From: Rhizobium ruizarguesonis
GTDB taxonomy: Bacteria > Pseudomonadota > Alphaproteobacteria > Rhizobiales > Rhizobiaceae
Reading direction: 5' to 3'
Assembly: GCF_012349115.1 (NCBI RefSeq)
Contig: NZ_PQIG01000090.1
Location: 1 to 64,000, forward strand
DNA length: 64,000 bases
The notes under the pieces were generated by a model, which saw nothing but the letters and a program-made list of their open reading frames with translations, ran no database searches and had not been told where the DNA came from. Below are positions 1 through 64,000 of this stretch, piece after piece (the stretch's first letter is position 1; every line of letters starts with the position of its first letter). The position numbers and the translations under genes are program-made.

Positions 1-14
1 CACTTTGAATCTAC

Positions 15-58
15 GCATCGTGCTTTCCGAAAATCGATTCCGATTTTCGGGCCGATGC
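15..58. repeat. Intergenic palindrome
   Basis: Nested inverted repeat: outer arms GCATCG/CGATGC and inner arms CCGAAAATCG/CGATTTTCGG around a 4-base loop. The layout resembles the rhizobial palindromes seen later in this window, for example at 6357. It lies about 80 bases upstream of the DUF1254 gene and has no T-tract, so it is more likely a dispersed repeat than a terminator. Confidence 0.5.
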
Positions 59-135
59 CATGGCCGTCAACACGCCTCCAGCATCTCACCTGAACCGCCG
101 CCCCAGGCTTCGAACCGACTGTTATCGATGAGGAC

Positions 136-1569
136 ATGATGATGATCAAACGTGCAATATCACTCACGGTAGGACTTGTTGTCGGTCTTTCCCTTTCGGA
201 AGCCGCTTTTGCTCAGGAGGCGATTTCGGAGCAGGAGGCGCATAACATCGGCGTCGATGCCTACGTCTACTTCTACCCGCTGCTGTCGATGGACGTCACC
301 CGGAAGCAGTTCACCAATGTCGAGCCCGGCAAGGAGTTTGGCAAAGGGCCGATGAATATGTTCGTGAATGTTCCGGAGTATCCCCCTGCCGATTTCAAAG
401 GCGTCGTGCGTTCGAATTTCGATACGCTTTACTCCATTGCGTGGCTGGACCTTACCAAGGAGCCGCTGATCATTTCCGCGCCGGATACGGCCGGACGCTA
501 TTATCTCCTGCCGATGCTCGACATGTGGACGGATGTCTTCGCATCGCCGGGCTGGCGGACGACGGGAACGGCGGCAGGGCAGTTTCTCGTCACGCCGCCC
601 GATTGGACGGGGACGGTGCCGGACGGCGTGACGCGGCTTGCCGCGCCGACCCCGTATGTCTGGATCATCGGACGCACCAAGACGGACGGACCTGCGGATT
701 ACGCTGCCGTGCATGCAATTCAAGCAGGCTACACGGTCACGCCGCTGTCTGACTGGGGCAAGGCGGCCCAGCCGGTTACGGCCAAGATCGACCCGAGCGT
801 CGATATGAAAACGCCGCCGAAGATTCAGGTCGATACCATGGCGGCCGCGACATACTTCACCTACGCTGCCGAACTGCTGAAGCTGCACCCGCCCCACATG
901 ACCGACCAGCCGATCATCGCCCGGATGAAACGCATCGGAATCGAGCCCGGCAAGAGCTTCGACTTCGATAAGCTCGCCCCCGCCGTCAAGAAGGCGCTCG
1001 AAGATGCGCCCGAAGCAGCCCAGCAGCTGATGGCGTGGAAGGTGCCGACCCTTTCGCGCGTTGCGAATGGCTGGTCGATGAATACCGACACCATGGGCGT
1101 CTACGGAAATTACTACCTGAAGCGGGCGATCGTCACGCAATTCGGGCTCGGCGCCAATCTTCCTGAAGACGCCATCTACCCGCTGAACCTGTTCGACGAA
1201 ACCGGCAAGCCGCTCGATGGCGCCAACAAGTACATGATTCACTTCGAGAAAGGAGCAACGCCGCCGGTGAACGCTTTCTGGTCGATCACCCTCTACGACG
1301 CGGAAGGTTTCCAGGTGGCAAGCGTGCTCAACCGGTTTGCGGCCAGCAGCTGGATGCCGTTCAAGATCAATGCCGACGGCTCTCTCGACCTCTATTTCCA
1401 GAACGAGAGCCCCGGCAAAGACAAGGAAGCCAACTGGCTGCCCGCACCCAAGGGGCCGTTCAACCTCACCATGCGTCTCTACAGCCCAAAGGCCGAAGCC
1501 CTCACCGGCAAATGGAATCCCCCTCCGATCACCAAGGTTCAGGGTTTGCCGAGCTTAGCCGCTCAGTGA
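136..1569 (+). CDS. DUF1254/DUF1214 exported protein
   Basis: A 477-residue protein with an N-terminal signal peptide (about residues 1-26, cleavage after AFA). It continues with a DUF1254-type region (roughly 65-200, with the NFDTLYS and GRYYLLPMLDMWTD stretches) and a C-terminal DUF1214-type region (roughly 340-450, with FWSITLYD). Length and order fit the family of periplasmic or cell-envelope proteins carrying both domains, whose biochemical role is not settled. Three in-frame ATG codons occur at 136, 139 and 142, and the first is used here. It converges with the carboxylesterase gene and the two 3' ends overlap by 7 bases. Function is not assigned beyond the family. Confidence 0.88.
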   Translation: MMMIKRAISLTVGLVVGLSLSEAAFAQEAISEQEAHNIGVDAYVYFYPLLSMDVTRKQFTNVEPGKEFGKGPMNMFVNVPEYPPADFKGVVRSNFDTLYSIAWLDLTKEPLIISAPDTAGRYYLLPMLDMWTDVFASPGWRTTGTAAGQFLVTPPDWTGTVPDGVTRLAAPTPYVWIIGRTKTDGPADYAAVHAIQAGYTVTPLSDWGKAAQPVTAKIDPSVDMKTPPKIQVDTMAAATYFTYAAELLKLHPPHMTDQPIIARMKRIGIEPGKSFDFDKLAPAVKKALEDAPEAAQQLMAWKVPTLSRVANGWSMNTDTMGVYGNYYLKRAIVTQFGLGANLPEDAIYPLNLFDETGKPLDGANKYMIHFEKGATPPVNAFWSITLYDAEGFQVASVLNRFAASSWMPFKINADGSLDLYFQNESPGKDKEANWLPAPKGPFNLTMRLYSPKAEALTGKWNPPPITKVQGLPSLAAQ

Positions 1570-3131
1570 CGGGCCTCCCAATAGCTTTGCCAGAGGTCGA
1601 GCCTGAGTTTGAGCGGATCTTCTCCGAACGTCACGCTGTGATTGGTGAAGTCGATGACCCTGTGGACGAAGGGGTCGTGGTGAGGCCATTTTGGCCGTGA
1701 GCCTCCATTGGGGTCACCGCTCGTTGCAAATTCGACCCAGTAAGCACTCGCCAATGTGGCCATGGCCCAGTCGGCAGGCGTAACCTTGTCTTTCACCAGT
1801 GCGTCTGGAATGTCGAACGTAAACGGAATTTCGAAGCCGTGCGGAGTGCCTTTCCATGCCGGATCGTTGCGGAGAGCCTCGGCGACATAGGAGAAACGAT
1901 ACCACCACGTCGGCTGACCAGCGCGGATCATCTCGTCAGCGAGGTGGCGGGACGGTTCGACAAGCGTTTTGTCGGCCAGAACCTGCTGCTTCAGCTCATC
2001 GAGCGTCTGTTGGCCGGTCGGATCGTAGAGGGTGCGGGCTTCGGCTGCATGCTTCCCGAATAGTGCGAAGAGATCGTCTTTCGTCGCGGCCTGACCGAGA
2101 CCCAGATCTCGATCGTTTGCCCCGACGATGACCGGAACCGGCGCTTGACGGCCTGCCGCAAAAGCCGCTTCCGGCGTTTCGAGCAAAAACCGTCCGTCAA
2201 TAATCGCGCCTGAAACGCCGAGGACGGGCTCGCCTGTCGACATTCCCGCCAGGACGTCTTGTGCCGATGCACCTTCGGTCAGCTTTTCCGCAGGCAGCGC
2301 CCGAAGGGCGTTGAGAGCGCCGGCATCGCTGCCATTGATCCCCAGAGAAGCCGCATAGTCCAACGCGGTTTTCTCTGCTTCTTTCAGAGGTGACAAGGGC
2401 GTGCTCTCAGCACGCGCGGCAGGCAGACCCGGTGACTGTAGAATGGCGCCCCGGAAAAGCCCCCGTGACAACGGCGATATCATGTGCGCCATCACCGAGC
2501 CGCCACCGGCCGACTCTCCGAATATCGTCACTTTCTTCGGATCGCCGCCGAAGGCTTCGATATTTTGCTGGACCCATTTCAAGGCTGCAAGCTGGTCCAT
2601 GTAACCATAGTTGCCGACGGGCTCGTCAGGGGATTCCTTTATCAGCGCCGGATGGGCAAAATAACCCAGTCGGCCCATGCGGTAGTTCATGCTGACGAAC
2701 ACAACTCTGCGGGCGGCCAGCTGGCCACCGGGATATTGAGGGGTGTTTCCATGGACAAGAACGCCGCCGTAGATCCAAACCATCACCGGCAGCGGCGTTC
2801 GGGAACGCTTGACGGGTGTCCAGACATTGAGGGTCAAACAATCCTCTGACTTCGGCAGGTCGTCGGTCTGCATGCAGGACGGGCCGAAATCGCGGGCATC
2901 CTTGATACCGCTCCATGTCTCCACTGGTCTCGGATTGCGCCATCTCAGATCACCAACCGGCGGTGCCGCATAGGGTATGCCTTTGAAGCTGACGACCGTG
3001 CCCGACCTCTCACCCTTCAGCATTCCGCTGTCGATTGTAACGGTGTCGTCTGCCGCACCCAATCGTGGCGCGAACGTCAGTTGATACGATGCGACGGCCA
3101 AAAAGAGCAGGAACTTGCGACTGCCGTCCAC
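1563..3131 (-). CDS. Type-B carboxylesterase family protein
   Basis: An alpha/beta hydrolase of the carboxylesterase/lipase (COesterase) family. The nucleophile elbow GESAGG is near residue 207, and NYRMGRLGYF and the His-containing TPHGFEIPF are present. The usual oxyanion-hole motif HGGG reads YGGV here, and the acid-residue region reads NDRDLG rather than the common DEG, so the active site may be unusual. Upstream codons extend the frame to 3197, but a GTG at 3131 starts a good signal peptide (SRKFLLFLAVAS, ending near GAA), so that start is preferred. It is probably periplasmic and hydrolyses an unknown ester. Its 3' end overlaps the convergent DUF1254 gene. Confidence 0.83.
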   Translation of the reverse strand: MDGSRKFLLFLAVASYQLTFAPRLGAADDTVTIDSGMLKGERSGTVVSFKGIPYAAPPVGDLRWRNPRPVETWSGIKDARDFGPSCMQTDDLPKSEDCLTLNVWTPVKRSRTPLPVMVWIYGGVLVHGNTPQYPGGQLAARRVVFVSMNYRMGRLGYFAHPALIKESPDEPVGNYGYMDQLAALKWVQQNIEAFGGDPKKVTIFGESAGGGSVMAHMISPLSRGLFRGAILQSPGLPAARAESTPLSPLKEAEKTALDYAASLGINGSDAGALNALRALPAEKLTEGASAQDVLAGMSTGEPVLGVSGAIIDGRFLLETPEAAFAAGRQAPVPVIVGANDRDLGLGQAATKDDLFALFGKHAAEARTLYDPTGQQTLDELKQQVLADKTLVEPSRHLADEMIRAGQPTWWYRFSYVAEALRNDPAWKGTPHGFEIPFTFDIPDALVKDKVTPADWAMATLASAYWVEFATSGDPNGGSRPKWPHHDPFVHRVIDFTNHSVTFGEDPLKLRLDLWQSYWEARH

Positions 3132-3197
3132 AAACACTGCACTCTCCAACGCCAAGTTGAGACAGTTTGAGAGCAAAATACTCCCATGGAGCGGCAA

Positions 3198-3586
3198 CGA
3201 AAAGGGACCGTCCTACGTCGCTAAAGTGCGCTATCGCTCCACGGCAGGTTTCGGCTCGATCCGCTCAGAGTTTAGCGAAAACGCATCCCCAACCTCTGTG
3301 ATACCAGGCCCTGAGCCTATGCGCACCGACACATCTTCCCCGAACGACCAGGGAAACATGCCAGCGGCTTCCCGCCGCTGGTCTCCCTGATCGGCCCCTT
3401 GTGAGATAGGGCAGTACCCAAAATCCGTATTCGGGATGTCGGCGTCAGCGTCGCTCGAGCGTCCTTGGGAACATCAAGACCGTCCGCCCGCGCTCTCCGC
3501 ATGCCTGAACGAGCTTTTGCATCAATAGCCCATCCGCAGAGCGAATTCCCACCGCCCCAGTTTGGAAAAGACCAAAGGAGATAAAA
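3198..3586. other. Intergenic region, no gene recognised
   Basis: About 390 bases between the divergently transcribed esterase and RibD-like genes. I see no supported reading frame. It must contain both promoters, but no convincing -35/-10 pair or palindrome stands out. Confidence 0.4.
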
Positions 3587-4156
3587 GTGTCTGCATCAGT
3601 GCTCTTCATGTCCATGTCACTGGACGGGTATATCGCCGGGCCCAACGATGAAGTGGGCAATCCCGGCGGCGACGACTTTATGCGGTTGCACGAGTGGTAC
3701 GGGGATTTTTCCCGACCGACCGGACCGGTCGGACAATTGTGGGACGAATGGAACGCGCCAGGTGCGATTCTGGCGGGTCGGCGAACCGTGGAGCAGGTCG
3801 ATCACTGGGGCGGTGACAATCACGGTGTCGCGATCTTCGTACCCAGTCACAGGCCGCCCGGGCCATCCGTCGCGAATTATCCGTTGGTCAAATACGTGAG
3901 CGACGGGATCGAGAGCGCAATGGCGCAAGCGAAGGCCGCCGCCGGGGACCGGGACGTGTTGATGCTTGGCGCGTATACGGCGCAACGGGCGCTGGAAGCT
4001 GGCGTGCTCGACGAACTGCAAATACACCAGGTTCCAGTCTTGTTCGGATGTGGCCGCCGAATGTTCGAAGTCTTACCATCGCGCGTCGAGTTGGAGATCG
4101 TTCGGGTGATCGATACACCCGAGGCCACGCACATCCGCTACCGCGTCCGCCGCTGA
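3587..4156 (+). CDS. Dihydrofolate reductase family (RibD C-terminal-like) protein
   Basis: A 189-residue single-domain protein with the DHFR/RibD-C fold signature. The N-terminal strand and loop read SLDGYIAGPNDEVGN, the middle has GRRTVEQ, and the C-terminal half has LMLGAYTAQRALEAGVLDEL followed by PVLFGCGRRMFE. These stand-alone proteins are NADPH-dependent reductases of mostly unknown substrate. The start is GTG at 3587, supported by AAAGGAG seven bases upstream. It is monocistronic as far as can be seen. Confidence 0.87.
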   Translation: MSASVLFMSMSLDGYIAGPNDEVGNPGGDDFMRLHEWYGDFSRPTGPVGQLWDEWNAPGAILAGRRTVEQVDHWGGDNHGVAIFVPSHRPPGPSVANYPLVKYVSDGIESAMAQAKAAAGDRDVLMLGAYTAQRALEAGVLDELQIHQVPVLFGCGRRMFEVLPSRVELEIVRVIDTPEATHIRYRVRR

Positions 4157-4381
4157 GCCCGCCGACCCAGCCGTCACTCGTTTGTGGTCGCCAGCATCAA
4201 GGCACGGAGGGACCTATGGACTATCGGCTCCTAATCAAGCGGCCTACGGGATAGAGCCGGAGATCGGCATCCCGTTCGGGCAGCGTTGGCGATATCCTAG
4301 GAGCTGCCGTTCTTCATCGCTTCCGCGGATGACCAGATCGGGTGGAATTCCGACCGGCGGCAAGCGGGGATCGGTGGTGTC

Positions 4382-4708
4382 CTACTTTACGGCCGAAAAG
4401 GCGGTCGGTGACAACAGCTGGCTAGAGATATTGGAAAGGATTTGCCCGTCGCGCTCTGACTCGTCGCGGACCTTAAGCCATGCAGGATCAGTGGTGAAGG
4501 CTTTCCATTTCACCTCGCGATCGGCTAGCGATTCCCAGGCGATGAGATAGGTGAGACGCTGGCTGCTTTCGCCCACGATTGTGGTGAAGAAACCCGCCTG
4601 CTTGATGCCGTGCTTGTCCCATATTGCCAGCGTATGTTCGGCAAAGCGGTTGAGCAGCGCGGGCAATCGGCCGGGCAGGCAGTCGTAAATTCTGAGCTCG
4701 TAGATCAC
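4382..4708 (-). CDS. NIPSNAP family protein
   Basis: A 108-residue ferredoxin-like alpha/beta-barrel protein beginning IYELRIYDCLPGRL, with the ALLNRF, FTTIVGESSQRLTYLIAWESLADRE pattern typical of NIPSNAP domains. The start codon is GTG at 4708, preceded by GGAAG. A second NIPSNAP gene lies at 22402. Bacterial NIPSNAP proteins are often encoded next to monooxygenases, but this copy stands alone. A specific role cannot be given. Confidence 0.82.
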   Translation of the reverse strand: MIYELRIYDCLPGRLPALLNRFAEHTLAIWDKHGIKQAGFFTTIVGESSQRLTYLIAWESLADREVKWKAFTTDPAWLKVRDESERDGQILSNISSQLLSPTAFSAVK

Positions 4709-5057
4709 AGTCTTGCTTCCTTATGTCCCTTGAGAACGACATATGTTTGGCACTTGCTCCCTGCGCCCACAATGTCCTCAAAACTTGCAGCAACGGCAAT
4801 TTCACGGTGGATCCGTCAATATCCCTATTAGGACGGGCCCTGCAGGTATGTGCGAACCGCTAATCTTCTGTCAATCCGATCGCCTGTGTTTAGGCGTGGC
4901 AATTATGACCCCCCTGGTGATGAAGATCAGTGCTTGGCCTGCCCGGCGCTGGCCGGGGTTGCAAAGGGTGGGCCCAGGATCTGCTCTAGCCTTACCGGGA
5001 TCGAGCCACTGGTCTCTACCGTCGTGAGGCCGATGGGAACGGAGAGGCTGCCGCAAG

Positions 5058-5258
5058 TCCCTTCTCCCCTCGGGGAGAAGGTGCCGGCAGGCGGATGAGG
5101 GGGCCACACGGCACACCCTCCCGACACCCTGAACACTGTCGAGACAATGCCGTCGCGGCCGAAGCCCGCATGGACGTTGTTGGAAAGACCGGCTTCGCAG
5201 GCCCCCTCATCCGCCCTACGGGCACCTTCTCCCCGCTGGGGAGAAGAGGGAATCGAGA
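5058..5258. repeat. Pair of inverted RIME-like elements
   Basis: Two copies of a GC-rich palindromic module face each other. One (5058-5110) reads CCCTTCTCCCC..GGGGAGAAGG, then TGCCGGCAGGCGGATGAGGG. The other (5200-5258) is the same module on the opposite strand. This matches the Rhizobium intergenic mosaic element (RIME) type of repeat. They sit in the 670-base gap between the NIPSNAP and DUF1499 genes. No gene is supported in that gap. A separate hairpin with 9-base arms GCAATCGAT/ATCGATTGC lies at 5335-5359. Confidence 0.8.
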
Positions 5259-5381
5259 GGTTGCTGCCCGAAGGGCGTCGAATCTGCCGCACCCTATCCC
5301 GGCCCTTCGCTTTGGGCTCAGGGCGTTCGCAACTGCAATCGATTCGCCGGATCGATTGCTGGCGCTCTGCGCCACCGTTGC

Positions 5382-6293
5382 TCACCCACCCGCAATCCCT
5401 AAGAGTTCGGCATCCAGCGCCTTCAAATAATCCCCGGCGATCTCGGCGCTGAAGCCGAGGTCGTGTTGGCCGTAGCGGGAGGCGACGCGGATGTCGACGA
5501 AGGTGGTTTCGGCCTCTTCGCGGAGCCGAATGATGATATCGAAGCGCAGGCCGAGGATGAGCGTGCGGGTGGTGCCCTGCAGCGTCACGCCGTTGACGCC
5601 GCGGATCAGCTTGGCAACGTCGTCGTCATAGGGGCGCGGCGTCGGCACCGGGATGGTATCGGGCGCATCGGCCACCGCATCGTCGCCCGGCTGCGGCGGC
5701 TTGACCGGTCTGTCCTCGGGATCGCGGCCGGGCTCGGTATCGCCGCTGCTTTTCGTGATGGTCATGCCGCTCATCTTGGCGACCTTGCGCACCGCTTCGA
5801 GCACCCGGTCGAGCGCGCCTTCATAGCGCCGGCCGGTGAGTTCGGGATAGGCGGCGAGCTGCTTTTCACGATCCTCCGGCGTCACCTGCACGTTTCGCTT
5901 CAGCCAGATCTGGTCGGAGTGCGGCGGCGAAAGCCAGTCGGGTGCGGAGACCGGATCGGTGGAAACGTCGTAGATATCAGGCAGTGTCATGTAACGCTCG
6001 GTGGCATAGGCGCCGAGGCCGAGCGGAAAGGCGGCAAAGATCAGCGCCGCCAGCGCCGCCAGCCCGCCCTCGGCCCCCGTCATCCAGAGGCTGCGCAGCC
6101 CGACTGCGGCAAGCATGACGGAAAGCAGCGCGCCGCCGGCGGCGGCAATCAAGAGCAGCACCAGATAGGGTGTGGCGAGGCCGCCGAAGCGATGGGCGAT
6201 CATCACCGCCAGCGCCAGCACCAGGGAAAACGCCGCGAGCAGCCGCGAAAAGCGGGCGGCGTTGGAAACGGGGCGGTCGAAGCGGATGGCCAT
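5382..6293 (-). CDS. DUF1499 membrane protein
   Basis: About 303 residues from the ATG at 6293; the open frame extends to a GTG at 6335. Three hydrophobic segments fill the N-terminal third (FSRLLAAFSLVLALAVMIA, YLVLLLIAAAGGALLSVML and ALIFAAFPLGLGA). A soluble domain follows with the DUF1499 pattern: PDIYDVSTDP near residue 110, and a C-terminal TTFVDIRVASRYGQHDLG region. A proline/aspartate-rich linker separates the two halves of the soluble part. The family is widespread in Rhizobiales and uncharacterised. Confidence 0.82.
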   Translation of the reverse strand: MAIRFDRPVSNAARFSRLLAAFSLVLALAVMIAHRFGGLATPYLVLLLIAAAGGALLSVMLAAVGLRSLWMTGAEGGLAALAALIFAAFPLGLGAYATERYMTLPDIYDVSTDPVSAPDWLSPPHSDQIWLKRNVQVTPEDREKQLAAYPELTGRRYEGALDRVLEAVRKVAKMSGMTITKSSGDTEPGRDPEDRPVKPPQPGDDAVADAPDTIPVPTPRPYDDDVAKLIRGVNGVTLQGTTRTLILGLRFDIIIRLREEAETTFVDIRVASRYGQHDLGFSAEIAGDYLKALDAELLGIAGG

Positions 6294-6356
6294 CAAACTT
6301 ACCGGTTGCTCGTCAGCGCCCGCGCGTTCGACCACGCAAATCGCCTCACCCCTGTT

Positions 6357-6409
6357 TAGAGCATGATGCCGAAAAGTGTGAAGCGGTTTTCGGACGACAT
6401 CATGCTCTA
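6357..6409. repeat. Rhizobial intergenic palindrome, core GAAAAGTGTGAAGCGGTTTTC
   Basis: Perfect 12-base outer arms TAGAGCATGATG/CATCATGCTCTA enclose inner arms CCGAAAA/TTTTCGG. The same AAAAGTGT...AGCGGTTTT core recurs at 7041 and 19726 with different outer arms. This marks a dispersed palindromic family lying between genes. It lies upstream of the DUF1499 gene. Confidence 0.8.
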
Positions 6410-6632
6410 TTCTTTGATTTAGATCCGGATTCAGATTTTAGGCCGGCCCGGCCTAAAATCATCCGGATCTGGGGCAAGATTCGGCTAAATTGAAACTATT
6501 GTCTGAGGCATTGCGTTGGAATCCACGGCGAAGGCCATGGCGAAACGGCGGTTGCTTCATAAGCCCTTGCTGATATGTCAAAAAAAGGTCATTCTGCCGG
6601 GGTTTTATCTCCAGATGTAGAGGAGAGACGGG

Positions 6633-7025
6633 ATGATTTCACCCGAGATTGCAGCAAGGCCGCAGGCGTCTGCGCTTGGCGGGATCGACCACCAGTCCGA
6701 GCCGATGCTGCCGATGGAGCTGCTTGAGCTCGAACTTTCGCTTGAAGGTTATGCCGGCGGCGATGCCGGCTTCTGCGAGGCGGTGCGCCAGGCGGCGGCA
6801 CGTTCCGGCGGCGAATTGCTGTTCGACCTTCCAGCCGGGGGCCTGGTCCAGGATTGCCGGTGCATCGCCGTGCTGCGCATTCCTGATGACGGCCAGGAGA
6901 TGCGCGTCGTGCTGGCGCTGCTCGACGATCACGGCACGGAGATCCGCATGCAGGCGCCCGATGAAGAGACCGCGCCGCTGGTGCGTTTCGCAGATGCCTT
7001 CATCGAATTGCTGGAACGGATCTGA
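6633..7025 (+). CDS. Hypothetical protein, 130 residues
   Basis: An acidic, leucine-rich soluble protein with no recognised domain. Support for a real gene comes from GAGGAGAGACGGG just before the ATG at 6633 and rhizobial-type codon use throughout. It has an alternating helix/strand pattern, for example MELLELELSLEGYAGG and CIAVLRIPDDGQEMRVVLALLDD. Its 3' end faces the zinc-ribbon gene at 7086 across a palindromic repeat. No function is proposed. Confidence 0.65.
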   Translation: MISPEIAARPQASALGGIDHQSEPMLPMELLELELSLEGYAGGDAGFCEAVRQAAARSGGELLFDLPAGGLVQDCRCIAVLRIPDDGQEMRVVLALLDDHGTEIRMQAPDEETAPLVRFADAFIELLERI

Positions 7026-7040
7026 GTTTCATTTTTTTAC

Positions 7041-7084
7041 GCAATTCCGGACGGAAAACCGCTTCACACTTTTCCTGGAATTGC
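7041..7084. repeat. Rhizobial intergenic palindrome between convergent genes
   Basis: Arms GCAATTCC/GGAATTGC enclose the AAAACCGCTTCACACTTTT core, the reverse of the core seen at 6357. A run of seven T residues lies just before it on the plus strand. It sits exactly between the 3' ends of two convergent genes, so it could also help end transcription. Confidence 0.75.
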
Positions 7085-7085
7085 T

Positions 7086-7331
7086 CTACCGGCGCTCGGC
7101 CGCAGCTTCCGCAACGCTGCGGAAGGGAAACTTGCGCCCGCATTCGCACTTGATGACGAAATTTTCCTGGTGGTTGGACGGCCGCTGCACACCAAAGCCG
7201 CGCGGCAGCTGATCGACCTTGAAATCCGGGTGCTTGCGCTTGGGATCGTCAACTTCCGAGGCTTCGGCAAAGCCCTCATTGCCGCATTGCGGACAGTTCA
7301 GTTTTTTCGAAAATCGATCGCGAAGGGCCAT
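7086..7331 (-). CDS. Small zinc-ribbon-like hypothetical protein
   Basis: About 81 residues from the ATG at 7331; an upstream in-frame start exists at 7361. Two cysteine pairs, CPQCG near residue 10 and CECG near residue 63, suggest a split zinc ribbon. Between them is a short basic segment (DDPKRKHPDFKV). Small four-cysteine proteins of this kind are common in Rhizobiales, and a nucleic-acid or protein contact role is only a guess. It converges with the gene at 6633. Confidence 0.65.
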   Translation of the reverse strand: MALRDRFSKKLNCPQCGNEGFAEASEVDDPKRKHPDFKVDQLPRGFGVQRPSNHQENFVIKCECGRKFPFRSVAEAAAERR

Positions 7332-7454
7332 GCTCGTTCCAGTTTTGCAAGCTTTCCTCATACATAGGAATGGCCCTCATGCATAGAAAGGTTGGCAAGC
7401 GAAAGTGGAACCAAGTGCCGAGGCTGCCGTTCCTTTTTCGAAAAGGAGGCACTC

Positions 7455-7652
7455 ATGCCCAACAAAGACCCGATCCCGACACCCAATGCCGACACACCGC
7501 GCGGCCCGACGCCCACCCCCGGCATTCCCGACCCCATCCAGCAAAAACCGCCGCTGACACCGGCGCAGGATCCGGCCGATACGAAGAACCCGCAGGATCC
7601 GCCGCTCAATCCGGCGCTGCTGCCGATCGGGGATCCGGCTGGGGCGGCTTGA
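7455..7652 (+). CDS. Proline-rich short protein
   Basis: A 65-residue protein made almost entirely of Pro, Asp, Thr, Ala and Asn (PTPNADTP, GPTPTPGIPDP, QKPPLTPAQDPADTKNPQDPP). It has no hydrophobic segment and is probably disordered. AAAGGAGGC six bases before the ATG at 7455 is a strong ribosome binding site, which is the main reason to accept it. It is followed directly by a RIME-like block. No function is known. Confidence 0.55.
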   Translation: MPNKDPIPTPNADTPRGPTPTPGIPDPIQQKPPLTPAQDPADTKNPQDPPLNPALLPIGDPAGAA

Positions 7653-7654
7653 AA

Positions 7655-7850
7655 GGGGTGAGCGGCAAAGCCGCGAATGCACTGACCGCAAGCGAAGGGC
7701 AAACGAACGGCCTGCCGAGCGGCCCCCTCATCCGACCCTTCGGGCCACCTTCTCCCCGCTGTGGAGAAGGGAATATGCCGCCACGTCTCGATTCCCTCTT
7801 CTCCCCTCGGGGAGAAGGTGCCCGTAGGGCGGATGAGGGGGCTGCACGGT
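7655..7850. repeat. RIME-like element with flanking repeat block
   Basis: The 7721-7850 part begins CCCCCTCATCCGACCC and ends with the reverse module GGGCGGATGAGGGGG, each half containing a CTTCTCCCC/GGGGAGAAG hairpin. The preceding block (7655-7705) carries GCGGCAAAGCCGCGAATGC, which recurs inverted at 58428-58472 next to another RIME-like copy. The two blocks therefore appear to form one composite repeat. No gene is supported between 7653 and 7962. Confidence 0.75.
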
Positions 7851-7962
7851 ACACGGGCTCGCGTAGTCACCCAGCTCTCAGCGATCTCCTGGACCAAGAG
7901 CAGCTTGACGCCCTCGCCCGAATGGCCTTTCCTCTGAGAAAAGCATCCCAAGGATCAAACCA

Positions 7963-8241
7963 ATGCGCATTCGTCTTCTCATCACCGTCCTGGCCACCAT
8001 CGTCGCTGGGCTCTCGGCCTGCCAGACGATGACGCCGGAGGAGCGGCGGGCGGCGGATGAGCAGCGGTGCCTGAGCTATGGCTTCCGCCGCGGCACGGAT
8101 GGTTTTGCCACCTGCCTGCAGCGCATCGATCTCGACCGGCGCGCCGAATCGCGGGCGCAGAGTGCCGAGATGATGAACAACATGGCCTGGGAGCTGAACG
8201 GGCCTTATATCTACCGCGATCGCTGGCGGCATCACCACTGA
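7963..8241 (+). CDS. Small lipoprotein
   Basis: A 92-residue protein with a signal peptide and lipobox LSAC (Cys20), so it is probably attached to a membrane. The mature part is short and charged, with two further cysteines (EQRCLSYGF and FATCLQRIDLDRRAESR), and ends in a His-rich tail (WRHHH). The family is recognisable as a recurring small rhizobial lipoprotein but has no known role. It converges with ppdK, 37 bases apart. Confidence 0.72.
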   Translation: MRIRLLITVLATIVAGLSACQTMTPEERRAADEQRCLSYGFRRGTDGFATCLQRIDLDRRAESRAQSAEMMNNMAWELNGPYIYRDRWRHHH

Positions 8242-8278
8242 GTGCCGCGGGCGCCCTGCCCCCGGCTCCACCGATATC

Positions 8279-10987
8279 TTACACGGTTGCCCGCAGGTCT
8301 TTCGGACCGCGCCTGATCTCTTCCAGACTGCCTGCAATCACCGCCTGCGCCGCCGCAAGCCTGGCGATCGGCACGCGGAACGGCGAGCAGGAGACATAGT
8401 CGAGGCCGATCGTCTCGCAGAAGCGGATCGAGGCCGGGTCGCCGCCATGTTCGCCGCAGATGCCGAGCTTCATGTCGTTGCGGGTGCGCCTGCCGCGTTC
8501 GGCGGCGATGCTGATCAATTCGCCGACACCGTCGAAATCGAGCGAGATGAAGGGATCGTGCTCGATGATGCCCTTGCGCTGATAGGTGGGGATGAAGGCC
8601 GAGGCGTCGTCGCGTGAAATGCCGAAGGTGGTCTGCGTCAGGTCGTTGGTGCCGAAGGAGAAGAATTCGGCGGCTTCGGCAATCACATGGGCGCGAAGGG
8701 CTGCACGCGGCAGCTCGATCATCGTGCCGACGAGATAATCGATCTTCATGCCGGCCTCGTTCATGACGTCGCCGGCGACGTCATCGATGCGCGCCTTGAC
8801 GTAATCGAGCTCGGAGCGGAGGCCGACGAGCGGCACCATGATCTCCGGCACGACGGCGGCCCCGGTCTCCTGGGCCGCGGCAATCGCCGCCTCGAAGATG
8901 GCACGGGCCTGCATCTCGACGATTTCGGGATAGGAGATCGCCAGCCGGCAGCCGCGGTGGCCGAGCATCGGGTTGAACTCGTGCAGCGCATCGACGCGCT
9001 GGCGAAGCACGGATGCTTCCATGCCCATGGCGAACGCCACTTCGGCCACCTCGTCATCGGTCTTCGGCAGGAATTCGTGCAGCGGCGGATCGAGCAGGCG
9101 GATCGTCACCGGCAGGCCGTGCATGACGGTGAAGAGGCCGGTGAAATCCAGCCGCTGCATCGGCAGCAGCTTGTCGAGCGCCAGCCGCCTGCCCTTTTCA
9201 TCGACGGCAAGGATCATCTCGCGCATCACATGGATGCGCTCGCCCTCGAAGAACATGTGTTCGGTGCGGCAAAGTCCGATGCCTTCGGCGCCGAAGGAGC
9301 GGGCGGCCAGCGCATCGGCCGGCGTATCGGCATTGGTGCGCACCGTCATGCGCCGGGCGCGGTCGGCCCAGCCCATGATGCGGCCGAAATCGCCCGACAG
9401 CGCCGGCTGGATCATCGGCACCTCGCCCCTCAGCACCTGGCCGGCCGAGCCGTCGATGGTGATGATATCGCCCTTCTTCAGCGTGACGCCGACGCCGAGC
9501 AGCCGCTCGTTGCGTTGATCGATGCGCATGGTGCCGGCACCGACGACGCAGGGGATGCCCATGCCGCGGGCAACGACCGCCGCATGGCTGGTCATGCCAC
9601 CGCGCGTCGTCAGGATGCCTTCGGCGGCATGCATGCCGTGAATATCCTCGGGGCTGGTCTCGACCCTGAGCAGGATGACCTTACGGCCTTCAGCTTCCGC
9701 CTCGACCGCCTCTTCGGCGGTAAAGACGATGGCGCCAGTGGCAGCGCCGGGCGAAGCCGGCAGCCCGGTGCCGATCACCTGGCGGGTGACGCGCGGATCG
9801 ATTGTCGGATGCAGCAGCTGGTCGAGGCTGGAGGGCTCGATGCGCAGCACCGCCTCGTCCTCGGTGATCACCCCCTCGTCGACCATGTCGACGGCGATCT
9901 TCATTGCCGCTCGGGTCGAGCGCTTGCCTGAACGGGTCTGCAGCATCCACAGCCTGCCGCGCTCGATGGTGAATTCGATATCCTGCATGTCGCGGTAATG
10001 GATCTCGAGCTCGGTGCAGATGCCGCAGAGCTCGCGAAACGCCTCCGGCATCAGCTTTTCCATCGAGGGTTTTTCGGAGCCGGAGGAAATCCGTCCCTCC
10101 TCGGTGATGCTTTGCGGCGTGCGAATGCCGGCAACGACATCTTCGCCCTGGGCATTGACCAGGAATTCGCCGTAAAGCGCCCTCTCGCCGGTCGAGGGAT
10201 TGCGGGTGAAGGCAACGCCGGTGGCGGACGCATTGCCGAGATTGCCGAAGACCATCGCCTGGATGTTGATCGCCGTGCCCCAGCCTTCCGGAATATTGTG
10301 GAGCTGGCGGTAGGTGACGGCGCGCGCGCTCATCCAGCTGGAAAAGACGGCGCCGACCGCGCCCCAGAGCTGGACTTCGGGATCCTGCGGGAATTCCTGC
10401 TCCAGCTCCTCCTCGATCAGCTTCTTGTAGAGCGAGACGATATGCTGCCATTCCGAGGCGCTGAGTTCGGTATCGAATTCATGGCCGAGCTTGGCCTTCT
10501 CGTCTTCCAGGATCTCCTCAAAGGCGTCGTTGCCGAGGCCCATGACGACATCGGCATACATCTGGATGAAACGGCGGTAGCTGTCCCAGGCAAAACGCGC
10601 GTCGCCGGCATCATGGCCGAGCGCCTGCACCGTCTCGTCGTTGAGGCCGAGATTGAGCACCGTATCCATCATGCCCGGCATCGAGACGCGGGCGCCGGAG
10701 CGCACCGACAAGAGCAGCGGCTGGCTGACGGAGCCGAAGTGACGGCCGGTGACCGCTTCGATCGCCGATATGCCGGCGCGCACCTCAGCCTTCACCGCAT
10801 CCTCGATATGGCGGCCGTTCTTGTAATAGGTGTTGCAGGCGTCGCTGACGATCGTCAGCCCCGGCGGCACCGGCAGTCCGAGCGCGCACATTTCCGCCAG
10901 ATTGGCGCCCTTGCCGCCCAAAATCTCGTGATCGCGCGCCCGGCCCTCAGCCTGCCCGTCGCCGAACCTATAGACCCACTTGGTCAT
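8279..10987 (-). CDS. ppdK: Pyruvate, phosphate dikinase
   Basis: A full-length 902-residue enzyme that interconverts pyruvate, ATP and phosphate with phosphoenolpyruvate, AMP and pyrophosphate. The N-terminal ATP-grasp part has GGKGANLAEM. The central swivelling phosphohistidine domain has the catalytic stretch GGMTSHAAVVARGMGIPCV (about residues 465-483). The C-terminal TIM barrel has GLCRTEHMFF and the CGEHGGDP loop near its end. GGGGGGAAG lies directly before the ATG at 10987. It stands alone, with a strong terminator for incoming minus-strand transcription 160 bases upstream. Confidence 0.97.
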   Translation of the reverse strand: MTKWVYRFGDGQAEGRARDHEILGGKGANLAEMCALGLPVPPGLTIVSDACNTYYKNGRHIEDAVKAEVRAGISAIEAVTGRHFGSVSQPLLLSVRSGARVSMPGMMDTVLNLGLNDETVQALGHDAGDARFAWDSYRRFIQMYADVVMGLGNDAFEEILEDEKAKLGHEFDTELSASEWQHIVSLYKKLIEEELEQEFPQDPEVQLWGAVGAVFSSWMSARAVTYRQLHNIPEGWGTAINIQAMVFGNLGNASATGVAFTRNPSTGERALYGEFLVNAQGEDVVAGIRTPQSITEEGRISSGSEKPSMEKLMPEAFRELCGICTELEIHYRDMQDIEFTIERGRLWMLQTRSGKRSTRAAMKIAVDMVDEGVITEDEAVLRIEPSSLDQLLHPTIDPRVTRQVIGTGLPASPGAATGAIVFTAEEAVEAEAEGRKVILLRVETSPEDIHGMHAAEGILTTRGGMTSHAAVVARGMGIPCVVGAGTMRIDQRNERLLGVGVTLKKGDIITIDGSAGQVLRGEVPMIQPALSGDFGRIMGWADRARRMTVRTNADTPADALAARSFGAEGIGLCRTEHMFFEGERIHVMREMILAVDEKGRRLALDKLLPMQRLDFTGLFTVMHGLPVTIRLLDPPLHEFLPKTDDEVAEVAFAMGMEASVLRQRVDALHEFNPMLGHRGCRLAISYPEIVEMQARAIFEAAIAAAQETGAAVVPEIMVPLVGLRSELDYVKARIDDVAGDVMNEAGMKIDYLVGTMIELPRAALRAHVIAEAAEFFSFGTNDLTQTTFGISRDDASAFIPTYQRKGIIEHDPFISLDFDGVGELISIAAERGRRTRNDMKLGICGEHGGDPASIRFCETIGLDYVSCSPFRVPIARLAAAQAVIAGSLEEIRRGPKDLRATV

Positions 10988-11137
10988 CTTCCCCCCAACA
11001 CCAAATCGGGATTAGCTTAATCCGTTGGTGTTGAAATGAAAATCGACAAATGCGGCGGAATGTTGCGCTGCACAATAAATCTTGGCTGCAGGAGGCGTCG
11101 AAACGGTTGAAAGGTGCCCAAACAGAAAACAAGGCAC

Positions 11138-11177
11138 AAAAAAAGCTTTGCGGGACTGCAACAATGTCCCGCAAAGC
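11138..11177 (-). terminator. Strong rho-independent terminator, minus strand
   Basis: Perfect 12-base arms (GCTTTGCGGGAC/GTCCCGCAAAGC) with a 9-base loop, followed on the minus strand by seven T residues. It lies 435 bases beyond the smc stop codon and 150 bases before the ppdK start. It therefore ends either a long smc 3' region or a separate short transcript. Confidence 0.88.
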
Positions 11178-11523
11178 CTTGTTTCCGTCCGGCCAGGAAA
11201 ACCGGACGGGGGGTCCCTCAACCCAGGAACGATTCAGCTTTTTATAAAACAGAACCGCTCTGACCTCGTCTTACGCAATTCCTGGGAAAATGGATCGCTA
11301 CTTCCCAAGATTTGCTCTCGGTTTCCGGTTCTTGCCCTCGCCCGGAAAACCGCACGCAAATTCGACAATGCGCAACCTTTGGTCGCTCGCTTTCCAGCAG
11401 AGTAATTAGGTTGCGTTGAAACAACTTCTAATGCAAGTCAGCGAAAAGAGCATCACCCAAATGGGGTACAGGCCGCAAGGAAGCCGACCTTTTTTGGTGT
11501 TTATTTCTTGTCAGTTGATTTTG

Positions 11524-11570
11524 CGCAATTTCTGGGCGCAAAACCGCGCCATACCTTTGCTGAAATTGCG
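11524..11570. repeat. Rhizobial intergenic palindrome, diverged copy
   Basis: Nine-base perfect arms CGCAATTTC/GAAATTGCG around a GCAAAACCGC...TTTGC centre. The arms resemble those of the copies at 7041 and 19726, and the core is partly eroded. It lies 40 bases downstream of smc. Confidence 0.6.
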
Positions 11571-11611
11571 TCTGCGCTCGCAGAGACCGCAAATGCTCTC
11601 CTCACAAAACC

Positions 11612-14600
11612 TCAGGCAATCTCGCGCAGGCGCTCGGCCATTTGCAGGTCGACGGAGACGAGTTGGGAGACGCCCTGCTCGGCCATGGTGACGCCGAAGA
11701 GGCGGTTCATGCGGGCCATGGTGATCGGATTGTGGGTGATGATGACGAAGCGGGTTTCGGTGGAGGCCGCCATTTCGTCCATCAGGTTGCAGTAGCGCTC
11801 GACATTGTGGTCGTCGAGCGGCGCGTCCACTTCGTCGAGCACGCAGATCGGCGCCGGATTGGTGAGGAAGACGGCGAAGATCAGCGCCATGGCCGTCAGC
11901 GCCTGTTCGCCGCCGGAGAGCAGCGTCATGGTCTGCGGCTTCTTGCCGGGCGGACGGGCGAGGATTTCGAGGCCGGCTTCCAGCGGATCGTCGGATTCGA
12001 TCAGTTGCAGCTCGGCGGTGCCGCCGCCGAAAAGATGGGTGAACAGCCGCTGGAACTGGGCGTTGACGATGTCGAAGGCGGCGATCAGCCGCTCGCGGCC
12101 CTCGCGGTTGAGGCTCTGGATGGCGCCGCGCAGCTTGCGGATCGCATCGATGACGTCGTCGCGTTCCTTGATCAGCGCTTCGAGCTTCTCGCTCAGCTCC
12201 TTCTGTTCCTCGTCGGCGCGCAGGTTGACGGCGCCCAGCCGCTCGCGCTCGATCCTCAGGCGTTCCAGCTCGCGCTCGACCTCGCGCGGATCGGGAAGCG
12301 CCTGCATGGTCGGGCGGCCGGTCAGCTGCAGCGCCTCATGCGGGGCGACATTCAGGACCTCGCGGATACGGCCTTCGCTTTCCTGCCGCTTCTCGCGGGC
12401 CGAAACCAGGCGCTCCTCGGCGCGGCCGCGGCGTTCGCGGCATTCGGCAAGTTCCGAGAGTGCGGTCGTTGCCTTCTGGTCGGCTTCGCGCTGGATGCGT
12501 TCGGCCTCGGCCAGAAGATCGCTGGCCTGGCGGCGCGCCTCCTCGGCCTTCTGCAATTCGCTGAGCAGAGCGCGGCGTTTGTCGTCGAATTCATCCGGCG
12601 CCAGTTCGAGCTCGGCTGCCTCGTCCCGCGCCTCTTCCTCACGCTCGCGCAGTGTGGCGACATGATCTTCGGCGCTTGCCGCCCGCTGGCGCCAGGTGTC
12701 GCGCTCCTGGCCGATCGCCATGATGCGGCGCTGGCGGGCTTCGTTTTCGCGAGCGAGGCTCTCATGGCGGGCGCGGCTTTCGGCCAGCGCGCCGCGATCG
12801 GTGGCCACTTCCGCCTGCTGGAACCGCAGCCGCTCGTCGATCGCGGTCAGATCAGGCGCGTCTTCCAGCTCGATGCGGGCATTTTCTTCCTGGACGGCGA
12901 TCTCTTCCAGCTGCGCGCGCAACTGGCTCGCAGCCTCGCTGACGACATCGCGGCGGCGAATGAGTTCGCCGGAGGCACGCTCGGCAGCAACAAGCGCGTC
13001 GCGCGCGTCGGCCAAATGACGTGCCGACAGACGGCTCATGTCACGCGCCTCGGCAAGCCGGCGCTCCTCCGCGCGGATCGCCTCGGCGGCGGCTGCCTGC
13101 CGCTCTTCGGCTTCTGCAAGCACGTCGCGGGCAAGGGCGGCTTCGCTTTCGAGTTCGGCCAGGCGGTTCTTCTGGGCAAGGCGCAGGGCCGCTGCACTCG
13201 GGGCATCGGCACCGGTGACGTGGCCGTCCCAGCGATAGACCGCACCCTCTTTCGTCACCAGCCGCTGGCCGGGCTTCAGCGCCGCCATCAGCGACTGCGC
13301 CTCCCCTTCAGCGACCAGGCCGATCTGGCGCAGGCGGCGGGTGAGTGCTGCCGGCGCACGGACATGGGCCAGCAGCGGCGCAACACCGGATGGAAGTGCC
13401 GGATCGCCAGCGCCATCGCCATTGTCGGACCAATGGGCCGGCGCCTCGGCATCGAGCGGCGATTCCAGATCGTCGCCGAGGGCGGCGCCCAGCGCCGTCT
13501 CAAAGCCGCGGTCGACCTTCAGCTCGTCGGCAACCGGCGGAAATTTGCCGGCCGCAGCACCGGCGGCGAGCATGCGGGAAATGGTGCGGGCCTCGGTTTC
13601 CAGCGCATTCAGCGCCGAACGGGCCTGCTCGACCGGCGCGCGCGACAGCGCCTCGGTCTGGCGGGCTGCGGCAAGCGCCTGTTCGACCACCTGAACGGCC
13701 GCTTCCGCGTCGGCGACGGCAATCTCGCCGGCCTCGACGATGGCGCGTTTTTCGTCGGGATCGGGCAGGCCGGCAATCTTCTCGCCGACGGCTGACAGTT
13801 CCTGGTTTGCCTCGTCCATCTGCCGTTCGAGGCGCATCCGGCGGTCGGTGAGATCGCGGATGGCGCGCTCCAGCTGGTTGCGGCCGGCGGCGGCCTCGGC
13901 GCGCTCGGCCGTCAGCTGGGTGAAGATGCGCTCGCTATCGGCAAGTTTTGCCGCCGCGCCCTCGAAGGCCTCGCGGGTTTCCTCGGCATAACGGCCGGAA
14001 TCGGCAAGGATTTCTGAAATCTCCGCCTCTTCGGCATCGAGCCTCGCCAGGATGACGGCATTGTCGGCCACCAACCGCTGCTCGCGGCTTATATCCTCGG
14101 CAAGCTGGGCGAGACGGCGGGTCAGCTCGTCACGGCGGCGCAGAATGCGGCCGGCATCTTCTTCCAGCTGGCTTCTGGCGATCTGCAGGCGCTGCAGGGC
14201 GGCAGCGGCACGCGCCTCACCCTCGCGCAGTTCCGGCAGCTTCAGGCTGGCGATAGCCTGGTTCTTCGCCGCCTCCATCTGCATCTGCGCCTTTTCGGCG
14301 ACGACGGAGGTCGCCTGGTTCAAGGCACTGTCGGCCTCGGCCTCGGCCTCCTTGGCCTGCACCCAGCGGATATGCAGCAGCATCGCCTCGCGGGCGCGGA
14401 TATCGGCAGACAGCGTCTTGAAGCGGTTTGCCTGGCGGGCCTGCCGCTTCAGGCTCTCGATCTGGCTTTCGAGCTGCGAGGTGACGTCGTCGAGGCGCTC
14501 GAGATTGCCTTCGGCGGCGCGCAGCCGCAGTTCGGCCTCGTGGCGGCGGGAATGCAGGCCTGAAATGCCGGCTGCCTCTTCGAGCAGCTGGCGGCGGGCC

Positions 14601-15073
14601 TGCGGCTTTGCCTGGATCAGCTCGCCGATGCGCCCCTGCCCGACCATCGAGGGCGACCGCGCGCCGGTGGAGGCATCGGCAAACAGCAGCTGTACGTCCT
14701 TGGCGCGGCTTTCCTTGCCGTTGATGCGATAGAGCGAGCCCTGTTCACGCTCGATGCGGCGGGTGACCTGGATCTCGTCGCTGTCGTTGAAGGCCGCAGG
14801 CGCGGTGCGCTCACCATTGTCGAGATAGAGCGCCACTTCGGCGGTGTTGCGCGCCGGGCGGTTTCCCGAGCCCGAAAAGATCACGTCGTCCATGCCGGAG
14901 GCGCGCATGTTCTTGTAGGAATTTTCGCCCATCACCCAGCGCAGCGCCTCGACGAGGTTCGACTTGCCGCAGCCGTTCGGGCCGACAACGCCGGTCAGCC
15001 CGCGTTCGATGATGAATTCCGTCGGCTCGACGAAGGATTTGAAGCCGACCAGGCGCAGCTTGTTGAACTTCAT
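11612..15073 (-). CDS. smc: Chromosome segregation protein SMC
   Basis: A 1153-residue ATPase of the bacterial SMC-ScpAB complex, which loops and segregates chromosomal DNA. The N-terminal head starts MKFNKLRLVGFKSF and has Walker A GPNGCGKSN. Long coiled coils rich in Ala, Glu and Arg flank a hinge around residues 490-610. The C-terminal head has the signature LLSGGEQALTAMAL and Walker B CVLDEVDAPLDD. The frame stays open upstream to 15256, but that extra part is a translated RIME-like repeat, so the ATG at 15073 is the start. It lies downstream of the DsbA-like gene on the same strand, with a repeat block and a terminator between. Confidence 0.97.
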   Translation of the reverse strand: MKFNKLRLVGFKSFVEPTEFIIERGLTGVVGPNGCGKSNLVEALRWVMGENSYKNMRASGMDDVIFSGSGNRPARNTAEVALYLDNGERTAPAAFNDSDEIQVTRRIEREQGSLYRINGKESRAKDVQLLFADASTGARSPSMVGQGRIGELIQAKPQARRQLLEEAAGISGLHSRRHEAELRLRAAEGNLERLDDVTSQLESQIESLKRQARQANRFKTLSADIRAREAMLLHIRWVQAKEAEAEADSALNQATSVVAEKAQMQMEAAKNQAIASLKLPELREGEARAAAALQRLQIARSQLEEDAGRILRRRDELTRRLAQLAEDISREQRLVADNAVILARLDAEEAEISEILADSGRYAEETREAFEGAAAKLADSERIFTQLTAERAEAAAGRNQLERAIRDLTDRRMRLERQMDEANQELSAVGEKIAGLPDPDEKRAIVEAGEIAVADAEAAVQVVEQALAAARQTEALSRAPVEQARSALNALETEARTISRMLAAGAAAGKFPPVADELKVDRGFETALGAALGDDLESPLDAEAPAHWSDNGDGAGDPALPSGVAPLLAHVRAPAALTRRLRQIGLVAEGEAQSLMAALKPGQRLVTKEGAVYRWDGHVTGADAPSAAALRLAQKNRLAELESEAALARDVLAEAEERQAAAAEAIRAEERRLAEARDMSRLSARHLADARDALVAAERASGELIRRRDVVSEAASQLRAQLEEIAVQEENARIELEDAPDLTAIDERLRFQQAEVATDRGALAESRARHESLARENEARQRRIMAIGQERDTWRQRAASAEDHVATLREREEEARDEAAELELAPDEFDDKRRALLSELQKAEEARRQASDLLAEAERIQREADQKATTALSELAECRERRGRAEERLVSAREKRQESEGRIREVLNVAPHEALQLTGRPTMQALPDPREVERELERLRIERERLGAVNLRADEEQKELSEKLEALIKERDDVIDAIRKLRGAIQSLNREGRERLIAAFDIVNAQFQRLFTHLFGGGTAELQLIESDDPLEAGLEILARPPGKKPQTMTLLSGGEQALTAMALIFAVFLTNPAPICVLDEVDAPLDDHNVERYCNLMDEMAASTETRFVIITHNPITMARMNRLFGVTMAEQGVSQLVSVDLQMAERLREIA

Positions 15074-15096
15074 GCGGAAATATCCACGGCAGGAAG

Positions 15097-15257
15097 CCCC
15101 CTCATCCGCCTGCCGGCACCTTCTCCCCGCTGGGGAGAAGAAACTCGCAGTCGATGCCGTGCCCACATCATCCCTCGAATAATGGGAAGGAAAGGCCGGC
15201 GGCCTACCCCTTCTCCCCTCGGGGAGAAGGTGCCGGCAGGCGGGTGAGGGGGCCACA
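15097..15257. repeat. Pair of inverted RIME-like elements upstream of smc
   Basis: One module at 15097-15140 (CCCCCTCATCCGCCTGCCGG, then CTTCTCCCCGCTGGGGAGAAG) and its inverted partner at 15207-15257 flank a 65-base spacer. The same arrangement is seen at 5058-5258. It lies 20 bases before the smc start, so any smc promoter must lie within or beyond it. Confidence 0.8.
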
Positions 15258-15280
15258 CCAGCAAACTGCGCTGAAAACGA

Positions 15281-15313
15281 AAAACGGGCGCACGGCTTCC
15301 GCCGTCGCCCGTT
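15281..15313 (-). terminator. Terminator of the DsbA-like gene
   Basis: Arms ACGGGCG/CGCCCGT with a second inner stem ACGGC/GCCGT, followed on the minus strand by a run of five T residues. It starts 19 bases after the DsbA-like stop codon and separates that gene from smc. Confidence 0.82.
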
Positions 15314-15331
15314 CTATCGAAACGATCCGGT

Positions 15332-16108
15332 TCAGAGCAGGCTGTCGATGAGCTTCGACATGGTGTCAACCGGCATGTCTCCAGAGTAGCGCTTGCCATT
15401 GATGATGAAAGTCGGTGTGGCGTTGACGCCGAAATCCTTGGAACCTCTTTCCCGCGTGGCGTTCACTTCATCCAGAAGCTTCTGGTTCGTCAAGCATTTC
15501 GTGAAGCTATCCTCAGTAAATCCGGCAAGCTTCGACATCTGCAGCAATGCGGCGCGGCCATCATCGGCGGCGGCCCAGATCTGCTGCTGCTTGAACAGCA
15601 TGGAAACCATCGGGAAATACTGTTCCGGCGTGCTCAATTGTTCCGGATTGGAGGCGCTGCAGCGGGCGAGCATGAAGGCGGCGGCGGCACGCGGGTCGAA
15701 GGGGAATTCGCGGATGATGAACTGCACCTTGCCGGCGTCGACGTACTTCTGCTTGATCGCGTCGAAGGTGGTGTTGTGGAAATGGGCGCAATGCGGGCAG
15801 GTCATCGACATATATTCGACGATCTTGACCGGGGCGTCGGCCTTGCCGAGCGCCATTTCGGGCAGCGCGCCGGGCTTCAGCACCTCAGTCATGTCGACAT
15901 CGCCATCGGACTGCGGCATTTCGGTCGCCGCCGTGGCCGCCGTCTGCATGGTGTCGACATTGGTGCCGTCAGCCATGGTCTTGCCGGAGGACGAAGCATC
16001 GGCAGCGTCCTTGCTGTCGTTGCAGGCGACAAGCGCTACGGCAGCTGCGGCGATGGCGATACCGCTGAGCAGGCGGCGTTTCGTCAGTTGCATTTCGGAC
16101 ATCTGCAT
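15332..16108 (-). CDS. DsbA-family thiol:disulfide lipoprotein
   Basis: About 258 residues with a signal sequence and lipobox-like LVACN near residue 31, so probably a membrane-anchored periplasmic oxidoreductase. The thioredoxin-fold active site is CPHC (MTCPHCAHFHN), with the cis-proline region ATPTFIINGKRYSG near the C-terminus. It likely oxidises or isomerises cysteines in exported proteins. Two ATG codons (16108 and 16102) follow a GGGGA site; the first is taken here. A good terminator lies downstream. The gene sits in a conserved alphaproteobacterial neighbourhood with a DciA-like gene, mutY and smc. Confidence 0.9.
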   Translation of the reverse strand: MQMSEMQLTKRRLLSGIAIAAAAVALVACNDSKDAADASSSGKTMADGTNVDTMQTAATAATEMPQSDGDVDMTEVLKPGALPEMALGKADAPVKIVEYMSMTCPHCAHFHNTTFDAIKQKYVDAGKVQFIIREFPFDPRAAAAFMLARCSASNPEQLSTPEQYFPMVSMLFKQQQIWAAADDGRAALLQMSKLAGFTEDSFTKCLTNQKLLDEVNATRERGSKDFGVNATPTFIINGKRYSGDMPVDTMSKLIDSLL

Positions 16109-16315
16109 GGATTCCCCATAACTAATGAGATTGACGGCATGACTGTGCGATATAACGGCTGGCCGCCGCTCACAAGGCACGGATCACCAACTTCCTTCAA
16201 AGAATTGTGACCGCGGGAAGACGACTAGACCAAAAATTGCGAGATTGGTCCGCCTGCGAATTTTGCCGGTAGATATCGCGACGGCTGACAGCCCGTATCG
16301 GCTGGTCGATGAAAC

Positions 16316-16540
16316 TTAGTCGTCCAACCCGTAACGCGCCGTCAGCTCGGCCAGCGGCACGGTATCGCCCTCGTCCCGGCGAAGCTCTTCCAGGCGCCTT
16401 TCGCCAAGATAGACATCTTCCAGATCGTCGAGATGCGCGAGGATAGCTTGACGCACATAGAAGCTCTTGCTGCGGCCGGTACGCTTGGAAAGCTCAATCA
16501 GCCGCGCTTCGATATCAGGGGGCAACTGCAAGACCAGCAT
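16316..16540 (-). CDS. Ribbon-helix-helix antitoxin-like protein, no partner toxin
   Basis: A 74-residue protein from the ATG at 16540 (upstream in-frame codons reach 16582). The N-terminal strand LVLQLPPDIEARLIELSKRT and helices GRSKSFYVRQAILAHLDDLEDVYLG match MetJ/Arc or RelB-like antitoxins that bind DNA as dimers. The C-terminal part (VPLAELTARYGLDD) would normally contact a ParE/RelE toxin. No toxin frame follows in the 200 bases before the DsbA-like gene, so it is an orphan here. It is divergent from the secreted protein at 16599. Confidence 0.78.
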   Translation of the reverse strand: MLVLQLPPDIEARLIELSKRTGRSKSFYVRQAILAHLDDLEDVYLGERRLEELRRDEGDTVPLAELTARYGLDD

Positions 16541-16598
16541 GACTTTTCTCCCGTCTGCTCTACAAGTATAACAGACGACCATTCAGAGGGATATTTTA

Positions 16599-16964
16599 AT
16601 GCATTCTTTGACGAAGACTTTTCTCTATTACATACTTATTGCCTCTGTAACATTGGCCCTGAACGTCACGAGCGCGCACGCCTTTGAAGACCGCGACAAT
16701 ATTGTTTTCAATCAGATGCTTAAATGTCTAAAGCTGCCTGCGGACGCGCCGAGTGCTTATAACTTCATGGTTGTGGCGGTCATCAAAGACGGATCTGCGG
16801 ACTTTTTATCCATCAACTTCCGCACACCACCATCCGAATGGGAAAAAACGGCAGCCCCGTTGATCGCTGATGCGATCACACAGTGCGAGCCTTATAGTTC
16901 GATCTCGGGCAGGACGGAATTCGCTGTCACCCGCGAGCTTGTCGAAGCAGGATCAAAAAACTAA
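16599..16964 (+). CDS. Small exported hypothetical protein
   Basis: A 121-residue protein with a signal peptide (about 1-29, ending SAHA). The mature domain has two cysteines, MLKCLKLPADAP and ITQCEPYSS, that could form a disulfide. The reading frame is less GC-rich than its neighbours, particularly over the first 100 bases, which may point to later acquisition. It is divergent from the orphan antitoxin gene. I do not recognise the family. Confidence 0.6.
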   Translation: MHSLTKTFLYYILIASVTLALNVTSAHAFEDRDNIVFNQMLKCLKLPADAPSAYNFMVVAVIKDGSADFLSINFRTPPSEWEKTAAPLIADAITQCEPYSSISGRTEFAVTRELVEAGSKN

Positions 16965-16997
16965 GCGCGTTGCGGGTCAGGTTAGGCGTTTTGCTCA

Positions 16998-17495
16998 TCA
17001 GCGTTGATTCCCCCGCTTCCCCATTACCGCCGTGCCCAAGCGCTGGATCGCCTGGCGCAGCTTATCGTTCTCGATGCCCTCCATCATGCCCTCGAGCTTG
17101 CGGGCGGCTTCGCCATTTAGCGGCGGCGGGGTGCGGGAGCGGCGGATGGCTTGTGAGACCGGCTTCTGGACGATGCGGATCTGGTGGACGGCGGCAAAGC
17201 CGAAGAAGCTGTTGATGCGTTGGATGAGTTCGCCCTGGGCATGGGTGAGGAAGAGCGCACGCGCGCCTTCGCAGGCAATCGTCAGCACACCGGGGCGGAA
17301 GCCGCCGGTCTCATTGCCGCCGCGGGCCCAGGCGATCTTTTCCGGCCGGGTGCAATCGGCGAAATCCTCGCCGGCGATTTCGCTCCACGAGCCGAGCAGC
17401 GCCGTGTTGATGCCGGCGCGCCTCGCAAGCACGGGATCGATCAGCCCGTTCGCCAGCTCGGAGATCTGTTTTGCACCTTTGCGTGGATAACTCAT
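16998..17495 (-). CDS. DUF721 (DciA-like) protein
   Basis: A 165-residue protein with the DUF721 region at about 10-110, including the IAGEDFADCTRPEKIAW stretch and LTIACEGARALFLTHAQGEL. DciA proteins of this family load or stabilise the replicative helicase DnaB in bacteria that lack DnaC, and the alphaproteobacterial members are longer versions with a variable C-terminal tail. It is divergent from mutY, 120 bases away. Family assignment is firm, but the helicase-loading role here is inferred from the family. Confidence 0.85.
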   Translation of the reverse strand: MSYPRKGAKQISELANGLIDPVLARRAGINTALLGSWSEIAGEDFADCTRPEKIAWARGGNETGGFRPGVLTIACEGARALFLTHAQGELIQRINSFFGFAAVHQIRIVQKPVSQAIRRSRTPPPLNGEAARKLEGMMEGIENDKLRQAIQRLGTAVMGKRGNQR

Positions 17496-17615
17496 CGAAA
17501 CCCTTCAGCGACGCCGCCAATTCGCATGCCAATTCGCTCGTCAATTCGTGCGGGCGACTTGATCGCGCGGCATTGTTCCGCCAAGTATAGGCACTTCCCC
17601 CCATCGCGGCAAATC

Positions 17616-18719
17616 ATGACGATCACCACACTCGACACGCCCTTAGCAAAGCCCCTGCTCGACTGGTACGATCGCCATCACCGCGACCTGCCCTGGCGTG
17701 TGGCGCCGGGCATGGCGGCACGCGGCGTCAAGGCCGATCCCTATCGCGTCTGGCTGTCCGAGGTGATGCTGCAGCAGACGACGGTGCAGGCGGTCAAACC
17801 CTATTTCGAGCGGTTTCTCAAGCGCTGGCCCGAAGTGACCGATCTTGCCGCAGCTGAAAACGACGCGGTGATGGCTGCCTGGGCGGGCCTTGGCTATTAC
17901 GCCCGGGCCCGCAACCTGAAGAAATGCGCCGAAGCAGTGGCGAACGAGCATGGCGGCGTCTTTCCCGATACCGAAGAGGGTCTCAGATCCCTGCCCGGCA
18001 TTGGCGACTATACCGCCGCCGCCGTCGCGGCCATCGCCTTCAACCGGCGGGCGGCTGTCATGGACGGCAATGTCGAGCGGGTGATCTCCAGGCTCTATGC
18101 CATCGCCACGCCGCTTCCAGCCGCCAAGCCGGCGATGAAGCAGAAGGTGGCCCTGTTGACGCCTGCCGATCGGCCCGGCGATTTCGCCCAGGCGATGATG
18201 GATCTCGGGGCGACGATCTGCACGCCAAAGCGGCCGGCCTGTTCGCTCTGTCCGTTCCGGGGTGCCTGCGCGGCGCTCAAACTTTCCGATCCCGAGCTCT
18301 TTCCGGTCAAGGCGGCGAAGAAGGAGAAGCCGGTCAGATACGGCGCGGCCTTCATCGCGGTAACAGGTGATGGCGAGATCCTGTTGCGGCGGCGCATCGA
18401 CAGCGGCCTGCTCGGCGGCATGACCGAGGTGCCGACGACCGCCTGGACGGCGCGCATCGACGGCGAGACCTCGGCTGCCGCCGCGCCCTTCGAGGCGGCA
18501 TGGCAGGCCTCTGGCACCGTCATCCATGTCTTCACCCATTTCGAGCTCAGGCTTTCGATCTGGCGCGCCGCGATTGCAACCAAAGTCGCCATGGATGACG
18601 GCCCGAATGACGGATGGTGGGAGCCGGTTACAAATCTTGAAGCCCAGGCCTTGCCGACCATCATGAAAAAAGCGATCGCAGCGGCTATTCCTCTCGCGTT
18701 TAAAACATCCAAGGGATGA
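17616..18719 (+). CDS. mutY: A/G-specific adenine glycosylase MutY
   Basis: A 367-residue base-excision repair enzyme that removes adenine mispaired with 8-oxoguanine. The N-terminal catalytic part has EVMLQQTTVQAV, the helix-hairpin-helix region has LPGIGDYTAAAVAAIAF, and the catalytic Asp lies in AVMDGNVERV. The iron-sulfur cluster motif is CTPKRPACSLCPFRGAC. The C-terminal NUDIX-like domain (from about residue 235) recognises 8-oxoguanine. The ATG at 17616 begins the conserved region; the frame is open 144 codons further upstream across the divergent DciA-like gene. The 3' end overlaps the HAD gene by four bases (ATGA). Confidence 0.95.
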   Translation: MTITTLDTPLAKPLLDWYDRHHRDLPWRVAPGMAARGVKADPYRVWLSEVMLQQTTVQAVKPYFERFLKRWPEVTDLAAAENDAVMAAWAGLGYYARARNLKKCAEAVANEHGGVFPDTEEGLRSLPGIGDYTAAAVAAIAFNRRAAVMDGNVERVISRLYAIATPLPAAKPAMKQKVALLTPADRPGDFAQAMMDLGATICTPKRPACSLCPFRGACAALKLSDPELFPVKAAKKEKPVRYGAAFIAVTGDGEILLRRRIDSGLLGGMTEVPTTAWTARIDGETSAAAAPFEAAWQASGTVIHVFTHFELRLSIWRAAIATKVAMDDGPNDGWWEPVTNLEAQALPTIMKKAIAAAIPLAFKTSKG

Positions 18720-19336
18720 CCATGACCACCGACATAAGACATATCGTTTTCGATATCGGCAAAGTCCTTATTCATTACGATCCGCATCTTCCCTTCAGCC
18801 GCCTCATCCCTGATGAAACGGAGCGCAACTGGTTCTTCGCCAATGTCTGCACCCATGACTGGAACATCGAGCAGGACCGCGGCCGCACATGGGCGGAAGC
18901 CGAAGCGCTGCTGATCGAACAGCACCCGGCGCGTGAAGAACAGATCCGCGCCTTCCGCAAATATTGGCACGAGATGGTGCCACACGCCTATGACGACAGC
19001 GTCGCGATCATGGAAGGGCTGATCGCCGAAGGGCGCGACGTGACGATGCTCACCAACTTCGCCTCCGACACATTCCGCGAGGCGCAGGCGCGCTTCCCCT
19101 TCCTGACCAAACCGCGCGGCGTCACGGTTTCCGGCGATGTCGGCCTGATCAAGCCCGATATCGCGATCTACGATACGCATACGAAAAGTTTCGGCCTCGA
19201 CCCCGCTGCGACGATCTTCATCGACGACGCGCCGGTCAATGTCGAAGGCGCCAAGGCTTTCGGCTGGAATGCGGTGCTGTTTTCGGGGCCTGAGAAGCTG
19301 CGCAGCGATCTTGCCGCATACGGATTGAAGGTCTGA
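18716..19336 (+). CDS. HAD-superfamily hydrolase
   Basis: A 206-residue HAD subfamily IA phosphatase-like protein. Motif I is FDIGKVL, in which the second Asp of DxD is replaced by G followed by K. Motif II is MLTNFA, and motifs III and IV are in GLIKPDIAIYDTH and FIDDAPVNVEGA. Many related YihX-type phosphatases keep DxGxV at motif I, so it may still be active. Its start overlaps the mutY stop, which suggests translational coupling. An alternative ATG lies at 18722. Substrate unknown. Confidence 0.87.
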   Translation: MTMTTDIRHIVFDIGKVLIHYDPHLPFSRLIPDETERNWFFANVCTHDWNIEQDRGRTWAEAEALLIEQHPAREEQIRAFRKYWHEMVPHAYDDSVAIMEGLIAEGRDVTMLTNFASDTFREAQARFPFLTKPRGVTVSGDVGLIKPDIAIYDTHTKSFGLDPAATIFIDDAPVNVEGAKAFGWNAVLFSGPEKLRSDLAAYGLKV

Positions 19337-19341
19337 GACCC

Positions 19342-19707
19342 ATGGCATTCGACCCCGCAGAAGAGATCGAACGTTTTCACGCCGCTATCAACGCCCTCGA
19401 TTTTCCCGCAATCGAGGCCTATTTCGCCGAGGACGCGACCTATGTCTCGAACGGCGTCGGTAGCCTTGCCGGACGGGTTCAGATCATGGCCGCCTTCCGA
19501 AAATATTTCGACGACTATCCCGATCAGACGGCGGAAAATTCGCTGGTGGAAACGTTGACGCCGCTCTCCGGCCGATCGGTCTGGTCGGTGCGCGCCACCC
19601 ACAGCAAATCAGGCAAGCCGCTGATCCGCGAGGGTGAGGAGACGATCACCTTCAATGCGGAAGGCCGCGTCACACGGGTCGAGGTCACCGATTACCAGGA
19701 GTTCTGA
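19342..19707 (+). CDS. SnoaL/NTF2-like protein
   Basis: A 121-residue small alpha+beta barrel protein of the NTF2-like superfamily. It has IERFHAAINALDFPAIEAYF at the N-terminus, ATYVSNGVGSLAGRVQIMAAF next, and C-terminal strands ending GRVTRVEVTDYQEF. Such domains bind small molecules or act as isomerases or dehydratases. It follows the HAD gene by five bases and so probably belongs to the mutY-HAD operon. No substrate is suggested. Confidence 0.78.
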   Translation: MAFDPAEEIERFHAAINALDFPAIEAYFAEDATYVSNGVGSLAGRVQIMAAFRKYFDDYPDQTAENSLVETLTPLSGRSVWSVRATHSKSGKPLIREGEETITFNAEGRVTRVEVTDYQEF

Positions 19708-19725
19708 TCAGATTTCTGAACTGGA

Positions 19726-19769
19726 GCAATTCCAGCAAAAGTGTTGAGCGGTTTTGCGTCCGGAATTGC
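19726..19769. repeat. Rhizobial intergenic palindrome
   Basis: Arms GCAATTCC/GGAATTGC around the core GCAAAAGTGTTGAGCGGTTTTGC. It is the inverse orientation of the copy at 7041. It lies directly after the SnoaL-like gene and before the ccrM terminator, between two convergent transcription units. Confidence 0.75.
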
Positions 19770-19770
19770 G

Positions 19771-19812
19771 CAAAAACAAAAAGAGGACGCCCGGGTTTGA
19801 CCCCGGGCGCCT
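19771..19812 (-). terminator. Terminator of ccrM
   Basis: Near-perfect arms GCGCCCGGG/CCCGGGCGT with a 6-base loop, followed on the minus strand by CCTCTTTTTGTTTTTG. It lies 64 bases downstream of the ccrM stop codon. Confidence 0.85.
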
Positions 19813-19875
19813 TGGTCTTCTTCCGCAACTGGAGGGAAATCGGAAGAAGGTATCTCGATCTCGCGAAGGTGGTGC

Positions 19876-21042
<1,167 letters not shown>

Positions 21043-21236
21043 TCATACGCTCTACGCTTAACTGTCCGTTATGGTTACGCAACTTAGTTACCAAAGCCTG
21101 AAGCGGTGGCCGATTTCGGGAATTTATTCGGGTGGCGGTCGAGTGAGCGAGTGGGAATGGCCGGCTCTCGGCAGCTGAACCGGTCTCCTTTGAGTCGACC
21201 GACCGCTGCTAAAGCCCAATCCACCTCACAAGCTAT

Positions 21237-21911
21237 TCAGCGGTATCTCGGGCGGTCGAAATACTGGATTCCGCCTTCACAGGGAACGTCTCCGATCTTG
21301 CCGGATCGGACAGCGCCTTCCAGGAATTGCAGCATCTTTTCAGCTTTTGGTAACAAGCGGCGCGCTAATCGCTCAAGGCATGCGCTGGATTGCGAGAAGA
21401 CACATTGGTCAGGGCGATTATGGCCTTCCCAATCCGGCACGCTCAATCCGAAAAACTGCGCTATCACAAAGCGCATGGAGCCTGCCCTGTTAGTCTTATC
21501 CATGGCCTCCAACGATATACTCGGCGAAGCTAGATCCAGCCCTTGCTTATTTTTAATTGCCAATGCCGCGAGGTACAGAGATACCTCCTCTGAGGAATGT
21601 CCTGGTATATTTGGATGAGCCCCGTATTTCGCGTAATAAGCCAAATCTACATATGACCATTTTTGCGGATCCGAGCGTGTATCCCACATCCTTAGCCAAT
21701 ATACCGAGCACTCTTTCTGCTTCGAAGTTGCAGCACTGGGTGAGATACTCAAAATGCAGAGCGCCGCAATCAAAGATTTGCTGAAATTTCTGCGCTGTCT
21801 GGTAGCATCGCACAATAGCAGAGTGGAAGAAATTGCTTGAACAATCGGCGTATTCGATAGCCGGCCCAGTTTTTCTCGTTCTAACTGGCTATCCTGGAGC
21901 ACGATAAACAC
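21237..21911 (-). CDS. Hypothetical protein, atypical composition
   Basis: Up to 224 residues. A Shine-Dalgarno GGAGG lies just before possible GTG starts at 21911 or 21902. A hydrophobic stretch (KSLIAALCILSISPSAA) around residue 50 could be a late signal sequence or anchor, followed by a Cys/Trp-containing segment (CSVYWLRMWDTRSD). Base composition is clearly less GC-rich than the flanking genes, suggesting acquisition by transfer. The middle (HSSEEVSLYLAALAIKNKQGL) looks helical. I do not recognise the family. Confidence 0.45.
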   Translation of the reverse strand: MFIVLQDSQLEREKLGRLSNTPIVQAISSTLLLCDATRQRRNFSKSLIAALCILSISPSAATSKQKECSVYWLRMWDTRSDPQKWSYVDLAYYAKYGAHPNIPGHSSEEVSLYLAALAIKNKQGLDLASPSISLEAMDKTNRAGSMRFVIAQFFGLSVPDWEGHNRPDQCVFSQSSACLERLARRLLPKAEKMLQFLEGAVRSGKIGDVPCEGGIQYFDRPRYR

Positions 21912-22054
21912 CTCCGATCGAACGGCTTCGGTGGCCTGACAAACGCAATCGTTAGATGAAATAAATTTGTTGTCACGCGCATAGTTCAGGGTTGCACCAG
22001 ATGCAGCTTCACAAAGCCGGTCTGGCTATCAAGCGGGATCTAGGCCCTTACCTG

Positions 22055-22405
22055 TCACGCCGCGTCGTGAACCCTTCGGCTATCGGCCGGCGCTTCGTCG
22101 CGTTCGAACATGCCGTAATCGCGGGTGACACTGGCGATGCGCAGGCGATAATCGGCGAAGATGCCGCCGCGTCCGGCCTGCTGCGCTGCCCTATGAGCCT
22201 CGAGATTGCGCCACTCCTTGACCGCCGCTTCGTCGCGGAAGAAGGAGAGCGACAGCAGCTTGCCGCGGTTCGTCAGGCTCTCGAAACGCTCGATCGAGAT
22301 GAAGCCGTCGATCTTTTCGAGTTCGCCGCGCAACTCGCCGGCGAGATCCAGATATTTGTGGCGTTCGCCCATATAGGGCACGACTTCGAAGATGACGGCG
22401 ATCAT
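22055..22405 (-). CDS. Antibiotic-biosynthesis-monooxygenase-like protein
   Basis: A 116-residue ABM-fold protein beginning MIAVIFEVVPYMGERHKYLDLAGEL. It contains the typical FISIERFESLTNRGKLLSLSFF and EAVKEWRNLEAHR-type pattern (here AAVKEWRNLEAHR) and an RIASVTRDYG end. ABM domains are dimeric alpha/beta barrels that oxidise or bind small aromatic compounds. Its ATG overlaps the stop of the preceding NIPSNAP gene (ATGA), so the two are probably made together. Function beyond the family is unknown. Confidence 0.85.
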   Translation of the reverse strand: MIAVIFEVVPYMGERHKYLDLAGELRGELEKIDGFISIERFESLTNRGKLLSLSFFRDEAAVKEWRNLEAHRAAQQAGRGGIFADYRLRIASVTRDYGMFERDEAPADSRRVHDAA

Positions 22406-22731
22406 GGCAGCACCAGCTTTGCGTGGGGAGCGGAGACATTTTTGAGGAAGATGCGATCCTCCTTCAGGATGAAGCCTTCGCGTCGGGCAAATTCATAATT
22501 CTCACGGCCGAGCGGATCGGCGGCCAGCCTGGCGCGATAGGCTTCGTAGGCGGCGAGGCTTTCGATATTGTAGACGCCGTAAGCGGTCGTTGCCGATCCC
22601 TCGTGTGGACCGAAATAGCCGATCAGGTCGGCGCCGTTTCGCGGGATCGCCTGGCCCCAGTTGCGGGCATATTCGGCAAACGCCTCCTTCTTGAAGGGGT
22701 CGATCTGATAGCGGATGAAGCAGGTGATCAT
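22402..22731 (-). CDS. NIPSNAP family protein
   Basis: A 109-residue NIPSNAP protein: ITCFIRYQIDPFKKEAFAEYARNWGQAIPRNGADLIGYFGPHEG with AYGVYNIESLAAYEAYRARL in the second half. It is first in a two-gene unit with the ABM-like gene and is divergent from an ArsR-type regulator whose start lies 71 bases away. That arrangement suggests the regulator controls this pair. NIPSNAP and ABM folds are related, so the two could form a hetero-oligomer. Confidence 0.85.
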   Translation of the reverse strand: MITCFIRYQIDPFKKEAFAEYARNWGQAIPRNGADLIGYFGPHEGSATTAYGVYNIESLAAYEAYRARLAADPLGRENYEFARREGFILKEDRIFLKNVSAPHAKLVLP

Positions 22732-22802
22732 CGGTTTCTCCTTTGGCTCTTCACCCGTTTTCGCACATTGCCCGATGGCGATGCTTCGGTTACGATCGAA
22801 CT

Positions 22803-23489
22803 ATGAAGGAAGGTCCAGACATTGCGCAGATCGGCGCGCTCATCGGCGATCCGGCGCGTGCCAACATGCTGGCAGCACTCACCGGCGGCCGGGCGCTGAC
22901 CGCGACTGAGCTTGCCGGCGTCGGGGGCATCACCGTGCAGACGGCGAGCACGCATCTTGCCAAGCTCGAGGCCGGCGGGCTGCTAACCCAGCGCAAGCAG
23001 GGCCGCCACCGTTATTTCACCCTGGCTGACGAGGCCGTCGCCCGGCTGATCGAAAGCATGATGGGTTTTGCCGCCGGGCGCGGCCATCTGCGCCACCAGC
23101 CGGGACCGAAGGAGCCGGCGCTGCGCAAGGCGCGCATCTGCTACGATCACCTTGCTGGCGATTATGGCGTGCGCATGCTCGACAGCCTGATTGCCTCCGG
23201 CTCGATCGACGCGGTCGGAGACGGCCTGGCGCTGACGGAAAAGGGCGAAGGCGATCTCAAACGCATCGGCATTAATGTCGGCGACCTCAGATCGTCGCGC
23301 CGGCCGCTCTGCCGCTCCTGCCTCGACTGGAGCGAAAGACGCGCGCATCTGGCCGGCAGCCTCGGCAAGGCGCTGCTTTCAAGCTTCCTCGACAAAGGCT
23401 GGGCGCGGCGAACGGCCGAAAGCCGCTCGATCCTGTTTTCGCCGGAGGGCGACCGGCAGTTCCTGAGGCTTTTTCCGGTCGATCCGTAG
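22803..23489 (+). CDS. ArsR-family transcriptional regulator
   Basis: A 228-residue regulator. The N-terminal winged helix (about 8-85) has IGALIGDPARANMLAALTGG, LTATELAGVGGITVQTASTH and the wing LLTQRKQGRHRYFTLAD. The C-terminal 140 residues form an extra domain found in longer ArsR members. It contains one Cys pair (CRSCLDW) and another cysteine (ARICYDHL), which could sense metal or redox state. The ATG at 22803 is used; the frame is open 20 codons upstream. It is divergent from the NIPSNAP/ABM pair. Confidence 0.87.
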   Translation: MKEGPDIAQIGALIGDPARANMLAALTGGRALTATELAGVGGITVQTASTHLAKLEAGGLLTQRKQGRHRYFTLADEAVARLIESMMGFAAGRGHLRHQPGPKEPALRKARICYDHLAGDYGVRMLDSLIASGSIDAVGDGLALTEKGEGDLKRIGINVGDLRSSRRPLCRSCLDWSERRAHLAGSLGKALLSSFLDKGWARRTAESRSILFSPEGDRQFLRLFPVDP

Positions 23490-23537
23490 GTTATTGCGGA
23501 CCTGCAAGACGTTCCAGGGCAGTATCCAGCGCCGCCC

Positions 23538-23969
23538 TCATCCCCCTGCCCTCTTTTCATCTTCCTGCCGCACATGCGCCCGCAGCGCAGCGAGAGTGAG
23601 CGCCAGCGCCGCGTGATTGCTCTCGGCTTCACCCAGCACGCTTTCGCTGTCCTTGATCTCGCGCAGCTGCGCACCGTAGAGCGAATCATCCGGTGTCTGG
23701 CGGCCGCGGGCAAGGTGCCAAACCGCATCCGGCCGGACTTCCCGGCACAGATCGATGGCGTGATTGACGTCGTGTGTGAAGGGCCGCGCCATCAGGAAGC
23801 CGTGCTCCGACTTGATACTGCTCGGCAGGTAGTCGTTAGGACCGTCGAAATCGTTGGGCTCGGCCGGCCGGAGTTGCTTCAACAAGAAGGCACAGGTGAT
23901 GAAGGCGTCGATCCGGCTGTCGGGCATGTCAGTCTTTTCCAGGGTTTCGATGATGTCCTCGATCGTCAT
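23538..23969 (-). CDS. Hypothetical protein, 143 residues
   Basis: Start chosen at the ATG at 23969, which has GAGGAA seven bases upstream; the frame also opens at 23990. The protein is acidic with helices at both ends and a central MARPFTHDVNHAIDLCREVRP segment followed by WHLARGRQ. This resembles small proteins often seen in phage-derived or plasmid regions of rhizobia, but I cannot name a family. Convergent with the ArsR gene. Confidence 0.6.
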   Translation of the reverse strand: MTIEDIIETLEKTDMPDSRIDAFITCAFLLKQLRPAEPNDFDGPNDYLPSSIKSEHGFLMARPFTHDVNHAIDLCREVRPDAVWHLARGRQTPDDSLYGAQLREIKDSESVLGEAESNHAALALTLAALRAHVRQEDEKRAGG

Positions 23970-24216
23970 GCAGTCTTCCTCTTCATCCATTCTATAGACA
24001 TGCCGCTTGTTCTCCTCCCAAGAGCGGCGGTGACGTCCTCCTCGATCGCCATCTAGTGCATGAGAATGCCAAAGGTAGTCCTGGGGCTGCGGTTAGTCTG
24101 GCATGACGCGGAGTTGATGGATGTCGCGCCATCCTCAACGAAGGCGCATGTCTGCCGTCTCGGTAACAGGCTCGCCTGCTGCCTGGCCGTGCTCGCAAGC
24201 TATCGACGGCTTACCT

Positions 24217-24426
24217 CTAGCAGCCTTTCTTCCTCATCTTCCTTTCGATCTTGGCTCTCTTGTCGGTGCCATCCCCGGCATGTTTTCCGCCGGTCAGGGC
24301 ATTATCCTTCATCGCCTGCAGCTGCGCACAGCTTCGGTGCTTGCCCTTGGCGATGACGTCGGTGGATGTGAAGGCAAACAGCAGCACTACGGCTGCTGCC
24401 GGTCGGACGAAAGCTGAAAGCCTCAT
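24217..24426 (-). CDS. Small exported basic protein
   Basis: A 69-residue protein with a signal peptide of about 25 residues (FVRPAAAVVLLFAFTSTDVIA). The mature part is short and highly basic: a CAQLQAMKDNAL helix, a glycine-rich turn GGKHAGDGTDKR and a lysine/arginine-rich end with a terminal cysteine. The two mature cysteines could pair. GAGAGGG directly before the ATG at 24426 supports this start over the longer open frame. No family assigned. Confidence 0.58.
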   Translation of the reverse strand: MRLSAFVRPAAAVVLLFAFTSTDVIAKGKHRSCAQLQAMKDNALTGGKHAGDGTDKRAKIERKMRKKGC

Positions 24427-24688
24427 GGTCCCTCTCCCATTGCGCATGCACCGTACGCCCCAGCCGGGGAAGCAGCAATCAACCTCGACGAGGCGCCTGC
24501 ACTCGCTCAGGTCCGTCGTTCTATCGGCATCGGGCCTCCGCGCGACCCACAAAGAGTTCAACTTTTTGTCGAAATTGAAATATACACCACAACCTCTTGT
24601 TTTTGCGCCGCTAAGCGACATGGTGCTGAGAAAATAATTAAGCATGTTCGGCTACTCTCACGTTCTAAATTAACGAGAGAGCCCTGTC

Positions 24689-26521
24689 ATGGCGTCGATC
24701 CAGCATAAGATCATCATTGCGAGCATCGCGATTTTCGGGTTGGCGGGCGGCGCCACAGGCGTCGGTATCTGGTCAGCCTCCATCCTTTCTGCAAACAGCG
24801 CCGATGTCAGCCAGTCAGCGCAAATTCTGCGCAATCACATGCAGGCCGACATGATGCATGACGCGCTGCGCGCCGACGTACTCGCATCGATGCTGGCATC
24901 CAACCCGGCAGCAGGCATCGCCGCTGACGCGGTGAAGGCAGATCTGGTGGAGCACGAGGCGTCGTTCCGGGAGATGATTGACGCAAACAAGGCGCTTGCC
25001 TCCGACGACAAGACCAAAACGATCCTTGCCGGCGTCGAACGTCCCCTCCTTGCCTATATGGAAAGCGCCACGAAGATGGTCGATCTCGCCGGCAAGGATC
25101 CCACCGCGGCATTGAAGGCATTGCCGGATTTCATGGCGCAGTTCTCGACGCTGGAAACGGCCATGGAACAGACCGGGGACCAGATCACGGCGGCGTCGGA
25201 CGATATTTCCAAGCACAGCGCCGAGATAAAAGCTTCGGTCGATATTGTTCTGAAGGCACTTCTCGCTGCGGCCGCGCTGTTTGCGCTCGGCCTCTATTTC
25301 CTGACCCGCAAGACCGTCACCAAACCGATCCTTTCGCTTTCCAATGACATGCAAAAGCTTGCCGGCGGTGACACAGCCATTGCCTGCACCGGGATCGGCC
25401 GCACCGATGAAATCGGAACGATGGCATCGGCCGTCGAAATCTTCCGCCAGGCGGCGATTGCCAATAAGCAGCTTGAGCAAGACGCCGAGGCAGCCCGATT
25501 GCAGGGCGAAACCGAGCGGGTCACGGCGCGCAAGCAGGCTGACGAAGATGCCGCCGAACGGCTGCGGGCGGCGACATCGGGTCTCGCCGCAGGCTTGAAG
25601 CGGCTTGCATCCGGCGATCTCGCCTTCCAGATCGAAGAGCCTTTCGCCCCAGACTTTGAGGGCCTCCGGCATGATTTCAACATGTCGATCAGGCAGCTCG
25701 ATCAGACGCTCGGCGCGATTGCGACCGCCATTGCCGCGATCGACGAAGGCACCAGGGAAATCGCCTCCGGGGCCGGCGATCTGTCAAAACGAACCGAACA
25801 GCAGGCAGCCTCTCTCGAAGAAACCGCCGCAGCGCTCGATCAGATCACCGCCAATGTCTCGAACTCGAGCAAGCGGACCGATGAGGCACGCACCGAAGCG
25901 ACCGATGCAAACCGCAATGCCGCCAAGTCTTCGGAAGTCGTGTCGCATGCCGAAGAAGCCATGCGCCGCATCGAGGCTTCGTCCCAGCAGATTTCCAGCA
26001 TTATCGGCGTGATCGACGAGATCGCCTTCCAGACCAATCTGCTGGCGCTGAACGCCGGCGTCGAAGCGGCACGCGCCGGAGACGCAGGCAAGGGTTTTGC
26101 GGTGGTCGCCCAGGAAGTCCGCGAACTCGCCCAGAGATCGGCTCAGGCGGCAAAGGAAATCAAAGGCCACATCCAGAAATCGTCGGTGGAAGTAGATAGC
26201 GGCGTCAAACTGGTTCTCGACACCAGCCAGGTTCTGAAGGCGATCAGCGAGCAGATTGCCCGCATCAATCAGCACATGGATGCAATCGCCGTATCGGCCA
26301 GAGAGCAGTCGACCGGCCTTGCCGAAGTCAACACCGCCGTCAATTCCATGGACCAGGTGACCCAGCAGAACGCGGCGATGGTGGAGCAATCCACCGCGGC
26401 ATCCGGCCAGCTTGCACAGGAAGCTGCCAAGCTGCGCGAACTCGTTTCCCGGTTCAGGCTTCGCGCGACAGCTTCGACGCAACCTGCAGCGGGACGCCGG
26501 GGTGGGCAGCTGGCGGCCTGA
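24689..26521 (+). CDS. Methyl-accepting chemotaxis protein
   Basis: A 610-residue chemoreceptor. It has a transmembrane segment near residues 7-30, a periplasmic helical ligand domain (about 31-188), a second membrane span near 190-210, then two HAMP-like segments (about 212-265 and 295-345). The signalling domain (about 365-590) has the conserved hairpin tip around [20 protein letters not shown] and [15 protein letters not shown]. There is no CheB/CheR-binding C-terminal pentapeptide; the end is basic and glycine-rich. It is a stand-alone gene, presumably feeding the main CheA pathway. Ligand unknown. Confidence 0.94.
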
Positions 26522-26708
26522 CGGCTGCTATCTGCTCGCCATTGTTCATTCCTGCGCCAACCCGACACGACCGATCCGGCAGCAATGCCGGAGCCGGTCG
26601 TCTGCCGCATCGCAGCCATGCTTGAGATCAGGTTGAGCTTTGGCCGGGCATCGTGTAAAGCCGCAGCATTCCCGGACAAGGCCCAGACTTTCAGCAAGGC
26701 GTGAACAT

Positions 26709-27398
26709 ATGGACGGCTTCGACCTCATCATCTTCGATTGCGACGGCGTTCTCGTCGATTCGGAAATCATCGCGGCGGAAGTCGAATCCGCGCTTCTGAC
26801 AGAGGCCGGATATCCGATCGGCGTCGAAGAAATGGGCGAGCGCTTCGCCGGCATGACATGGCGCAACATCCTGCTGCAGATCGAGCGCGAGGCGAGCATC
26901 CCGCTTTCGGCGTCGCTGCTGGACAAGTCGGAGCATATGCTCGACCTCAGGCTGGCGCAGGATGTCCAGGCCATTCCGGGTGTCGAGTTCGCCGTCTCCA
27001 GGCTGCCGATGAAGCGCTGCATCTGCTCGAATTCGAGCACCAAGCGGCTCGACATGATGCTGACCAAGGTGGGGCTGAAGCCGCTGTTTGCGCCGACCAT
27101 TTTCTCCGCCAAGGATCTTGGCCCCGACCGCGCCAAGCCGAAGCCCGACATCTTCCTGCACGGCGCAAGCCAAATGGGTGTTTCGCCTGACAAGGTTGTT
27201 GTGGTCGAAGATTCCGTGCACGGCGTGCATGCGGCGCGCGCCGCCGGCATGCGCGTCATCGGCTTCACCGGCGCCTCGCACACCTATCCCGCCCATGCCG
27301 ACAAGTTGACGGATGCCGGCGCCGAAACGGCAATCTCCCGCATGAACGACCTGCCGGGCGTCGTTGCCGCACTGGCGGCCTGGGACAACGTTCTCTGA
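26709..27398 (+). CDS. HAD hydrolase, beta-phosphoglucomutase-like
   Basis: A 229-residue HAD-IA protein. Motif I is FDCDGVLVDSE. The cap domain follows (about 15-80), then motif II SNSSTKR, motif III KPKPDIFLH and motif IV VVEDSVHGVHAARAAG. The motif I form DxDGVLVDSE is typical of sugar-phosphate phosphatases and phosphoglucomutases. The ATG at 26709 is used because it begins motif I; the frame opens 23 codons earlier. Converges with the PDZ gene. Confidence 0.9.
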   Translation: MDGFDLIIFDCDGVLVDSEIIAAEVESALLTEAGYPIGVEEMGERFAGMTWRNILLQIEREASIPLSASLLDKSEHMLDLRLAQDVQAIPGVEFAVSRLPMKRCICSNSSTKRLDMMLTKVGLKPLFAPTIFSAKDLGPDRAKPKPDIFLHGASQMGVSPDKVVVVEDSVHGVHAARAAGMRVIGFTGASHTYPAHADKLTDAGAETAISRMNDLPGVVAALAAWDNVL

Positions 27399-27450
27399 CG
27401 AGCCTAAGCGCAGTTCGTTTGTCGAATTCGGACGAGCGCTTCTCGCCGTC

Positions 27451-27474
27451 ACGACGGCTGGATTCAGCCGTCGT
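27451..27474. other. Hairpin at the end of the PDZ gene
   Basis: Perfect 10-base arms ACGACGGCTG/CAGCCGTCGT with a 4-base loop, spanning the PDZ gene stop codon between two convergent genes. There is no T-tract, so it is only a possible transcription end. Confidence 0.4.
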
Positions 27475-28186
27475 CACCCGAATCATCCGAGCCGTCGTCG
27501 CCGGAATCGTCCGAGCTGTCATCGCCTGAATCGTCCGAGTTGTCGTCACTGCTGTCGTCCGCATCGTCGCTGGAATCAGCGTCCGCCGACTCGTCCTGGG
27601 TCAGGTCCTCTTCAACCGTCGTCTCCTCGCTCTCCTCGGAAGTCTCAATTTCCGTCGATTCCACCGAAACATATTCCTCGTAGGACGACGAGCTTACCGT
27701 CGTGTCAGTCTCCCAACTAGAGATTTCGCTGACCGCAATCGTGTCGTTGTAGGATTCGAGTGTGATAATTGCGGCAACGGCGATCACTGCCCCACCACGC
27801 GCGACGCTGAAGGACATATCGGAATGTCCGGCCTTCAACTGGCGGCGCACGGCAACATCGACGTCGATCGGCTTATGAACCTTATGGCCCTGTACTTCAG
27901 CCAAAACGTCGCCCGGCTTGATCCCCTGCTTGTCGGCAACGCCGCCGGGCTTGACGGAAAGCACCAGAACACCGTGCGCGCCTTTGTCGAGTTTGAACTT
28001 CTTGATCACGCCCTTGTTGATCGGCAGCAGCAGCGCATCGAGCGCCTTGGATATCATCGGCCCAGATTTCGCATGGGCCGCCGGCGGGGTTGCCGCGAAG
28101 GCGGAGTGAACCCCGGCAAACGGAGAAGCAATATGTGCGACGACGATCAGTGCTCGGAAGGCACGATACGAATTCTTCAAGACCAT
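27464..28186 (-). CDS. Exported PDZ-domain protein with long acidic tail
   Basis: About 240 residues. A signal peptide (ending HSAFA) is followed by one PDZ domain (about 55-125: LLPINKGVIKKF, KGAHGVLVLSVKPGGVADKQGIKPGDVLAEVQG). A hydrophobic segment AVIAVAAIITLE follows, and then a 90-residue tail made largely of Ser, Asp, Glu and Thr. The last 40 residues are near-repeats of DDSGDDSSDD. No protease domain is present, so this is not a DegP-type enzyme. The acidic tail could bind calcium or basic proteins. An in-frame TTG at 28207 is an alternative start. Confidence 0.75.
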   Translation of the reverse strand: MVLKNSYRAFRALIVVAHIASPFAGVHSAFAATPPAAHAKSGPMISKALDALLLPINKGVIKKFKLDKGAHGVLVLSVKPGGVADKQGIKPGDVLAEVQGHKVHKPIDVDVAVRRQLKAGHSDMSFSVARGGAVIAVAAIITLESYNDTIAVSEISSWETDTTVSSSSYEEYVSVESTEIETSEESEETTVEEDLTQDESADADSSDDADDSSDDNSDDSGDDSSDDSGDDGSDDSGDDG

Positions 28187-28342
28187 CTCCTGGGTTGGCG
28201 CGAACAAGCTCCTGCTTCGTTCCGCACGGAGACGGTAGTCGACGGCTTCTAAGGATGTCTTAAATGAAGCAATGACCCAGAAAATAAAATATAGAAAACA
28301 CTATATACTTCACTTGCTTGGCTCAATATTGGCCGCGTCTCG

Positions 28343-28549
28343 GTGCAACACCAGCAGTACCCACTCACGGATATCCGCTTTAAACGGATCCGAGTGCTGT
28401 CGCCGATCGGCAAGAAGAAGCGATACCACGGATTGGATCTTACCGCCGTTCACGCAGCAGAGCCCAGCCCACCTGCCGGTCGCAAACGCATCGAGTGGAA
28501 GCTGCTGATCGATATATCGTGGCCGGACCTGTCCTCGTCATGGCGATAA
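28343..28549 (+). pseudogene. Transposase remnant (IS4-family-like)
   Basis: A 68-codon open stretch contains VLSPIGKKKRYHGLDLT, AEPSPPAGRKRIEWKLL, which resembles the C-terminal catalytic part of IS4-type transposases (the xxPPxGRxxIxWKLLT pattern with its Glu region). The similarity stops abruptly after IEWKLLIDI. No 5' part or terminal inverted repeats are visible between 28208 and 28730, so this is a decayed fragment. The bases around 28270-28320 are noticeably AT-rich. Confidence 0.6.
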
Positions 28550-28729
28550 CTTTCGTTGGACGCGGTCGCGGGCTATGTGGAGGCATCTCCTTTTTCTCGC
28601 CACTGCTGTCGCCCTGGCGGCGATGGCTGCCCCCTGACCCTAACCTGCCGGAGTCGAGACACTTGGCTCGACCCGGGTCGCGGCGGCGGCCGGATGAGGA
28701 GCCGCCGTTAGGTCGAAGCCCGAATTGCC

Positions 28730-29377
28730 CTAGCTGCTCTTCTTGGTCTTTGCCGGCTGGGTGTCGAAGCCGATATTGATGCGCACCAGGGCGCCGGAGC
28801 CGACCGGCATCGTGATGCCGTCCTTGCGGAAGATCACCTGCGTGCCCGGCGCACCCGCCGGGATCTCGGTCGGGAACTTGGTGACCTCGGAATAGAGCAC
28901 GGTCTCGCCATCGACGACGGAGATACGGATCGGCAACGTCACCGGGCCCGGCGTGCCGGCCGGGCCGGTGATCAGGCGCAGCTGGGCGACGACCGTCATC
29001 GTCAGATTCGTGTCGTTCAGCGTGCACTGGCGGGTGTAATCGCCGAAGGAGGCCTGGAAGACGATCTGCTGCGGATCGTCCTTCTTGCCCTTGGCATAGG
29101 TGCGGAAGATCGCATCCTGGTCACGCATGAAGATCTGCGGGCAGGCGCCCTGGACGACGGGGGCGACCGTGCCCTGCGCCGTCGTGGCCGTGCCGATCGA
29201 GGGATTGTTCGAGGACGGGTTGGCGGGCGCCAGCGGCATGATCTGGGCGGTGCCGTTCGGCTGCGTCGCCGGCGCCGACGACTTGCTGTCGCCGCCTATG
29301 CCGAGCGAGTTGCAACCAGTGAGCAGGGCAAGAAAAGATGCGGAGACGATGAGACGCGAGACCTTGCCGAGCACCAT
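28730..29377 (-). CDS. Conserved lipoprotein
   Basis: About 215 residues with signal peptide and lipobox LLTGC, so a predicted membrane-anchored lipoprotein. A low-complexity Asn/Pro/Ala linker (about 25-75) leads to a conserved beta-rich domain: CPQIFMRDQDAIFRTYAKG, QIVFQASFGDYTRQC with two cysteines likely to form a disulfide, LPIRISVVDGE and VIFRKDGITMPVG. AAGGGATGG precedes the ATG at 29377; an in-frame codon at 29395 is less likely. The family is common in Rhizobiales envelopes and lacks a defined role. Divergent from thrC. Confidence 0.82.
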   Translation of the reverse strand: MVLGKVSRLIVSASFLALLTGCNSLGIGGDSKSSAPATQPNGTAQIMPLAPANPSSNNPSIGTATTAQGTVAPVVQGACPQIFMRDQDAIFRTYAKGKKDDPQQIVFQASFGDYTRQCTLNDTNLTMTVVAQLRLITGPAGTPGPVTLPIRISVVDGETVLYSEVTKFPTEIPAGAPGTQVIFRKDGITMPVGSGALVRINIGFDTQPAKTKKSS

Positions 29378-29640
29378 ATTCCATCCCTTGTGCAAGCGTT
29401 TCTTGGAGGCCCCATGTCTTTTTCGCAGGGCCTTTCATGACGGTTTGCGATGGTCTATATCAGCGGCGTAAACAAAAATCGATTGGGTAAGCGCCGTTTT
29501 GATGCACTTTTCGCCGCCGGATGCGGGCAACGTCAACAGCATACCCGCGATGCCATGCCTGCAGGGCGGCGCCTCTTCGATTTCCAGCGGACCGAGCCAC
29601 GGCTGCGGCGAGCCGGATTTCCTTCAGCGATAGATCAAGG

Positions 29641-31065
29641 ATGATGAACGTGGACTATATCTCGACCCGCGGCGAGGCCCCTTCCCTCGGCTTTTGCGAC
29701 GCCCTGCTGACGGGGCTGGCGCGCGACGGCGGGCTCTACGTTCCGCGCAAATGGCCGAGCTTTTCGAAGAAGGAGATCCGCGCGCTGCGCGGCAAGACCT
29801 ATCAGGAAATCGCCTTCACCATTCTGTCGCCCTTCACCAATGGCGAGATCCCCGACGACACCTTCCGGGCGATGATCGATGAGGCCTACGGCACCTTCCG
29901 CCATCCGGCGATCGCGCCGCTCGTCCAGACCGGGCCGAACAGCTTCGTCATGGAGCTGTTCCACGGCACGACGCTCGCCTTCAAGGATGTGGCGATGCAA
30001 TTGCTCGCCCGGCTGATGGACTATGCGCTCGAGAAGCGCGGCGAGCGGGCGACGATCGTCGGCGCCACCTCGGGCGACACCGGCGGGGCTGCGATCGACG
30101 CCTTCGCGGGCCGAGAGCGCACCGACATCTTCATCCTTTTCCCGCATGGCAAGGTCTCGCCGGTGCAGCAGCGACAGATGACGACCTCGTCGTCACCAAA
30201 CGTGCATGCGCTTGCCGTCGAGGGCAATTTCGACGATTGCCAGAACCTCGTGAAAGCGATGTTCAACGACGTGGCCTTCCGCGACAAGGTCCGACTATCA
30301 GGCGTCAACTCGATCAACTGGGCGCGCATCATGGCCCAGATCGTCTATTATTTCACGGCGGCCGTGGCGCTCGGCGGCCCCGACCGGAAGATCTCGTTCA
30401 CGGTGCCCACCGGCAATTTCGGCGATATCTTCGCCGGCTACTGCGCCAAGCGCATGGGCCTGCCGATCGACCGGCTGGTGATCGCCACCAACGAAAACGA
30501 CATCCTGGCGCGGACGCTGAAGACCGGGCGCTACGACATGAAGGCGGTCAAGGCGACGAGTTCGCCGTCGATGGACATCCAGATCTCCTCGAACTTCGAA
30601 CGGCTGCTGTTCGAAGCCTATGATCGCGACGCCTCGAAGGTGCGCGCGGCGATGGAAAGCCTCAAGCAATCCAACGGCTTCGAGATCGGCGAGCAAGCGC
30701 TGAAGGCGATCCGCCGCAACTTCCGCGCCGGGCGCGCCAGCGAGAAGCAGGTGGCCGAGACGATCCGCAAGACCCATGCCGAGACCGGCTATCTGCTGGA
30801 TCCGCATTCGGCGATCGGCGTCTTCGTCGCTGCCAAGAAAGAAAAGCCGAATACGCCGATGGTGACGCTTTCGACCGCGCATCCGGCGAAATTCCCGGTC
30901 GCCGTAAAATCCGCCTGCGGTATTGACCCGGCGCTTCCGACGTGGCTTGCTGATCTGATGCACAGGGAGGAGCGTTTCCAGATCATCAAACCGGAGCTGA
31001 AAGCCGTTGAGACTTTTATCGGCCAGCATGCCCGCGGCGAGACGACAGCAGGCGCAGAAAGATAG
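29641..31065 (+). CDS. thrC: Threonine synthase
   Basis: A 474-residue pyridoxal-phosphate enzyme that converts O-phosphohomoserine to threonine. The N-terminal part has MNVDYISTRGEAPSLGFCDALL. The PLP lysine is in the motif TTLAFKDVAMQ (about residue 113), and the phosphate-binding glycine loop is VGATSGDTGGAA. The fold-type II long form (about 470 residues) is typical of this lineage. Two adjacent ATG codons (29641 and 29644) occur. The M16 peptidase gene starts 3 bases after its stop. The thrB gene is elsewhere in this window (59065). Confidence 0.96.
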   Translation: MMNVDYISTRGEAPSLGFCDALLTGLARDGGLYVPRKWPSFSKKEIRALRGKTYQEIAFTILSPFTNGEIPDDTFRAMIDEAYGTFRHPAIAPLVQTGPNSFVMELFHGTTLAFKDVAMQLLARLMDYALEKRGERATIVGATSGDTGGAAIDAFAGRERTDIFILFPHGKVSPVQQRQMTTSSSPNVHALAVEGNFDDCQNLVKAMFNDVAFRDKVRLSGVNSINWARIMAQIVYYFTAAVALGGPDRKISFTVPTGNFGDIFAGYCAKRMGLPIDRLVIATNENDILARTLKTGRYDMKAVKATSSPSMDIQISSNFERLLFEAYDRDASKVRAAMESLKQSNGFEIGEQALKAIRRNFRAGRASEKQVAETIRKTHAETGYLLDPHSAIGVFVAAKKEKPNTPMVTLSTAHPAKFPVAVKSACGIDPALPTWLADLMHREERFQIIKPELKAVETFIGQHARGETTAGAER

Positions 31066-31068
31066 CCA

Positions 31069-32367
31069 ATGACAGTTGAGTGCACCCGGCTGAAATCCGG
31101 GCTGACAGTAGTCACAGAGACCATGCCGCATCTTGAAAGCGTTGCGCTCGGAGTCTGGATCAAATCGGGATCGCGTAACGAGACGGACAACGAGCACGGC
31201 ATCGCCCATCTGCTCGAACACATGGCCTTCAAGGGCACGGCGCGCCGCACGGCCCGCCAGATTGCCGAGGAGATCGAGGATGTCGGCGGCGAAGTCAATG
31301 CCGCGACCTCGACCGAGACGACCTCCTATTATGCCCGCGTGCTCAAGGATTACGTGCCGCTCGCCGTCGACATCCTCGCCGATATCCTGACCGAATCGGC
31401 CTTCGAGGAAGAGGAGCTGGAGCGCGAGAAGCAGGTGATCCTGCAGGAGATCAACGCCGCCAACGACACGCCCGACGACGTGGTGTTCGACCGGTTCTCC
31501 GAGGCCGCCTATCGCGATCAGACGCTCGGCCGGGCGATCCTCGGCACGCCGGAGACCGTCGTCTCCTTCACGCCGCAGCAGATCCGTGGCTATCTCGGCC
31601 GCAACTACACGACCGACCGCATGTTCGTGGTCGCCACCGGCGCCGTCGAGCATGAAGAATTCCTGCGCATGGTCGAGGATCGTTTCGCAAGCCTGCCGAC
31701 GACCCCTTCCGCCCCGCCCGTCATGGAACCGGCGCGTTATATCGGCGGCAGCGTGCGCGAACCGCGCGACCTGATGGACGCGCAGATCCTGCTCGGCTTC
31801 GAAGGCAAGCCTTATCATGCCCGCGATTTCTACTGCTCGCAGATCCTCGCCAATATCCTTGGCGGCGGCATGTCCTCCAGGCTCTTCCAGGAAGTGCGCG
31901 AGTTCCGCGGCCTCTGTTATTCCGTCTATGCCTTCCACTGGGGCTTTTCCGACACCGGCATCTTCGGCATTCATGCCGCGACCGGCGGCGAAAACCTGCC
32001 GGAGCTGGTGCCCGTCATCATCGACGAGCTGCACAAATCAGCCGATGCGATCCACCAGAAGGAAATCGAGCGCGCCCGCGCCCAGATCCGTGCCCAGCTG
32101 TTGATGGGTGCGGAAAGCCCGGCCGCCCGCGCCGGCCAGATCGCCAGGCAGATGATGCTCTACGGCCGGCCGATCTCCAATCCGGAGATGATGGAACGGC
32201 TGGAAGGCATCACCATCGAGCGGCTGACCGACCTCGCCGGCCGGCTGTTCTATGACACGGTGCCGACGCTTTCGGCGATCGGGCCACTGGAACAGCTCGC
32301 GCCGATGGAAGACATCACTGCCTCGCTTTCGGTGCCGGCGTCGAAGACGCTTCAGGCAAGCCGCTGA
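31069..32367 (+). CDS. M16-family zinc peptidase
   Basis: A 432-residue insulinase-type metallopeptidase related to mitochondrial processing peptidase beta. The inverted zinc motif HxxEH is present as HLLEH (about residue 45), with the further Glu in EEVGGEVNA-like context (here EDVGGEVNAATSTE). The second M16 domain has the glycine-rich GGGMSSRLFQEVRE. It is cytoplasmic by sequence, with no signal peptide. It follows thrC with a 3-base gap, so it is cotranscribed with thrC; this pairing is widespread in alphaproteobacteria. Physiological substrates are unknown. Confidence 0.93.
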   Translation: MTVECTRLKSGLTVVTETMPHLESVALGVWIKSGSRNETDNEHGIAHLLEHMAFKGTARRTARQIAEEIEDVGGEVNAATSTETTSYYARVLKDYVPLAVDILADILTESAFEEEELEREKQVILQEINAANDTPDDVVFDRFSEAAYRDQTLGRAILGTPETVVSFTPQQIRGYLGRNYTTDRMFVVATGAVEHEEFLRMVEDRFASLPTTPSAPPVMEPARYIGGSVREPRDLMDAQILLGFEGKPYHARDFYCSQILANILGGGMSSRLFQEVREFRGLCYSVYAFHWGFSDTGIFGIHAATGGENLPELVPVIIDELHKSADAIHQKEIERARAQIRAQLLMGAESPAARAGQIARQMMLYGRPISNPEMMERLEGITIERLTDLAGRLFYDTVPTLSAIGPLEQLAPMEDITASLSVPASKTLQASR

Positions 32368-32396
32368 GCCGACGTCCGTCCTGCCGGGAGTGATCG

Positions 32397-33011
32397 ATGC
32401 CAAAATCGGTTTTTCGGTTCCTGTCTCGGCAGCCGGAAGCGGTGGAGCTGGAGAACGACAGATACCTGCTGCGCCTGCCGCGCTATCAGGATTTCAACCA
32501 GTGGCACCGGCTGCGTGCCGAAAGCCGCAAGTTCCTCGAGCCCTGGGAGCCGACCTGGCGGCGCGACGAATTGACGGAAGGCGCCTACCGCGCCCGCGTC
32601 GTCCGCGGCAAGCAGGAATATACCTCGGGTCAGGCGGTGCCGCTGTTCATTTTCCTGAAAGGCGACATGACGCTCGTCGGCGGCGTCACCATCGGTTACA
32701 TCAGAAGGGGTGCGGCACAAAGCTGCATGATCGGCTACTGGATGGGCGAACGTCATGCCGGCCAAGGGCATATGTTCGCCGCTCTTCAAATGGTTATTCC
32801 TTACATCTTCACCGGGCTTGAGTTGCACCGTATCGAAGCAGCCTGTATTCCAGATAACGCGCGCAGCATCCGTCTGCTTGAAAAAGCCGGGTTTCAGAGG
32901 GAAGGCTATCTGCGCGGATATTTGAAGATCAACGGTCAGTGGCATGACCATGTGATGTTTTCACGTCTCGCCACCGATACGGATAAAGGCAGGAAAACCG
33001 ACAGCCGATGA
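32397..33011 (+). CDS. GNAT N-acetyltransferase, RimJ-like
   Basis: A 204-residue GNAT acetyltransferase of the RimJ/RimL type. It has LLRLPRYQDFNQWHRLRAESR near the N-terminus, the acetyl-CoA loop region YWMGERHAGQGHMFAALQ, and the conserved LHRIEAACIPDNARSIRLLEKAGFQREGYLR. Such enzymes acetylate ribosomal protein N-termini or small amines. It lies 29 bases after the M16 gene and overlaps the next gene by four bases (ATGA), so it belongs to the thrC operon. Confidence 0.92.
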   Translation: MPKSVFRFLSRQPEAVELENDRYLLRLPRYQDFNQWHRLRAESRKFLEPWEPTWRRDELTEGAYRARVVRGKQEYTSGQAVPLFIFLKGDMTLVGGVTIGYIRRGAAQSCMIGYWMGERHAGQGHMFAALQMVIPYIFTGLELHRIEAACIPDNARSIRLLEKAGFQREGYLRGYLKINGQWHDHVMFSRLATDTDKGRKTDSR

Positions 33012-35920
33012 CAAGAGACCGCATGCTGCCCAAGTCACCGTCCGGACGAGTGATCGCGGTGATCGCAGCCCTTTTCCTGGCGGCCTTCGCCTTCGTGGCG
33101 GGTGTTGCCCAGGCGGCCGAACCGGTAAAAATTTCCCGTGACGATACCGCGCTCGACCTGACGGCGACGACCGAGATCTACGCCAACCAGGGCGAGGCTT
33201 TCCAGGTTTCGACGGCAGCCGGCGCCGACGGTATCCGCCGCCGCATCGAGGTCAGGGCAAGCTCGGAGAACCATCAGGGCGACTGGGCGGTGTTTGCGCT
33301 TGCCAACGTTTCGGAAGAACAGCTCGAGCGCGTCATCGTCGCGCCGCATTTCCGTCTGGTCAATTCCAAGCTGTTCTGGCCGGATCTCGGTTCGCAGCGC
33401 ATTAGCGCGATCACGCCGAGCGAAGGCTTCGCGCTCGACCGGCAGCCGAGCGACGAGGCGGACGTCTTCCGCATCACGCTGAACCCCGGCGCCGTCATCA
33501 CCTTCGTCGCCGAACTGTCGACGCCGGAGCTGCCGCAGATCTATCTCTGGGAACCGGACGCCTACAAGGATACGATCAACGCCTTCACGCTCTACCGCGG
33601 CATCGTGCTTGGCATTGCCGGCCTGCTCGCTGTGTTCCTGACCATTCTCTTTGTCGTCAAGGGCACCTCGATGCTGCCGGCGACAGCCGCCCTTGCCTGG
33701 GCGGTGCTCGGTTACATCTGCGTCGACTTCGGTTTTCTCGGCAAGCTGATCAGCGTCGCCTCGGCGGACCAGCGAATATGGCGCGCCTGCGCCGAGGTGG
33801 CGCTGGCCTCGAGTTTCGTCATCTTCCTCTTCACCTATCTCAACCTCAACCGCTGGCATGCGCATCTCGGCTACGCCACACTTGCCTGGGTGCTCGGCCT
33901 TGCCCTGCTCTTTGGCGTGGCGATCTACGATCCGTCGATTGCCGCCGGCATTGCCAGGCTTTCCTTCGCGCTGACGGCGACGATGGGGCTGCTGCTGATC
34001 ATCTATCTCGGCTTCAACCGCTATGACCGCGCCATCCTTTTGGTGCCGGCCTGGGCGCTGATCCTTGTCTGGCTGTTCGGGGCCTGGCTGACGGTCACCG
34101 GACGGCTCGACAACGACATCATCCAGCCAGCACTTGGCGGCGGCCTGGTGCTCATCGTGCTGTTGATCGGCTTCACCGTGATGCAGCACGCCTTTGCCGG
34201 CGGCGCCTTCCAGCAGGGGCTGTTTTCCGATCTCGAGCGGCAATCGCTGGCGCTGACCGGCTCCGGCGACATGGTGTGGGATTGGGACGTGGCGCGCGAC
34301 CGCGTCGTCACCATTCCCGACGTCTCGATCAAGCTCGGCCTTTCCCAGGGCGCCATGCATGGCGCGGCTCGCAACTGGCTGCCGCGGCTGCACCCCGACG
34401 ACCGCGACCGCTTCCGCGCCACGCTCGACGTGCTGCTCGAACATCGCCGCGGGCGGCTGAACCACGAATTCCGCATCCGCGCCGAGGACGGGCATTTCCA
34501 CTGGCTGCTGATCCGCGCCCGGCCGGTGCTCGGCTCAAACGGCGAAATCATCCGCTGCGTCGGCACGATCGTCGACGTGACCGAGCAGAAGAACTCCGTC
34601 GAGCGGCTGCTGCATGATGCGCTGCACGACAATCTGACCGGCCTTCCGAACCGCCAGGTCTTCCTCGACCGGCTGCAGTCGGTGCTGGCACTGGCGCCGG
34701 GTGGCGATACGCTCAGACCGACGGTGATGGTGATCGACATCGACCGCTACAAGCTGGTCAATGATTCGCTCGGCGTTGCCGCCGGCGACAACATCCTCAT
34801 CGCGCTGACGCGGCGGCTACGCCGGCTCTTGAAACCGCAGGACACGCTGGCGCGGCTTGCCGGCGACCAGTTCGGCCTCATCCTGGTTTCCGAGCACAAT
34901 CCGGCCAAGGTCGCCGATTTTGCCGATGCGATCAGCAAGGCGATCATGGTGCCGATCAACTTCTCCAATCGCGAGATCATCCTGACGGCCTCGGTCGGCC
35001 TTGCCTCCTGGGTCGACCGGCAGGAGAGCGCCACCGGCCTGCTCAGCGACGCCGAGCTCGCGATGTACCGGGCAAAGCGGGCCGGCGGCAACCGTGTCGA
35101 GCCATTCCAGCCGGCCTTCCGCGACTTCGGCACCGACCGGCTGCAGCTCGAAACGGATCTGCGCCGCGCCATCGAACGCAAGGAATTGTCGATGGTCTAC
35201 CAGCCGATCGCACGGCTGGAGGATGTCGAGGTCGCCGGTTTCGAGGCATTGATGCGCTGGGAACATCCCAAGCGCGGCAATATCCCGCCGTCCGAATTCA
35301 TTCCGATCGCCGAGGCCTCCGATCTTATCGGCCCGCTCGGCATGTTCGCGCTGGAACAGGCGACCAACGATCTGATGAGCTGGCAGCACCAGACCGGCGA
35401 ATTGCCGATCTTCGTCTCGATCAATCTGTCGAGCGTGCAGTTGCTCAACAACGAGCTCTATGACGACGTGCGTTCGGTTCTCGCCAAGACGCATTGCAAC
35501 CCCTCACGTCTCAAGCTCGAACTGACGGAATCCATGGTGATGGAAAATCCGGAACAGGCCCGGCTGGTGCTACAGAAGCTGAAGGAAGCCGGCATCGGGC
35601 TGGCGCTCGACGATTTCGGCACCGGATATTCGTCGCTCGCCTATCTCACGCGCTTCCCCTTCGACATGATCAAGCTCGACAAGGCGCTGGTGCGCGACAG
35701 CAGCGATAAGAAGGCGACCGTGCTCAAATCGGTGATCGCTATGGCGCGCGAGCTTGAGATGAAGGTGGTGGCGGAGGGGATCGAATCCAACGAGGATGCG
35801 ATCGAACTCGCCAAGATGGGCTGCAACTACGGCCAGAGCTATCTTTTCGGGCCGCCAATCCCTTCGGAATCGGTGCTGCGGCTGCTTCGCGACCGATTTC
35901 CGCTGACGAAACGGGCCTGA
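33008..35920 (+). CDS. Membrane PAS-GGDEF-EAL cyclic-di-GMP protein
   Basis: A 970-residue protein. A signal or anchor sequence precedes a periplasmic domain (about 38-190), then seven or so membrane spans (195-400) in a 7TMR-DISM-like layout. After that come a PAS domain with PAC end (about 415-525), a GGDEF domain (about 530-690) and an EAL domain (about 705-960). The GGDEF catalytic motif reads AGDQF, so cyclase activity is probably lost. The EAL part keeps FEALMRW, LDDFGTGYSSL and EGIES, so phosphodiesterase activity is likely. It is the last gene of the thrC run and overlaps the GNAT gene. Confidence 0.94.
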   Translation: MTRDRMLPKSPSGRVIAVIAALFLAAFAFVAGVAQAAEPVKISRDDTALDLTATTEIYANQGEAFQVSTAAGADGIRRRIEVRASSENHQGDWAVFALANVSEEQLERVIVAPHFRLVNSKLFWPDLGSQRISAITPSEGFALDRQPSDEADVFRITLNPGAVITFVAELSTPELPQIYLWEPDAYKDTINAFTLYRGIVLGIAGLLAVFLTILFVVKGTSMLPATAALAWAVLGYICVDFGFLGKLISVASADQRIWRACAEVALASSFVIFLFTYLNLNRWHAHLGYATLAWVLGLALLFGVAIYDPSIAAGIARLSFALTATMGLLLIIYLGFNRYDRAILLVPAWALILVWLFGAWLTVTGRLDNDIIQPALGGGLVLIVLLIGFTVMQHAFAGGAFQQGLFSDLERQSLALTGSGDMVWDWDVARDRVVTIPDVSIKLGLSQGAMHGAARNWLPRLHPDDRDRFRATLDVLLEHRRGRLNHEFRIRAEDGHFHWLLIRARPVLGSNGEIIRCVGTIVDVTEQKNSVERLLHDALHDNLTGLPNRQVFLDRLQSVLALAPGGDTLRPTVMVIDIDRYKLVNDSLGVAAGDNILIALTRRLRRLLKPQDTLARLAGDQFGLILVSEHNPAKVADFADAISKAIMVPINFSNREIILTASVGLASWVDRQESATGLLSDAELAMYRAKRAGGNRVEPFQPAFRDFGTDRLQLETDLRRAIERKELSMVYQPIARLEDVEVAGFEALMRWEHPKRGNIPPSEFIPIAEASDLIGPLGMFALEQATNDLMSWQHQTGELPIFVSINLSSVQLLNNELYDDVRSVLAKTHCNPSRLKLELTESMVMENPEQARLVLQKLKEAGIGLALDDFGTGYSSLAYLTRFPFDMIKLDKALVRDSSDKKATVLKSVIAMARELEMKVVAEGIESNEDAIELAKMGCNYGQSYLFGPPIPSESVLRLLRDRFPLTKRA

Positions 35921-35953
35921 GCGGAACGGCTGGTCTCGCAAGTTCTATGTGCG

Positions 35954-36580
35954 TCACGCCCGACTCGCCCGAACGCTGAGCCACCGATCTTGGGGCTTTC
36001 CGACGCACCGACGTACCTCGCTGACGATCCAGCCGGCGTCTGTGAGTGCGGACCGCAGGGCAAACTCGCGCCAGTACGTCTCGACGTAGCGCCGGGGCGC
36101 TGCAGCACTGCCATGTGTGGACACATCCTCGCCTTCGCCCTCTCTTACCGAGGCGTGCAATCGGCCACCGGTCCGGGTCGCCTCGGCAAGCCGTCCAAGC
36201 ACCGTGTCGAAATCCTCGCGCGCGACATGAATCAGGCAGGCACAGGCCCAGATCCCGTCGTACGGCGTGCCGGGACGCTGCGGGTCGGCCAAGTCTTCGG
36301 TCAGCGGGTCCAACAGGTCGGCCTCGAAGCCATTTTCGCGAAGCAGTTCGACGAAACCCTTTGCAATGTCGGTGCGCCGGACGCTAATTCCCCGCTTCTC
36401 AAGCTCAAGGGCATCTCGCCCGCCACCGCTTCCGATCTCTAGCACCCTGCCCGAGCCGCCCAGCTCGGTCACGAACGCATCGATCTCTGTCGCGACCCAT
36501 TCGGGCATCGCCGCGGCCTCCGCAGCGTACTCCGCCGCGACCGTATCATAGGACCGCACGGTATCCAGGTCGGTGCTCAT
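35954..36580 (-). CDS. Class I SAM-dependent methyltransferase
   Basis: A 208-residue methyltransferase with motif I VLEIGSGGGRDALELEKRG (about 42-60), the acidic loop RRTDIAKGFVEL and motif post-II GIWACACLIHVAREDFDTVL. The compact length and lack of extra domains do not indicate a substrate. Codon use is rhizobial. It converges with the PAS-GGDEF-EAL gene. The 520 bases upstream hold no recognised gene. Confidence 0.87.
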   Translation of the reverse strand: MSTDLDTVRSYDTVAAEYAAEAAAMPEWVATEIDAFVTELGGSGRVLEIGSGGGRDALELEKRGISVRRTDIAKGFVELLRENGFEADLLDPLTEDLADPQRPGTPYDGIWACACLIHVAREDFDTVLGRLAEATRTGGRLHASVREGEGEDVSTHGSAAAPRRYVETYWREFALRSALTDAGWIVSEVRRCVGKPQDRWLSVRASRA

Positions 36581-37097
36581 CCTAGCGTTCCTCCTTCAAG
36601 ACAAGAGGCCTGATGAGCGAGAGGCCCATCAGTCCGTTGCGCCCTTCACACTTCGGCAGTTGGTGACATCGCGGGCGATTTGCTTCCGAGCTTTAGCAGA
36701 AATGCGGTCAGAGACACCACCGACCGAGCCAATGCTGCCGGGCGGCAATGCGCCCTCATGTCAGCCGTAGAGATGAACTTTGTCGCTGCCCGGAAGCAGA
36801 CATCGCCGGCGACGGCACCAGAGGTCGCGGTTGCGCCTCCTGCTGACGTTTGCGCCGGACGCAGCCAATGTCACGAGTCGACTCCGAAGCGGTCTATAGA
36901 TCGGGACGCAGGGGAACGACAACTTGGAAGCCAATTTCGTTATTGTTGCGTCTCAGGTCCACAAAGCATCAGGAGATGAAAGCGCGCGGGGCCTGCAACT
37001 TTCTGATACCTGGCGAACAAAGTTCCGTTCCATCCTTTGACCTCGACCGGCGATCGGCAAGAAGGTTCCGATCCGGTCGAGCAGGTGTCCTCTTCCG
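36581..37097. other. Intergenic region, no gene recognised
   Basis: About 520 bases upstream of the methyltransferase gene and downstream of the haloperoxidase-like gene. Short open frames exist on both strands but none has a ribosome binding site or a recognisable product. No repeat of the RIME type is visible. Confidence 0.4.
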
Positions 37098-38450
37098 CTA
37101 GTCTGCTCCGTCCTTTCTCGCCCGCTCGATGAATTTCCCTGCGACTGCTTTGCCGAGGGTGACACCTGCACGGTTGTCCATTTCGTAGTGGATGCCAGCC
37201 CAGATGCGGGAATCTCCGGCCTCTTTGCCGACCGCGCGGATGAACTCCGCATGGCTGGGGAACAGGTACGCAAGGATCTCGCAACGCGCCGTCGAGAGAG
37301 TGGAGTGATTTGACGGATAACTCGGAAAGGGCGGCACCGCGAACAGGGGAGTGATGCTCGGGTCAAGCTGGTTGGGCCGGAGGTACCAATAAGCGAACTT
37401 CCCGTCGTTGCTTGCAATGAACGCGTCGTAATGGACCGTTGCGAGCATCGAGTAAGCCCGTGCAGCCCGCGGGGGGTTCGAATCCGTGTTGTCCTCGAAC
37501 ATCCACTTGCTGGCATAGTCATACCAGCTGGTAAACAGGCCGGATGGACTCTGCCAGTAGAAGGCTTTGTAGTTGTTTGGAAATTTTCGCTCAAACTGCC
37601 GAACTGCATCCGTCTCGGCCTTTACGGTCGCCGACTGACAGTCGGGCGGAGCCGGCGGCCTGAATTCATCGGCTGATGCCAGCACGATCGGTTTCCAGTT
37701 GGGCATGGTTACATTGCCGGGTTTGTCTCCGACCCACATGCACGGCCCGGTCGGGACCGTGCCGGTCCACACTGCGTCGGAGCCATCGGCTTTTGCTCGC
37801 GCAATCACCTGCTCCGCTACTCGTCGCCCCAACTCGAGGCCGGCGGAAGAGTCGCTCGGGAACTGGACACCGGCAAGGACACGCGACTGAGCCGCTTCCT
37901 CGGCCATTGCCTGGAACGACGACGCCTCGTCCGGAAAGAAATAAGAAAGAACCGTCGCGGCGGCTCCGGCGGCTGCCGCGTGTTCAGACGGATAGGAAGG
38001 ACTCCGAGGTGTAGGCAGCGCAGTCGGGAGTGTCGCTTCCGCCTCGCTCGGGCGCGGGCGATTGTAGAAGTACTTCGACTCCCAGGCCGCGATGGTGGCG
38101 TCGTACATCGCCATCGTCAAATAAGTGTAGATGCGGTGCGCATTGGGGATCGGCTGGCCTGTGAGAACACGATTGTTGACCAGGTCGATCCATCGATAGC
38201 CGGGCGAGCCGGCGTCCCAGAACGTGATCTTGGCGGCGACCTGCGCGTCGTTCTTTGCGACAAGATCGTGGAGTTGCTCCAGCTCGGTTGCGGAAGTATC
38301 CGGTGGGGGCGGGACTCGGAAGTCCTTGCCCGACGTGATCACCCACGTCTTCCACGTTCCAGCATTTGGCTCTATCAGGTCCGATTGGGCGAAAGCGCAG
38401 TTCCCTGACAAAAGGATCACTGCGCAGGCCTTGCATAAGGCGCTGAGCAT
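37098..38450 (-). CDS. Vanadium-dependent haloperoxidase-like (PAP2 superfamily) protein
   Basis: A 450-residue exported protein (signal peptide ending CAFA). It has the helical layout of vanadium haloperoxidase/acid phosphatase relatives. An early SYPSEHAAAAGAAATVLSYFF element is followed by the active-site-like motifs FPSYPSNHSTLSTARCEIL and GDSRIWAGIHYEMDNRAGV. The SxxH and RxxxxxH patterns match vanadate or phosphate coordination in the superfamily. The frame opens 11 codons further upstream than the ATG at 38450, which fits the signal peptide better. Function, haloperoxidase or phosphatase, cannot be decided from sequence. Confidence 0.85.
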   Translation of the reverse strand: MLSALCKACAVILLSGNCAFAQSDLIEPNAGTWKTWVITSGKDFRVPPPPDTSATELEQLHDLVAKNDAQVAAKITFWDAGSPGYRWIDLVNNRVLTGQPIPNAHRIYTYLTMAMYDATIAAWESKYFYNRPRPSEAEATLPTALPTPRSPSYPSEHAAAAGAAATVLSYFFPDEASSFQAMAEEAAQSRVLAGVQFPSDSSAGLELGRRVAEQVIARAKADGSDAVWTGTVPTGPCMWVGDKPGNVTMPNWKPIVLASADEFRPPAPPDCQSATVKAETDAVRQFERKFPNNYKAFYWQSPSGLFTSWYDYASKWMFEDNTDSNPPRAARAYSMLATVHYDAFIASNDGKFAYWYLRPNQLDPSITPLFAVPPFPSYPSNHSTLSTARCEILAYLFPSHAEFIRAVGKEAGDSRIWAGIHYEMDNRAGVTLGKAVAGKFIERARKDGAD

Positions 38451-38524
38451 GTTGGGCCTCCCATGGTTGGTCCCCCGGCCCAAAGGCGGAGGCCTTTCTA
38501 CTTTACGGCTGCTCCGTCATAATT

Positions 38525-38538
38525 TTAGCGATCGCTAA
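38525..38538. promoter_or_regulatory. Perfect 14-base palindrome upstream of the haloperoxidase-like gene
   Basis: TTAGCGATCGCTAA, flanked by AT-rich bases, 75 bases before the ATG of the minus-strand gene. Size, symmetry and position fit an operator for a dimeric regulator. No regulator gene is adjacent on that side, so the binding protein is unknown. Confidence 0.45.
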
Positions 38539-39055
38539 TTGTAGCACCGGACACCGCCGGGCAAAAGGATCAAATGTGAGAATAGGCAGCGTTGCTAGTG
38601 TCACATCGGAAGACCGCTGTCTTCCTGACTTGTGGCCCGATTGCCGCTGTGACAGCGGCATGAAATTCCCCCGCAAAGTCGATGTTTGACAACCGGCTTC
38701 TGCGGCAGGGCAACGTCAGCTTCCCAGCCCGTCGAGACGTTCCGGTTCGATTGCGGGACTGCCCACGTTGGGTCAGATCGCGACAATGGTTGTGCGGAAA
38801 TGAATGTCTGCTCTGCCACATCGGGAAATCAGAACCGGTCGGTCCGTTTCCGGCCCCACACCGGTCGTCTACCCAAGCCGAGCCGATGTCCGTTGTTGGT
38901 GCAATCCGGTCGAAGATGCGCGGCGCTGTAGAGATGCCGCCTTTGCACCGATCTACTTCGCGCCCGCGGAAGCTTACCCATTATCGGCCGCTTGTTGAGG
39001 ACTTGAAGTCAGCTATCTCAAGCCGGAAAATATCTGGAACGTTGAGGAGCACGCG
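38539..39055. other. Intergenic region, no gene recognised
   Basis: About 515 bases between the divergent haloperoxidase-like and DUF2200 genes. Several short frames overlap on both strands but none is supported by a ribosome binding site or similarity. It presumably carries the DUF2200 promoter. Confidence 0.4.
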
Positions 39056-39406
39056 ATGACGAAGCATCGCATCTATTCAGTCAGCGTTGCGAGCGTCTAT
39101 CCCCACTATGTCGCCAAGGCAGAGAAGAAGGGGCGCACGAAGGCAGAGGTCGATGAAATCATCCGTTGGCTGACGGGGCATAGCCAGCAGAGCCTGGACG
39201 ATCAATTGGCTGAGAAGACCAACTTCGAGGATTTCTTTGCGCAAGCGCCTCAGATGAATTCCTCCCGATCGTTGATTACAGGCGTGATCTGCGGCGTCCG
39301 CGTGGAAGAAATCCAGGAAAAGACGATGCGGGAAATCCGCTACCTGGACAAATTGATCGACGAACTCGCCAAGGGGAAAGCGATGGAGAAGATCCTGCGG
39401 AAATAG
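39056..39406 (+). CDS. DUF2200 family protein
   Basis: A 116-residue protein matching the DUF2200 family throughout: [40 protein letters not shown] at the N-terminus and [37 protein letters not shown] at the C-terminus. The fold is predicted mixed alpha/beta, cytoplasmic. Members occur sporadically in many bacteria and have no assigned role. GAGGAGC lies about 8 bases before the ATG. Confidence 0.88.
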
Positions 39407-39482
39407 CCAGTCGGGCTTGCATGAGCTCACCCAAGGCACGGGCGCAGAATCCGGCACCGCCTCGTCCAGGAGTGACGAATGT

Positions 39483-40181
39483 TCATTGTCGCGGGGCAAG
39501 GCCATCGAGCAGGAAGTCGAGGCCCTTCCTGAAAGCGCCGTCCCAATCATTGTCCAGCAGCAGACGAGAGCGCTCGATCGTCGGGTAGTCTTGGCTGAGA
39601 CCTGTCAGGCGCTGTTGCGCAGCGGTCCTGTCGTCGTCCGAGAGGTCGAAGTTCGCCCGGGTGGTGGTCGCGCCGATCACAAAATTCCAGAGCGACCAGA
39701 TCGCGACGTTCAAATCCGCATCGGCGACACCGGCTCCGGACAAAGTCTTGCTCAGCAGTTCCAGGCGACTGAGGGTGTTCGGGCCGAGCGCCCGGCGCGG
39801 CAGCAGCGATGCCGACCAGGGATGGCGCAGCATACTGGCGCGCCAGTCTTCGAGCATATGAACGATTTCCCCGCGCCAGTCTTGAGACGCATCGATTTCA
39901 GGCGGGCCGCGATATTCGAGCACCGAATCCAGCGCCAGATCGAAGACCTCCTCCTTGTTGCCGACGTGCCAATAGAGGCTCATCGCGCCGGCGCCGAGGC
40001 GATCGGCCAGCCGACGCATCTTCAAGCCGTCGACGCCCTCGGCGTCCAGCAGTTCCACCGCGGTCGCCACGATCCGCTCCAGGGAGAGAGGCGGCTCATT
40101 GCGCGGCGGCTGCCCGGACCGAGGTGATACACCTCTCCGGGCAGACCCTTTGCTCTCAGCGCCGCTGCGTTTGGCTGCCAT
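39483..40181 (-). CDS. TetR-family repressor, divergent from a RidA-like gene
   Basis: A 232-residue regulator. A basic disordered leader (about 1-28) precedes a TetR helix-turn-helix (about 30-80, with LKMRRLADRLGAGAMSLYWHVGNKEEV). The C-terminal part resembles the tetracycline-repressor type C-terminal domain. AAGGGAG six bases before the ATG at 40181 supports that start over the longer frame. A 54-base inverted repeat at 40246-40299, in the shared promoter region, is its likely operator. That would make it autoregulated and a repressor of the gene at 40374. Inducer unknown. Confidence 0.9.
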   Translation of the reverse strand: MAAKRSGAESKGSARRGVSPRSGQPPRNEPPLSLERIVATAVELLDAEGVDGLKMRRLADRLGAGAMSLYWHVGNKEEVFDLALDSVLEYRGPPEIDASQDWRGEIVHMLEDWRASMLRHPWSASLLPRRALGPNTLSRLELLSKTLSGAGVADADLNVAIWSLWNFVIGATTTRANFDLSDDDRTAAQQRLTGLSQDYPTIERSRLLLDNDWDGAFRKGLDFLLDGLAPRQ

Positions 40182-40245
40182 TCGTCTCCCTTTACTCATC
40201 AGACGTCGATCTAAGCCGACAATGCGGGGAATGTCGATCCTGACC

Positions 40246-40299
40246 GATTGACTCGTACGTCGTACGATGCAATTTAATCGTACGACGTACGAGTCAATC
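40246..40299. promoter_or_regulatory. Double operator between divergent tetR and ridA-like genes
   Basis: Two perfect 23-base inverted arms (40246-40268 and 40277-40299) separated by 8 bases. Each arm contains the 15-base palindrome TCGTACGTCGTACGA (or its complement form), so there are two complete TetR-type operators in opposite orientation. TTGACT elements lie at the outer edge of each arm, one on each strand, consistent with back-to-back promoters overlapped by the operators. Confidence 0.82.
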
Positions 40300-40373
40300 A
40301 TATGGCGATAAAATTCCATCCTGCCGGCAGTGAGGATCCGCCGCTCGCAGCCTTCGGCGCCCGGGAGAAAGTC

Positions 40374-40862
40374 ATGTCACGCGCAATCAAACATCTCATT
40401 ATCGGAGGACTCATCATCATGACCATCAGCGTTCCCACCGCGGCGACAGCCAATGAGGACGATCTCAAACTTGATATCGTCAATCCAAAAAACCTCTACG
40501 ACCCCTCGCCGAATGGCTACAGCACGGCAGTGATCGTGCCCCGCCAAGGCCGGCTGGCCTACATCTCCGGACAGGGCGGCCAGGACAGCAAGGGAGCCTT
40601 GTCGCCCGATTTCGCCGTCCAGGTGAAGCAGGCCTATGCGAATTTGCGCACCGCCCTCGATGCGCTCGGCGCAAGGCCGGATCAGGTCGCCAAGCTGACG
40701 GTCTTCGTGGTCGATCACGATATGTCCAAGCTTGAGGTGCTGACCAGCAACGTCAAGGACATGTTCGGCGCGTCGCTGCCGGCGCAGACGCTGATTCCCG
40801 TTCCCAAGCTGGCCATCGACCCCATGCTCTTCGAGGTCGAAGCTACCGTCGTTCTGGAATAG
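40374..40862 (+). CDS. Exported RidA-family protein
   Basis: A 162-residue Rid/YjgF/UK114 protein with a signal peptide (about 1-30, ending TATA), which is unusual because the classic enamine/imine deaminase RidA is cytoplasmic. The Rid fold motifs are present: AYISGQGGQD, QVKQAYANLRTALDALGARPDQVAKLTVFVVD. The catalytic Arg position in the PARS motif is Gln here (LPAQTLIPVPKLA), so deaminase activity is doubtful. GGGAGAAAG precedes the ATG at 40374; the frame is open from 40302. It is probably controlled by the divergent TetR protein. Confidence 0.87.
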   Translation: MSRAIKHLIIGGLIIMTISVPTAATANEDDLKLDIVNPKNLYDPSPNGYSTAVIVPRQGRLAYISGQGGQDSKGALSPDFAVQVKQAYANLRTALDALGARPDQVAKLTVFVVDHDMSKLEVLTSNVKDMFGASLPAQTLIPVPKLAIDPMLFEVEATVVLE

Positions 40863-41004
40863 GCGGCGGCGCCGGATCGACATAATTTCGGATTTTCCGG
40901 TGGCGCGCCAACATCTGCTCGGCGCGCCACGTTCGCTTTTATCGATGGCCATTGACCAACCGCCTGCGATGTGCGCCACTCATTCCTTGTACAAGGAAAA
41001 TCCC

Positions 41005-41430
41005 ATGCTCAAGTTCCTGCTCGCCCTCTCGATGGGTGTTTTTTGCGTATCGCCGCTTCAGGCCGGCGACATCACTCCCGTCATGAAAAGCTGCGTCTCG
41101 GCGGCGAAACCGGCGCGCTGCGAGATGTGGACGAAGGACTTCAAGGCGGCCCTGGAGCAGGCACAAAAGGGCGATCATGGCGCGCAGGGGATCGTCGCCT
41201 TCTGCCTTTCCACAGGTTGCCATGGTTCCGTCACCATCGACAAGGTCGCTTCCTGCAGCTGGCATCTCGTCATTGCCAATTCGGGCGCTGCGACAGTGCT
41301 CGACGCTTCCAACCTCAGGAACACCTGCCGGCCAATGACGCCGGCTGAGAAAGATCAGGCCCGCGCCTCGTCCCGCGATCTCGTCCAGAAGATTTACAAG
41401 CGCCCGATGGTCGCGACCGACCAGATGTAA
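41005..41430 (+). CDS. Small exported cysteine-containing protein
   Basis: A 141-residue protein with a clear signal peptide (LLALSMGVFCVSPLQAG). The mature part has five cysteines (SCVSAAK, ARCEMW, FCLSTGCHG, SCSWHL and NTCRPM give potential disulfides) and helical segments, and it resembles Sel1-like short periplasmic proteins only loosely (AQKGDHGAQGIVAFCLSTGC). The ATG at 41005 follows AAGGAAAATCCC. It may be cotranscribed with the RidA-like gene 142 bases upstream. No family named with confidence. Confidence 0.62.
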   Translation: MLKFLLALSMGVFCVSPLQAGDITPVMKSCVSAAKPARCEMWTKDFKAALEQAQKGDHGAQGIVAFCLSTGCHGSVTIDKVASCSWHLVIANSGAATVLDASNLRNTCRPMTPAEKDQARASSRDLVQKIYKRPMVATDQM

Positions 41431-41513
41431 TCGGTTGGGGTGCCGGCTCTGGGCGCAACGTCTGCGTGAGAATAAATCTCATTGCTCTCCTGGCTTTCGC
41501 CGCTATTCTCCAG

Positions 41514-41557
41514 CCAAAGAAAATCGGGCCAAAGAAAATCGGCCAAAGAAAATCGGG
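41514..41557. repeat. Three tandem copies of a 14/15-base repeat
   Basis: CCAAAGAAAATCGG(G) occurs three times head to tail, at 41514-41528, 41529-41542 and 41543-41557. The last copy ends in GGGAGGA, which is the ribosome binding site of the Dabb gene. The repeat therefore forms its 5' leader. Confidence 0.9.
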
Positions 41558-41567
41558 AGGACCACTG

Positions 41568-41876
41568 ATGATCCTGCACTGCGTATTCCTGCGGCTGAAG
41601 ACCGCGGTGACGACCGAAGACAAGCAGTCGCTGTTTGCGGCGATCGTCGCCCTGAAACAGGTCATTCCCGGCATATTGGATATCAAATACGGGCCGAATG
41701 TTTCGCCCGAGGGTTTGCATGGCGGCTTCGTCGACGGGTTTGCCGTGACCTTTGAAAGCGCCGAGGCCCGCGACGCCTATCTCATCCATCCCGAGCATGT
41801 GACGGTGGGCGAGCGTATCGTCTCGTCGACAGATGGAGGCCTTGCCGGCATCCTGGTCTTCGACCTCAATTTGTGA
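41568..41876 (+). CDS. Dabb (stress-responsive A/B barrel) protein
   Basis: A 102-residue Dabb-domain protein, starting MILHCVFLRLKTAVTTEDKQSLF and ending VSSTDGGLAGILVFDLNL, with the HPEHV motif characteristic of the family. Dabb domains are dimeric alpha/beta barrels related to ABM and NIPSNAP, and they bind small molecules. GGGAGGA upstream of the ATG at 41568 marks the start; the longer frame upstream is only translated tandem repeat. Confidence 0.86.
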   Translation: MILHCVFLRLKTAVTTEDKQSLFAAIVALKQVIPGILDIKYGPNVSPEGLHGGFVDGFAVTFESAEARDAYLIHPEHVTVGERIVSSTDGGLAGILVFDLNL

Positions 41877-41903
41877 GGGCCGCAGGATAGGCCTGCAGCC
41901 CTT
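41877..41903 (+). terminator. Possible terminator after the Dabb gene
   Basis: Arms GGGCCGCAGG/CCTGCAGCCC with one mismatch and a 5-base loop, immediately after the Dabb stop codon. Only a weak TT follows, so termination would be inefficient. It lies between convergent Dabb and aztC genes. Confidence 0.45.
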
Positions 41904-41908
41904 AATCC

Positions 41909-42808
41909 TCAGCTCGATTTCGCCATGGCGGCGGCGAGCTGATCGACATTGTACTTGAACATCTTCTCGTAGGTCGGCGCCGGTCCCTTGGCGTCGGACA
42001 GGGATTCGACATAGAGCTCGCCGCCGGGCTCGGCACCGGTTGCCTTGGCGACCTGCTTGACCAGGCGCGGGTCGTTGGAATTCTCGAAGAAATAGGCTTT
42101 CACATGCTCGCCCTTGATCTGCTCGATCAGCTTGGCGACGTCGGCGGCCGATGCCTCGCTTTCTGTGGACAGCCCAAGCGGTGCCAGGAAGCTGACATTA
42201 TATTCACGGCCGAAATAGCCGAAGGCATCGTGGCTGGTCAGCACCTTGCGGCGATCGTCGGCCACCTTGTCGAATTTCGCGTGGGCGTAGGCGTTCAATT
42301 CATCCAGCGTCCTGGTGTACTTCTCGGCATTGGCCTTGAAGGCGGCGGCGTCCGTGGGATCGGCCGATGACAGCGCCTTTTCGATATTGGCGACCCAGAC
42401 CTTGACGTTGACGGGGCTGTTCCAGACATGCGGATCGGTAATCTGTGCGCCGTCCTCTTCCATGGTGCGGGTGTTGATGCCTTCGGAAACGGTGACCGGT
42501 TTGCCCTTATAGCCCGAGGCGGTGATCAGCCGGTCCATCCAGCCTTCCAGTCCCTCGCCGCTGACGAAGGTAACCTGCGCTGCGTTCAAATTCTTCGCAT
42601 CGGCCGGCGACGGCTCGAATTCATGGGGGTCGCCGTTCGGCACGACGAGGCTCGTCACCTTGACGTGCTCGCCGCCGACCTGCTTGACGACATCGGCAAG
42701 CACGGTGAAGGAGGCCACAACCTTCAGCGTTTCGGCGGAGGCGGGCATGGCCGACAGCGCCATCAAAGCGGGGATTGCTGCGGAGAGAAGCAGTCTGTGC
42801 GATGTCAT
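41909..42808 (-). CDS. aztC: Zinc ABC transporter substrate-binding protein, AztC-type
   Basis: A 299-residue cluster A-I metal-binding protein with signal peptide (ending ASA). It would bind zinc in the periplasm and hand it to the AztB permease. Ligand candidates are His in GDPHEFEPS, His in DPHVWNSP, His in TSHDAFGYF and the Asp in NSNDPRL, a His/His/His/Asp set typical of zinc rather than manganese. There is no long His-rich loop before DPHVW, as in AztC and unlike ZnuA. Last gene of the operon, 16 bases after aztB. The AztD chaperone gene of the Paracoccus operon is absent here. Confidence 0.88.
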   Translation of the reverse strand: MTSHRLLLSAAIPALMALSAMPASAETLKVVASFTVLADVVKQVGGEHVKVTSLVVPNGDPHEFEPSPADAKNLNAAQVTFVSGEGLEGWMDRLITASGYKGKPVTVSEGINTRTMEEDGAQITDPHVWNSPVNVKVWVANIEKALSSADPTDAAAFKANAEKYTRTLDELNAYAHAKFDKVADDRRKVLTSHDAFGYFGREYNVSFLAPLGLSTESEASAADVAKLIEQIKGEHVKAYFFENSNDPRLVKQVAKATGAEPGGELYVESLSDAKGPAPTYEKMFKYNVDQLAAAMAKSS

Positions 42809-42824
42809 CGAAGTCTCCTTGGGA

Positions 42825-43697
42825 TCAGCCCTTCAAATGCGGGCGGGGGAAGAAGCGCCGGGCCAGGCCGGAAGGCGCGAAAAGAATAGAAAAGCCGTAG
42901 AGGATCGCCGCCGTCATGATGATCGTCGGGCCGGAGGCGAGCTCGAGATGGTAGGAGGCGATCAGGCCGAGATAACCGGAGGCGGCGGCACTGGCGGCTG
43001 ATATCGCCATCATCACGGCTAAGCTGCGCGACCAGAGCTGGGCGACGGCTGCCGGCAGCATCATCAGGCCGACGGCCATCAGCGTGCCGAGCGCCTGGAA
43101 GCTGGCGACGAGGTTCAGCACCACCAGCAGCAGGAAGAGCACGTGATAGACCGGCCCGCGCCCGCCGACGGCGCGCAGAAAACCCGGATCGAAACATTCG
43201 GCCACCAGCGGCCGGTAGATGAAGGCGAGGACGACGAGGGTCAGCGAGGTGATCGCGCCGATCAGATAAAGGGCGGGCGCATCGATCGCCAGGATGGTGC
43301 CGAAGAGCACATGCAGCAGATCGATATTCGAGCCGCGCAGCGAGACGATCAGCACGCCGAGCGCCAGCGAGGCGAGATAGAAGCTGGCAAAGCTCGCATC
43401 CTCCTGCAGCGCGGTCATCCGGCTGACGGCGCCGGAAAGCAGCGCCACCGACAGGCCGGCGATGAGGCCGCCGAGGCCCATCGCCGTCAGCGACAGGGAG
43501 CCGGCGACGAGGTAACCGATGGCAGCCCCCGGCAGCACGGCATGGCTCATCGCGTCACCCATCAGGCTCATGCGCCGCAGCATCAGGAAGACGCCGATCG
43601 GGCCGGAGCCGAGCCCAAGGCAAAGGCAGGCGATGAGCGCCCGGCGCATGAAACCGTAATCGGCAAAGGGCGCCAGGAAGAGATCGTAAGCCGTCAT
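42825..43697 (-). CDS. aztB: Zinc ABC transporter permease, AztB-type
   Basis: A 290-residue inner-membrane permease of the ABC-3 family with about eight hydrophobic spans. The conserved stretches MRRMSLMGDAMSHAVLPGAA (as LRRMSLMGDAMSHAV), LLHVLFGTILAID and FQALGTLMAVGLMMLPAA are all present. Its ATG overlaps the AztA stop by four bases (43694-43697), so the two are translationally coupled. It forms the membrane channel for the ATPase upstream and the binding protein downstream. Confidence 0.92.
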   Translation of the reverse strand: MTAYDLFLAPFADYGFMRRALIACLCLGLGSGPIGVFLMLRRMSLMGDAMSHAVLPGAAIGYLVAGSLSLTAMGLGGLIAGLSVALLSGAVSRMTALQEDASFASFYLASLALGVLIVSLRGSNIDLLHVLFGTILAIDAPALYLIGAITSLTLVVLAFIYRPLVAECFDPGFLRAVGGRGPVYHVLFLLLVVLNLVASFQALGTLMAVGLMMLPAAVAQLWSRSLAVMMAISAASAAASGYLGLIASYHLELASGPTIIMTAAILYGFSILFAPSGLARRFFPRPHLKG

Positions 43698-44443
43698 GCC
43701 GCCGGCGCCTCTTCGGGTGCACAGGCATTCGCATCCTCATCCCAGCGCTCGGCCATGGCGCGCGCTTTCAGGAGATTGACGGAGGACATGACGTCTGCGG
43801 TCGCACCCCAGCCGACCAGCTCGCGGGCAAGCAGCAGGGTTTGCGGGAAATGGGCGCGGACGAGCTCGAAATCGTGCAGCACGGCGATCACCGTGCGGCC
43901 TTCGCCATGCCAGCGGGTGACGATATCGACGAGGTCCCTGGTGGTGCGGGCATCGATTGCCGTAAACGGCTCGTCGAGCAGGATGATGCCGGCATCCTGC
44001 AGCAGCAGGCGGGCAAAGAGCACGCGCTGGAACTGGCCGGCCGACAGCGAGCCGACATGGCGCCGGCCGAAGCCTTCGAGGCCGACGGCAGAGAGCGCCT
44101 CGCCTGCCCTCTTCACCTCGGCGGGCGCGATGCGGCCGAAGGCGCCCGTCTTCTTCCAGGCGCCGAGCATGACGGTGTCGATGACCGAGATCGGAAAACG
44201 CCGGTCGATCTCGGCCGCCTGCGGCAGGTAACCGAATTCCGCCCGCCCCAGCCTGTGCTCGACCCTGCCTTCCCCGGGGCGAAGCTCGCCCATGATCGCC
44301 TTCAGCAGCGTCGACTTGCCCGCCCCGTTCGGCCCGGCAATCGCCGTCAGGCTGCCCGAGGCGAAGGCGCCGGAGACATGATGGACGGCGGGGTGCCGGT
44401 TATAGGCGACGGTCAAATTCTCGAGACGGATCAGCGGCGTCAT
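43694..44443 (-). CDS. aztA: Zinc ABC transporter ATPase, AztA-type
   Basis: A 249-residue ABC ATPase: Walker A GPNGAGKST, Q-loop GYLPQAAEID, signature SLSAGQFQRV (SAGQF in place of the usual SGGQ), Walker B IILLDEPF and the H-loop VLHDFE. It energises zinc uptake through AztB. Its start codon overlaps the stop of the small membrane ORF just upstream (44440-44443, ATGA). Members of this branch of metal importers commonly show the SAGQ variation. Confidence 0.93.
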   Translation of the reverse strand: MTPLIRLENLTVAYNRHPAVHHVSGAFASGSLTAIAGPNGAGKSTLLKAIMGELRPGEGRVEHRLGRAEFGYLPQAAEIDRRFPISVIDTVMLGAWKKTGAFGRIAPAEVKRAGEALSAVGLEGFGRRHVGSLSAGQFQRVLFARLLLQDAGIILLDEPFTAIDARTTRDLVDIVTRWHGEGRTVIAVLHDFELVRAHFPQTLLLARELVGWGATADVMSSVNLLKARAMAERWDEDANACAPEEAPAA

Positions 44444-44568
44444 GGCAAGAGAACCGCCCAGTGGATCGCCAACCAGAGGAGCGCAATGACCAGTGCCATG
44501 CCGATCACCCTAGATAGAGCCGACTGTCCCAGCAGGCTGACGGAGGGGCGGTCGGGGCTCGGGGGCAT
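44440..44568 (-). CDS. 42-residue single-span membrane ORF leading the zinc importer operon
   Basis: A short frame starting at the ATG at 44568 with AGGAT eight bases upstream. Its product has a polar, proline-rich start (MPPSPDRPSVSLLGQS), then one hydrophobic span of about 20 residues (IGMALVIALLWLAIHWAVLL) and ends LLP. The stop codon overlaps the aztA start by four bases, an arrangement that makes expression coupled. It is too short for routine gene finding. It could be a small subunit or regulator of the transporter, but no similar protein is recalled. Confidence 0.62.
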   Translation of the reverse strand: MPPSPDRPSVSLLGQSALSRVIGMALVIALLWLAIHWAVLLP

Positions 44569-44583
44569 GGCACATCCTACAAT

Positions 44584-44610
44584 GTAATAACATTACGGTT
44601 ATGTTATAAC
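44584..44610. promoter_or_regulatory. Zur-like operator pair
   Basis: Two adjacent imperfect palindromes, GTAATAACATTAC (44584-44596) and GTTATGTTATAAC (44598-44610), begin 16 bases upstream of the small membrane ORF. The second contains ATGTTATAAC, close to the TGTTATA-type zinc-uptake regulator sites of alphaproteobacteria. Position before a zinc importer makes zinc-repressed control likely. Confidence 0.68.
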
Positions 44611-44742
44611 GATTGCGGCGAGATTGAGGCGGAAGCTAGTCCCAGATTCATTGCTAAGCTAAATACGGGCAGCATTCGACATGAGATGATCGCGTGCGCG
44701 CATCCATTTGACAGCCATATGCTGCTGAGCCAGATTTGACGC

Positions 44743-45132
44743 ATGATCAGGCCATGGCCCCTACTTGTTGACCATATTCGCAGCGCGCGAGGACGTTCGG
44801 AGGACGAAAAATTCTCGTCGGCCTTGCAGGGTGTTGAGCAACTTGCCGATTTCATCTCTCGAAGTTCGCTTCGGGATGCGCTGTTCGGATGGACATCGAT
44901 GGCTGATCTATGCGTCCAACAAACCGACCATGCCCCTCCCTCAGTGGCCTACCTTCGGATTTCAGCGCAATCATCGGGCCTGATCGAGTTTCGCTATATC
45001 GACACGAATGTGGAACGCCGGCAATGGACGCGGACGGAAACGCCTGAACGAGCTGCTCGCAGGCTTAGGACCTTCTTAGACCAACTTCATTGGGTTTCAG
45101 GTCCTGACAGCTTTGCTGCCATCCCGAACTAA
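44743..45132 (+). CDS. Hypothetical protein, 129 residues
   Basis: A cytoplasmic protein with a helical start (LLVDHIRSARG) and a C-terminal segment of mixed strands and helix (VAYLRISAQSSGLIEFRYIDTN, TPERAARRLRTFLDQLHW). A short upstream region and no obvious ribosome binding site make this less secure, but amino-acid use is coherent along its length. No family is recognised. It faces the ABC permease gene across about 125 bases. Confidence 0.5.
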   Translation: MIRPWPLLVDHIRSARGRSEDEKFSSALQGVEQLADFISRSSLRDALFGWTSMADLCVQQTDHAPPSVAYLRISAQSSGLIEFRYIDTNVERRQWTRTETPERAARRLRTFLDQLHWVSGPDSFAAIPN

Positions 45133-45258
45133 GAGTTTGCGGCCTGGTCATCCAAACTCGCATTGGCCATCCCGCCTTCAATCAGCCAATCGGCGCTATG
45201 CAAAGCGCAAATCTGGTGATCTGGAATATCATCGATCAAAGAAAGCGCCCGACGCGCT

Positions 45259-45951
45259 TTAGGCCCATACCCTCAGAGCCCGTTCCATCCGGTCGGCGGC
45301 GTATGTGACGAGATAGGCGATCACCATGTAGATGACGACCGCGATCAGGAAGGCTTCGAGATAGTAGAAGTTCAGCGCCGCGGTCAGCTGCGACTGGGCG
45401 AAGATGTCGACGACCTCGATCGCAAATCCCAGCGACAGCGCCTTCATGATCACCATGATGGAGTTGGCGAGATCGGGGATGGCCGCGACGATGACCTGAG
45501 GCAGCATCACCCGGCGGAACAGCTGGCTGCGCTTGTAGCCTAGGGAGTAGGCCGCATCGGCCTGACCGTTGTCGAAGGAGTTGAGTGCCCCCTTCACGAC
45601 TTCAGCCTGGAAGGCTGCGACGCAGGCGGTCAGGGCGACGATGAGCGTGATCCAGTTCGGCGTCGAGTGACCGTTATAGTCGATGCCGACGAGCGAGGTC
45701 AGGAACTGCAGCGTCGGCGGCAGGCCGTAATAGGCGAGGAAGATCACGATGACCATCGGAACGCCCTTGAAGACGACCTTGTAGGCGACGACCAGTTCCC
45801 GAAGCAGCGGGACCCGCCGATATTCCACCATCGCGAAAAGGCTGCCGACGATCGTAGAGAAGACGAAGATTCCAAGCGCCATGGCGAGCGTCACCGGGAC
45901 CGCGCCGAGGATATCCCAGAGATCGGGAAGAAGGACTTCGGAATCGAACAT
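45259..45951 (-). CDS. Amino-acid-type ABC transporter permease
   Basis: A 230-residue inner-membrane permease of the HisM/GltK family. It has a conserved EAA region (SLGYKRSQLFRRVMLPQVIVAAIPDLANSIMVIMKALSLGFAI) and about five spans. It is the last of six minus-strand genes that form one operon. It pairs with the other permease 20 bases upstream and with the ATPase and binding protein. Substrate unknown. Confidence 0.9.
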   Translation of the reverse strand: MFDSEVLLPDLWDILGAVPVTLAMALGIFVFSTIVGSLFAMVEYRRVPLLRELVVAYKVVFKGVPMVIVIFLAYYGLPPTLQFLTSLVGIDYNGHSTPNWITLIVALTACVAAFQAEVVKGALNSFDNGQADAAYSLGYKRSQLFRRVMLPQVIVAAIPDLANSIMVIMKALSLGFAIEVVDIFAQSQLTAALNFYYLEAFLIAVVIYMVIAYLVTYAADRMERALRVWA

Positions 45952-45970
45952 GTGATGACCTCCTATTCGA

Positions 45971-46678
45971 TCAGACGCTTGCCATCATGGTGGCCTTGGC
46001 CGGTGCGGTATTGGGCGCGAATTTTGCGTTTCGCGTTTCGAAAAAGCGCACGACGATCCATGCCACGAGGCATAGCAGCGAATAGATCACCGCCAGCACA
46101 AGGTAGGTCTCGAACTGGTACTGGTTGTAGTCGCGCTCCATGACCAGATGGGCGGTCGCCATGACATCCGCGGCGCCGATGTACATCACGAGTGCAACGT
46201 TGTGGATGAGGTAGATGATCGAGTTGCCGTAACCTGGCAGGGCGATGTGCACGGCCTGGGGTCCGACGACCCGAAGGATCTTCTGAAGGAAGGTGTATCC
46301 GAGACTGTCCGCAGCATCGTGCTGGCCGCGTTCGACGGCGAGGTAGGCTGGCCGCAGAACCTCGGAAAGATAGCCTCCATGGTAGAGGCTGAGGCCGACG
46401 ATCGCCGCGACGTTCGGGGACACGAAATCCTCGACCTCGAACAGAGCGACGACCAGCGGCAGTCCGTAGAAGGCGACGAACAACTGGAGCACGACGGGGA
46501 CGCTCCGGGCATAGGACACGTAGAGGTCAGCCAGTTGGCTGACAACCGGTATCCTGCGCACCCGGAACGTCGTCGTTATCAAGGCCAGCAGGAAGCCGGC
46601 GATCATGGCCGTGAACGTGATCGCAAGCGTCAGCGGCAGCGCCGAGAGCAGCTCAGGGATCATGATGGATAGGTCCAC
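45971..46678 (-). CDS. Amino-acid-type ABC transporter permease
   Basis: A 235-residue permease of the HisQ/HisM family with five membrane spans and the coupling loop DSLGYTFLQKILRVVGPQAVHIALPGYGNSIIYL. AAGGAG precedes a GTG start at 46678; an ATG at 46663 is an alternative. The frame is open further upstream with no coding character. It is the heterodimer partner of the permease downstream, one gene after the binding protein. Confidence 0.9.
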   Translation of the reverse strand: MDLSIMIPELLSALPLTLAITFTAMIAGFLLALITTTFRVRRIPVVSQLADLYVSYARSVPVVLQLFVAFYGLPLVVALFEVEDFVSPNVAAIVGLSLYHGGYLSEVLRPAYLAVERGQHDAADSLGYTFLQKILRVVGPQAVHIALPGYGNSIIYLIHNVALVMYIGAADVMATAHLVMERDYNQYQFETYLVLAVIYSLLCLVAWIVVRFFETRNAKFAPNTAPAKATMMASV

Positions 46679-46734
46679 TTCGGAACACTCCTTGTTTCGG
46701 TCTTGGGCCTGATCGCCGGTATCGTTGGCCGGCG

Positions 46735-47559
46735 TTACTTCATGTAGGTGGTGATGTCCTCGCCGAACCATTTCTGCGAGAGCTTGGCCAGCGTGCCGTC
46801 GGCCTTGAGCTCCTTCAGAGCCTTGTCGATGTCTGCGGAGAGCGCCTTGTTCTCCTCGGAGCGATGGATCAGGACGAAGGTGTTATTGATCGCAACCGGC
46901 TCGCTCGCCTTGACCTCGAGCTTCTGCTGGTCGATGACCGTCTGCTCGCCGAGGTTCGACGGCAGAACCAGCGCGTCGTATTTGCCGTTCTCGACCTCTT
47001 TCAGGCGATCCGGATAGGGAATGCCGGCGCTGGACGCGGTGATCTCGATTTTGGAGTCGGGGTTCTTTTCCTGCCAGGCAGTGGCGAATTTGTAGATGCC
47101 GCCGCCGGCCGTCACCGGCACGATCTTCTTGCCGACGAGATCCTTCATCTCGTTGATGCCGCTGTCCTTGCGGCTGTAGATCTTGATCAGGCTGGCGCCG
47201 ATCGGGCTCTCCGGAATGAGGAACTGCTTTTCGCGAGCGGGCGCCCGGTAGTAGCCGCCGGTCGCGATGTCGTACTTGCCGGTGGCAAGGCCGGTCTCCT
47301 GAGCGATGTCGGCAGCACCCTCCATCTCGAATTTGTACTGCGGCAGCTTGGCGTTGATCGCCTTCAGCACGTCGGGCTCGTAACCCTGCGGCTCGACGCC
47401 GATGGCACCCCAGGAGAGCGGCTTGGATTCGGCAGCCGTCGCGATCTTGACGGTGCGCACGTCCTCGGCATGCGATACGCCTGCGGTTGCGAGGGCAAAG
47501 GCAACGCCGGCGACAGCGAGGCCGAAGCTGCGGCGGGAAGTCGACTTGATGGAAGACAT
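46735..47559 (-). CDS. ABC transporter substrate-binding protein
   Basis: A 274-residue periplasmic binding protein of the polar amino acid (SBP_bac_3) family. The signal peptide is of the twin-arginine-like type (SRRSFGLAVAGVAF), cut near SHA. The mature fold has ATAAESKPLSWGA, PQGYEPDVLKAINAK, DIATGGYYRAPAREKQF and the C-terminal LKELKADGTLAKLSQKWFGED. The ligand is not typical: the first loop has PLSWGAIGVEPQGYEPD in place of the usual amino-acid motif. The start at 47559 has AAAGAAAGG at good distance. Lies between the ATPase and permease genes. Confidence 0.9.
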   Translation of the reverse strand: MSSIKSTSRRSFGLAVAGVAFALATAGVSHAEDVRTVKIATAAESKPLSWGAIGVEPQGYEPDVLKAINAKLPQYKFEMEGAADIAQETGLATGKYDIATGGYYRAPAREKQFLIPESPIGASLIKIYSRKDSGINEMKDLVGKKIVPVTAGGGIYKFATAWQEKNPDSKIEITASSAGIPYPDRLKEVENGKYDALVLPSNLGEQTVIDQQKLEVKASEPVAINNTFVLIHRSEENKALSADIDKALKELKADGTLAKLSQKWFGEDITTYMK

Positions 47560-47575
47560 GTCAGGCATCCTTTCT

Positions 47576-48316
47576 TTACTGTATCGAGTGTTCGGAATTC
47601 AGGAACTGGGCAAGGCGCGGGTTGGAGGGCGTGTCGAAGATCTCGGCAGGGCTGCCTTGAGCGGCGACGACGCCCCGATCCATGAAGACGATGCGGTTCG
47701 AGATATTCTTTGCGAACTGCATCTCGTGGGTGACGAGGAGCGAGGTGATGCCTGACGACGTGACGTCCCTGATCACCTTCAAAACCTCGCCGACGAGTTC
47801 GGGGTCCAGCGACGACGTCGGTTCGTCGAAGAGCATCACATCCGGCTTGACGGCCAGCGCCCGCGCAATGCCGGTCCGCTGCAGCTGGCCGCCGGAAAGC
47901 TGGGACGGGTAGCTGTCGACCTTGTTCGAAAGGCCGACCCGCTCAAGCTCCTGCAAAGCGATCGAACGCGCCTCGTCCTTCGACTTGCGCTGCACGACCA
48001 CGAGCGGATCCATCACATTCTGAATGACGGTCATGTTCTTGAAGACGTTGAACTGCTGGAAGACCATCGCCGTCCGCAGCCGGATCGCCTGGACCGCGGT
48101 GTTGTCCGGTTTCCGGTAATCCATCCTGACCTGATCGAAGGCGATCGTGCCGGAGGCGGGCTTCGCCAGATAGTTGATGCACTTCAGCAATGTCGTCTTG
48201 CCGGTGCCGCTCGGGCCGATGATCGACACCACGTCGCCGCGGTTCACCGAGAGATCGACGCCGTTGAGGACCTGGGTGTTTCCGTAGGACAGCTTTAGGT
48301 TTTTGATCTCAAGCAT
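47576..48316 (-). CDS. Amino-acid-type ABC transporter ATPase
   Basis: A 246-residue ATPase of the GlnQ/HisP class: Walker A GPSGTGKTT, Q-loop VFQQFNVFKNMTV, signature LSGGQLQRTGIAR, Walker B VMLFDEPTSSLD and the D- and H-loop LLVTHEMQFAK. The start ATG at 48316 overlaps the last 8 bases of the monooxygenase gene, so the enzyme and its transporter are coupled. The open frame reaches 48475, but the extra part is only a shadow of the monooxygenase. Confidence 0.94.
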   Translation of the reverse strand: MLEIKNLKLSYGNTQVLNGVDLSVNRGDVVSIIGPSGTGKTTLLKCINYLAKPASGTIAFDQVRMDYRKPDNTAVQAIRLRTAMVFQQFNVFKNMTVIQNVMDPLVVVQRKSKDEARSIALQELERVGLSNKVDSYPSQLSGGQLQRTGIARALAVKPDVMLFDEPTSSLDPELVGEVLKVIRDVTSSGITSLLVTHEMQFAKNISNRIVFMDRGVVAAQGSPAEIFDTPSNPRLAQFLNSEHSIQ

Positions 48317-49799
48317 TTCGGGTCGGTGTCCTTTCGGCAGATAGGTCGGAAAACGTCGCGGTCTCGTCGTCGGCCCACTCGTCTCCGAGCAATTCGGGCG
48401 TGTCGAAGGCCTGGAGATCGGCGAAATGACGCTCGCGGTCGGCGATGAACAACGCCCTGACGATGCCGCGCGCAAGCCGGTCGGCGCCTTCGCTGATTGC
48501 GGGAATGTCGCCCGTGAGCTTGCCGTGGCTGAGCGTCGCCGGGAAGTTGAAGCAGTGGATGCGGGCCAGCGCCGGGCAGGCGCCGGGCTCGGCCTCGAGG
48601 AACTCGAACGCGTCGCCGAGGTCGGGTGAGGTTTCCAGCTCGTCGTTTCGCATGTCCGGGGGCACGGGGAAGCGGTCGCGCCAGAGGCGGATATGGGATG
48701 CGACGGCGGCGAGTTCCGGCCGGTTTGTCAGCTCGACCTTGAAGCCGGTGCCGAAGATCAGGAAATCGACGGGATAGCTGCCTTTCGGCGTGGTCACAAC
48801 GATATGGTCGCCTTGCTGCTGCAATCGATCGATCGGGCTCTTCAGATGGAGATGGGCCTGCGGGAATGCGCTGACACGCAGGACGCTCGGGCGCGGAGGC
48901 GGCGTCTGCGAGCGCATGGCATAGTCGAGAAAGCGCCACTTCCAGTCATCCGGCAGACCGGCAAAGCCGTGCACCACGCCCTGGCTGCCGATGCCGGTGA
49001 ATTTGTTGATCCGAGGCAGGTCGGTCCTGCGCACGAACAGGTCAAGCCGGGCGGCGCCTGCCTCGAGCGCGGTGGCGGCGTTGTCCATCGCCGAGGCGCC
49101 GGCTCCGACGACCCCGACCCGCTTGCCGCGCAATGCGGCGAAGTCGATTTCGTCGGCGGTATGAGCCCAGAACTTGCGCTCGATGCCGTGGGCGATCGAC
49201 GGTACGAAGGGACCGCCGAGGCCGTCGCGGCCCGTTGCCAGCACCACATGGCGCGCGATCGTCGTTTCGGACCGGCCATCATGACGGCAGACGACTTCGA
49301 GCAGGCCGTCGGCGCGCGGACGAATGGCATCGACGGCGACCCCATTGCGCACCGGCAGGTCAAGCACGCGCCGGTACCAGACCAGGTAGTCCATCCATGT
49401 CTCACGCGGCGCCCGGTCGAGCGCGACCCAGGCATCGCGGCCATGACGCGCCTCGTAATAGGCGCGGAACGTCAGCGCCGGCAGGCCCATTGCCGGCCCG
49501 GTCAGTTGCTTGGGGGAGCGAAGGGTTCGCATCCTGGCGAAGGTGACCCACGGACCCTCGCTTCCGGCAGGCGCCTTGTCGAGAAGGATGTGGTTGGCCA
49601 CGCCGAGCCGCTTCAGCATGGCAGAGGCCACGAGCCCGGCCATGCCGGCACCGATGATCACGACGTCGACGACCGCCTGGCCGTCGACGATGCGGGGCGG
49701 AACCCAGGACTTGGCCGGCAGCTCCAGCCAGGCAAGGTCCTGGCGCAGGCGTGCCTCGAGCGCTTCGAGATTGTTCGGAAACGTCGAGAGGTCGCTCAT
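48309..49799 (-). CDS. FAD-dependent monooxygenase of the CzcO/FMO type
   Basis: A 496-residue flavoprotein. The FAD-binding Rossmann motif GAGMAGLVASAMLKR is near residue 51, and the NADPH-binding motif is VGVVGAGASAMDNAATAL (about 235). The intermediate FGTGFKVEL motif is typical of flavin monooxygenases. A 45-residue N-terminal extension precedes the FAD site. It probably hydroxylates or oxidises the compound imported by the overlapping ABC genes. Its start overlaps the LysR stop (ATGA) and its end overlaps the ATPase start. Confidence 0.9.
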   Translation of the reverse strand: MSDLSTFPNNLEALEARLRQDLAWLELPAKSWVPPRIVDGQAVVDVVIIGAGMAGLVASAMLKRLGVANHILLDKAPAGSEGPWVTFARMRTLRSPKQLTGPAMGLPALTFRAYYEARHGRDAWVALDRAPRETWMDYLVWYRRVLDLPVRNGVAVDAIRPRADGLLEVVCRHDGRSETTIARHVVLATGRDGLGGPFVPSIAHGIERKFWAHTADEIDFAALRGKRVGVVGAGASAMDNAATALEAGAARLDLFVRRTDLPRINKFTGIGSQGVVHGFAGLPDDWKWRFLDYAMRSQTPPPRPSVLRVSAFPQAHLHLKSPIDRLQQQGDHIVVTTPKGSYPVDFLIFGTGFKVELTNRPELAAVASHIRLWRDRFPVPPDMRNDELETSPDLGDAFEFLEAEPGACPALARIHCFNFPATLSHGKLTGDIPAISEGADRLARGIVRALFIADRERHFADLQAFDTPELLGDEWADDETATFSDLSAERTPTRNA

Positions 49800-50785
49800 G
49801 ACGGCACGTCCTCGGTCATCGGGCTACCGCCGTAGACAGTGTCGGCCAATGCTTCGACGCCGCCTGCGTCATGCAGCCGGCAACCGGGCATCGCGAGCGC
49901 CACGGCGCGGGCCGCATCGATCACGGCGGCGACCGTCGGGGTCAGCGGCATCGCGGCAGGCGAGATGGCACCGAACAGGAAGGGGATAGTGTGGTCGAGG
50001 ACGCGCATCACGATCCCCTCGAGCGGAACCCCGCAGACCGTCGCCGGCTCGACGATGGCGACGCCCAGTCCGGCCCGGACCATCGTCAGGGCCGTCAGCG
50101 AGGCGTTGACGTCGATCATCCGTTGCGGCGCCACACCCGCCCGCTCCAGGGCCTCGTCGATGCGGTGGCGCAGGCGGTAGGGGTTGGCGAGCGTGATGAT
50201 GCGGCGCTCGGCGAGATCGGAGAGACGCACCACGTCATCATTGGCGAGCGGATCGTTGGCGGCGAGAGCGACGACACACGACGCTTCGGCAATCCAGTGC
50301 ACGTCGAGGCCGGGGTGCTCCAGCGGCAGGCTTGAGATCCCGAAATCCGCCGAGCGGGCGAGCACCGCCTGCACGACGTTCTCTGCCGCCAGCGCCTGCA
50401 CATGGAGATGACGCGGTATCAGGTCCGGCGCGACGGCCGAAATCGCCTGCGGCAGAACGCCGGCCGCAAGCGACGGCGTGGCGGCAATTGTCAGCGACGG
50501 CGGCTCGTCGAGGCCGATGGCATTCGCCCGCTCGCGGATGTGGGCGAGGCTCGCAAGATGGCGCTCCACTTCGGCGTGAAAGAGCAGACCGCGCGCGGTC
50601 GGGCTGATCCGCGGGCCGCTTCGATGCAGCAGCGCATAACCGATATCGGCTTCCAGATCCTGGATCAGCCGCGTTACGGCCGGCTGCGACCGGCCGAGCA
50701 GTCGCGCCGCCCCCGTCACGCTGCCGGCGGACATCACCGCCGCGAAGGCTTCAAGCTGCCGGATATCGAAAGAGTTAGAATGCAT
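49796..50785 (-). CDS. LysR-family regulator heading the monooxygenase/ABC operon
   Basis: A 329-residue LysR-type activator or repressor. The helix-turn-helix is at about 6-65 (IRQLEAFAAVMSAGSVTGAARLLGRSQPAVTRLIQDLE) and the inducer-binding domain follows. It is the first gene of the six-gene minus-strand operon and is divergent from the TTG-started carboxymuconolactone-decarboxylase gene at 50955. It probably controls both transcription units from the shared 170-base region. The ATG at 50785 is preferred to 50797. Confidence 0.92.
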   Translation of the reverse strand: MHSNSFDIRQLEAFAAVMSAGSVTGAARLLGRSQPAVTRLIQDLEADIGYALLHRSGPRISPTARGLLFHAEVERHLASLAHIRERANAIGLDEPPSLTIAATPSLAAGVLPQAISAVAPDLIPRHLHVQALAAENVVQAVLARSADFGISSLPLEHPGLDVHWIAEASCVVALAANDPLANDDVVRLSDLAERRIITLANPYRLRHRIDEALERAGVAPQRMIDVNASLTALTMVRAGLGVAIVEPATVCGVPLEGIVMRVLDHTIPFLFGAISPAAMPLTPTVAAVIDAARAVALAMPGCRLHDAGGVEALADTVYGGSPMTEDVPS

Positions 50786-50954
50786 AGTGGGCATCAAACA
50801 CTCTCCTTCATGTCAGTAAAGCATGACAATTCTCATTTGACGACTGGCAGTAGATAAAAAATTCACATCAAATGCCGTTTAGCATTCCAGTTTGACATAA
50901 TGACAGGTCGGGCCTACCTAAGACCTATGTCCGCGACGTATTGAGGAGCTTGTT

Positions 50955-51437
50955 TTGACACTCATCGAAACTCTTGCCTCTGTGAGGCCGGGTTCCGCGC
51001 TCGCGGAAGCCATGGGCAAACGCGCCGAGATCCTGCGCCTCAGTGAAGCGGCCCACGACGCAGTGCTTCTGCCACGCGATCCCGGCGGACTGTCGCACGG
51101 CCTGAGGGCGGCACTCGCCGCCCGCATGGCGCGCCACAACCGCAGCCCGGCGCTCGCAAGCCATTACGACGGGCTCGTTGCCCGCGCCGACGAACCGGCG
51201 ACAGCCTTGCTCGCCGAGCCGGACACGAACGTGTCGGATCCGCGTACCGCCGAGATCGTTCGCCATGCCGACCGGCTCACGGTCGCGCCGCGCGATGCGA
51301 CGCGCGCCCATGTGGAGGCATTGCGCCAGGTCGGCGTGACCGACGCCGACATCGTCCGGCTCGCGGAGCTTGCGGCTTTCGTCAATTACCAGGTGCGGGT
51401 TCTCGCCGGCCTGAAGCTGCTGGGAGAAATACGATGA
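50955..51437 (+). CDS. CMD-domain protein, Avi_7170-like
   Basis: A 160-residue protein starting with TTG at 50955 after GAGGAG. It contains the carboxymuconolactone-decarboxylase-like helices (HGLRAALAARMARHNRS, HVEALRQVGVTDADIVRLAELAAFVNYQVRVLAG) but has no cysteine at all, so it lacks the CxxC redox site of AhpD. Its 3' end overlaps the next gene by four bases (ATGA). The pair recalls the Avi_7170/Avi_7169 protein families, which occur together in some rhizobia. Role unknown; likely a partner subunit. Confidence 0.83.
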   Translation: MTLIETLASVRPGSALAEAMGKRAEILRLSEAAHDAVLLPRDPGGLSHGLRAALAARMARHNRSPALASHYDGLVARADEPATALLAEPDTNVSDPRTAEIVRHADRLTVAPRDATRAHVEALRQVGVTDADIVRLAELAAFVNYQVRVLAGLKLLGEIR

Positions 51438-52009
51438 GCGAGGTCGTCCACACCTTCACCACCACGGTGCCGCGCTGGCAGCCCTATGTCGTTCCGGTCG
51501 ATTTCGCGACCGCCACCGACGAGCAGCATGCAGCAATGCAGACGACGCCGTCGAACAAGGGCATCTCGCCCTATGTGCTGACCCTGGCGCACGATCCCGA
51601 GACGCTCGCGGTCCGCTCGCCGCTGTTCAATCTGATCATGTACGGCAAGGACGGACTGGCGGCCAGCGAGCGCGAACTGGGTGCCGTCGCCGCCTCAGTC
51701 GTCAACCGCTGCGTCTACTGCGCCGCCGTCCATGCATCGCGGTTCAACAACCTGACAAAACGCACGGATGTCATCGAAGCCGTGTTCGCCGATGGTCTCG
51801 AGGCGACGCTCGACGAGCACCTCCAGGAAATCTTCAACTTTTCGGCCCGACTGTCGACCACGCCGCCCGAGGCGGTCGCGGCCGACGCGCAGGCGCTGGC
51901 GGACGTCGGGCTCGACGAGTTGGAGGCTCTCGATCTCGTCCTCTCGTCGGCGATCTTCGGCTGGGCGAACCGCCTGATGCATACGCTCGGCGAGCCGATG
52001 AAGGACTGA
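51434..52009 (+). CDS. Alkylhydroperoxidase-domain protein, Avi_7169-like
   Basis: A 191-residue AhpD-fold protein with the redox motif CVYCAAVHA (Cys at about 94 and 97 with the downstream His) in the context ASVVNRCVYCAAVH. The N-terminal half (VVPVDFATATDEQHAAMQ) precedes the core. AhpD-type proteins use the CxxC to reduce peroxides or act on small substrates. Coupled to the cysteine-free CMD gene upstream, which is divergent from the LysR operon. Substrate is unknown but probably shared with the flavin monooxygenase. Confidence 0.87.
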   Translation: MSEVVHTFTTTVPRWQPYVVPVDFATATDEQHAAMQTTPSNKGISPYVLTLAHDPETLAVRSPLFNLIMYGKDGLAASERELGAVAASVVNRCVYCAAVHASRFNNLTKRTDVIEAVFADGLEATLDEHLQEIFNFSARLSTTPPEAVAADAQALADVGLDELEALDLVLSSAIFGWANRLMHTLGEPMKD

Positions 52010-52134
52010 AGCGCATGACACGCTTTAGATCTTTGGTTTTCCGCATGTCGTTTTGCGCGAAATGCTTTGGCGCATTTTCTGTCGCTGGACGACAAATGGC
52101 ATGATGTGTCAAAAGAAGCCCGCCGCATGTCAGC

Positions 52135-52734
52135 GTGGAGACAATCTTGGGACTTCGGGAAGATAAGAAGGATCGCACGCGAGCCCAACTGCTCGAGGCC
52201 GCGTTGGACCTGATCCACAAGCGCGGATTCGAGGAAACGACGGTCGCCGATATCGCGGCCGCCGTCAGCGTTTCGCCCCGCACCCTGCTTCGCTATTTCC
52301 CGACAAAGGAAGATGTGATCGTCAGCTGGGTGCAGGATGGCATGACGATCGTCCGTGCGGAACTGACGGAGCGGCTCGCGTCGGAACCGCCGGTTGTCGC
52401 ACTTCTTGCTGCCGCGCGGGCGATGCTTTTGGCGTTCGATGAAAAGTCGCGTTTCTTTCTCGCCATCGAGACGGCAATCCGCTCCAACAGGAGCATTTCC
52501 GCGCGAAAAGAACAGATGATCGCCGAACTGATCGACGAAGTCGCCCATATTCTCGCCTCGCCGGACAGGCGGTCTCCGCTCCCGGATGTTGTCGCCTATA
52601 CGGTGGCGGGAACGGTTTTCGCGCTCATTCGGGCATCGATAAACAGCTGGGTGGATGGCGGAGCGGCCATGTCACTTGCCGATCTCTTCGATCGCGCCGC
52701 CAGTATCATCCACTTCGAACAAAATGACACTTAG
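52135..52734 (+). CDS. TetR-family regulator
   Basis: A 199-residue TetR protein: helix-turn-helix at about 12-60 (RAQLLEAALDLIHKRGFEETTVADIAAAVSVSPRTLLRYFPTKED). The start at the GTG 52135 is weak but the conserved region begins soon after, and there is no closer ATG. Its stop codon lies inside a 21-base palindrome that precedes the SDR gene at 52845. It probably represses that SDR and downstream genes. Inducer unknown. Confidence 0.88.
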   Translation: METILGLREDKKDRTRAQLLEAALDLIHKRGFEETTVADIAAAVSVSPRTLLRYFPTKEDVIVSWVQDGMTIVRAELTERLASEPPVVALLAAARAMLLAFDEKSRFFLAIETAIRSNRSISARKEQMIAELIDEVAHILASPDRRSPLPDVVAYTVAGTVFALIRASINSWVDGGAAMSLADLFDRAASIIHFEQNDT

Positions 52735-52742
52735 TGTCATTT
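52722..52742. promoter_or_regulatory. 21-base palindrome straddling the TetR stop codon
   Basis: AAATGACACT-T-AGTGTCATTT, perfect 10-base arms around a single T, with the TetR TAG stop codon at its centre. A TTGACA element follows at 52747. The site lies 100 bases before the SDR gene, the likely regulated gene, and could be the operator of the TetR protein. Confidence 0.7.
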
Positions 52743-52844
52743 GTCGTTGACAGACATAATTTCCCATGCAATTTCACGATGCGTTGCTGAGCAACGTCAT
52801 TGCAAACAGCCTCGCCCTGCGAGCGCGCCTGCTTGGGAGATAGA

Positions 52845-53579
52845 ATGTCCACACATCAAAAGATCGCGCTCGTCACCGGCGCGACCCGCGGCCTTGGTTT
52901 TGAAACGGCTCGCCAGCTCGGCCGGGAAGGCGTGTTCATCCTTCTCGGCGCACGCGATCTTGCCGCAGGCCAAGCAAAGGCCGAAACATTGCGTGCGGAG
53001 GGGTTGGCGGTCGAGGCGATCGAGATCGATCTCAATCGCCCTGAGACGATCGACGCTGCCGCATCATCGATCGACGAACGGTTTGGCAGACTCGACATCC
53101 TGATCAACAATGCGGGAATCCTGCTGCTCGACACCGACGATTTCCCCAGCGTGGCCTCCGTCGAAACCCTGCGTGAATCCTATGAGGTCAATTTCATCGG
53201 AATGGTGATCGTGACCCAGAAACTGTTGCCGCTGATCCGCAAGGCGGCCAGCGGGCGCATCGTCAACCTTTCCAGCAGCGTGGGTTCGCTTTGGTGGACG
53301 GGCGATGCAAACAATCCGTCCCCCGATGTCAAATGGCTTGGCTATGCGGCCTCCAAGGCGGCGGTCAACATGCTGACCGTGCAGCTTGCCCTTGAGCTGA
53401 AAGATACACCGATCAAGGTCAACGCTGTCTGCCCCGGCTATGTCATGACCGAGTTGAACAGAGGCGGCGGCTACATCACGATCGAAGACGGCGTTCGGGC
53501 CCCGGTCAAATATGCCTTGCTGGATGACGCCGGACCGACCGGCCAGTTTTTCAACACCAATGGCCCCATCAACTGGTGA
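52845..53579 (+). CDS. Short-chain dehydrogenase/reductase
   Basis: A 244-residue classical SDR: NAD(P)-binding TGATRGLGFE, the NNAG motif, the catalytic Ser in NLSSSVGS and the YAASK motif (Tyr and Lys). Residues near R after the first glycine motif suggest NADPH preference (inference). It follows the TetR gene and its palindrome; the ATG at 52845 is preferred. It is followed by a SnoaL-like gene 140 bases on. Substrate unknown. Confidence 0.93.
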   Translation: MSTHQKIALVTGATRGLGFETARQLGREGVFILLGARDLAAGQAKAETLRAEGLAVEAIEIDLNRPETIDAAASSIDERFGRLDILINNAGILLLDTDDFPSVASVETLRESYEVNFIGMVIVTQKLLPLIRKAASGRIVNLSSSVGSLWWTGDANNPSPDVKWLGYAASKAAVNMLTVQLALELKDTPIKVNAVCPGYVMTELNRGGGYITIEDGVRAPVKYALLDDAGPTGQFFNTNGPINW

Positions 53580-53722
53580 CGGCCCGCGGCCGGGCGCCTG
53601 ACGACCCGGCCTGAGCAGGACCGTTCAGCAACACGGGGGATGTTGCGTCCTGACGACGCGGCATCCGCCTTTTCGCCGCGATAGTGAATTCGCCCGCCAT
53701 CCCCTTTCAAGGACCATGAGAC

Positions 53723-54112
53723 ATGAAACCAACGACGGATGACATCGTAGAGATCAACCAAATCCTCTCGCTCTGGGCACACCTCGTCGACAATCATGCG
53801 TGGGACAGGTTCGGTGAAGTCTTTACCGAGGATGCACATTTCGACGCGGGCGTTTTCGGCTTTGCGCCGGTCACAGGCATTGCAGCGATCTGCCATATGG
53901 CCAGCCAGGACGGCCATGCGACGGCCCATCACACGACGAATGTGCACGTTCAAGAAGGCGCGGGCGACGAGCTCGTCGCCGTCTCGAAGGGGCTTGGTCT
54001 GTTGCCGAGCGGCGCAGTGGCGAGCGTGACCTATACCGACCGGCTACGGCGGACGCCGGAGGGCTGGCGTTTGGCGCGCCGCACTCTCGCGCTCCAAGCG
54101 CCGTCGCATTGA
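53723..54112 (+). CDS. SnoaL/NTF2-like protein
   Basis: A 129-residue NTF2-like domain protein: DDIVEINQILSLWAHLVDNHAWDRFGEVFTEDAHFD at the start and HHTTNVHVQEG, ASVTYTDRLRRTPEGWRLARRTL in the C-terminal half. This matches SnoaL_4-type barrels used as dehydratases, isomerases or accessory subunits of dioxygenases. The gene precedes a small membrane protein 11 bases on and is probably cotranscribed with it; the SDR upstream may share the unit. Confidence 0.85.
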   Translation: MKPTTDDIVEINQILSLWAHLVDNHAWDRFGEVFTEDAHFDAGVFGFAPVTGIAAICHMASQDGHATAHHTTNVHVQEGAGDELVAVSKGLGLLPSGAVASVTYTDRLRRTPEGWRLARRTLALQAPSH

Positions 54113-54123
54113 GGTTGCCCCCT

Positions 54124-54477
54124 ATGTCTCTCGTCAACCTATCCCTGGCAAACGTCATTGCCTGGCTGCTTGCAGCCTTCTTCTTCGTCGGCGCCTATGG
54201 CAACACCTTCGTCAGCCCCGAAATTGCCGCGGACTACGCCCGCTGGGGCTATCCGGAAAGCTTTCACTATCTGACCGCCATCTGTGAATTCACGACCGCG
54301 GTCATGCTCATCTTCAAACCGCTCCGCCTCTACGGTTCACTGCTCGGAAGTGCGGTGATGCTGGCCGCCGCGGGCACGGTTCTGTTCCACGGCGAATATG
54401 CTCATGCAATTCCGCCCCTGGTGGTGCTGGGTTTTTGCGGGCTCGTCGCTGTTCTGACGATGAGGCGAGCAGGATGA
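54124..54477 (+). CDS. DoxX-like small membrane protein
   Basis: A 117-residue protein with four hydrophobic spans, starting at the ATG at 54124 (an in-frame ATG at 54109 overlaps the gene before). The pattern LANVIAWLLAAFFFVGAYGN, then YLTAICEFTTAVMLIFKP, LLGSAVMLAAAGTVLFH and PLVVLGFCGLVAVLTM is that of DoxX/DUF-type membrane proteins. It probably works with redox enzymes but no partner is fixed. Convergent with the Prx5 gene. Confidence 0.8.
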   Translation: MSLVNLSLANVIAWLLAAFFFVGAYGNTFVSPEIAADYARWGYPESFHYLTAICEFTTAVMLIFKPLRLYGSLLGSAVMLAAAGTVLFHGEYAHAIPPLVVLGFCGLVAVLTMRRAG

Positions 54478-54576
54478 TGCCGGCATCCGGCAGCAGGGGC
54501 CGCCCGAGAGCGAGCCGATCACACAAGTGAAAAGGGCGACCAAACGGCCGCCCCTTCATCCATCAGGAATGAGCGC

Positions 54577-55062
54577 TCAGAGCTGTTCCAGCATCGCGGC
54601 CGCACCCGAGACGGTCGCCTGGCCGGGGCTTTCCTCGACGTTGAGGGCTTTGACCACGCCGTCTTCCACCAGCATCGAATAACGCTTGGAGCGAAGGCCG
54701 AGGCCGCCGGCGGAGAGGTCGGCGTCGAGGCCGACGGCCTTGGTGAAGCCGGCATCCCAATCGGCGAGGAAGTGGATCTTGCCCATGCCACCGGAGGATT
54801 GCGCCCAGGCGCCCATCACGTGCCAGTCGTTGACGGCGACGACGGCGATGTCGTCGACGCCCTTGCCAAGGATGGTGTCGCGGTTTTCGAGATAACCCGG
54901 CAGGTGGTTCAGCGAGCAGGTCGGCGTAAACGCGCCCGGCACGGCAAAGAGCACGACGCGCTTGCCGGCGAAGAGCTGATCGGTGGTGATTTCGACCGGG
55001 CCGTCAGCCGTCTTTTCCTTGAAGGTGGCGGCAGGAAGCTTGTCGCCGATCGCGATGGTCAT
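54577..55062 (-). CDS. 1-Cys peroxiredoxin, Prx5-like
   Basis: A 161-residue thiol peroxidase of the Prx5/redoxin group, with the catalytic motif PGAFTPTCSLNHLP (Cys about 49), and Thr at 46 and further conserved positions (GADDIAV-like, here GVDDIAVVAVNDWHVMGAW). It has a single cysteine, so it probably uses an external thiol such as glutaredoxin for recycling. The gene stands alone between the membrane protein and the DsbD-alpha-like gene. It is cytoplasmic. Confidence 0.93.
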   Translation of the reverse strand: MTIAIGDKLPAATFKEKTADGPVEITTDQLFAGKRVVLFAVPGAFTPTCSLNHLPGYLENRDTILGKGVDDIAVVAVNDWHVMGAWAQSSGGMGKIHFLADWDAGFTKAVGLDADLSAGGLGLRSKRYSMLVEDGVVKALNVEESPGQATVSGAAAMLEQL

Positions 55063-55148
55063 GGTCTTCTCCTTGAGTTCTGGATTTGGCGGTTCTGCTT
55101 GGCGGCGGCGGGCGCCGCACGGGATCGGAGGCGACTATAGGAGCCCAT

Positions 55149-55202
55149 CATTGAAAGGCAAGGCCGGCCATTGAAAGGCAAGGCCGGTCATTCGAAGGCA
55201 AG
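55149..55202. repeat. Tandem duplication of the end of a coding region
   Basis: The 20-base unit CATTGAAAGGCAAGGCCGG(C/T) occurs twice (55149-55168, 55169-55188), followed by a shorter diverged copy, CATTCGAAGGCAAG, that includes the stop codon and last codons of the gene at 55188. This is a local duplication of a 3' end. Confidence 0.85.
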
Positions 55203-56039
55203 CGTCGTCTCCATCGCCTTCTCGCCGTCGATCACCAGCACGTTCCATTGCTTGCCCGATATGTCGTAATCCTTCGGCAGCTTGCCGATTGGCACATCGA
55301 CCTTGAAGGCGGCGCCGTCGCGTTTGCCGCCGATCTGCTTGGTGAAGGCATAGCCGCTCGGACCGGTGACGATGATATCGGGCGCGGCCCTGCCCTCGCC
55401 CGGCCCCCCGCCCGGCAGAGCCAACGTCAGCGACAGCGTCTTCCTGTCAGGCGACATCGCATGCGCCGTCACGCCGAAATCCACCGATGGCGGCTTCGGC
55501 AGGCTCGCATCGGCCGCCTGGAGGATCGCCTCCTCCTCAGGATGCGACTGCATGGCGGGGCCAAGCTTCAGCTGAAAATTCGCCTGGAAGGGAATGCAGA
55601 TATCCTTGCAGATGCCGATGAAGGCGGAAGCGTCGATCGCAACCGGGCCTTTGCCGGCCGCCGTCAGCGACAGCGGCAGCGTCACCGGCGCGTCATAGGC
55701 GATATCCTCGATGCCGCCGTTGAAAAAATGTTTCGGAACGGGATAGGCGATGGCATCGAGCGTGACCCCGCTCTCCGCCGTGATGGTGATTTGCGGCGGA
55801 ATGCCGCTGTTGCCGGGCTCTTTCCAATAGGTGATCCAGCCGGGTTTCGGCTCGATCTGAAGGGCGGCGCGGATTTTGCCGGCGGCATCGGGCGCGAGCG
55901 CCACGAGGCGCATGCGGCCGCCGTCGTTGTCCGCCCAGGCGCTCATTTCCGCATGAATGGTAGAAAACGGCACAAGGGCTGCGGCCATTGAGACGGCCGC
56001 AATTAAAAACCGGCGCGGGGCCAAGGAAATAATCATCAT
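55188..56039 (-). CDS. DsbD alpha-domain-like exported protein
   Basis: A 283-residue periplasmic protein with a signal peptide (about 1-30, ending IHA) and a C-terminal domain homologous to the DsbD alpha domain. The characteristic FIGICKDICIPFQANF motif gives a Cys-X3-Cys pair, and ITYWKEPGNSGIPP precedes it. Unlike full DsbD there is no membrane or gamma domain. It may supply reductant to periplasmic disulfide or cytochrome proteins. It is divergent from yqgE. The final bases fall in a small tandem repeat. Confidence 0.87.
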   Translation of the reverse strand: MMIISLAPRRFLIAAVSMAAALVPFSTIHAEMSAWADNDGGRMRLVALAPDAAGKIRAALQIEPKPGWITYWKEPGNSGIPPQITITAESGVTLDAIAYPVPKHFFNGGIEDIAYDAPVTLPLSLTAAGKGPVAIDASAFIGICKDICIPFQANFQLKLGPAMQSHPEEEAILQAADASLPKPPSVDFGVTAHAMSPDRKTLSLTLALPGGGPGEGRAAPDIIVTGPSGYAFTKQIGGKRDGAAFKVDVPIGKLPKDYDISGKQWNVLVIDGEKAMETTLAFE

Positions 56040-56180
56040 GGAACAAAGGTTTACCGAAACTGCTGTTTGGCCGCCAGAAGTCGCAGCGATTTAAATCTTC
56101 ATTTTCAGTTGATTGATGTGTGACATTGGCCCATGTTTCTCTTGTCGAGGCCTTGGTGCGGTCTGGCAGCAGGAGGAACG

Positions 56181-56786
56181 ATGTCCTTATCAACGCTGAA
56201 GAACAGACGGGAACGTGGCTTCTTCGATGGCCAGTTCCTCATCGCCATGCCGGGCATGGAAGACCGCAATTTTGCGCGCACTGTCATCTACATCTGCGCG
56301 CATTCGGATGCCGGCGCCATGGGCTTCGTCATCAACCGTCCGCAGAGCCTTACCTTCACCGATGTGCTGCTGCATCTCGACATGATCAAGCAGGAAGATT
56401 CGATCGTGCTGCCGAAACGGGCCCGCGAATTCCCGATTCAGACCGGCGGCCCGGTGGAAAGCGGCCGCGGCTTCGTGCTGCATTCGGACGATTATGCCAG
56501 CGACTCCTCGATCCCCGTCAGCGACGACATCTGCCTGACGGCGACGCTCGACATCGTCCGCGCCATCTCCAAGGGCGACGGGCCGACGCGGGCAACGATG
56601 CTGCTCGGCTATTCCTCCTGGGCCGCCGGCCAGCTCGAAAACGAGGTCGTCAACAATGGCTGGCTCACCTGCCCGGCCAACGAGGAATTGATCTTCGACC
56701 GCAGCCTCGACGACAAATACGAGCGGGCGCTCGCCGGCATGGGCGTGACCGCTGCCATGCTGTCGGCCGAAGCGGGCCATGCTTGA
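56181..56786 (+). CDS. YqgE/AlgH (UPF0301) protein
   Basis: A 201-residue protein of the UPF0301 family: [38 protein letters not shown] and [35 protein letters not shown]-like (here [17 protein letters not shown]). AGGAGGAACG precedes the ATG at 56181; the frame is open 16 codons upstream. The cytoplasmic family is widespread, with an unproven link to alginate regulation in pseudomonads. Divergent from the DsbD-alpha-like gene. Confidence 0.93.
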
Positions 56787-56901
56787 GAGGCTGGCCTGAC
56801 GGCAGCTGACCTGACGGCAGCGGGAACGAATAGCCAAGAGTGACGTTTCATTTCGGCAAGCATGGACAAAAGGCCCATGCCGACCAAGGAGACATCACAA
56901 G

Positions 56902-57093
56902 ATGGGTAGCACCAGCGACAAGATTTCCGGTAAGGCAAACGAAATTGCCGGCAAGACCAAGCAGGCCGTCGGCAAGGCGACGGACGATCGCGAGATGCAG
57001 GCCAAGGGCGCCGTCCAGGAAGCCAAGGGCAAGGGACAAGTCGCAACCGGCAAGGTCAAGGACAAGCTCAAGGGCGCCGTCGACCGGCTCTGA
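56902..57093 (+). CDS. CsbD family stress protein
   Basis: A 63-residue hydrophilic protein with CsbD-type repeats: KISGKANEIAGKTKQAVGKA, then a second KGAVQEAKGKGQVATGKVKDKLKG half. The family is induced by general stress in many bacteria. AAGGAGA precedes the ATG at 56902, and the gene is followed by a terminator at 57175. Single transcript likely. Confidence 0.93.
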   Translation: MGSTSDKISGKANEIAGKTKQAVGKATDDREMQAKGAVQEAKGKGQVATGKVKDKLKGAVDRL

Positions 57094-57174
57094 GCGACAG
57101 CGTCTCTTCACACACGCAAAGACGCTGTGATTCCGAGTTAAGGAATGCGCAGTAGACGCTCATCCTTTATCACC

Positions 57175-57209
57175 ATGCCTGCTGCGCCCCTCGCGCGGCA
57201 GGCATTTTT
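57175..57209 (+). terminator. Terminator of the CsbD gene
   Basis: Arms ATGCCTGC/GCAGGCAT with further pairing inside the loop, followed by TTTTG on the plus strand. It lies about 80 bases after the CsbD stop codon. Confidence 0.82.
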
Positions 57210-57245
57210 GATCCCCCACCCTCATGCTTTGCAGAGATAGACAAG

Positions 57246-58331
57246 ATGAAGCTTTTTGCCTGCGACAATTGCGATCAGGTCGTCCACTTCGACAACCGTC
57301 GATGCGTGCGTTGCAACCATCGCCTCGGCTTCCTGCCAGGCGATCTGGCGATGCATGCGCTGGAGCCGCGCGACGAGACGCTCTGGCAGCTCGTTTCCGA
57401 TCCCGATCGCGACGTCCGCTTCTGCGCCAATGCCGGCCTCGACATCTGCAACTGGCTGGTGGACGGCGACGGCGAGAGTGAATTCTGCGTTGCCTGCCGC
57501 CATAACCGGCTGGTTCCGAACACCGATACCCAGGACGGCATCGATCGCTGGCGGCGCATCAGCCAGGCGCAGCGTCATCTGTTTTATTCGCTGCTGCGCT
57601 GGAAGCTGCCGCATCCGGATCGGGCGCAAGATCCGCAAGGCGGCCTGGTCTTCGATTTCCTCGAGGATTCGATAGAGAGCAACGGCTATATCGTGCCGGC
57701 CATGACCGGCCATGAGGAAGGCCTGATCACCATCCGCGCCGCTGAGGCCGACGATGCGACGCGCGAACAGGCGCGCAGCTCGATGAACGAACCCTATCGC
57801 ACGCTGCTCGGCCATTTCCGCCACGAGGCCGGCCATTTCATCTGGAATAAACTGGTGCGCGATCGGGGCGGCCTTGCCGATTTCCGCACGGTCTTCGGCG
57901 ACGAACGGCAGGATTATGCGACAGCCCTGCAGAACCATTATGCCGGCGGCGCGCCCTTGGGATGGCAGGACAATTTCATCAGCGCCTATGCGGCGTCGCA
58001 CCCCTGGGAGGATTTCGCCGAATGCTTCGCGCATTACCTCCATATCGTCGATACGCTCGAAACCGCGCGCGCCTTCGGCATCGCCATCGATCCGAGCGGC
58101 CATGAGGAAATATCAGGCGAGGTGGATTTCATCCCTTACCGGGCAAGAAGCGCCGAACAGCTGGTCAGCGCCTGGGTGCCGCTCAGCCTGGCGATCAACG
58201 CCATCCAGCGCAGCATGGGCCAGCCGGACTCCTACCCCTTCGTGCTGTCCTCGCCCGTCGTGGCCAAGCTCGAATATTTGCACCGGCTGATCCAGGGCGC
58301 CGCGACGGCGCCGCAGCAGCAGGCGGCTTGA
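57246..58331 (+). CDS. Zinc-ribbon putative metallopeptidase
   Basis: A 361-residue protein with an N-terminal zinc ribbon (CDNCDQ near residue 6 and CVRCNH near 20, with a second pair near CVACRH at 82). The C-terminal domain (about 130-330) carries HFRHEAGHFIW, an HExxH zinc-peptidase motif, and downstream WEDFAECFAHYLH, which holds the third ligand. It matches the putative zinc-binding peptidase (Peptidase_Mx) family common in alphaproteobacteria, with no known substrate. Possibly RNA or protein quality control, but that is a guess. Confidence 0.88.
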   Translation: MKLFACDNCDQVVHFDNRRCVRCNHRLGFLPGDLAMHALEPRDETLWQLVSDPDRDVRFCANAGLDICNWLVDGDGESEFCVACRHNRLVPNTDTQDGIDRWRRISQAQRHLFYSLLRWKLPHPDRAQDPQGGLVFDFLEDSIESNGYIVPAMTGHEEGLITIRAAEADDATREQARSSMNEPYRTLLGHFRHEAGHFIWNKLVRDRGGLADFRTVFGDERQDYATALQNHYAGGAPLGWQDNFISAYAASHPWEDFAECFAHYLHIVDTLETARAFGIAIDPSGHEEISGEVDFIPYRARSAEQLVSAWVPLSLAINAIQRSMGQPDSYPFVLSSPVVAKLEYLHRLIQGAATAPQQQAA

Positions 58332-58355
58332 AAGAGGTTCGGGCGCGCTGCTGGC

Positions 58356-58553
58356 TCCCTCTTCTCCCCCGCGGGGAGAAGGTGGCCCGAAGGGTCGGAT
58401 GAGGGGGCCGCACAGCACACCATTCATTGCCCTTCGCTAACGCTCAGCGCATTCGCGGCTTTGCCGCTCACCCCCTCAACCGCCTGCCGGCACCGACCGG
58501 GGTCGAGCCGCGGGTCTCGACCCGTCCTTCGGACCCCCGCTGGGGAGAAGAGG
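58356..58553. repeat. RIME-like elements, one with an insertion
   Basis: A first module (58356-58410) has the CTTCTCCCC/GGGGAGAAG hairpin and GGATGAGGGGG end. A second inverted module (58470-58553) starts ACCCCCTCAACCGCC but is interrupted by about 40 bases including GGTCGAGCC...GGGTCTCGACC before its GGGGAGAAG end. The intervening block (58428-58472) repeats 7655-7705 in inverse orientation. No gene is supported between 58332 and 58612. Confidence 0.75.
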
Positions 58554-58612
58554 TGTGTGGCAGCGCCGTATTCCTCTCTTCTCCGTCAAGAGCTCGAGGA
58601 AACGGCCGCTAC

Positions 58613-59068
58613 TTAAAACGAAACCGCCTTGCCCTTCTTGAAAGGCTCCATGCCCCGGCGGGCGAGTTCGTCGGCGCGTTCGTTTTCCGGGTGGCCGGCG
58701 TGGCCCTTGACCCAGTGCAGCGTCAACTTGTGGCGGTCGCGGGCCGCCTCCAACGCCTGCCAGAGCTCGGCATTCTTCACCGGCTTCTTATCGGCGGTCT
58801 TCCAGCCGTTTTTCTTCCAGCCGAAAATCCACTTGGAAATGCCGTCCTTGACATAGGCGCTGTCGGTATAGAGATCGACCTCGCAAGGGCTTTTCAAGGC
58901 CGATAGCGCCGAGATCGCCGCCAGCAGTTCCATGCGATTGTTGGTCGTATCCGCCTCGCCGCCGCAAAGCTCCTTTTCGACGTCGCCATAACGCAGCACG
59001 GCGCCCCAGCCACCGGGGCCGGGATTGCCGGAGCATGCGCCGTCGGTAAAAATATCGACGTGTTTCAT
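58613..59068 (-). CDS. rnhA: Ribonuclease HI
   Basis: A 151-residue RNase HI that degrades the RNA strand of RNA-DNA hybrids. Catalytic residues are visible: Asp in [12 protein letters not shown], Glu in [13 protein letters not shown], Asp in [12 protein letters not shown], and Asp in [11 protein letters not shown]. The protein is full-length and cytoplasmic. The start overlaps the thrB stop by four bases (59065-59068), so thrB and rnhA are coupled. Confidence 0.97.
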
Positions 59069-60030
59069 AGGCTCAATCCATATTCGGCCGGCGTTTTGAT
59101 CTGGCGGTGGAACCGCAGCTTGCGGAGATATTCGAGCGGGTCCTTCTTGGTGACCATGGCTCCCTCAGGCGTCGTCAGCCAGTCATAGAGCCGGGTCAGG
59201 AAGAACCGCAGCGCCGACCCACGCGACAGCACCGGCAGGGCAGCGATTTCGGCGTCGCTCAACGGCCGGACGCTCTGGTAACCCTCGAGCATCGCCGTGC
59301 CCTTGGTGATGTTATAGGCGCCGTCCTTCTCGAAGCACCAGGCATTCAGGCAGATCGAGACGTCATAGGCGAGCAGGTCGTTGCAGGCGAAATAGAAATC
59401 GATCAGGCCGGAGAGCTGGTCGCCGAGGAAGAAGACGTTGTCGGGGAAGAGGTCGGCGTGGATGACGCCGGCCGGCAGGCCACTCGGCCAGGCGGCGGAG
59501 AGGAAATCGAGTTCGCTGCGGATCTCATTCTGCAGGCCAGGCTCGACCTCGCCGGCGCGCGCCTCGGATTTCTCCCACAGCCCCCGCCAGCCGTCGATCG
59601 ACAGCGCATTCGCCCGCTTCAGCTCAAAACCGTCGCCCGCCACATGCATCTCGGCCAGCGCCCTGCCGACCTCGCGGCAGTGCTTCGCCTCCGGCTTTCT
59701 CAGCCACATGCCTTCGAGGAAGGAGATCAGCGCCGCCGGACGGCCGGACAGCGAGCCGAGCAGCGCGCCGTCGCGGCGCGGCAGCGGCAGCGGGCAGGAC
59801 AGGCCACGAGCGGAAAGATGCTGCATCAGGCCGAGGAAGAAAGGCAGGTCGCTCTTTTCCACCCGCTTTTCATAGAGCGTCAGGATCAGCGGGTCCTTGG
59901 AGGTGTGAAGCAGGAAGTTGGAGTTTTCGACGCCTTCGGCAATGCCCTTGTAGGAAAGCAGCGTGCCTGCGTCATATTCCGTCAGGAACCATTTCAGATC
60001 GTCTTCGGCGATATCGGTATAGACTGCCAA
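59065..60030 (-). CDS. thrB: Homoserine kinase
   Basis: A 321-residue homoserine kinase of the ThrB type II (aminoglycoside-phosphotransferase-like) family, the second last step to threonine before ThrC. The kinase motifs are [11 protein letters not shown] near the N-terminus, [14 protein letters not shown] (catalytic His-Asp) and [22 protein letters not shown]. Start ATG at 60030. It overlaps rnhA downstream and follows ispH by 70 bases. The thrC gene is 28 kb away on the other strand. Confidence 0.96.
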
Positions 60031-60100
60031 GTGAGGTCTCGCCCTTCATGCCTTGTTGATATTGGATTTGCCGGAGTGGACGCCAGGCCGAAAGGCCGAT

Positions 60101-61102
60101 CTAACCGTTGACGAAAGCCATGTCGGCCGCCGTCAGCTCGATGCTACGCAGTTCGCGGTTGACGAGGAAATTTTCGGTTTCCTGCACCGTTTCGGCCAGT
60201 TCGACGCGGGCGTCGAAGCGGGCGCGGAAAGCCTCGATGATCTCGTTGACGATGACCTCGGGGGCCGAGGCGCCGGCGGAGAGGCCGAGCGTCGAAATCG
60301 CGCCGATCTCGTCCCAGTCGAGCTCGGCGGCGCGCTGCACGAGAATGGATTTCTTCGCCCCTGCCCTGAGCGCCACTTCGACGAGGCGCTTGGAATTGGA
60401 CGAATTCGGCGCGCCGACGATGATGAAGAGATCGCAGCCCGGGGCTGCCTGCTTCACCACTTCCTGGCGGTTGGTCGTCGCATAACAGATCGAGTCCGCT
60501 GCCGGCGCCGTCAGGTTCGGGAAGCGCTCGTGCAGGCGGGTGATGACGCCGGCGGTATCGTCGACCGACAGCGTCGTCTGGGTGACATAGCCGAGATTAT
60601 CGGGATCAACAGGGACATAGGCATCGGCATCCTCAATCGTCTCGATCAGCGAGACGGACCCCTCCGGCAATTGCCCCATCGTGCCGATCACTTCGGGATG
60701 GCCGGCATGGCCGATGAGCACGACATGGCGGCCGAGGCGATTGTGGCGCATCGCCTGCTTGTGGACCTTGGAAACCAGCGGGCAGGTGGCGTCGAGATAG
60801 AAGAGGTTGCGGCTTGCCGCATCCTCCGGCACGGATTTCGGCACGCCATGGGCGGAGAAGACCACCGGCTGGGCGCGATGTTCGGCCGGGATCTCGTCCA
60901 GCTCCTCGACGAAGACGGCGCCCTTGGCCTCCAGCCCCTCGACGACATAGCGATTGTGAACGATCTCGTGGCGCACATAGACCGGCGCGCCATAGGATTT
61001 CAGCGCCAGCACGACGATCTGGATGGCGCGGTCGACGCCGGCGCAGAAGCCGCGCGGGCCGCAGAGCCTGATCGTCAAAGGAGGTTTCGCCGCAATATTC
61101 AT
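60101..61102 (-). CDS. ispH: 4-hydroxy-3-methylbut-2-enyl diphosphate reductase
   Basis: A 333-residue iron-sulfur enzyme that makes IPP and DMAPP in the last step of the MEP isoprenoid pathway. Cluster cysteines lie in [23 protein letters not shown] and [11 protein letters not shown]. The conserved EELDEIP, HGVPKSV, GHAGHPE and the [11 protein letters not shown] patterns are present. No extra domain is fused. Same strand as SURF1 and thrB, with a 63-base gap to SURF1. Confidence 0.97.
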
Positions 61103-61165
61103 GTCTGTTCCGGGTTGAGAGATTTAGCGACCTCTAGCCCAATATGGTCGAGAATTGAAGTGATA

Positions 61166-61921
61166 CTATTGCTGAGGTGTCTTGGCGCCCTTGCGGAACC
61201 AGGAGATCGCCACCACGACGACCAGCACGGCGGCAAGCCCGTACCAGGTGAAAGCATATTGCAGATGGTCGTTCGGCAGATCCACCTGGGTGACGCCGCC
61301 GATCGGCAGGCCGGCCGGATTGGGGGTGGAATCGGCATCGACGAAAAAGGGAATGACGCTCGCTTTCTCCAGCCCGACGCTCGCGGCCATGACGTCGAGA
61401 TCCTTCCAGTAGAAGATGTTCTTGGCGACGTCGTTGTCGGGCACCACCCAGGAGGGCTTGCCGGGAAGCTTTTCGCGCGCCAGGCCGGTGACGGTCTGCT
61501 GATCCGTCAACTGGCCCTGCATGCGCATTTCCGGCTCCTTGTTATCAAAGGGAACGAAGCCGCGGTTGACGAAGAGAATGCGCCCGTCGGCAAGCTCCAG
61601 CGGGGTATAGATGTAATAGCCGGTCTGGCCGCGCCAGGTGGCGAAGAAGTGCCGCTCCTTGTTGTTGATATAGCGGCCGCTGGCGGTGACCTTGCGGTAT
61701 TCGATGTCGCCGCCTGTCGCCGCCATAGCCTCGATGTCGGCAAGCGGCACGGGGCTTGCTGCCTGCCGCGCGGCGATATCGGCGAGCAGGCCTTCCTTCC
61801 AGTGGAGGCGTTCCACCTGCCAGGTGCCGAGCGAAATCAGGATGGCAAGGGCGATCAGCACCAGGATGCCGGTGAGAACCGGCAGCCGGCGGCGCGGCGT
61901 TACATGCACTATTTCAGTCAC
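61166..61921 (-). CDS. SURF1 family protein
   Basis: A 251-residue membrane protein that assists assembly of cytochrome c oxidase, probably with heme a insertion. One N-terminal span (about 12-32) and one near the C-terminus (about 218-236) flank a periplasmic domain with GTWQVERLHWKEGLLADI, YYIYTPLELADGRILFVNRGFVP and the NHLQYAFTWYGLA region (here DHLQYAFTWYGLA). The start overlaps the DUF983 gene by 8 bases, in line with ctaE further upstream. Confidence 0.94.
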   Translation of the reverse strand: MTEIVHVTPRRRLPVLTGILVLIALAILISLGTWQVERLHWKEGLLADIAARQAASPVPLADIEAMAATGGDIEYRKVTASGRYINNKERHFFATWRGQTGYYIYTPLELADGRILFVNRGFVPFDNKEPEMRMQGQLTDQQTVTGLAREKLPGKPSWVVPDNDVAKNIFYWKDLDVMAASVGLEKASVIPFFVDADSTPNPAGLPIGGVTQVDLPNDHLQYAFTWYGLAAVLVVVVAISWFRKGAKTPQQ

Positions 61922-62294
61922 TCAGGCGTCCTTCGCGGGCATTATGACGGTATTGCATGGCGATCAGGATGCCCTTGAACCAGCGCAGCGTCAGCAGCGA
62001 CAGGACGATCGTCAGTGGAGCAAAAAGCAGGATATGCACCCAGATGGGCGGCCCGTAATTCACCTGCAGCCACAGCACCATGCCGATGACGATGAAGCCG
62101 ACGATGAGAATGACGAAGACGGCGGGCCCGTCACCGGAATCGGCAAAGGAATAATCGAGGCCGCAGGCGGCGCAGCGCGGCTTTACGCCGAGCAGGCCAT
62201 CGAACAGCTTGCCCTGGCCGCAGCGCGGGCAGCAGCCCTTGATGCCAGTTTTCACCGGATCGACGGGCGGAAAATGGGCGCTGTCCTCGTTCAT
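61914..62294 (-). CDS. DUF983 zinc-ribbon membrane protein
   Basis: A 126-residue protein with an N-terminal zinc ribbon (CCPRCGQGKLFDG and RCAACGLDYS, four cysteines) and two membrane spans (VFVILIVGFIVIGMVLWLQV, ILLFAPLTIVLSLLTLRW). The family neighbours ctaE in most alphaproteobacteria and is linked to cytochrome c oxidase, though its role is unproven. It overlaps SURF1. A divergent kinase-like gene separates it from ctaE here. Confidence 0.92.
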   Translation of the reverse strand: MNEDSAHFPPVDPVKTGIKGCCPRCGQGKLFDGLLGVKPRCAACGLDYSFADSGDGPAVFVILIVGFIVIGMVLWLQVNYGPPIWVHILLFAPLTIVLSLLTLRWFKGILIAMQYRHNAREGRLSD

Positions 62295-62400
62295 GGCATT
62301 CCTTATAGCGATCCTGGCGGCCGCGGCTTCTTCAATGCTGCCTTAACTCTCCCATAAAGTATTCGCAGGACGAAGGGAAATGCCTGCGTGATTTCGTCCC

Positions 62401-62444
62401 GCTGATAGTTCCTCACATCGGAATCGATGTGAGGAACTATCAGC
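62401..62444. repeat. Perfect 20-base-arm inverted repeat
   Basis: Arms of 20 bases (62401-62420 and 62425-62444, starting GCTGATAGTTCC and ending GGAACTATCAGC) around the 4-base loop GAAT. It lies between the divergent DUF983 and CPT-like genes. There is no T-tract. It could be an operator for both genes, an mRNA hairpin or a mobile-repeat relic. Confidence 0.72.
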
Positions 62445-62532
62445 AATTCAAAGTGTTACAGCGTCCTTGCTGCGTCTGAAAAGTCGCGCGGCGCTGTAGT
62501 GATTCGCGCCAAACAGAAGAAGAAGAAGACTG

Positions 62533-63174
62533 ATGACCGATGATAGCCATTCCGTGCAGATCATTATCCTGAACGGCGCGCCGCGGAGCGGCAAATCAAG
62601 CATCGCGCGCGCAGTACAGGAACACTTCGAGGGGCCGTGGATCAACCTCGGCGTCGACAGCTACAATGCCATGACACCGAAGCGCTACCTGCCGGGCATC
62701 GGACTGCGGCCGGGCGGCGAACGGCCGGACCTGGAGGAACTGGTGCCGTTCTTTTATGCGGCGCTCTACGAATCGATCGCCATCCATGCCAGCCTGGGCC
62801 TCAATGTCATCGCCGATCTCGGCCACCATGACAGCTATTCGCAGCCGCTCGGCATCCTCGGCGATTGCGCCCGGCGACTGGAAGACTTTCCCGTGCTGTT
62901 CGTCGGCGTGCGCTGTCCGATCGAGACGATCATGCAGCGACGCGACATTGTCCAAGAAGGGCGCGAGACGCTTTATCTCAGCGCCACCGAAGACGTACCC
63001 GTCCCGGAACCGGTGCAACGCTGGCAGGACGCGGTGCATCGGCCCGGCATCTACGACATGGAGGTCGATACCTCAGTGCTGACACCGCTCGAATGCGCCG
63101 AAGCGATCCGCCATCAGTTGGATCTCGGTATTCCCGAGCCCTCGGCTTTCGAAAGGATCGCCGGGGCGCGCTGA
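62533..63174 (+). CDS. Chloramphenicol-phosphotransferase-like kinase
   Basis: A 213-residue P-loop protein with Walker A GAPRSGKSS (about 13-21). The pattern WINLGVDSYNAMTPKRYLPGIGLRPGG and NVIADLGHHDSYSQPLGILGDCARRL matches the CPT family, whose founding member phosphorylates chloramphenicol. Many bacterial relatives are of unknown substrate. It lies on the strand opposite to the DUF983-SURF1 series and sits between ctaE and DUF983, so it looks inserted into that cluster. It has its own 5' region with an inverted repeat. Confidence 0.86.
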   Translation: MTDDSHSVQIIILNGAPRSGKSSIARAVQEHFEGPWINLGVDSYNAMTPKRYLPGIGLRPGGERPDLEELVPFFYAALYESIAIHASLGLNVIADLGHHDSYSQPLGILGDCARRLEDFPVLFVGVRCPIETIMQRRDIVQEGRETLYLSATEDVPVPEPVQRWQDAVHRPGIYDMEVDTSVLTPLECAEAIRHQLDLGIPEPSAFERIAGAR

Positions 63175-63227
63175 GGCGATAAAAGCGGGCACGGCGGCCT
63201 TACCTCGACCGAAGAGATTGCCGAAGG

Positions 63228-63380
63228 CAGCCCCTCATCCGCCTGCCGGCACCGTCCTTCGGACCCCCGTAAACGGGGCGAAGGGACATGCCGCGCCCTC
63301 TCCGTCCCCCTCTCGCGTCTCGTATGGCACGTCCCCTCTCCCCGTTTTTACGGGGAGAGGGTTAGGGTGAGGGGCAGCCG
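63228..63380. repeat. RIME-like composite between CPT-like gene and ctaE
   Basis: Starts GCAGCCCCTCATCCGCCTGCC and ends GGTGAGGGGCAGCC. Between them lie CCGTCCTTCGGACCCCC and a CCCCGT/ACGGGG hairpin pair. The CCGTCCTTCGGACCCCC segment is also found inside the second module at 58470-58553, so these two copies share an internal block. Confidence 0.75.
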
Positions 63381-63431
63381 CGCGAACCGAACAGCCGTGG
63401 CACGAGGCCAAGCAAAACGAGATTTGCCAAC

Positions 63432-63460
63432 AAAAAAGGCGGGCACGAGGCCCACCTTTT
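63432..63460 (-). terminator. Terminator of ctaE
   Basis: Arms GGTGGGC/GCCCGCC (one G-T pair) with a 5-base loop, followed on the minus strand by six T residues. On the plus strand a short T run follows as well, so it may work both ways. It lies 18 bases after the ctaE stop codon. Confidence 0.85.
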
Positions 63461-63477
63461 CTCAAGTTTCGTTCCGA

Positions 63478-64000
63478 TCAGCCGGCTGCGACAGGTGCGC
63501 CCCAGCCGCCCCAGACGTAGATGCAGAAGAACAGGAACAGCCAGACGACGTCGACGAAGTGCCAGTACCAGGCGGCCGCCTCGAAGCCGAAATGCTGCTT
63601 CGGGGTGAAGTCGCCGCGCAGCGCGCGGATCAGGCAGACACCCAGGAAGATCGTGCCGACGAGGACGTGGAAACCGTGGAAGCCGGTCGCCATGAAGAAG
63701 GTCGCGCCGTAGATCGAATTCTTGAAGGCGAAGGGCGCGTGGGCATATTCATAGGCCTGGACGCTGGAGAACAACACGCCGAGCAGCACCGTCAGCGTCA
63801 GGCCCTGGATCAGGCCCTTGCGGTCGTTGTGCAGCAGCGCATGGTGCGCCCAGGTGACCGTCGTGCCCGACAAAAGCAGGATGACGGTGTTGTAGATCGG
63901 CAGGTGCCAGGGATCGAGAACTTCGATGCCCTTCGGCGGCCAGGTGCCGCCGGTATAGAGCAGGCGCGAGGCCTGGATCGCTTCGTTCGGATAGAGGCTG
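63478..64000 (-). CDS. ctaE: Cytochrome c oxidase subunit III (partial, continues past window)
   Basis: The C-terminal 174 residues of COX3: [48 protein letters not shown], then [15 protein letters not shown] and [22 protein letters not shown]. Helices 3-7 of the seven-helix subunit are here; the start lies beyond 64000. The reading frame is open to the window edge. It supports the aa3-type oxidase with the DUF983 and SURF1 genes downstream. Confidence 0.96.

Follow-up and report, generated by a model that had tools for sequence, protein, structure and literature searches.

A small predicted membrane protein encoded directly ahead of the ATPase gene of a putative ZniCBA-type zinc importer in Rhizobium ruizarguesonis

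The importer operon and its small first ORF

Three importer genes lie on the minus strand of the window (the whole 64 kb stretch of Rhizobium ruizarguesonis DNA that was analysed), in the order ATPase, permease, substrate-binding protein (SBP). They encode a ZniC/AztA-like ATP-binding protein of 249 amino acids (43694..44443), a ZniB/AztB-like permease of the ABC-3 family of 290 amino acids (42825..43697) and a ZniA/AztC-like SBP of the ZnuA family of 299 amino acids (41909..42808). A gene for a Dabb-domain (stress-responsive A/B barrel) protein, at 41466-41876 on the plus strand, is convergent with the SBP gene.

Ahead of the ATPase gene, on the same strand, is a small ORF of 42 codons plus stop (44440..44568, stop codon at 44442-44440), which begins 125 nt ahead of the ATPase start in the window and encodes MPPSPDRPSVSLLGQSALSRVIGMALVIALLWLAIHWAVLLP, with one predicted helix at residues 12-40 and conserved Arg20 and Trp32. 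A probable ribosome-binding site, AGGAT (44574..44578, minus strand), is separated by five bases from the ATG at 44568, and the stop codon overlaps the ATPase start (44443) in an ATGA at 44440..44443 on the minus strand, an arrangement that suggests translational coupling of the two genes. An earlier note had proposed this unlisted minus-strand frame, with its AGGAT and its ATGA overlap, and its coordinates, frame and sequence all proved correct. A consensus scan of 44400-45260 detected no sigma-70-type promoter.

The best NCBIfam models for the three importer proteins are AztA, AztB and AztC, but all three scores fall under the curated cut-offs (AztA 208/220, AztB 262.6/280 and AztC 271.1/350 bits), and the operon matches zniCBA; the name aztA, under which the ATPase gene had been introduced, is imprecise. 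Membership in AztABCD was rejected on these scores and on the lack of AztD. No AztD-like frame was found in the 64 kb window or, at E≤1e-3, in the window genome, in a search run without a control genome but with queries that recovered AztD genes at seven further loci; the claim that AztD does not lie next to the small ORF is borne out on both counts. The AztABCD system of Paracoccus has an ATPase, a permease and an SBP related to those in the window, but it also has AztD, whereas the window importer does not.

The window SBP has H62, H127, H193 and E268 as its ligands, contains seven histidines in all and lacks a His-rich central stretch. The same four ligands are printed for ZniA of R. leguminosarum in the portions of that report consulted (PMC12183173), and because the SBP carries His62, His127, His193 and Glu268 as ZniA does, the window operon is, as judged from its sequence, of the ZniCBA type found in R. 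leguminosarum and not AztABCD. As far as the consulted portions go, the ZniCBA systems of R. leguminosarum (rlv_3442-3444) and Klebsiella pneumoniae share the ATPase-permease-SBP order of the window (PMC12183173, PMC10797113), and the former also resembles it in its SBP ligands, in Zur control, which is predicted for the window, and in a Zur box 153 bp ahead of the ATPase gene. The Cupriavidus system that goes by the same name, ZniCBA, was set aside as a relative, being an RND efflux system. The window genome encodes two ABC-3 permeases but yields a single small-ORF match, so the second permease is without a recognisable small ORF.

The operator region

A perfect Zur-type palindrome, GTTATAACATAAC (GTTAT-N3-ATAAC, 44598..44610, minus strand), ends 29 nt ahead of the small ORF. 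A second palindrome, GTAATGTTATTAC (GTAAT-N3-ATTAC, 44584..44596, minus strand), starts at 44596, 153 nt 5' of the ATPase ATG at 44443. At one mismatch or fewer, the 64 kb window holds a single copy of GTTATNNNATAAC, where 0.19 would be expected by chance. The Zur-like operator that had been claimed ahead of the small ORF is present as a perfect palindrome.

The consulted portions of the R. leguminosarum report (PMC12183173) describe zinc uptake and Zur repression of the zni operon for strain UPM791 and print the Zur box of rlv_3442 (zniC) 153 bp upstream. In the same portions, a zniC fusion with a 258-bp upstream fragment is about as active as the full fusion and one with an 88-bp fragment has basal activity; the start of the window small ORF, at 125 nt, falls inside this published 258-88 bp regulatory gap before zniC (PMC12183173).

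Within 250 nt upstream, a perfect GTTAT-N3-ATAAC was present in 22/30 genus, 5/38 class, 20/40 phylum and 46/72 named loci, and a box with one mismatch at most in 25/30, 19/38, 23/40 and 58/72, respectively, against a background in first-order resamples of 0.0 perfect boxes and 0.1 to 0.6 at one mismatch or fewer. Since the count of perfect boxes in the class set is low, the operator appears to have drifted or to be different there. The importer operon of the window, for which Zur control is predicted from the operator, opens with the small ORF.

Folding of the transcript was no better than that of shuffled sequences (z = 0.43) and no Rfam match was found; an RNA leader or riboswitch was rejected on these grounds.

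Conservation and selection within the genus

The small protein was detected by tBLASTn in 58/60 genus genomes at E≤0.01, and the other two gave no match at that threshold. In all 30 of the genus loci fetched, the ATGA is kept with an AztA-like ATPase frame behind it. In 29 sequences compared across their final 33 codons, the pN/pS ratio is 0.26 for the frame of the ORF (5-95% bootstrap 0.20-0.45), whereas the two other frames give 0.98 and 2.59; one sequence with a one-codon insertion (L017) was left out, as were pairs differing at 30% of sites or more or at fewer than three sites. The small ORF is under purifying selection. Non-conservation would have counted against the earlier note, and what was found instead is presence in 58 of 60 genomes, selection on the protein and a position before the ATPase gene that is kept.

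Distribution and linkage to the ATPase gene

A 14-row profile matched 22/199 family-level genomes at E≤0.01. Eighteen of these 22 matches precede an ATPase gene, the four weakest do not, and the gene is therefore patchy within the family. Rows L047-L050 and L068 were dropped because they had no adjoining ATPase of the right type or did not belong to the family.

At the class level, a 30-row profile matched 110/385 genomes at E≤0.05. Adjacency was scored against the 150 AztA matches listed for the same 385 genomes, and at E≤1e-6 all 37 of 37 matches adjoin the ATPase gene, each directly upstream of an AztA-like gene. The adjacent share is 45/46 at 1e-5, 65/69 at 1e-3, 74/89 at 0.01 and 78/119 at 0.05, and without the 14 genomes that supplied the profile it is 23/23 at 1e-6 and 51/55 at 1e-3. 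The sole non-adjacent match at 1e-5 (L157) also precedes an ATPase frame once the locus is read. At one locus (L106), the small ORF is not adjacent but stands some 1 kb ahead of the ATPase gene, with another stretch between them.

No copy of the small ORF away from the ATPase gene was found at E≤1e-6 in the 385 class-level genomes. This linkage bears on the idea that the small protein is a zinc buffer or a docking site for cytosolic zinc-chaperone GTPases, and a neighbour of the importer only through shared regulation. Genes for GTP-binding proteins do lie near several loci with the small ORF, and some of the protein tails are His-rich, but such genes also lie near AztD-type loci that have no small ORF, and with no copy apart from the ATPase gene at that threshold this reading is very improbable.

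In the phylum-wide profile search, 67/398 genomes matched at E≤0.01, in 68 rows. Of these rows, 58 were read (in 40 longer loci and 29 short ones, with some overlap, plus two more), and all 58 small ORFs stand before an ATPase gene; the ten rows outside this reading include the weak matches G900:C12, G853, G771 and G760. The earlier note had looked to other Rhizobiales for relatives of the gene. The family is not limited to that order and reaches far into other Pseudomonadota.

The named-species census was chosen by the permease. One permease-alignment scan of a collection of 84,980 species was made and the best 80 of at least 587 confirmed relatives were taken; an enteric-type permease stood first in the alignment, which favoured enterics, although the choice was independent of the small ORF. 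A script that accepted any profile match in the right position found the small ORF in 75/80 named loci, with 32 of the 75 matches scoring below 20 bits. Compared with DNA controls, 75/79 real loci were positive by script against 2-3/79 in reversed or shuffled DNA, and at 10 bits or more 71/79 real loci were positive and none of the controls. Two small ORFs (L253 and L300) were added by reading, and two contigs (L274 and L296) start within the ATPase gene or right at it, leaving 78 readable loci, 77 of which carry the small ORF. Carriers include Pectobacterium, Serratia, Yersinia, Rahnella, Pantoea, Enterobacter and Klebsiella spallanzanii (with a TTG start), as well as Agrobacterium, Bradyrhizobium and Chitinimonas, and the insect symbionts Ca. 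Doolittlea (10.8 bits) and Ca. Gillettellia keep it as well.

Several individual loci depart from the usual arrangement or extend it. In Ca. Ecksteinia (L269, 1766-1785) only a five-codon frame is present, with its ATGA overlap with the ATPase kept. In a Paracoccaceae MAG (L300:1757-3370) the ATPase and permease are fused in a 537-aa frame with the small ORF in front, and a 184-aa frame that is Fur-like by eye lies further upstream. Neisseria gonorrhoeae (L328:1022-1244) has a small ORF of 22.5 bits and an ATGA before the ATPase gene.

The Agrobacterium tumefaciens locus L280 and the N. gonorrhoeae locus L328 are presumably the published troCBA and mntABC. Both have the small ORF with an ATGA overlap, and in the portions of the literature consulted no small subunit is mentioned for TroCBA or MntABC. 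From the gonococcal locus, it is possible that importers described for manganese and for zinc share a small subunit.

The gene tables are uneven. Those of Neorhizobium, Bartonella sp. HY761 and the Thioclava plasmids leave the small gene out (PLSDB tables are incomplete), and those of Skermanella and the Paracoccaceae strain La 6 enter it as a 'hypothetical protein'. A chance or spurious ORF might be argued from its shortness and from its being unlisted in three of the five tables that show the adjoining ATPase, but conservation, selection, linkage and the reversed and shuffled controls contradict this reading, which hardly deserves credence. The small ORF at 44440-44568 on the minus strand is a real protein-coding gene.

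Anatomy of the small protein

All of 68 diverse sequences have both Arg20 and Trp32. Among 215 distinct places (after the merging of duplicates, and with a lean towards the genus and the enterics), the pattern R-x(10-12)-W is present in 195; Pantoea members are one example of those without the Trp. The median length is 42 residues, and tail lengths are approximate, start codons having been chosen by rule. AlphaFold models one helix over residues 12-40, with a mean pLDDT of 85.0 that rises to 96 in residues 21-30 and 94 in residues 31-40. In the 195 places, the stretch up to the Arg holds on average 2.8 Lys and Arg residues and the stretch beyond the Trp 0.18. The N-terminal side is the richer in 191 of the 195; because of this excess, a cytoplasmic N-terminus is predicted.

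The 4-nt overlap, in which the ATPase start lies one base before the small stop codon, is kept in 172/215 places. This is an argument for a leader ORF, in which translation would matter and not its product, bringing ribosomes to the ATPase start, and the five-codon frame of Ca. Ecksteinia, which retains the ATGA, is in keeping with it. However, coupling needs no conserved Arg and Trp, and because conservation is seen in the amino acids while the transcript has no notable RNA structure (the folding and Rfam results given above), a dedicated subunit is the better explanation; a leader ORF is improbable.

About a fifth of the places (41/215) have a tail with four or more His; the window member has no His-rich N-terminal tail. 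Six places have three or more His at the ATPase N-terminus (one of them, L062, hardly so), never together with a His-rich small-protein tail, although about one joint case would be expected by chance and the exclusion is not significant. At four loci (L105, L111, L148 and L302) a short small protein goes with a His-rich ATPase start, as though the segment had been transferred. An H-R-H ... GPCHFSLMSL motif, a possible metal site, is shared by the small-protein tails at six loci from a single family (L199-L204).

These tails are relevant to the proposal that the small protein acts as an inhibitor or regulator, which damps, degrades or gates the importer as cytosolic zinc rises, faster than Zur could. 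The small gene stands behind the same operator as the importer, His-rich tails would lie on the predicted cytoplasmic side, and histidines on the ATPase N-terminus but never on both proteins fit a metal site near the ATPase. On the other hand, most members, including that in the window, have no such tail, and the mutual exclusion carries the statistical limit just given, so that an inhibitor or regulator is a conceivable but unlikely reading.

Known families and literature

No fitting family was found in Pfam, where seven families each matched 1 of 68 members (best E 0.0073), or in NCBIfam, where three families matched 2, 1 and 1 of the 68 members (best E 0.021), and no PDB chain matched the small protein at E≤1; membership in a known family was rejected on these searches. 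KdpF, CydX and AcrZ are tiny single-helix proteins that join larger membrane complexes, which are not ABC metal importers. They resemble the small protein in having one helix and a small size, but no sequence relation to it was found in the Pfam, NCBIfam and PDB searches.

In open-access PMC literature, nothing in titles or the beginnings of abstracts pointed to the small ORF. Ribosome profiling of Sinorhizobium meliloti yielded seven novel sORFs in transport operons, and the word 'zinc' does not appear in the main text (PMC10117765). Work on ZniCBA-type importers in R. leguminosarum and K. pneumoniae, which includes mutants and a solved binding protein, has treated them as three-gene systems, and the small ORF is unmentioned in the portions of these reports that were consulted (PMC12183173, PMC10797113). 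Relatives of these laboratory-studied systems carry it, K. spallanzanii (with its TTG start) among them.

Loci without the small ORF

Of the 150 AztA matches listed at the class level, 72 have no adjacent small-ORF profile match. When 20 of the higher-scoring of these loci were read, twelve were found to have a divergent small ORF, by profile or by reading, and L106, with its distant small ORF, is one of the twelve. The other eight are of the Sit/Mnt type, with a binding-protein gene ahead of the ATPase and no small ORF in place; a second permease is visible in seven of them, and in the eighth (L115) the contig ends.

Among 16 scanned plasmid loci, seven (L313, L315-L319 and L323), one of them from Paracoccus ferrooxidans, carry an AztD-like gene, and in these the region ahead of the ATPase is without a small ORF (best score 4.7 bits). 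The small ORF is present in eight others (recognised by reading in L320, at 5.8 bits), and the remaining locus (L314) has none, nor does its table show an ATPase gene before the permease. The window 42-aa protein itself has no match at E≤1 in the plasmid records. Across 197 loci and the window, with flanks of a few kilobases, AztD-like frames occur in those seven only. Because the seven AztD loci are without the small ORF, the absence of AztD from the window is part of a pattern.

A tree of the permeases from 84 chosen rows, built by a quick method, groups the seven AztD-type permeases in one clade (SH-aLRT 99), which it leaves inside or beside the 69 small-ORF rows. The four labels on this tree need three changes against 14.6 in shuffles, and the presence of the small ORF follows permease lineage.

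A candidate subunit of the importer

The small protein looks like an overlooked part of the ZniCBA-type transporter. Because its distribution is lineage-bound and its place is fixed, the favoured explanation, to which we give a probability of about two in three, is that it is a dedicated importer subunit, seated on the permease with its N-terminus in the cytoplasm and stabilising or tuning import. In this scheme the small protein would be translated in step with the ATPase, and its single helix would be inserted with the N-terminus in the cytoplasm and the C-terminus at the periplasmic face. By analogy and from the lineage pattern, the helix bearing the Arg and Trp may pack on the permease, and the permease-ATPase complex would then be stabilised or tuned under zinc limitation. 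In the members that have one, the His-rich N-terminal tail might serve in feedback or hand-off by binding zinc close to the ATPase. The earlier proposal, of a gene that opens a zinc-import operon and may encode a subunit or regulator, is upheld by the conservation, the kept place before the ATPase and the Zur-type box upstream, although the operon is of the ZniCBA and not the AztABCD type.

Several observations weigh against a dedicated subunit. The seven AztD-type and eight Sit/Mnt-type loci manage without the small ORF, Ca. Ecksteinia retains only its remnant and two of the 60 genus genomes gave no match. The low scores of 32 of the 75 census script matches and the rarity of perfect Zur boxes in the class set (5/38) count on the same side.

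A broader and more speculative extension, which we regard as rather doubtful, is that the Zni/Azt/Mnt branch of cluster A-I metal ABC importers ancestrally had four subunits, the small protein being the fourth. Its N-terminal tail would sense cytosolic zinc and control the ATPase through the permease, and the AztABCD branch would have lost it on acquiring the periplasmic chaperone AztD.

If the small protein is a dedicated subunit, reconstitution and structural work that omits a fourth membrane subunit would be incomplete. Zinc uptake when the metal is scarce matters for both symbiosis and infection.
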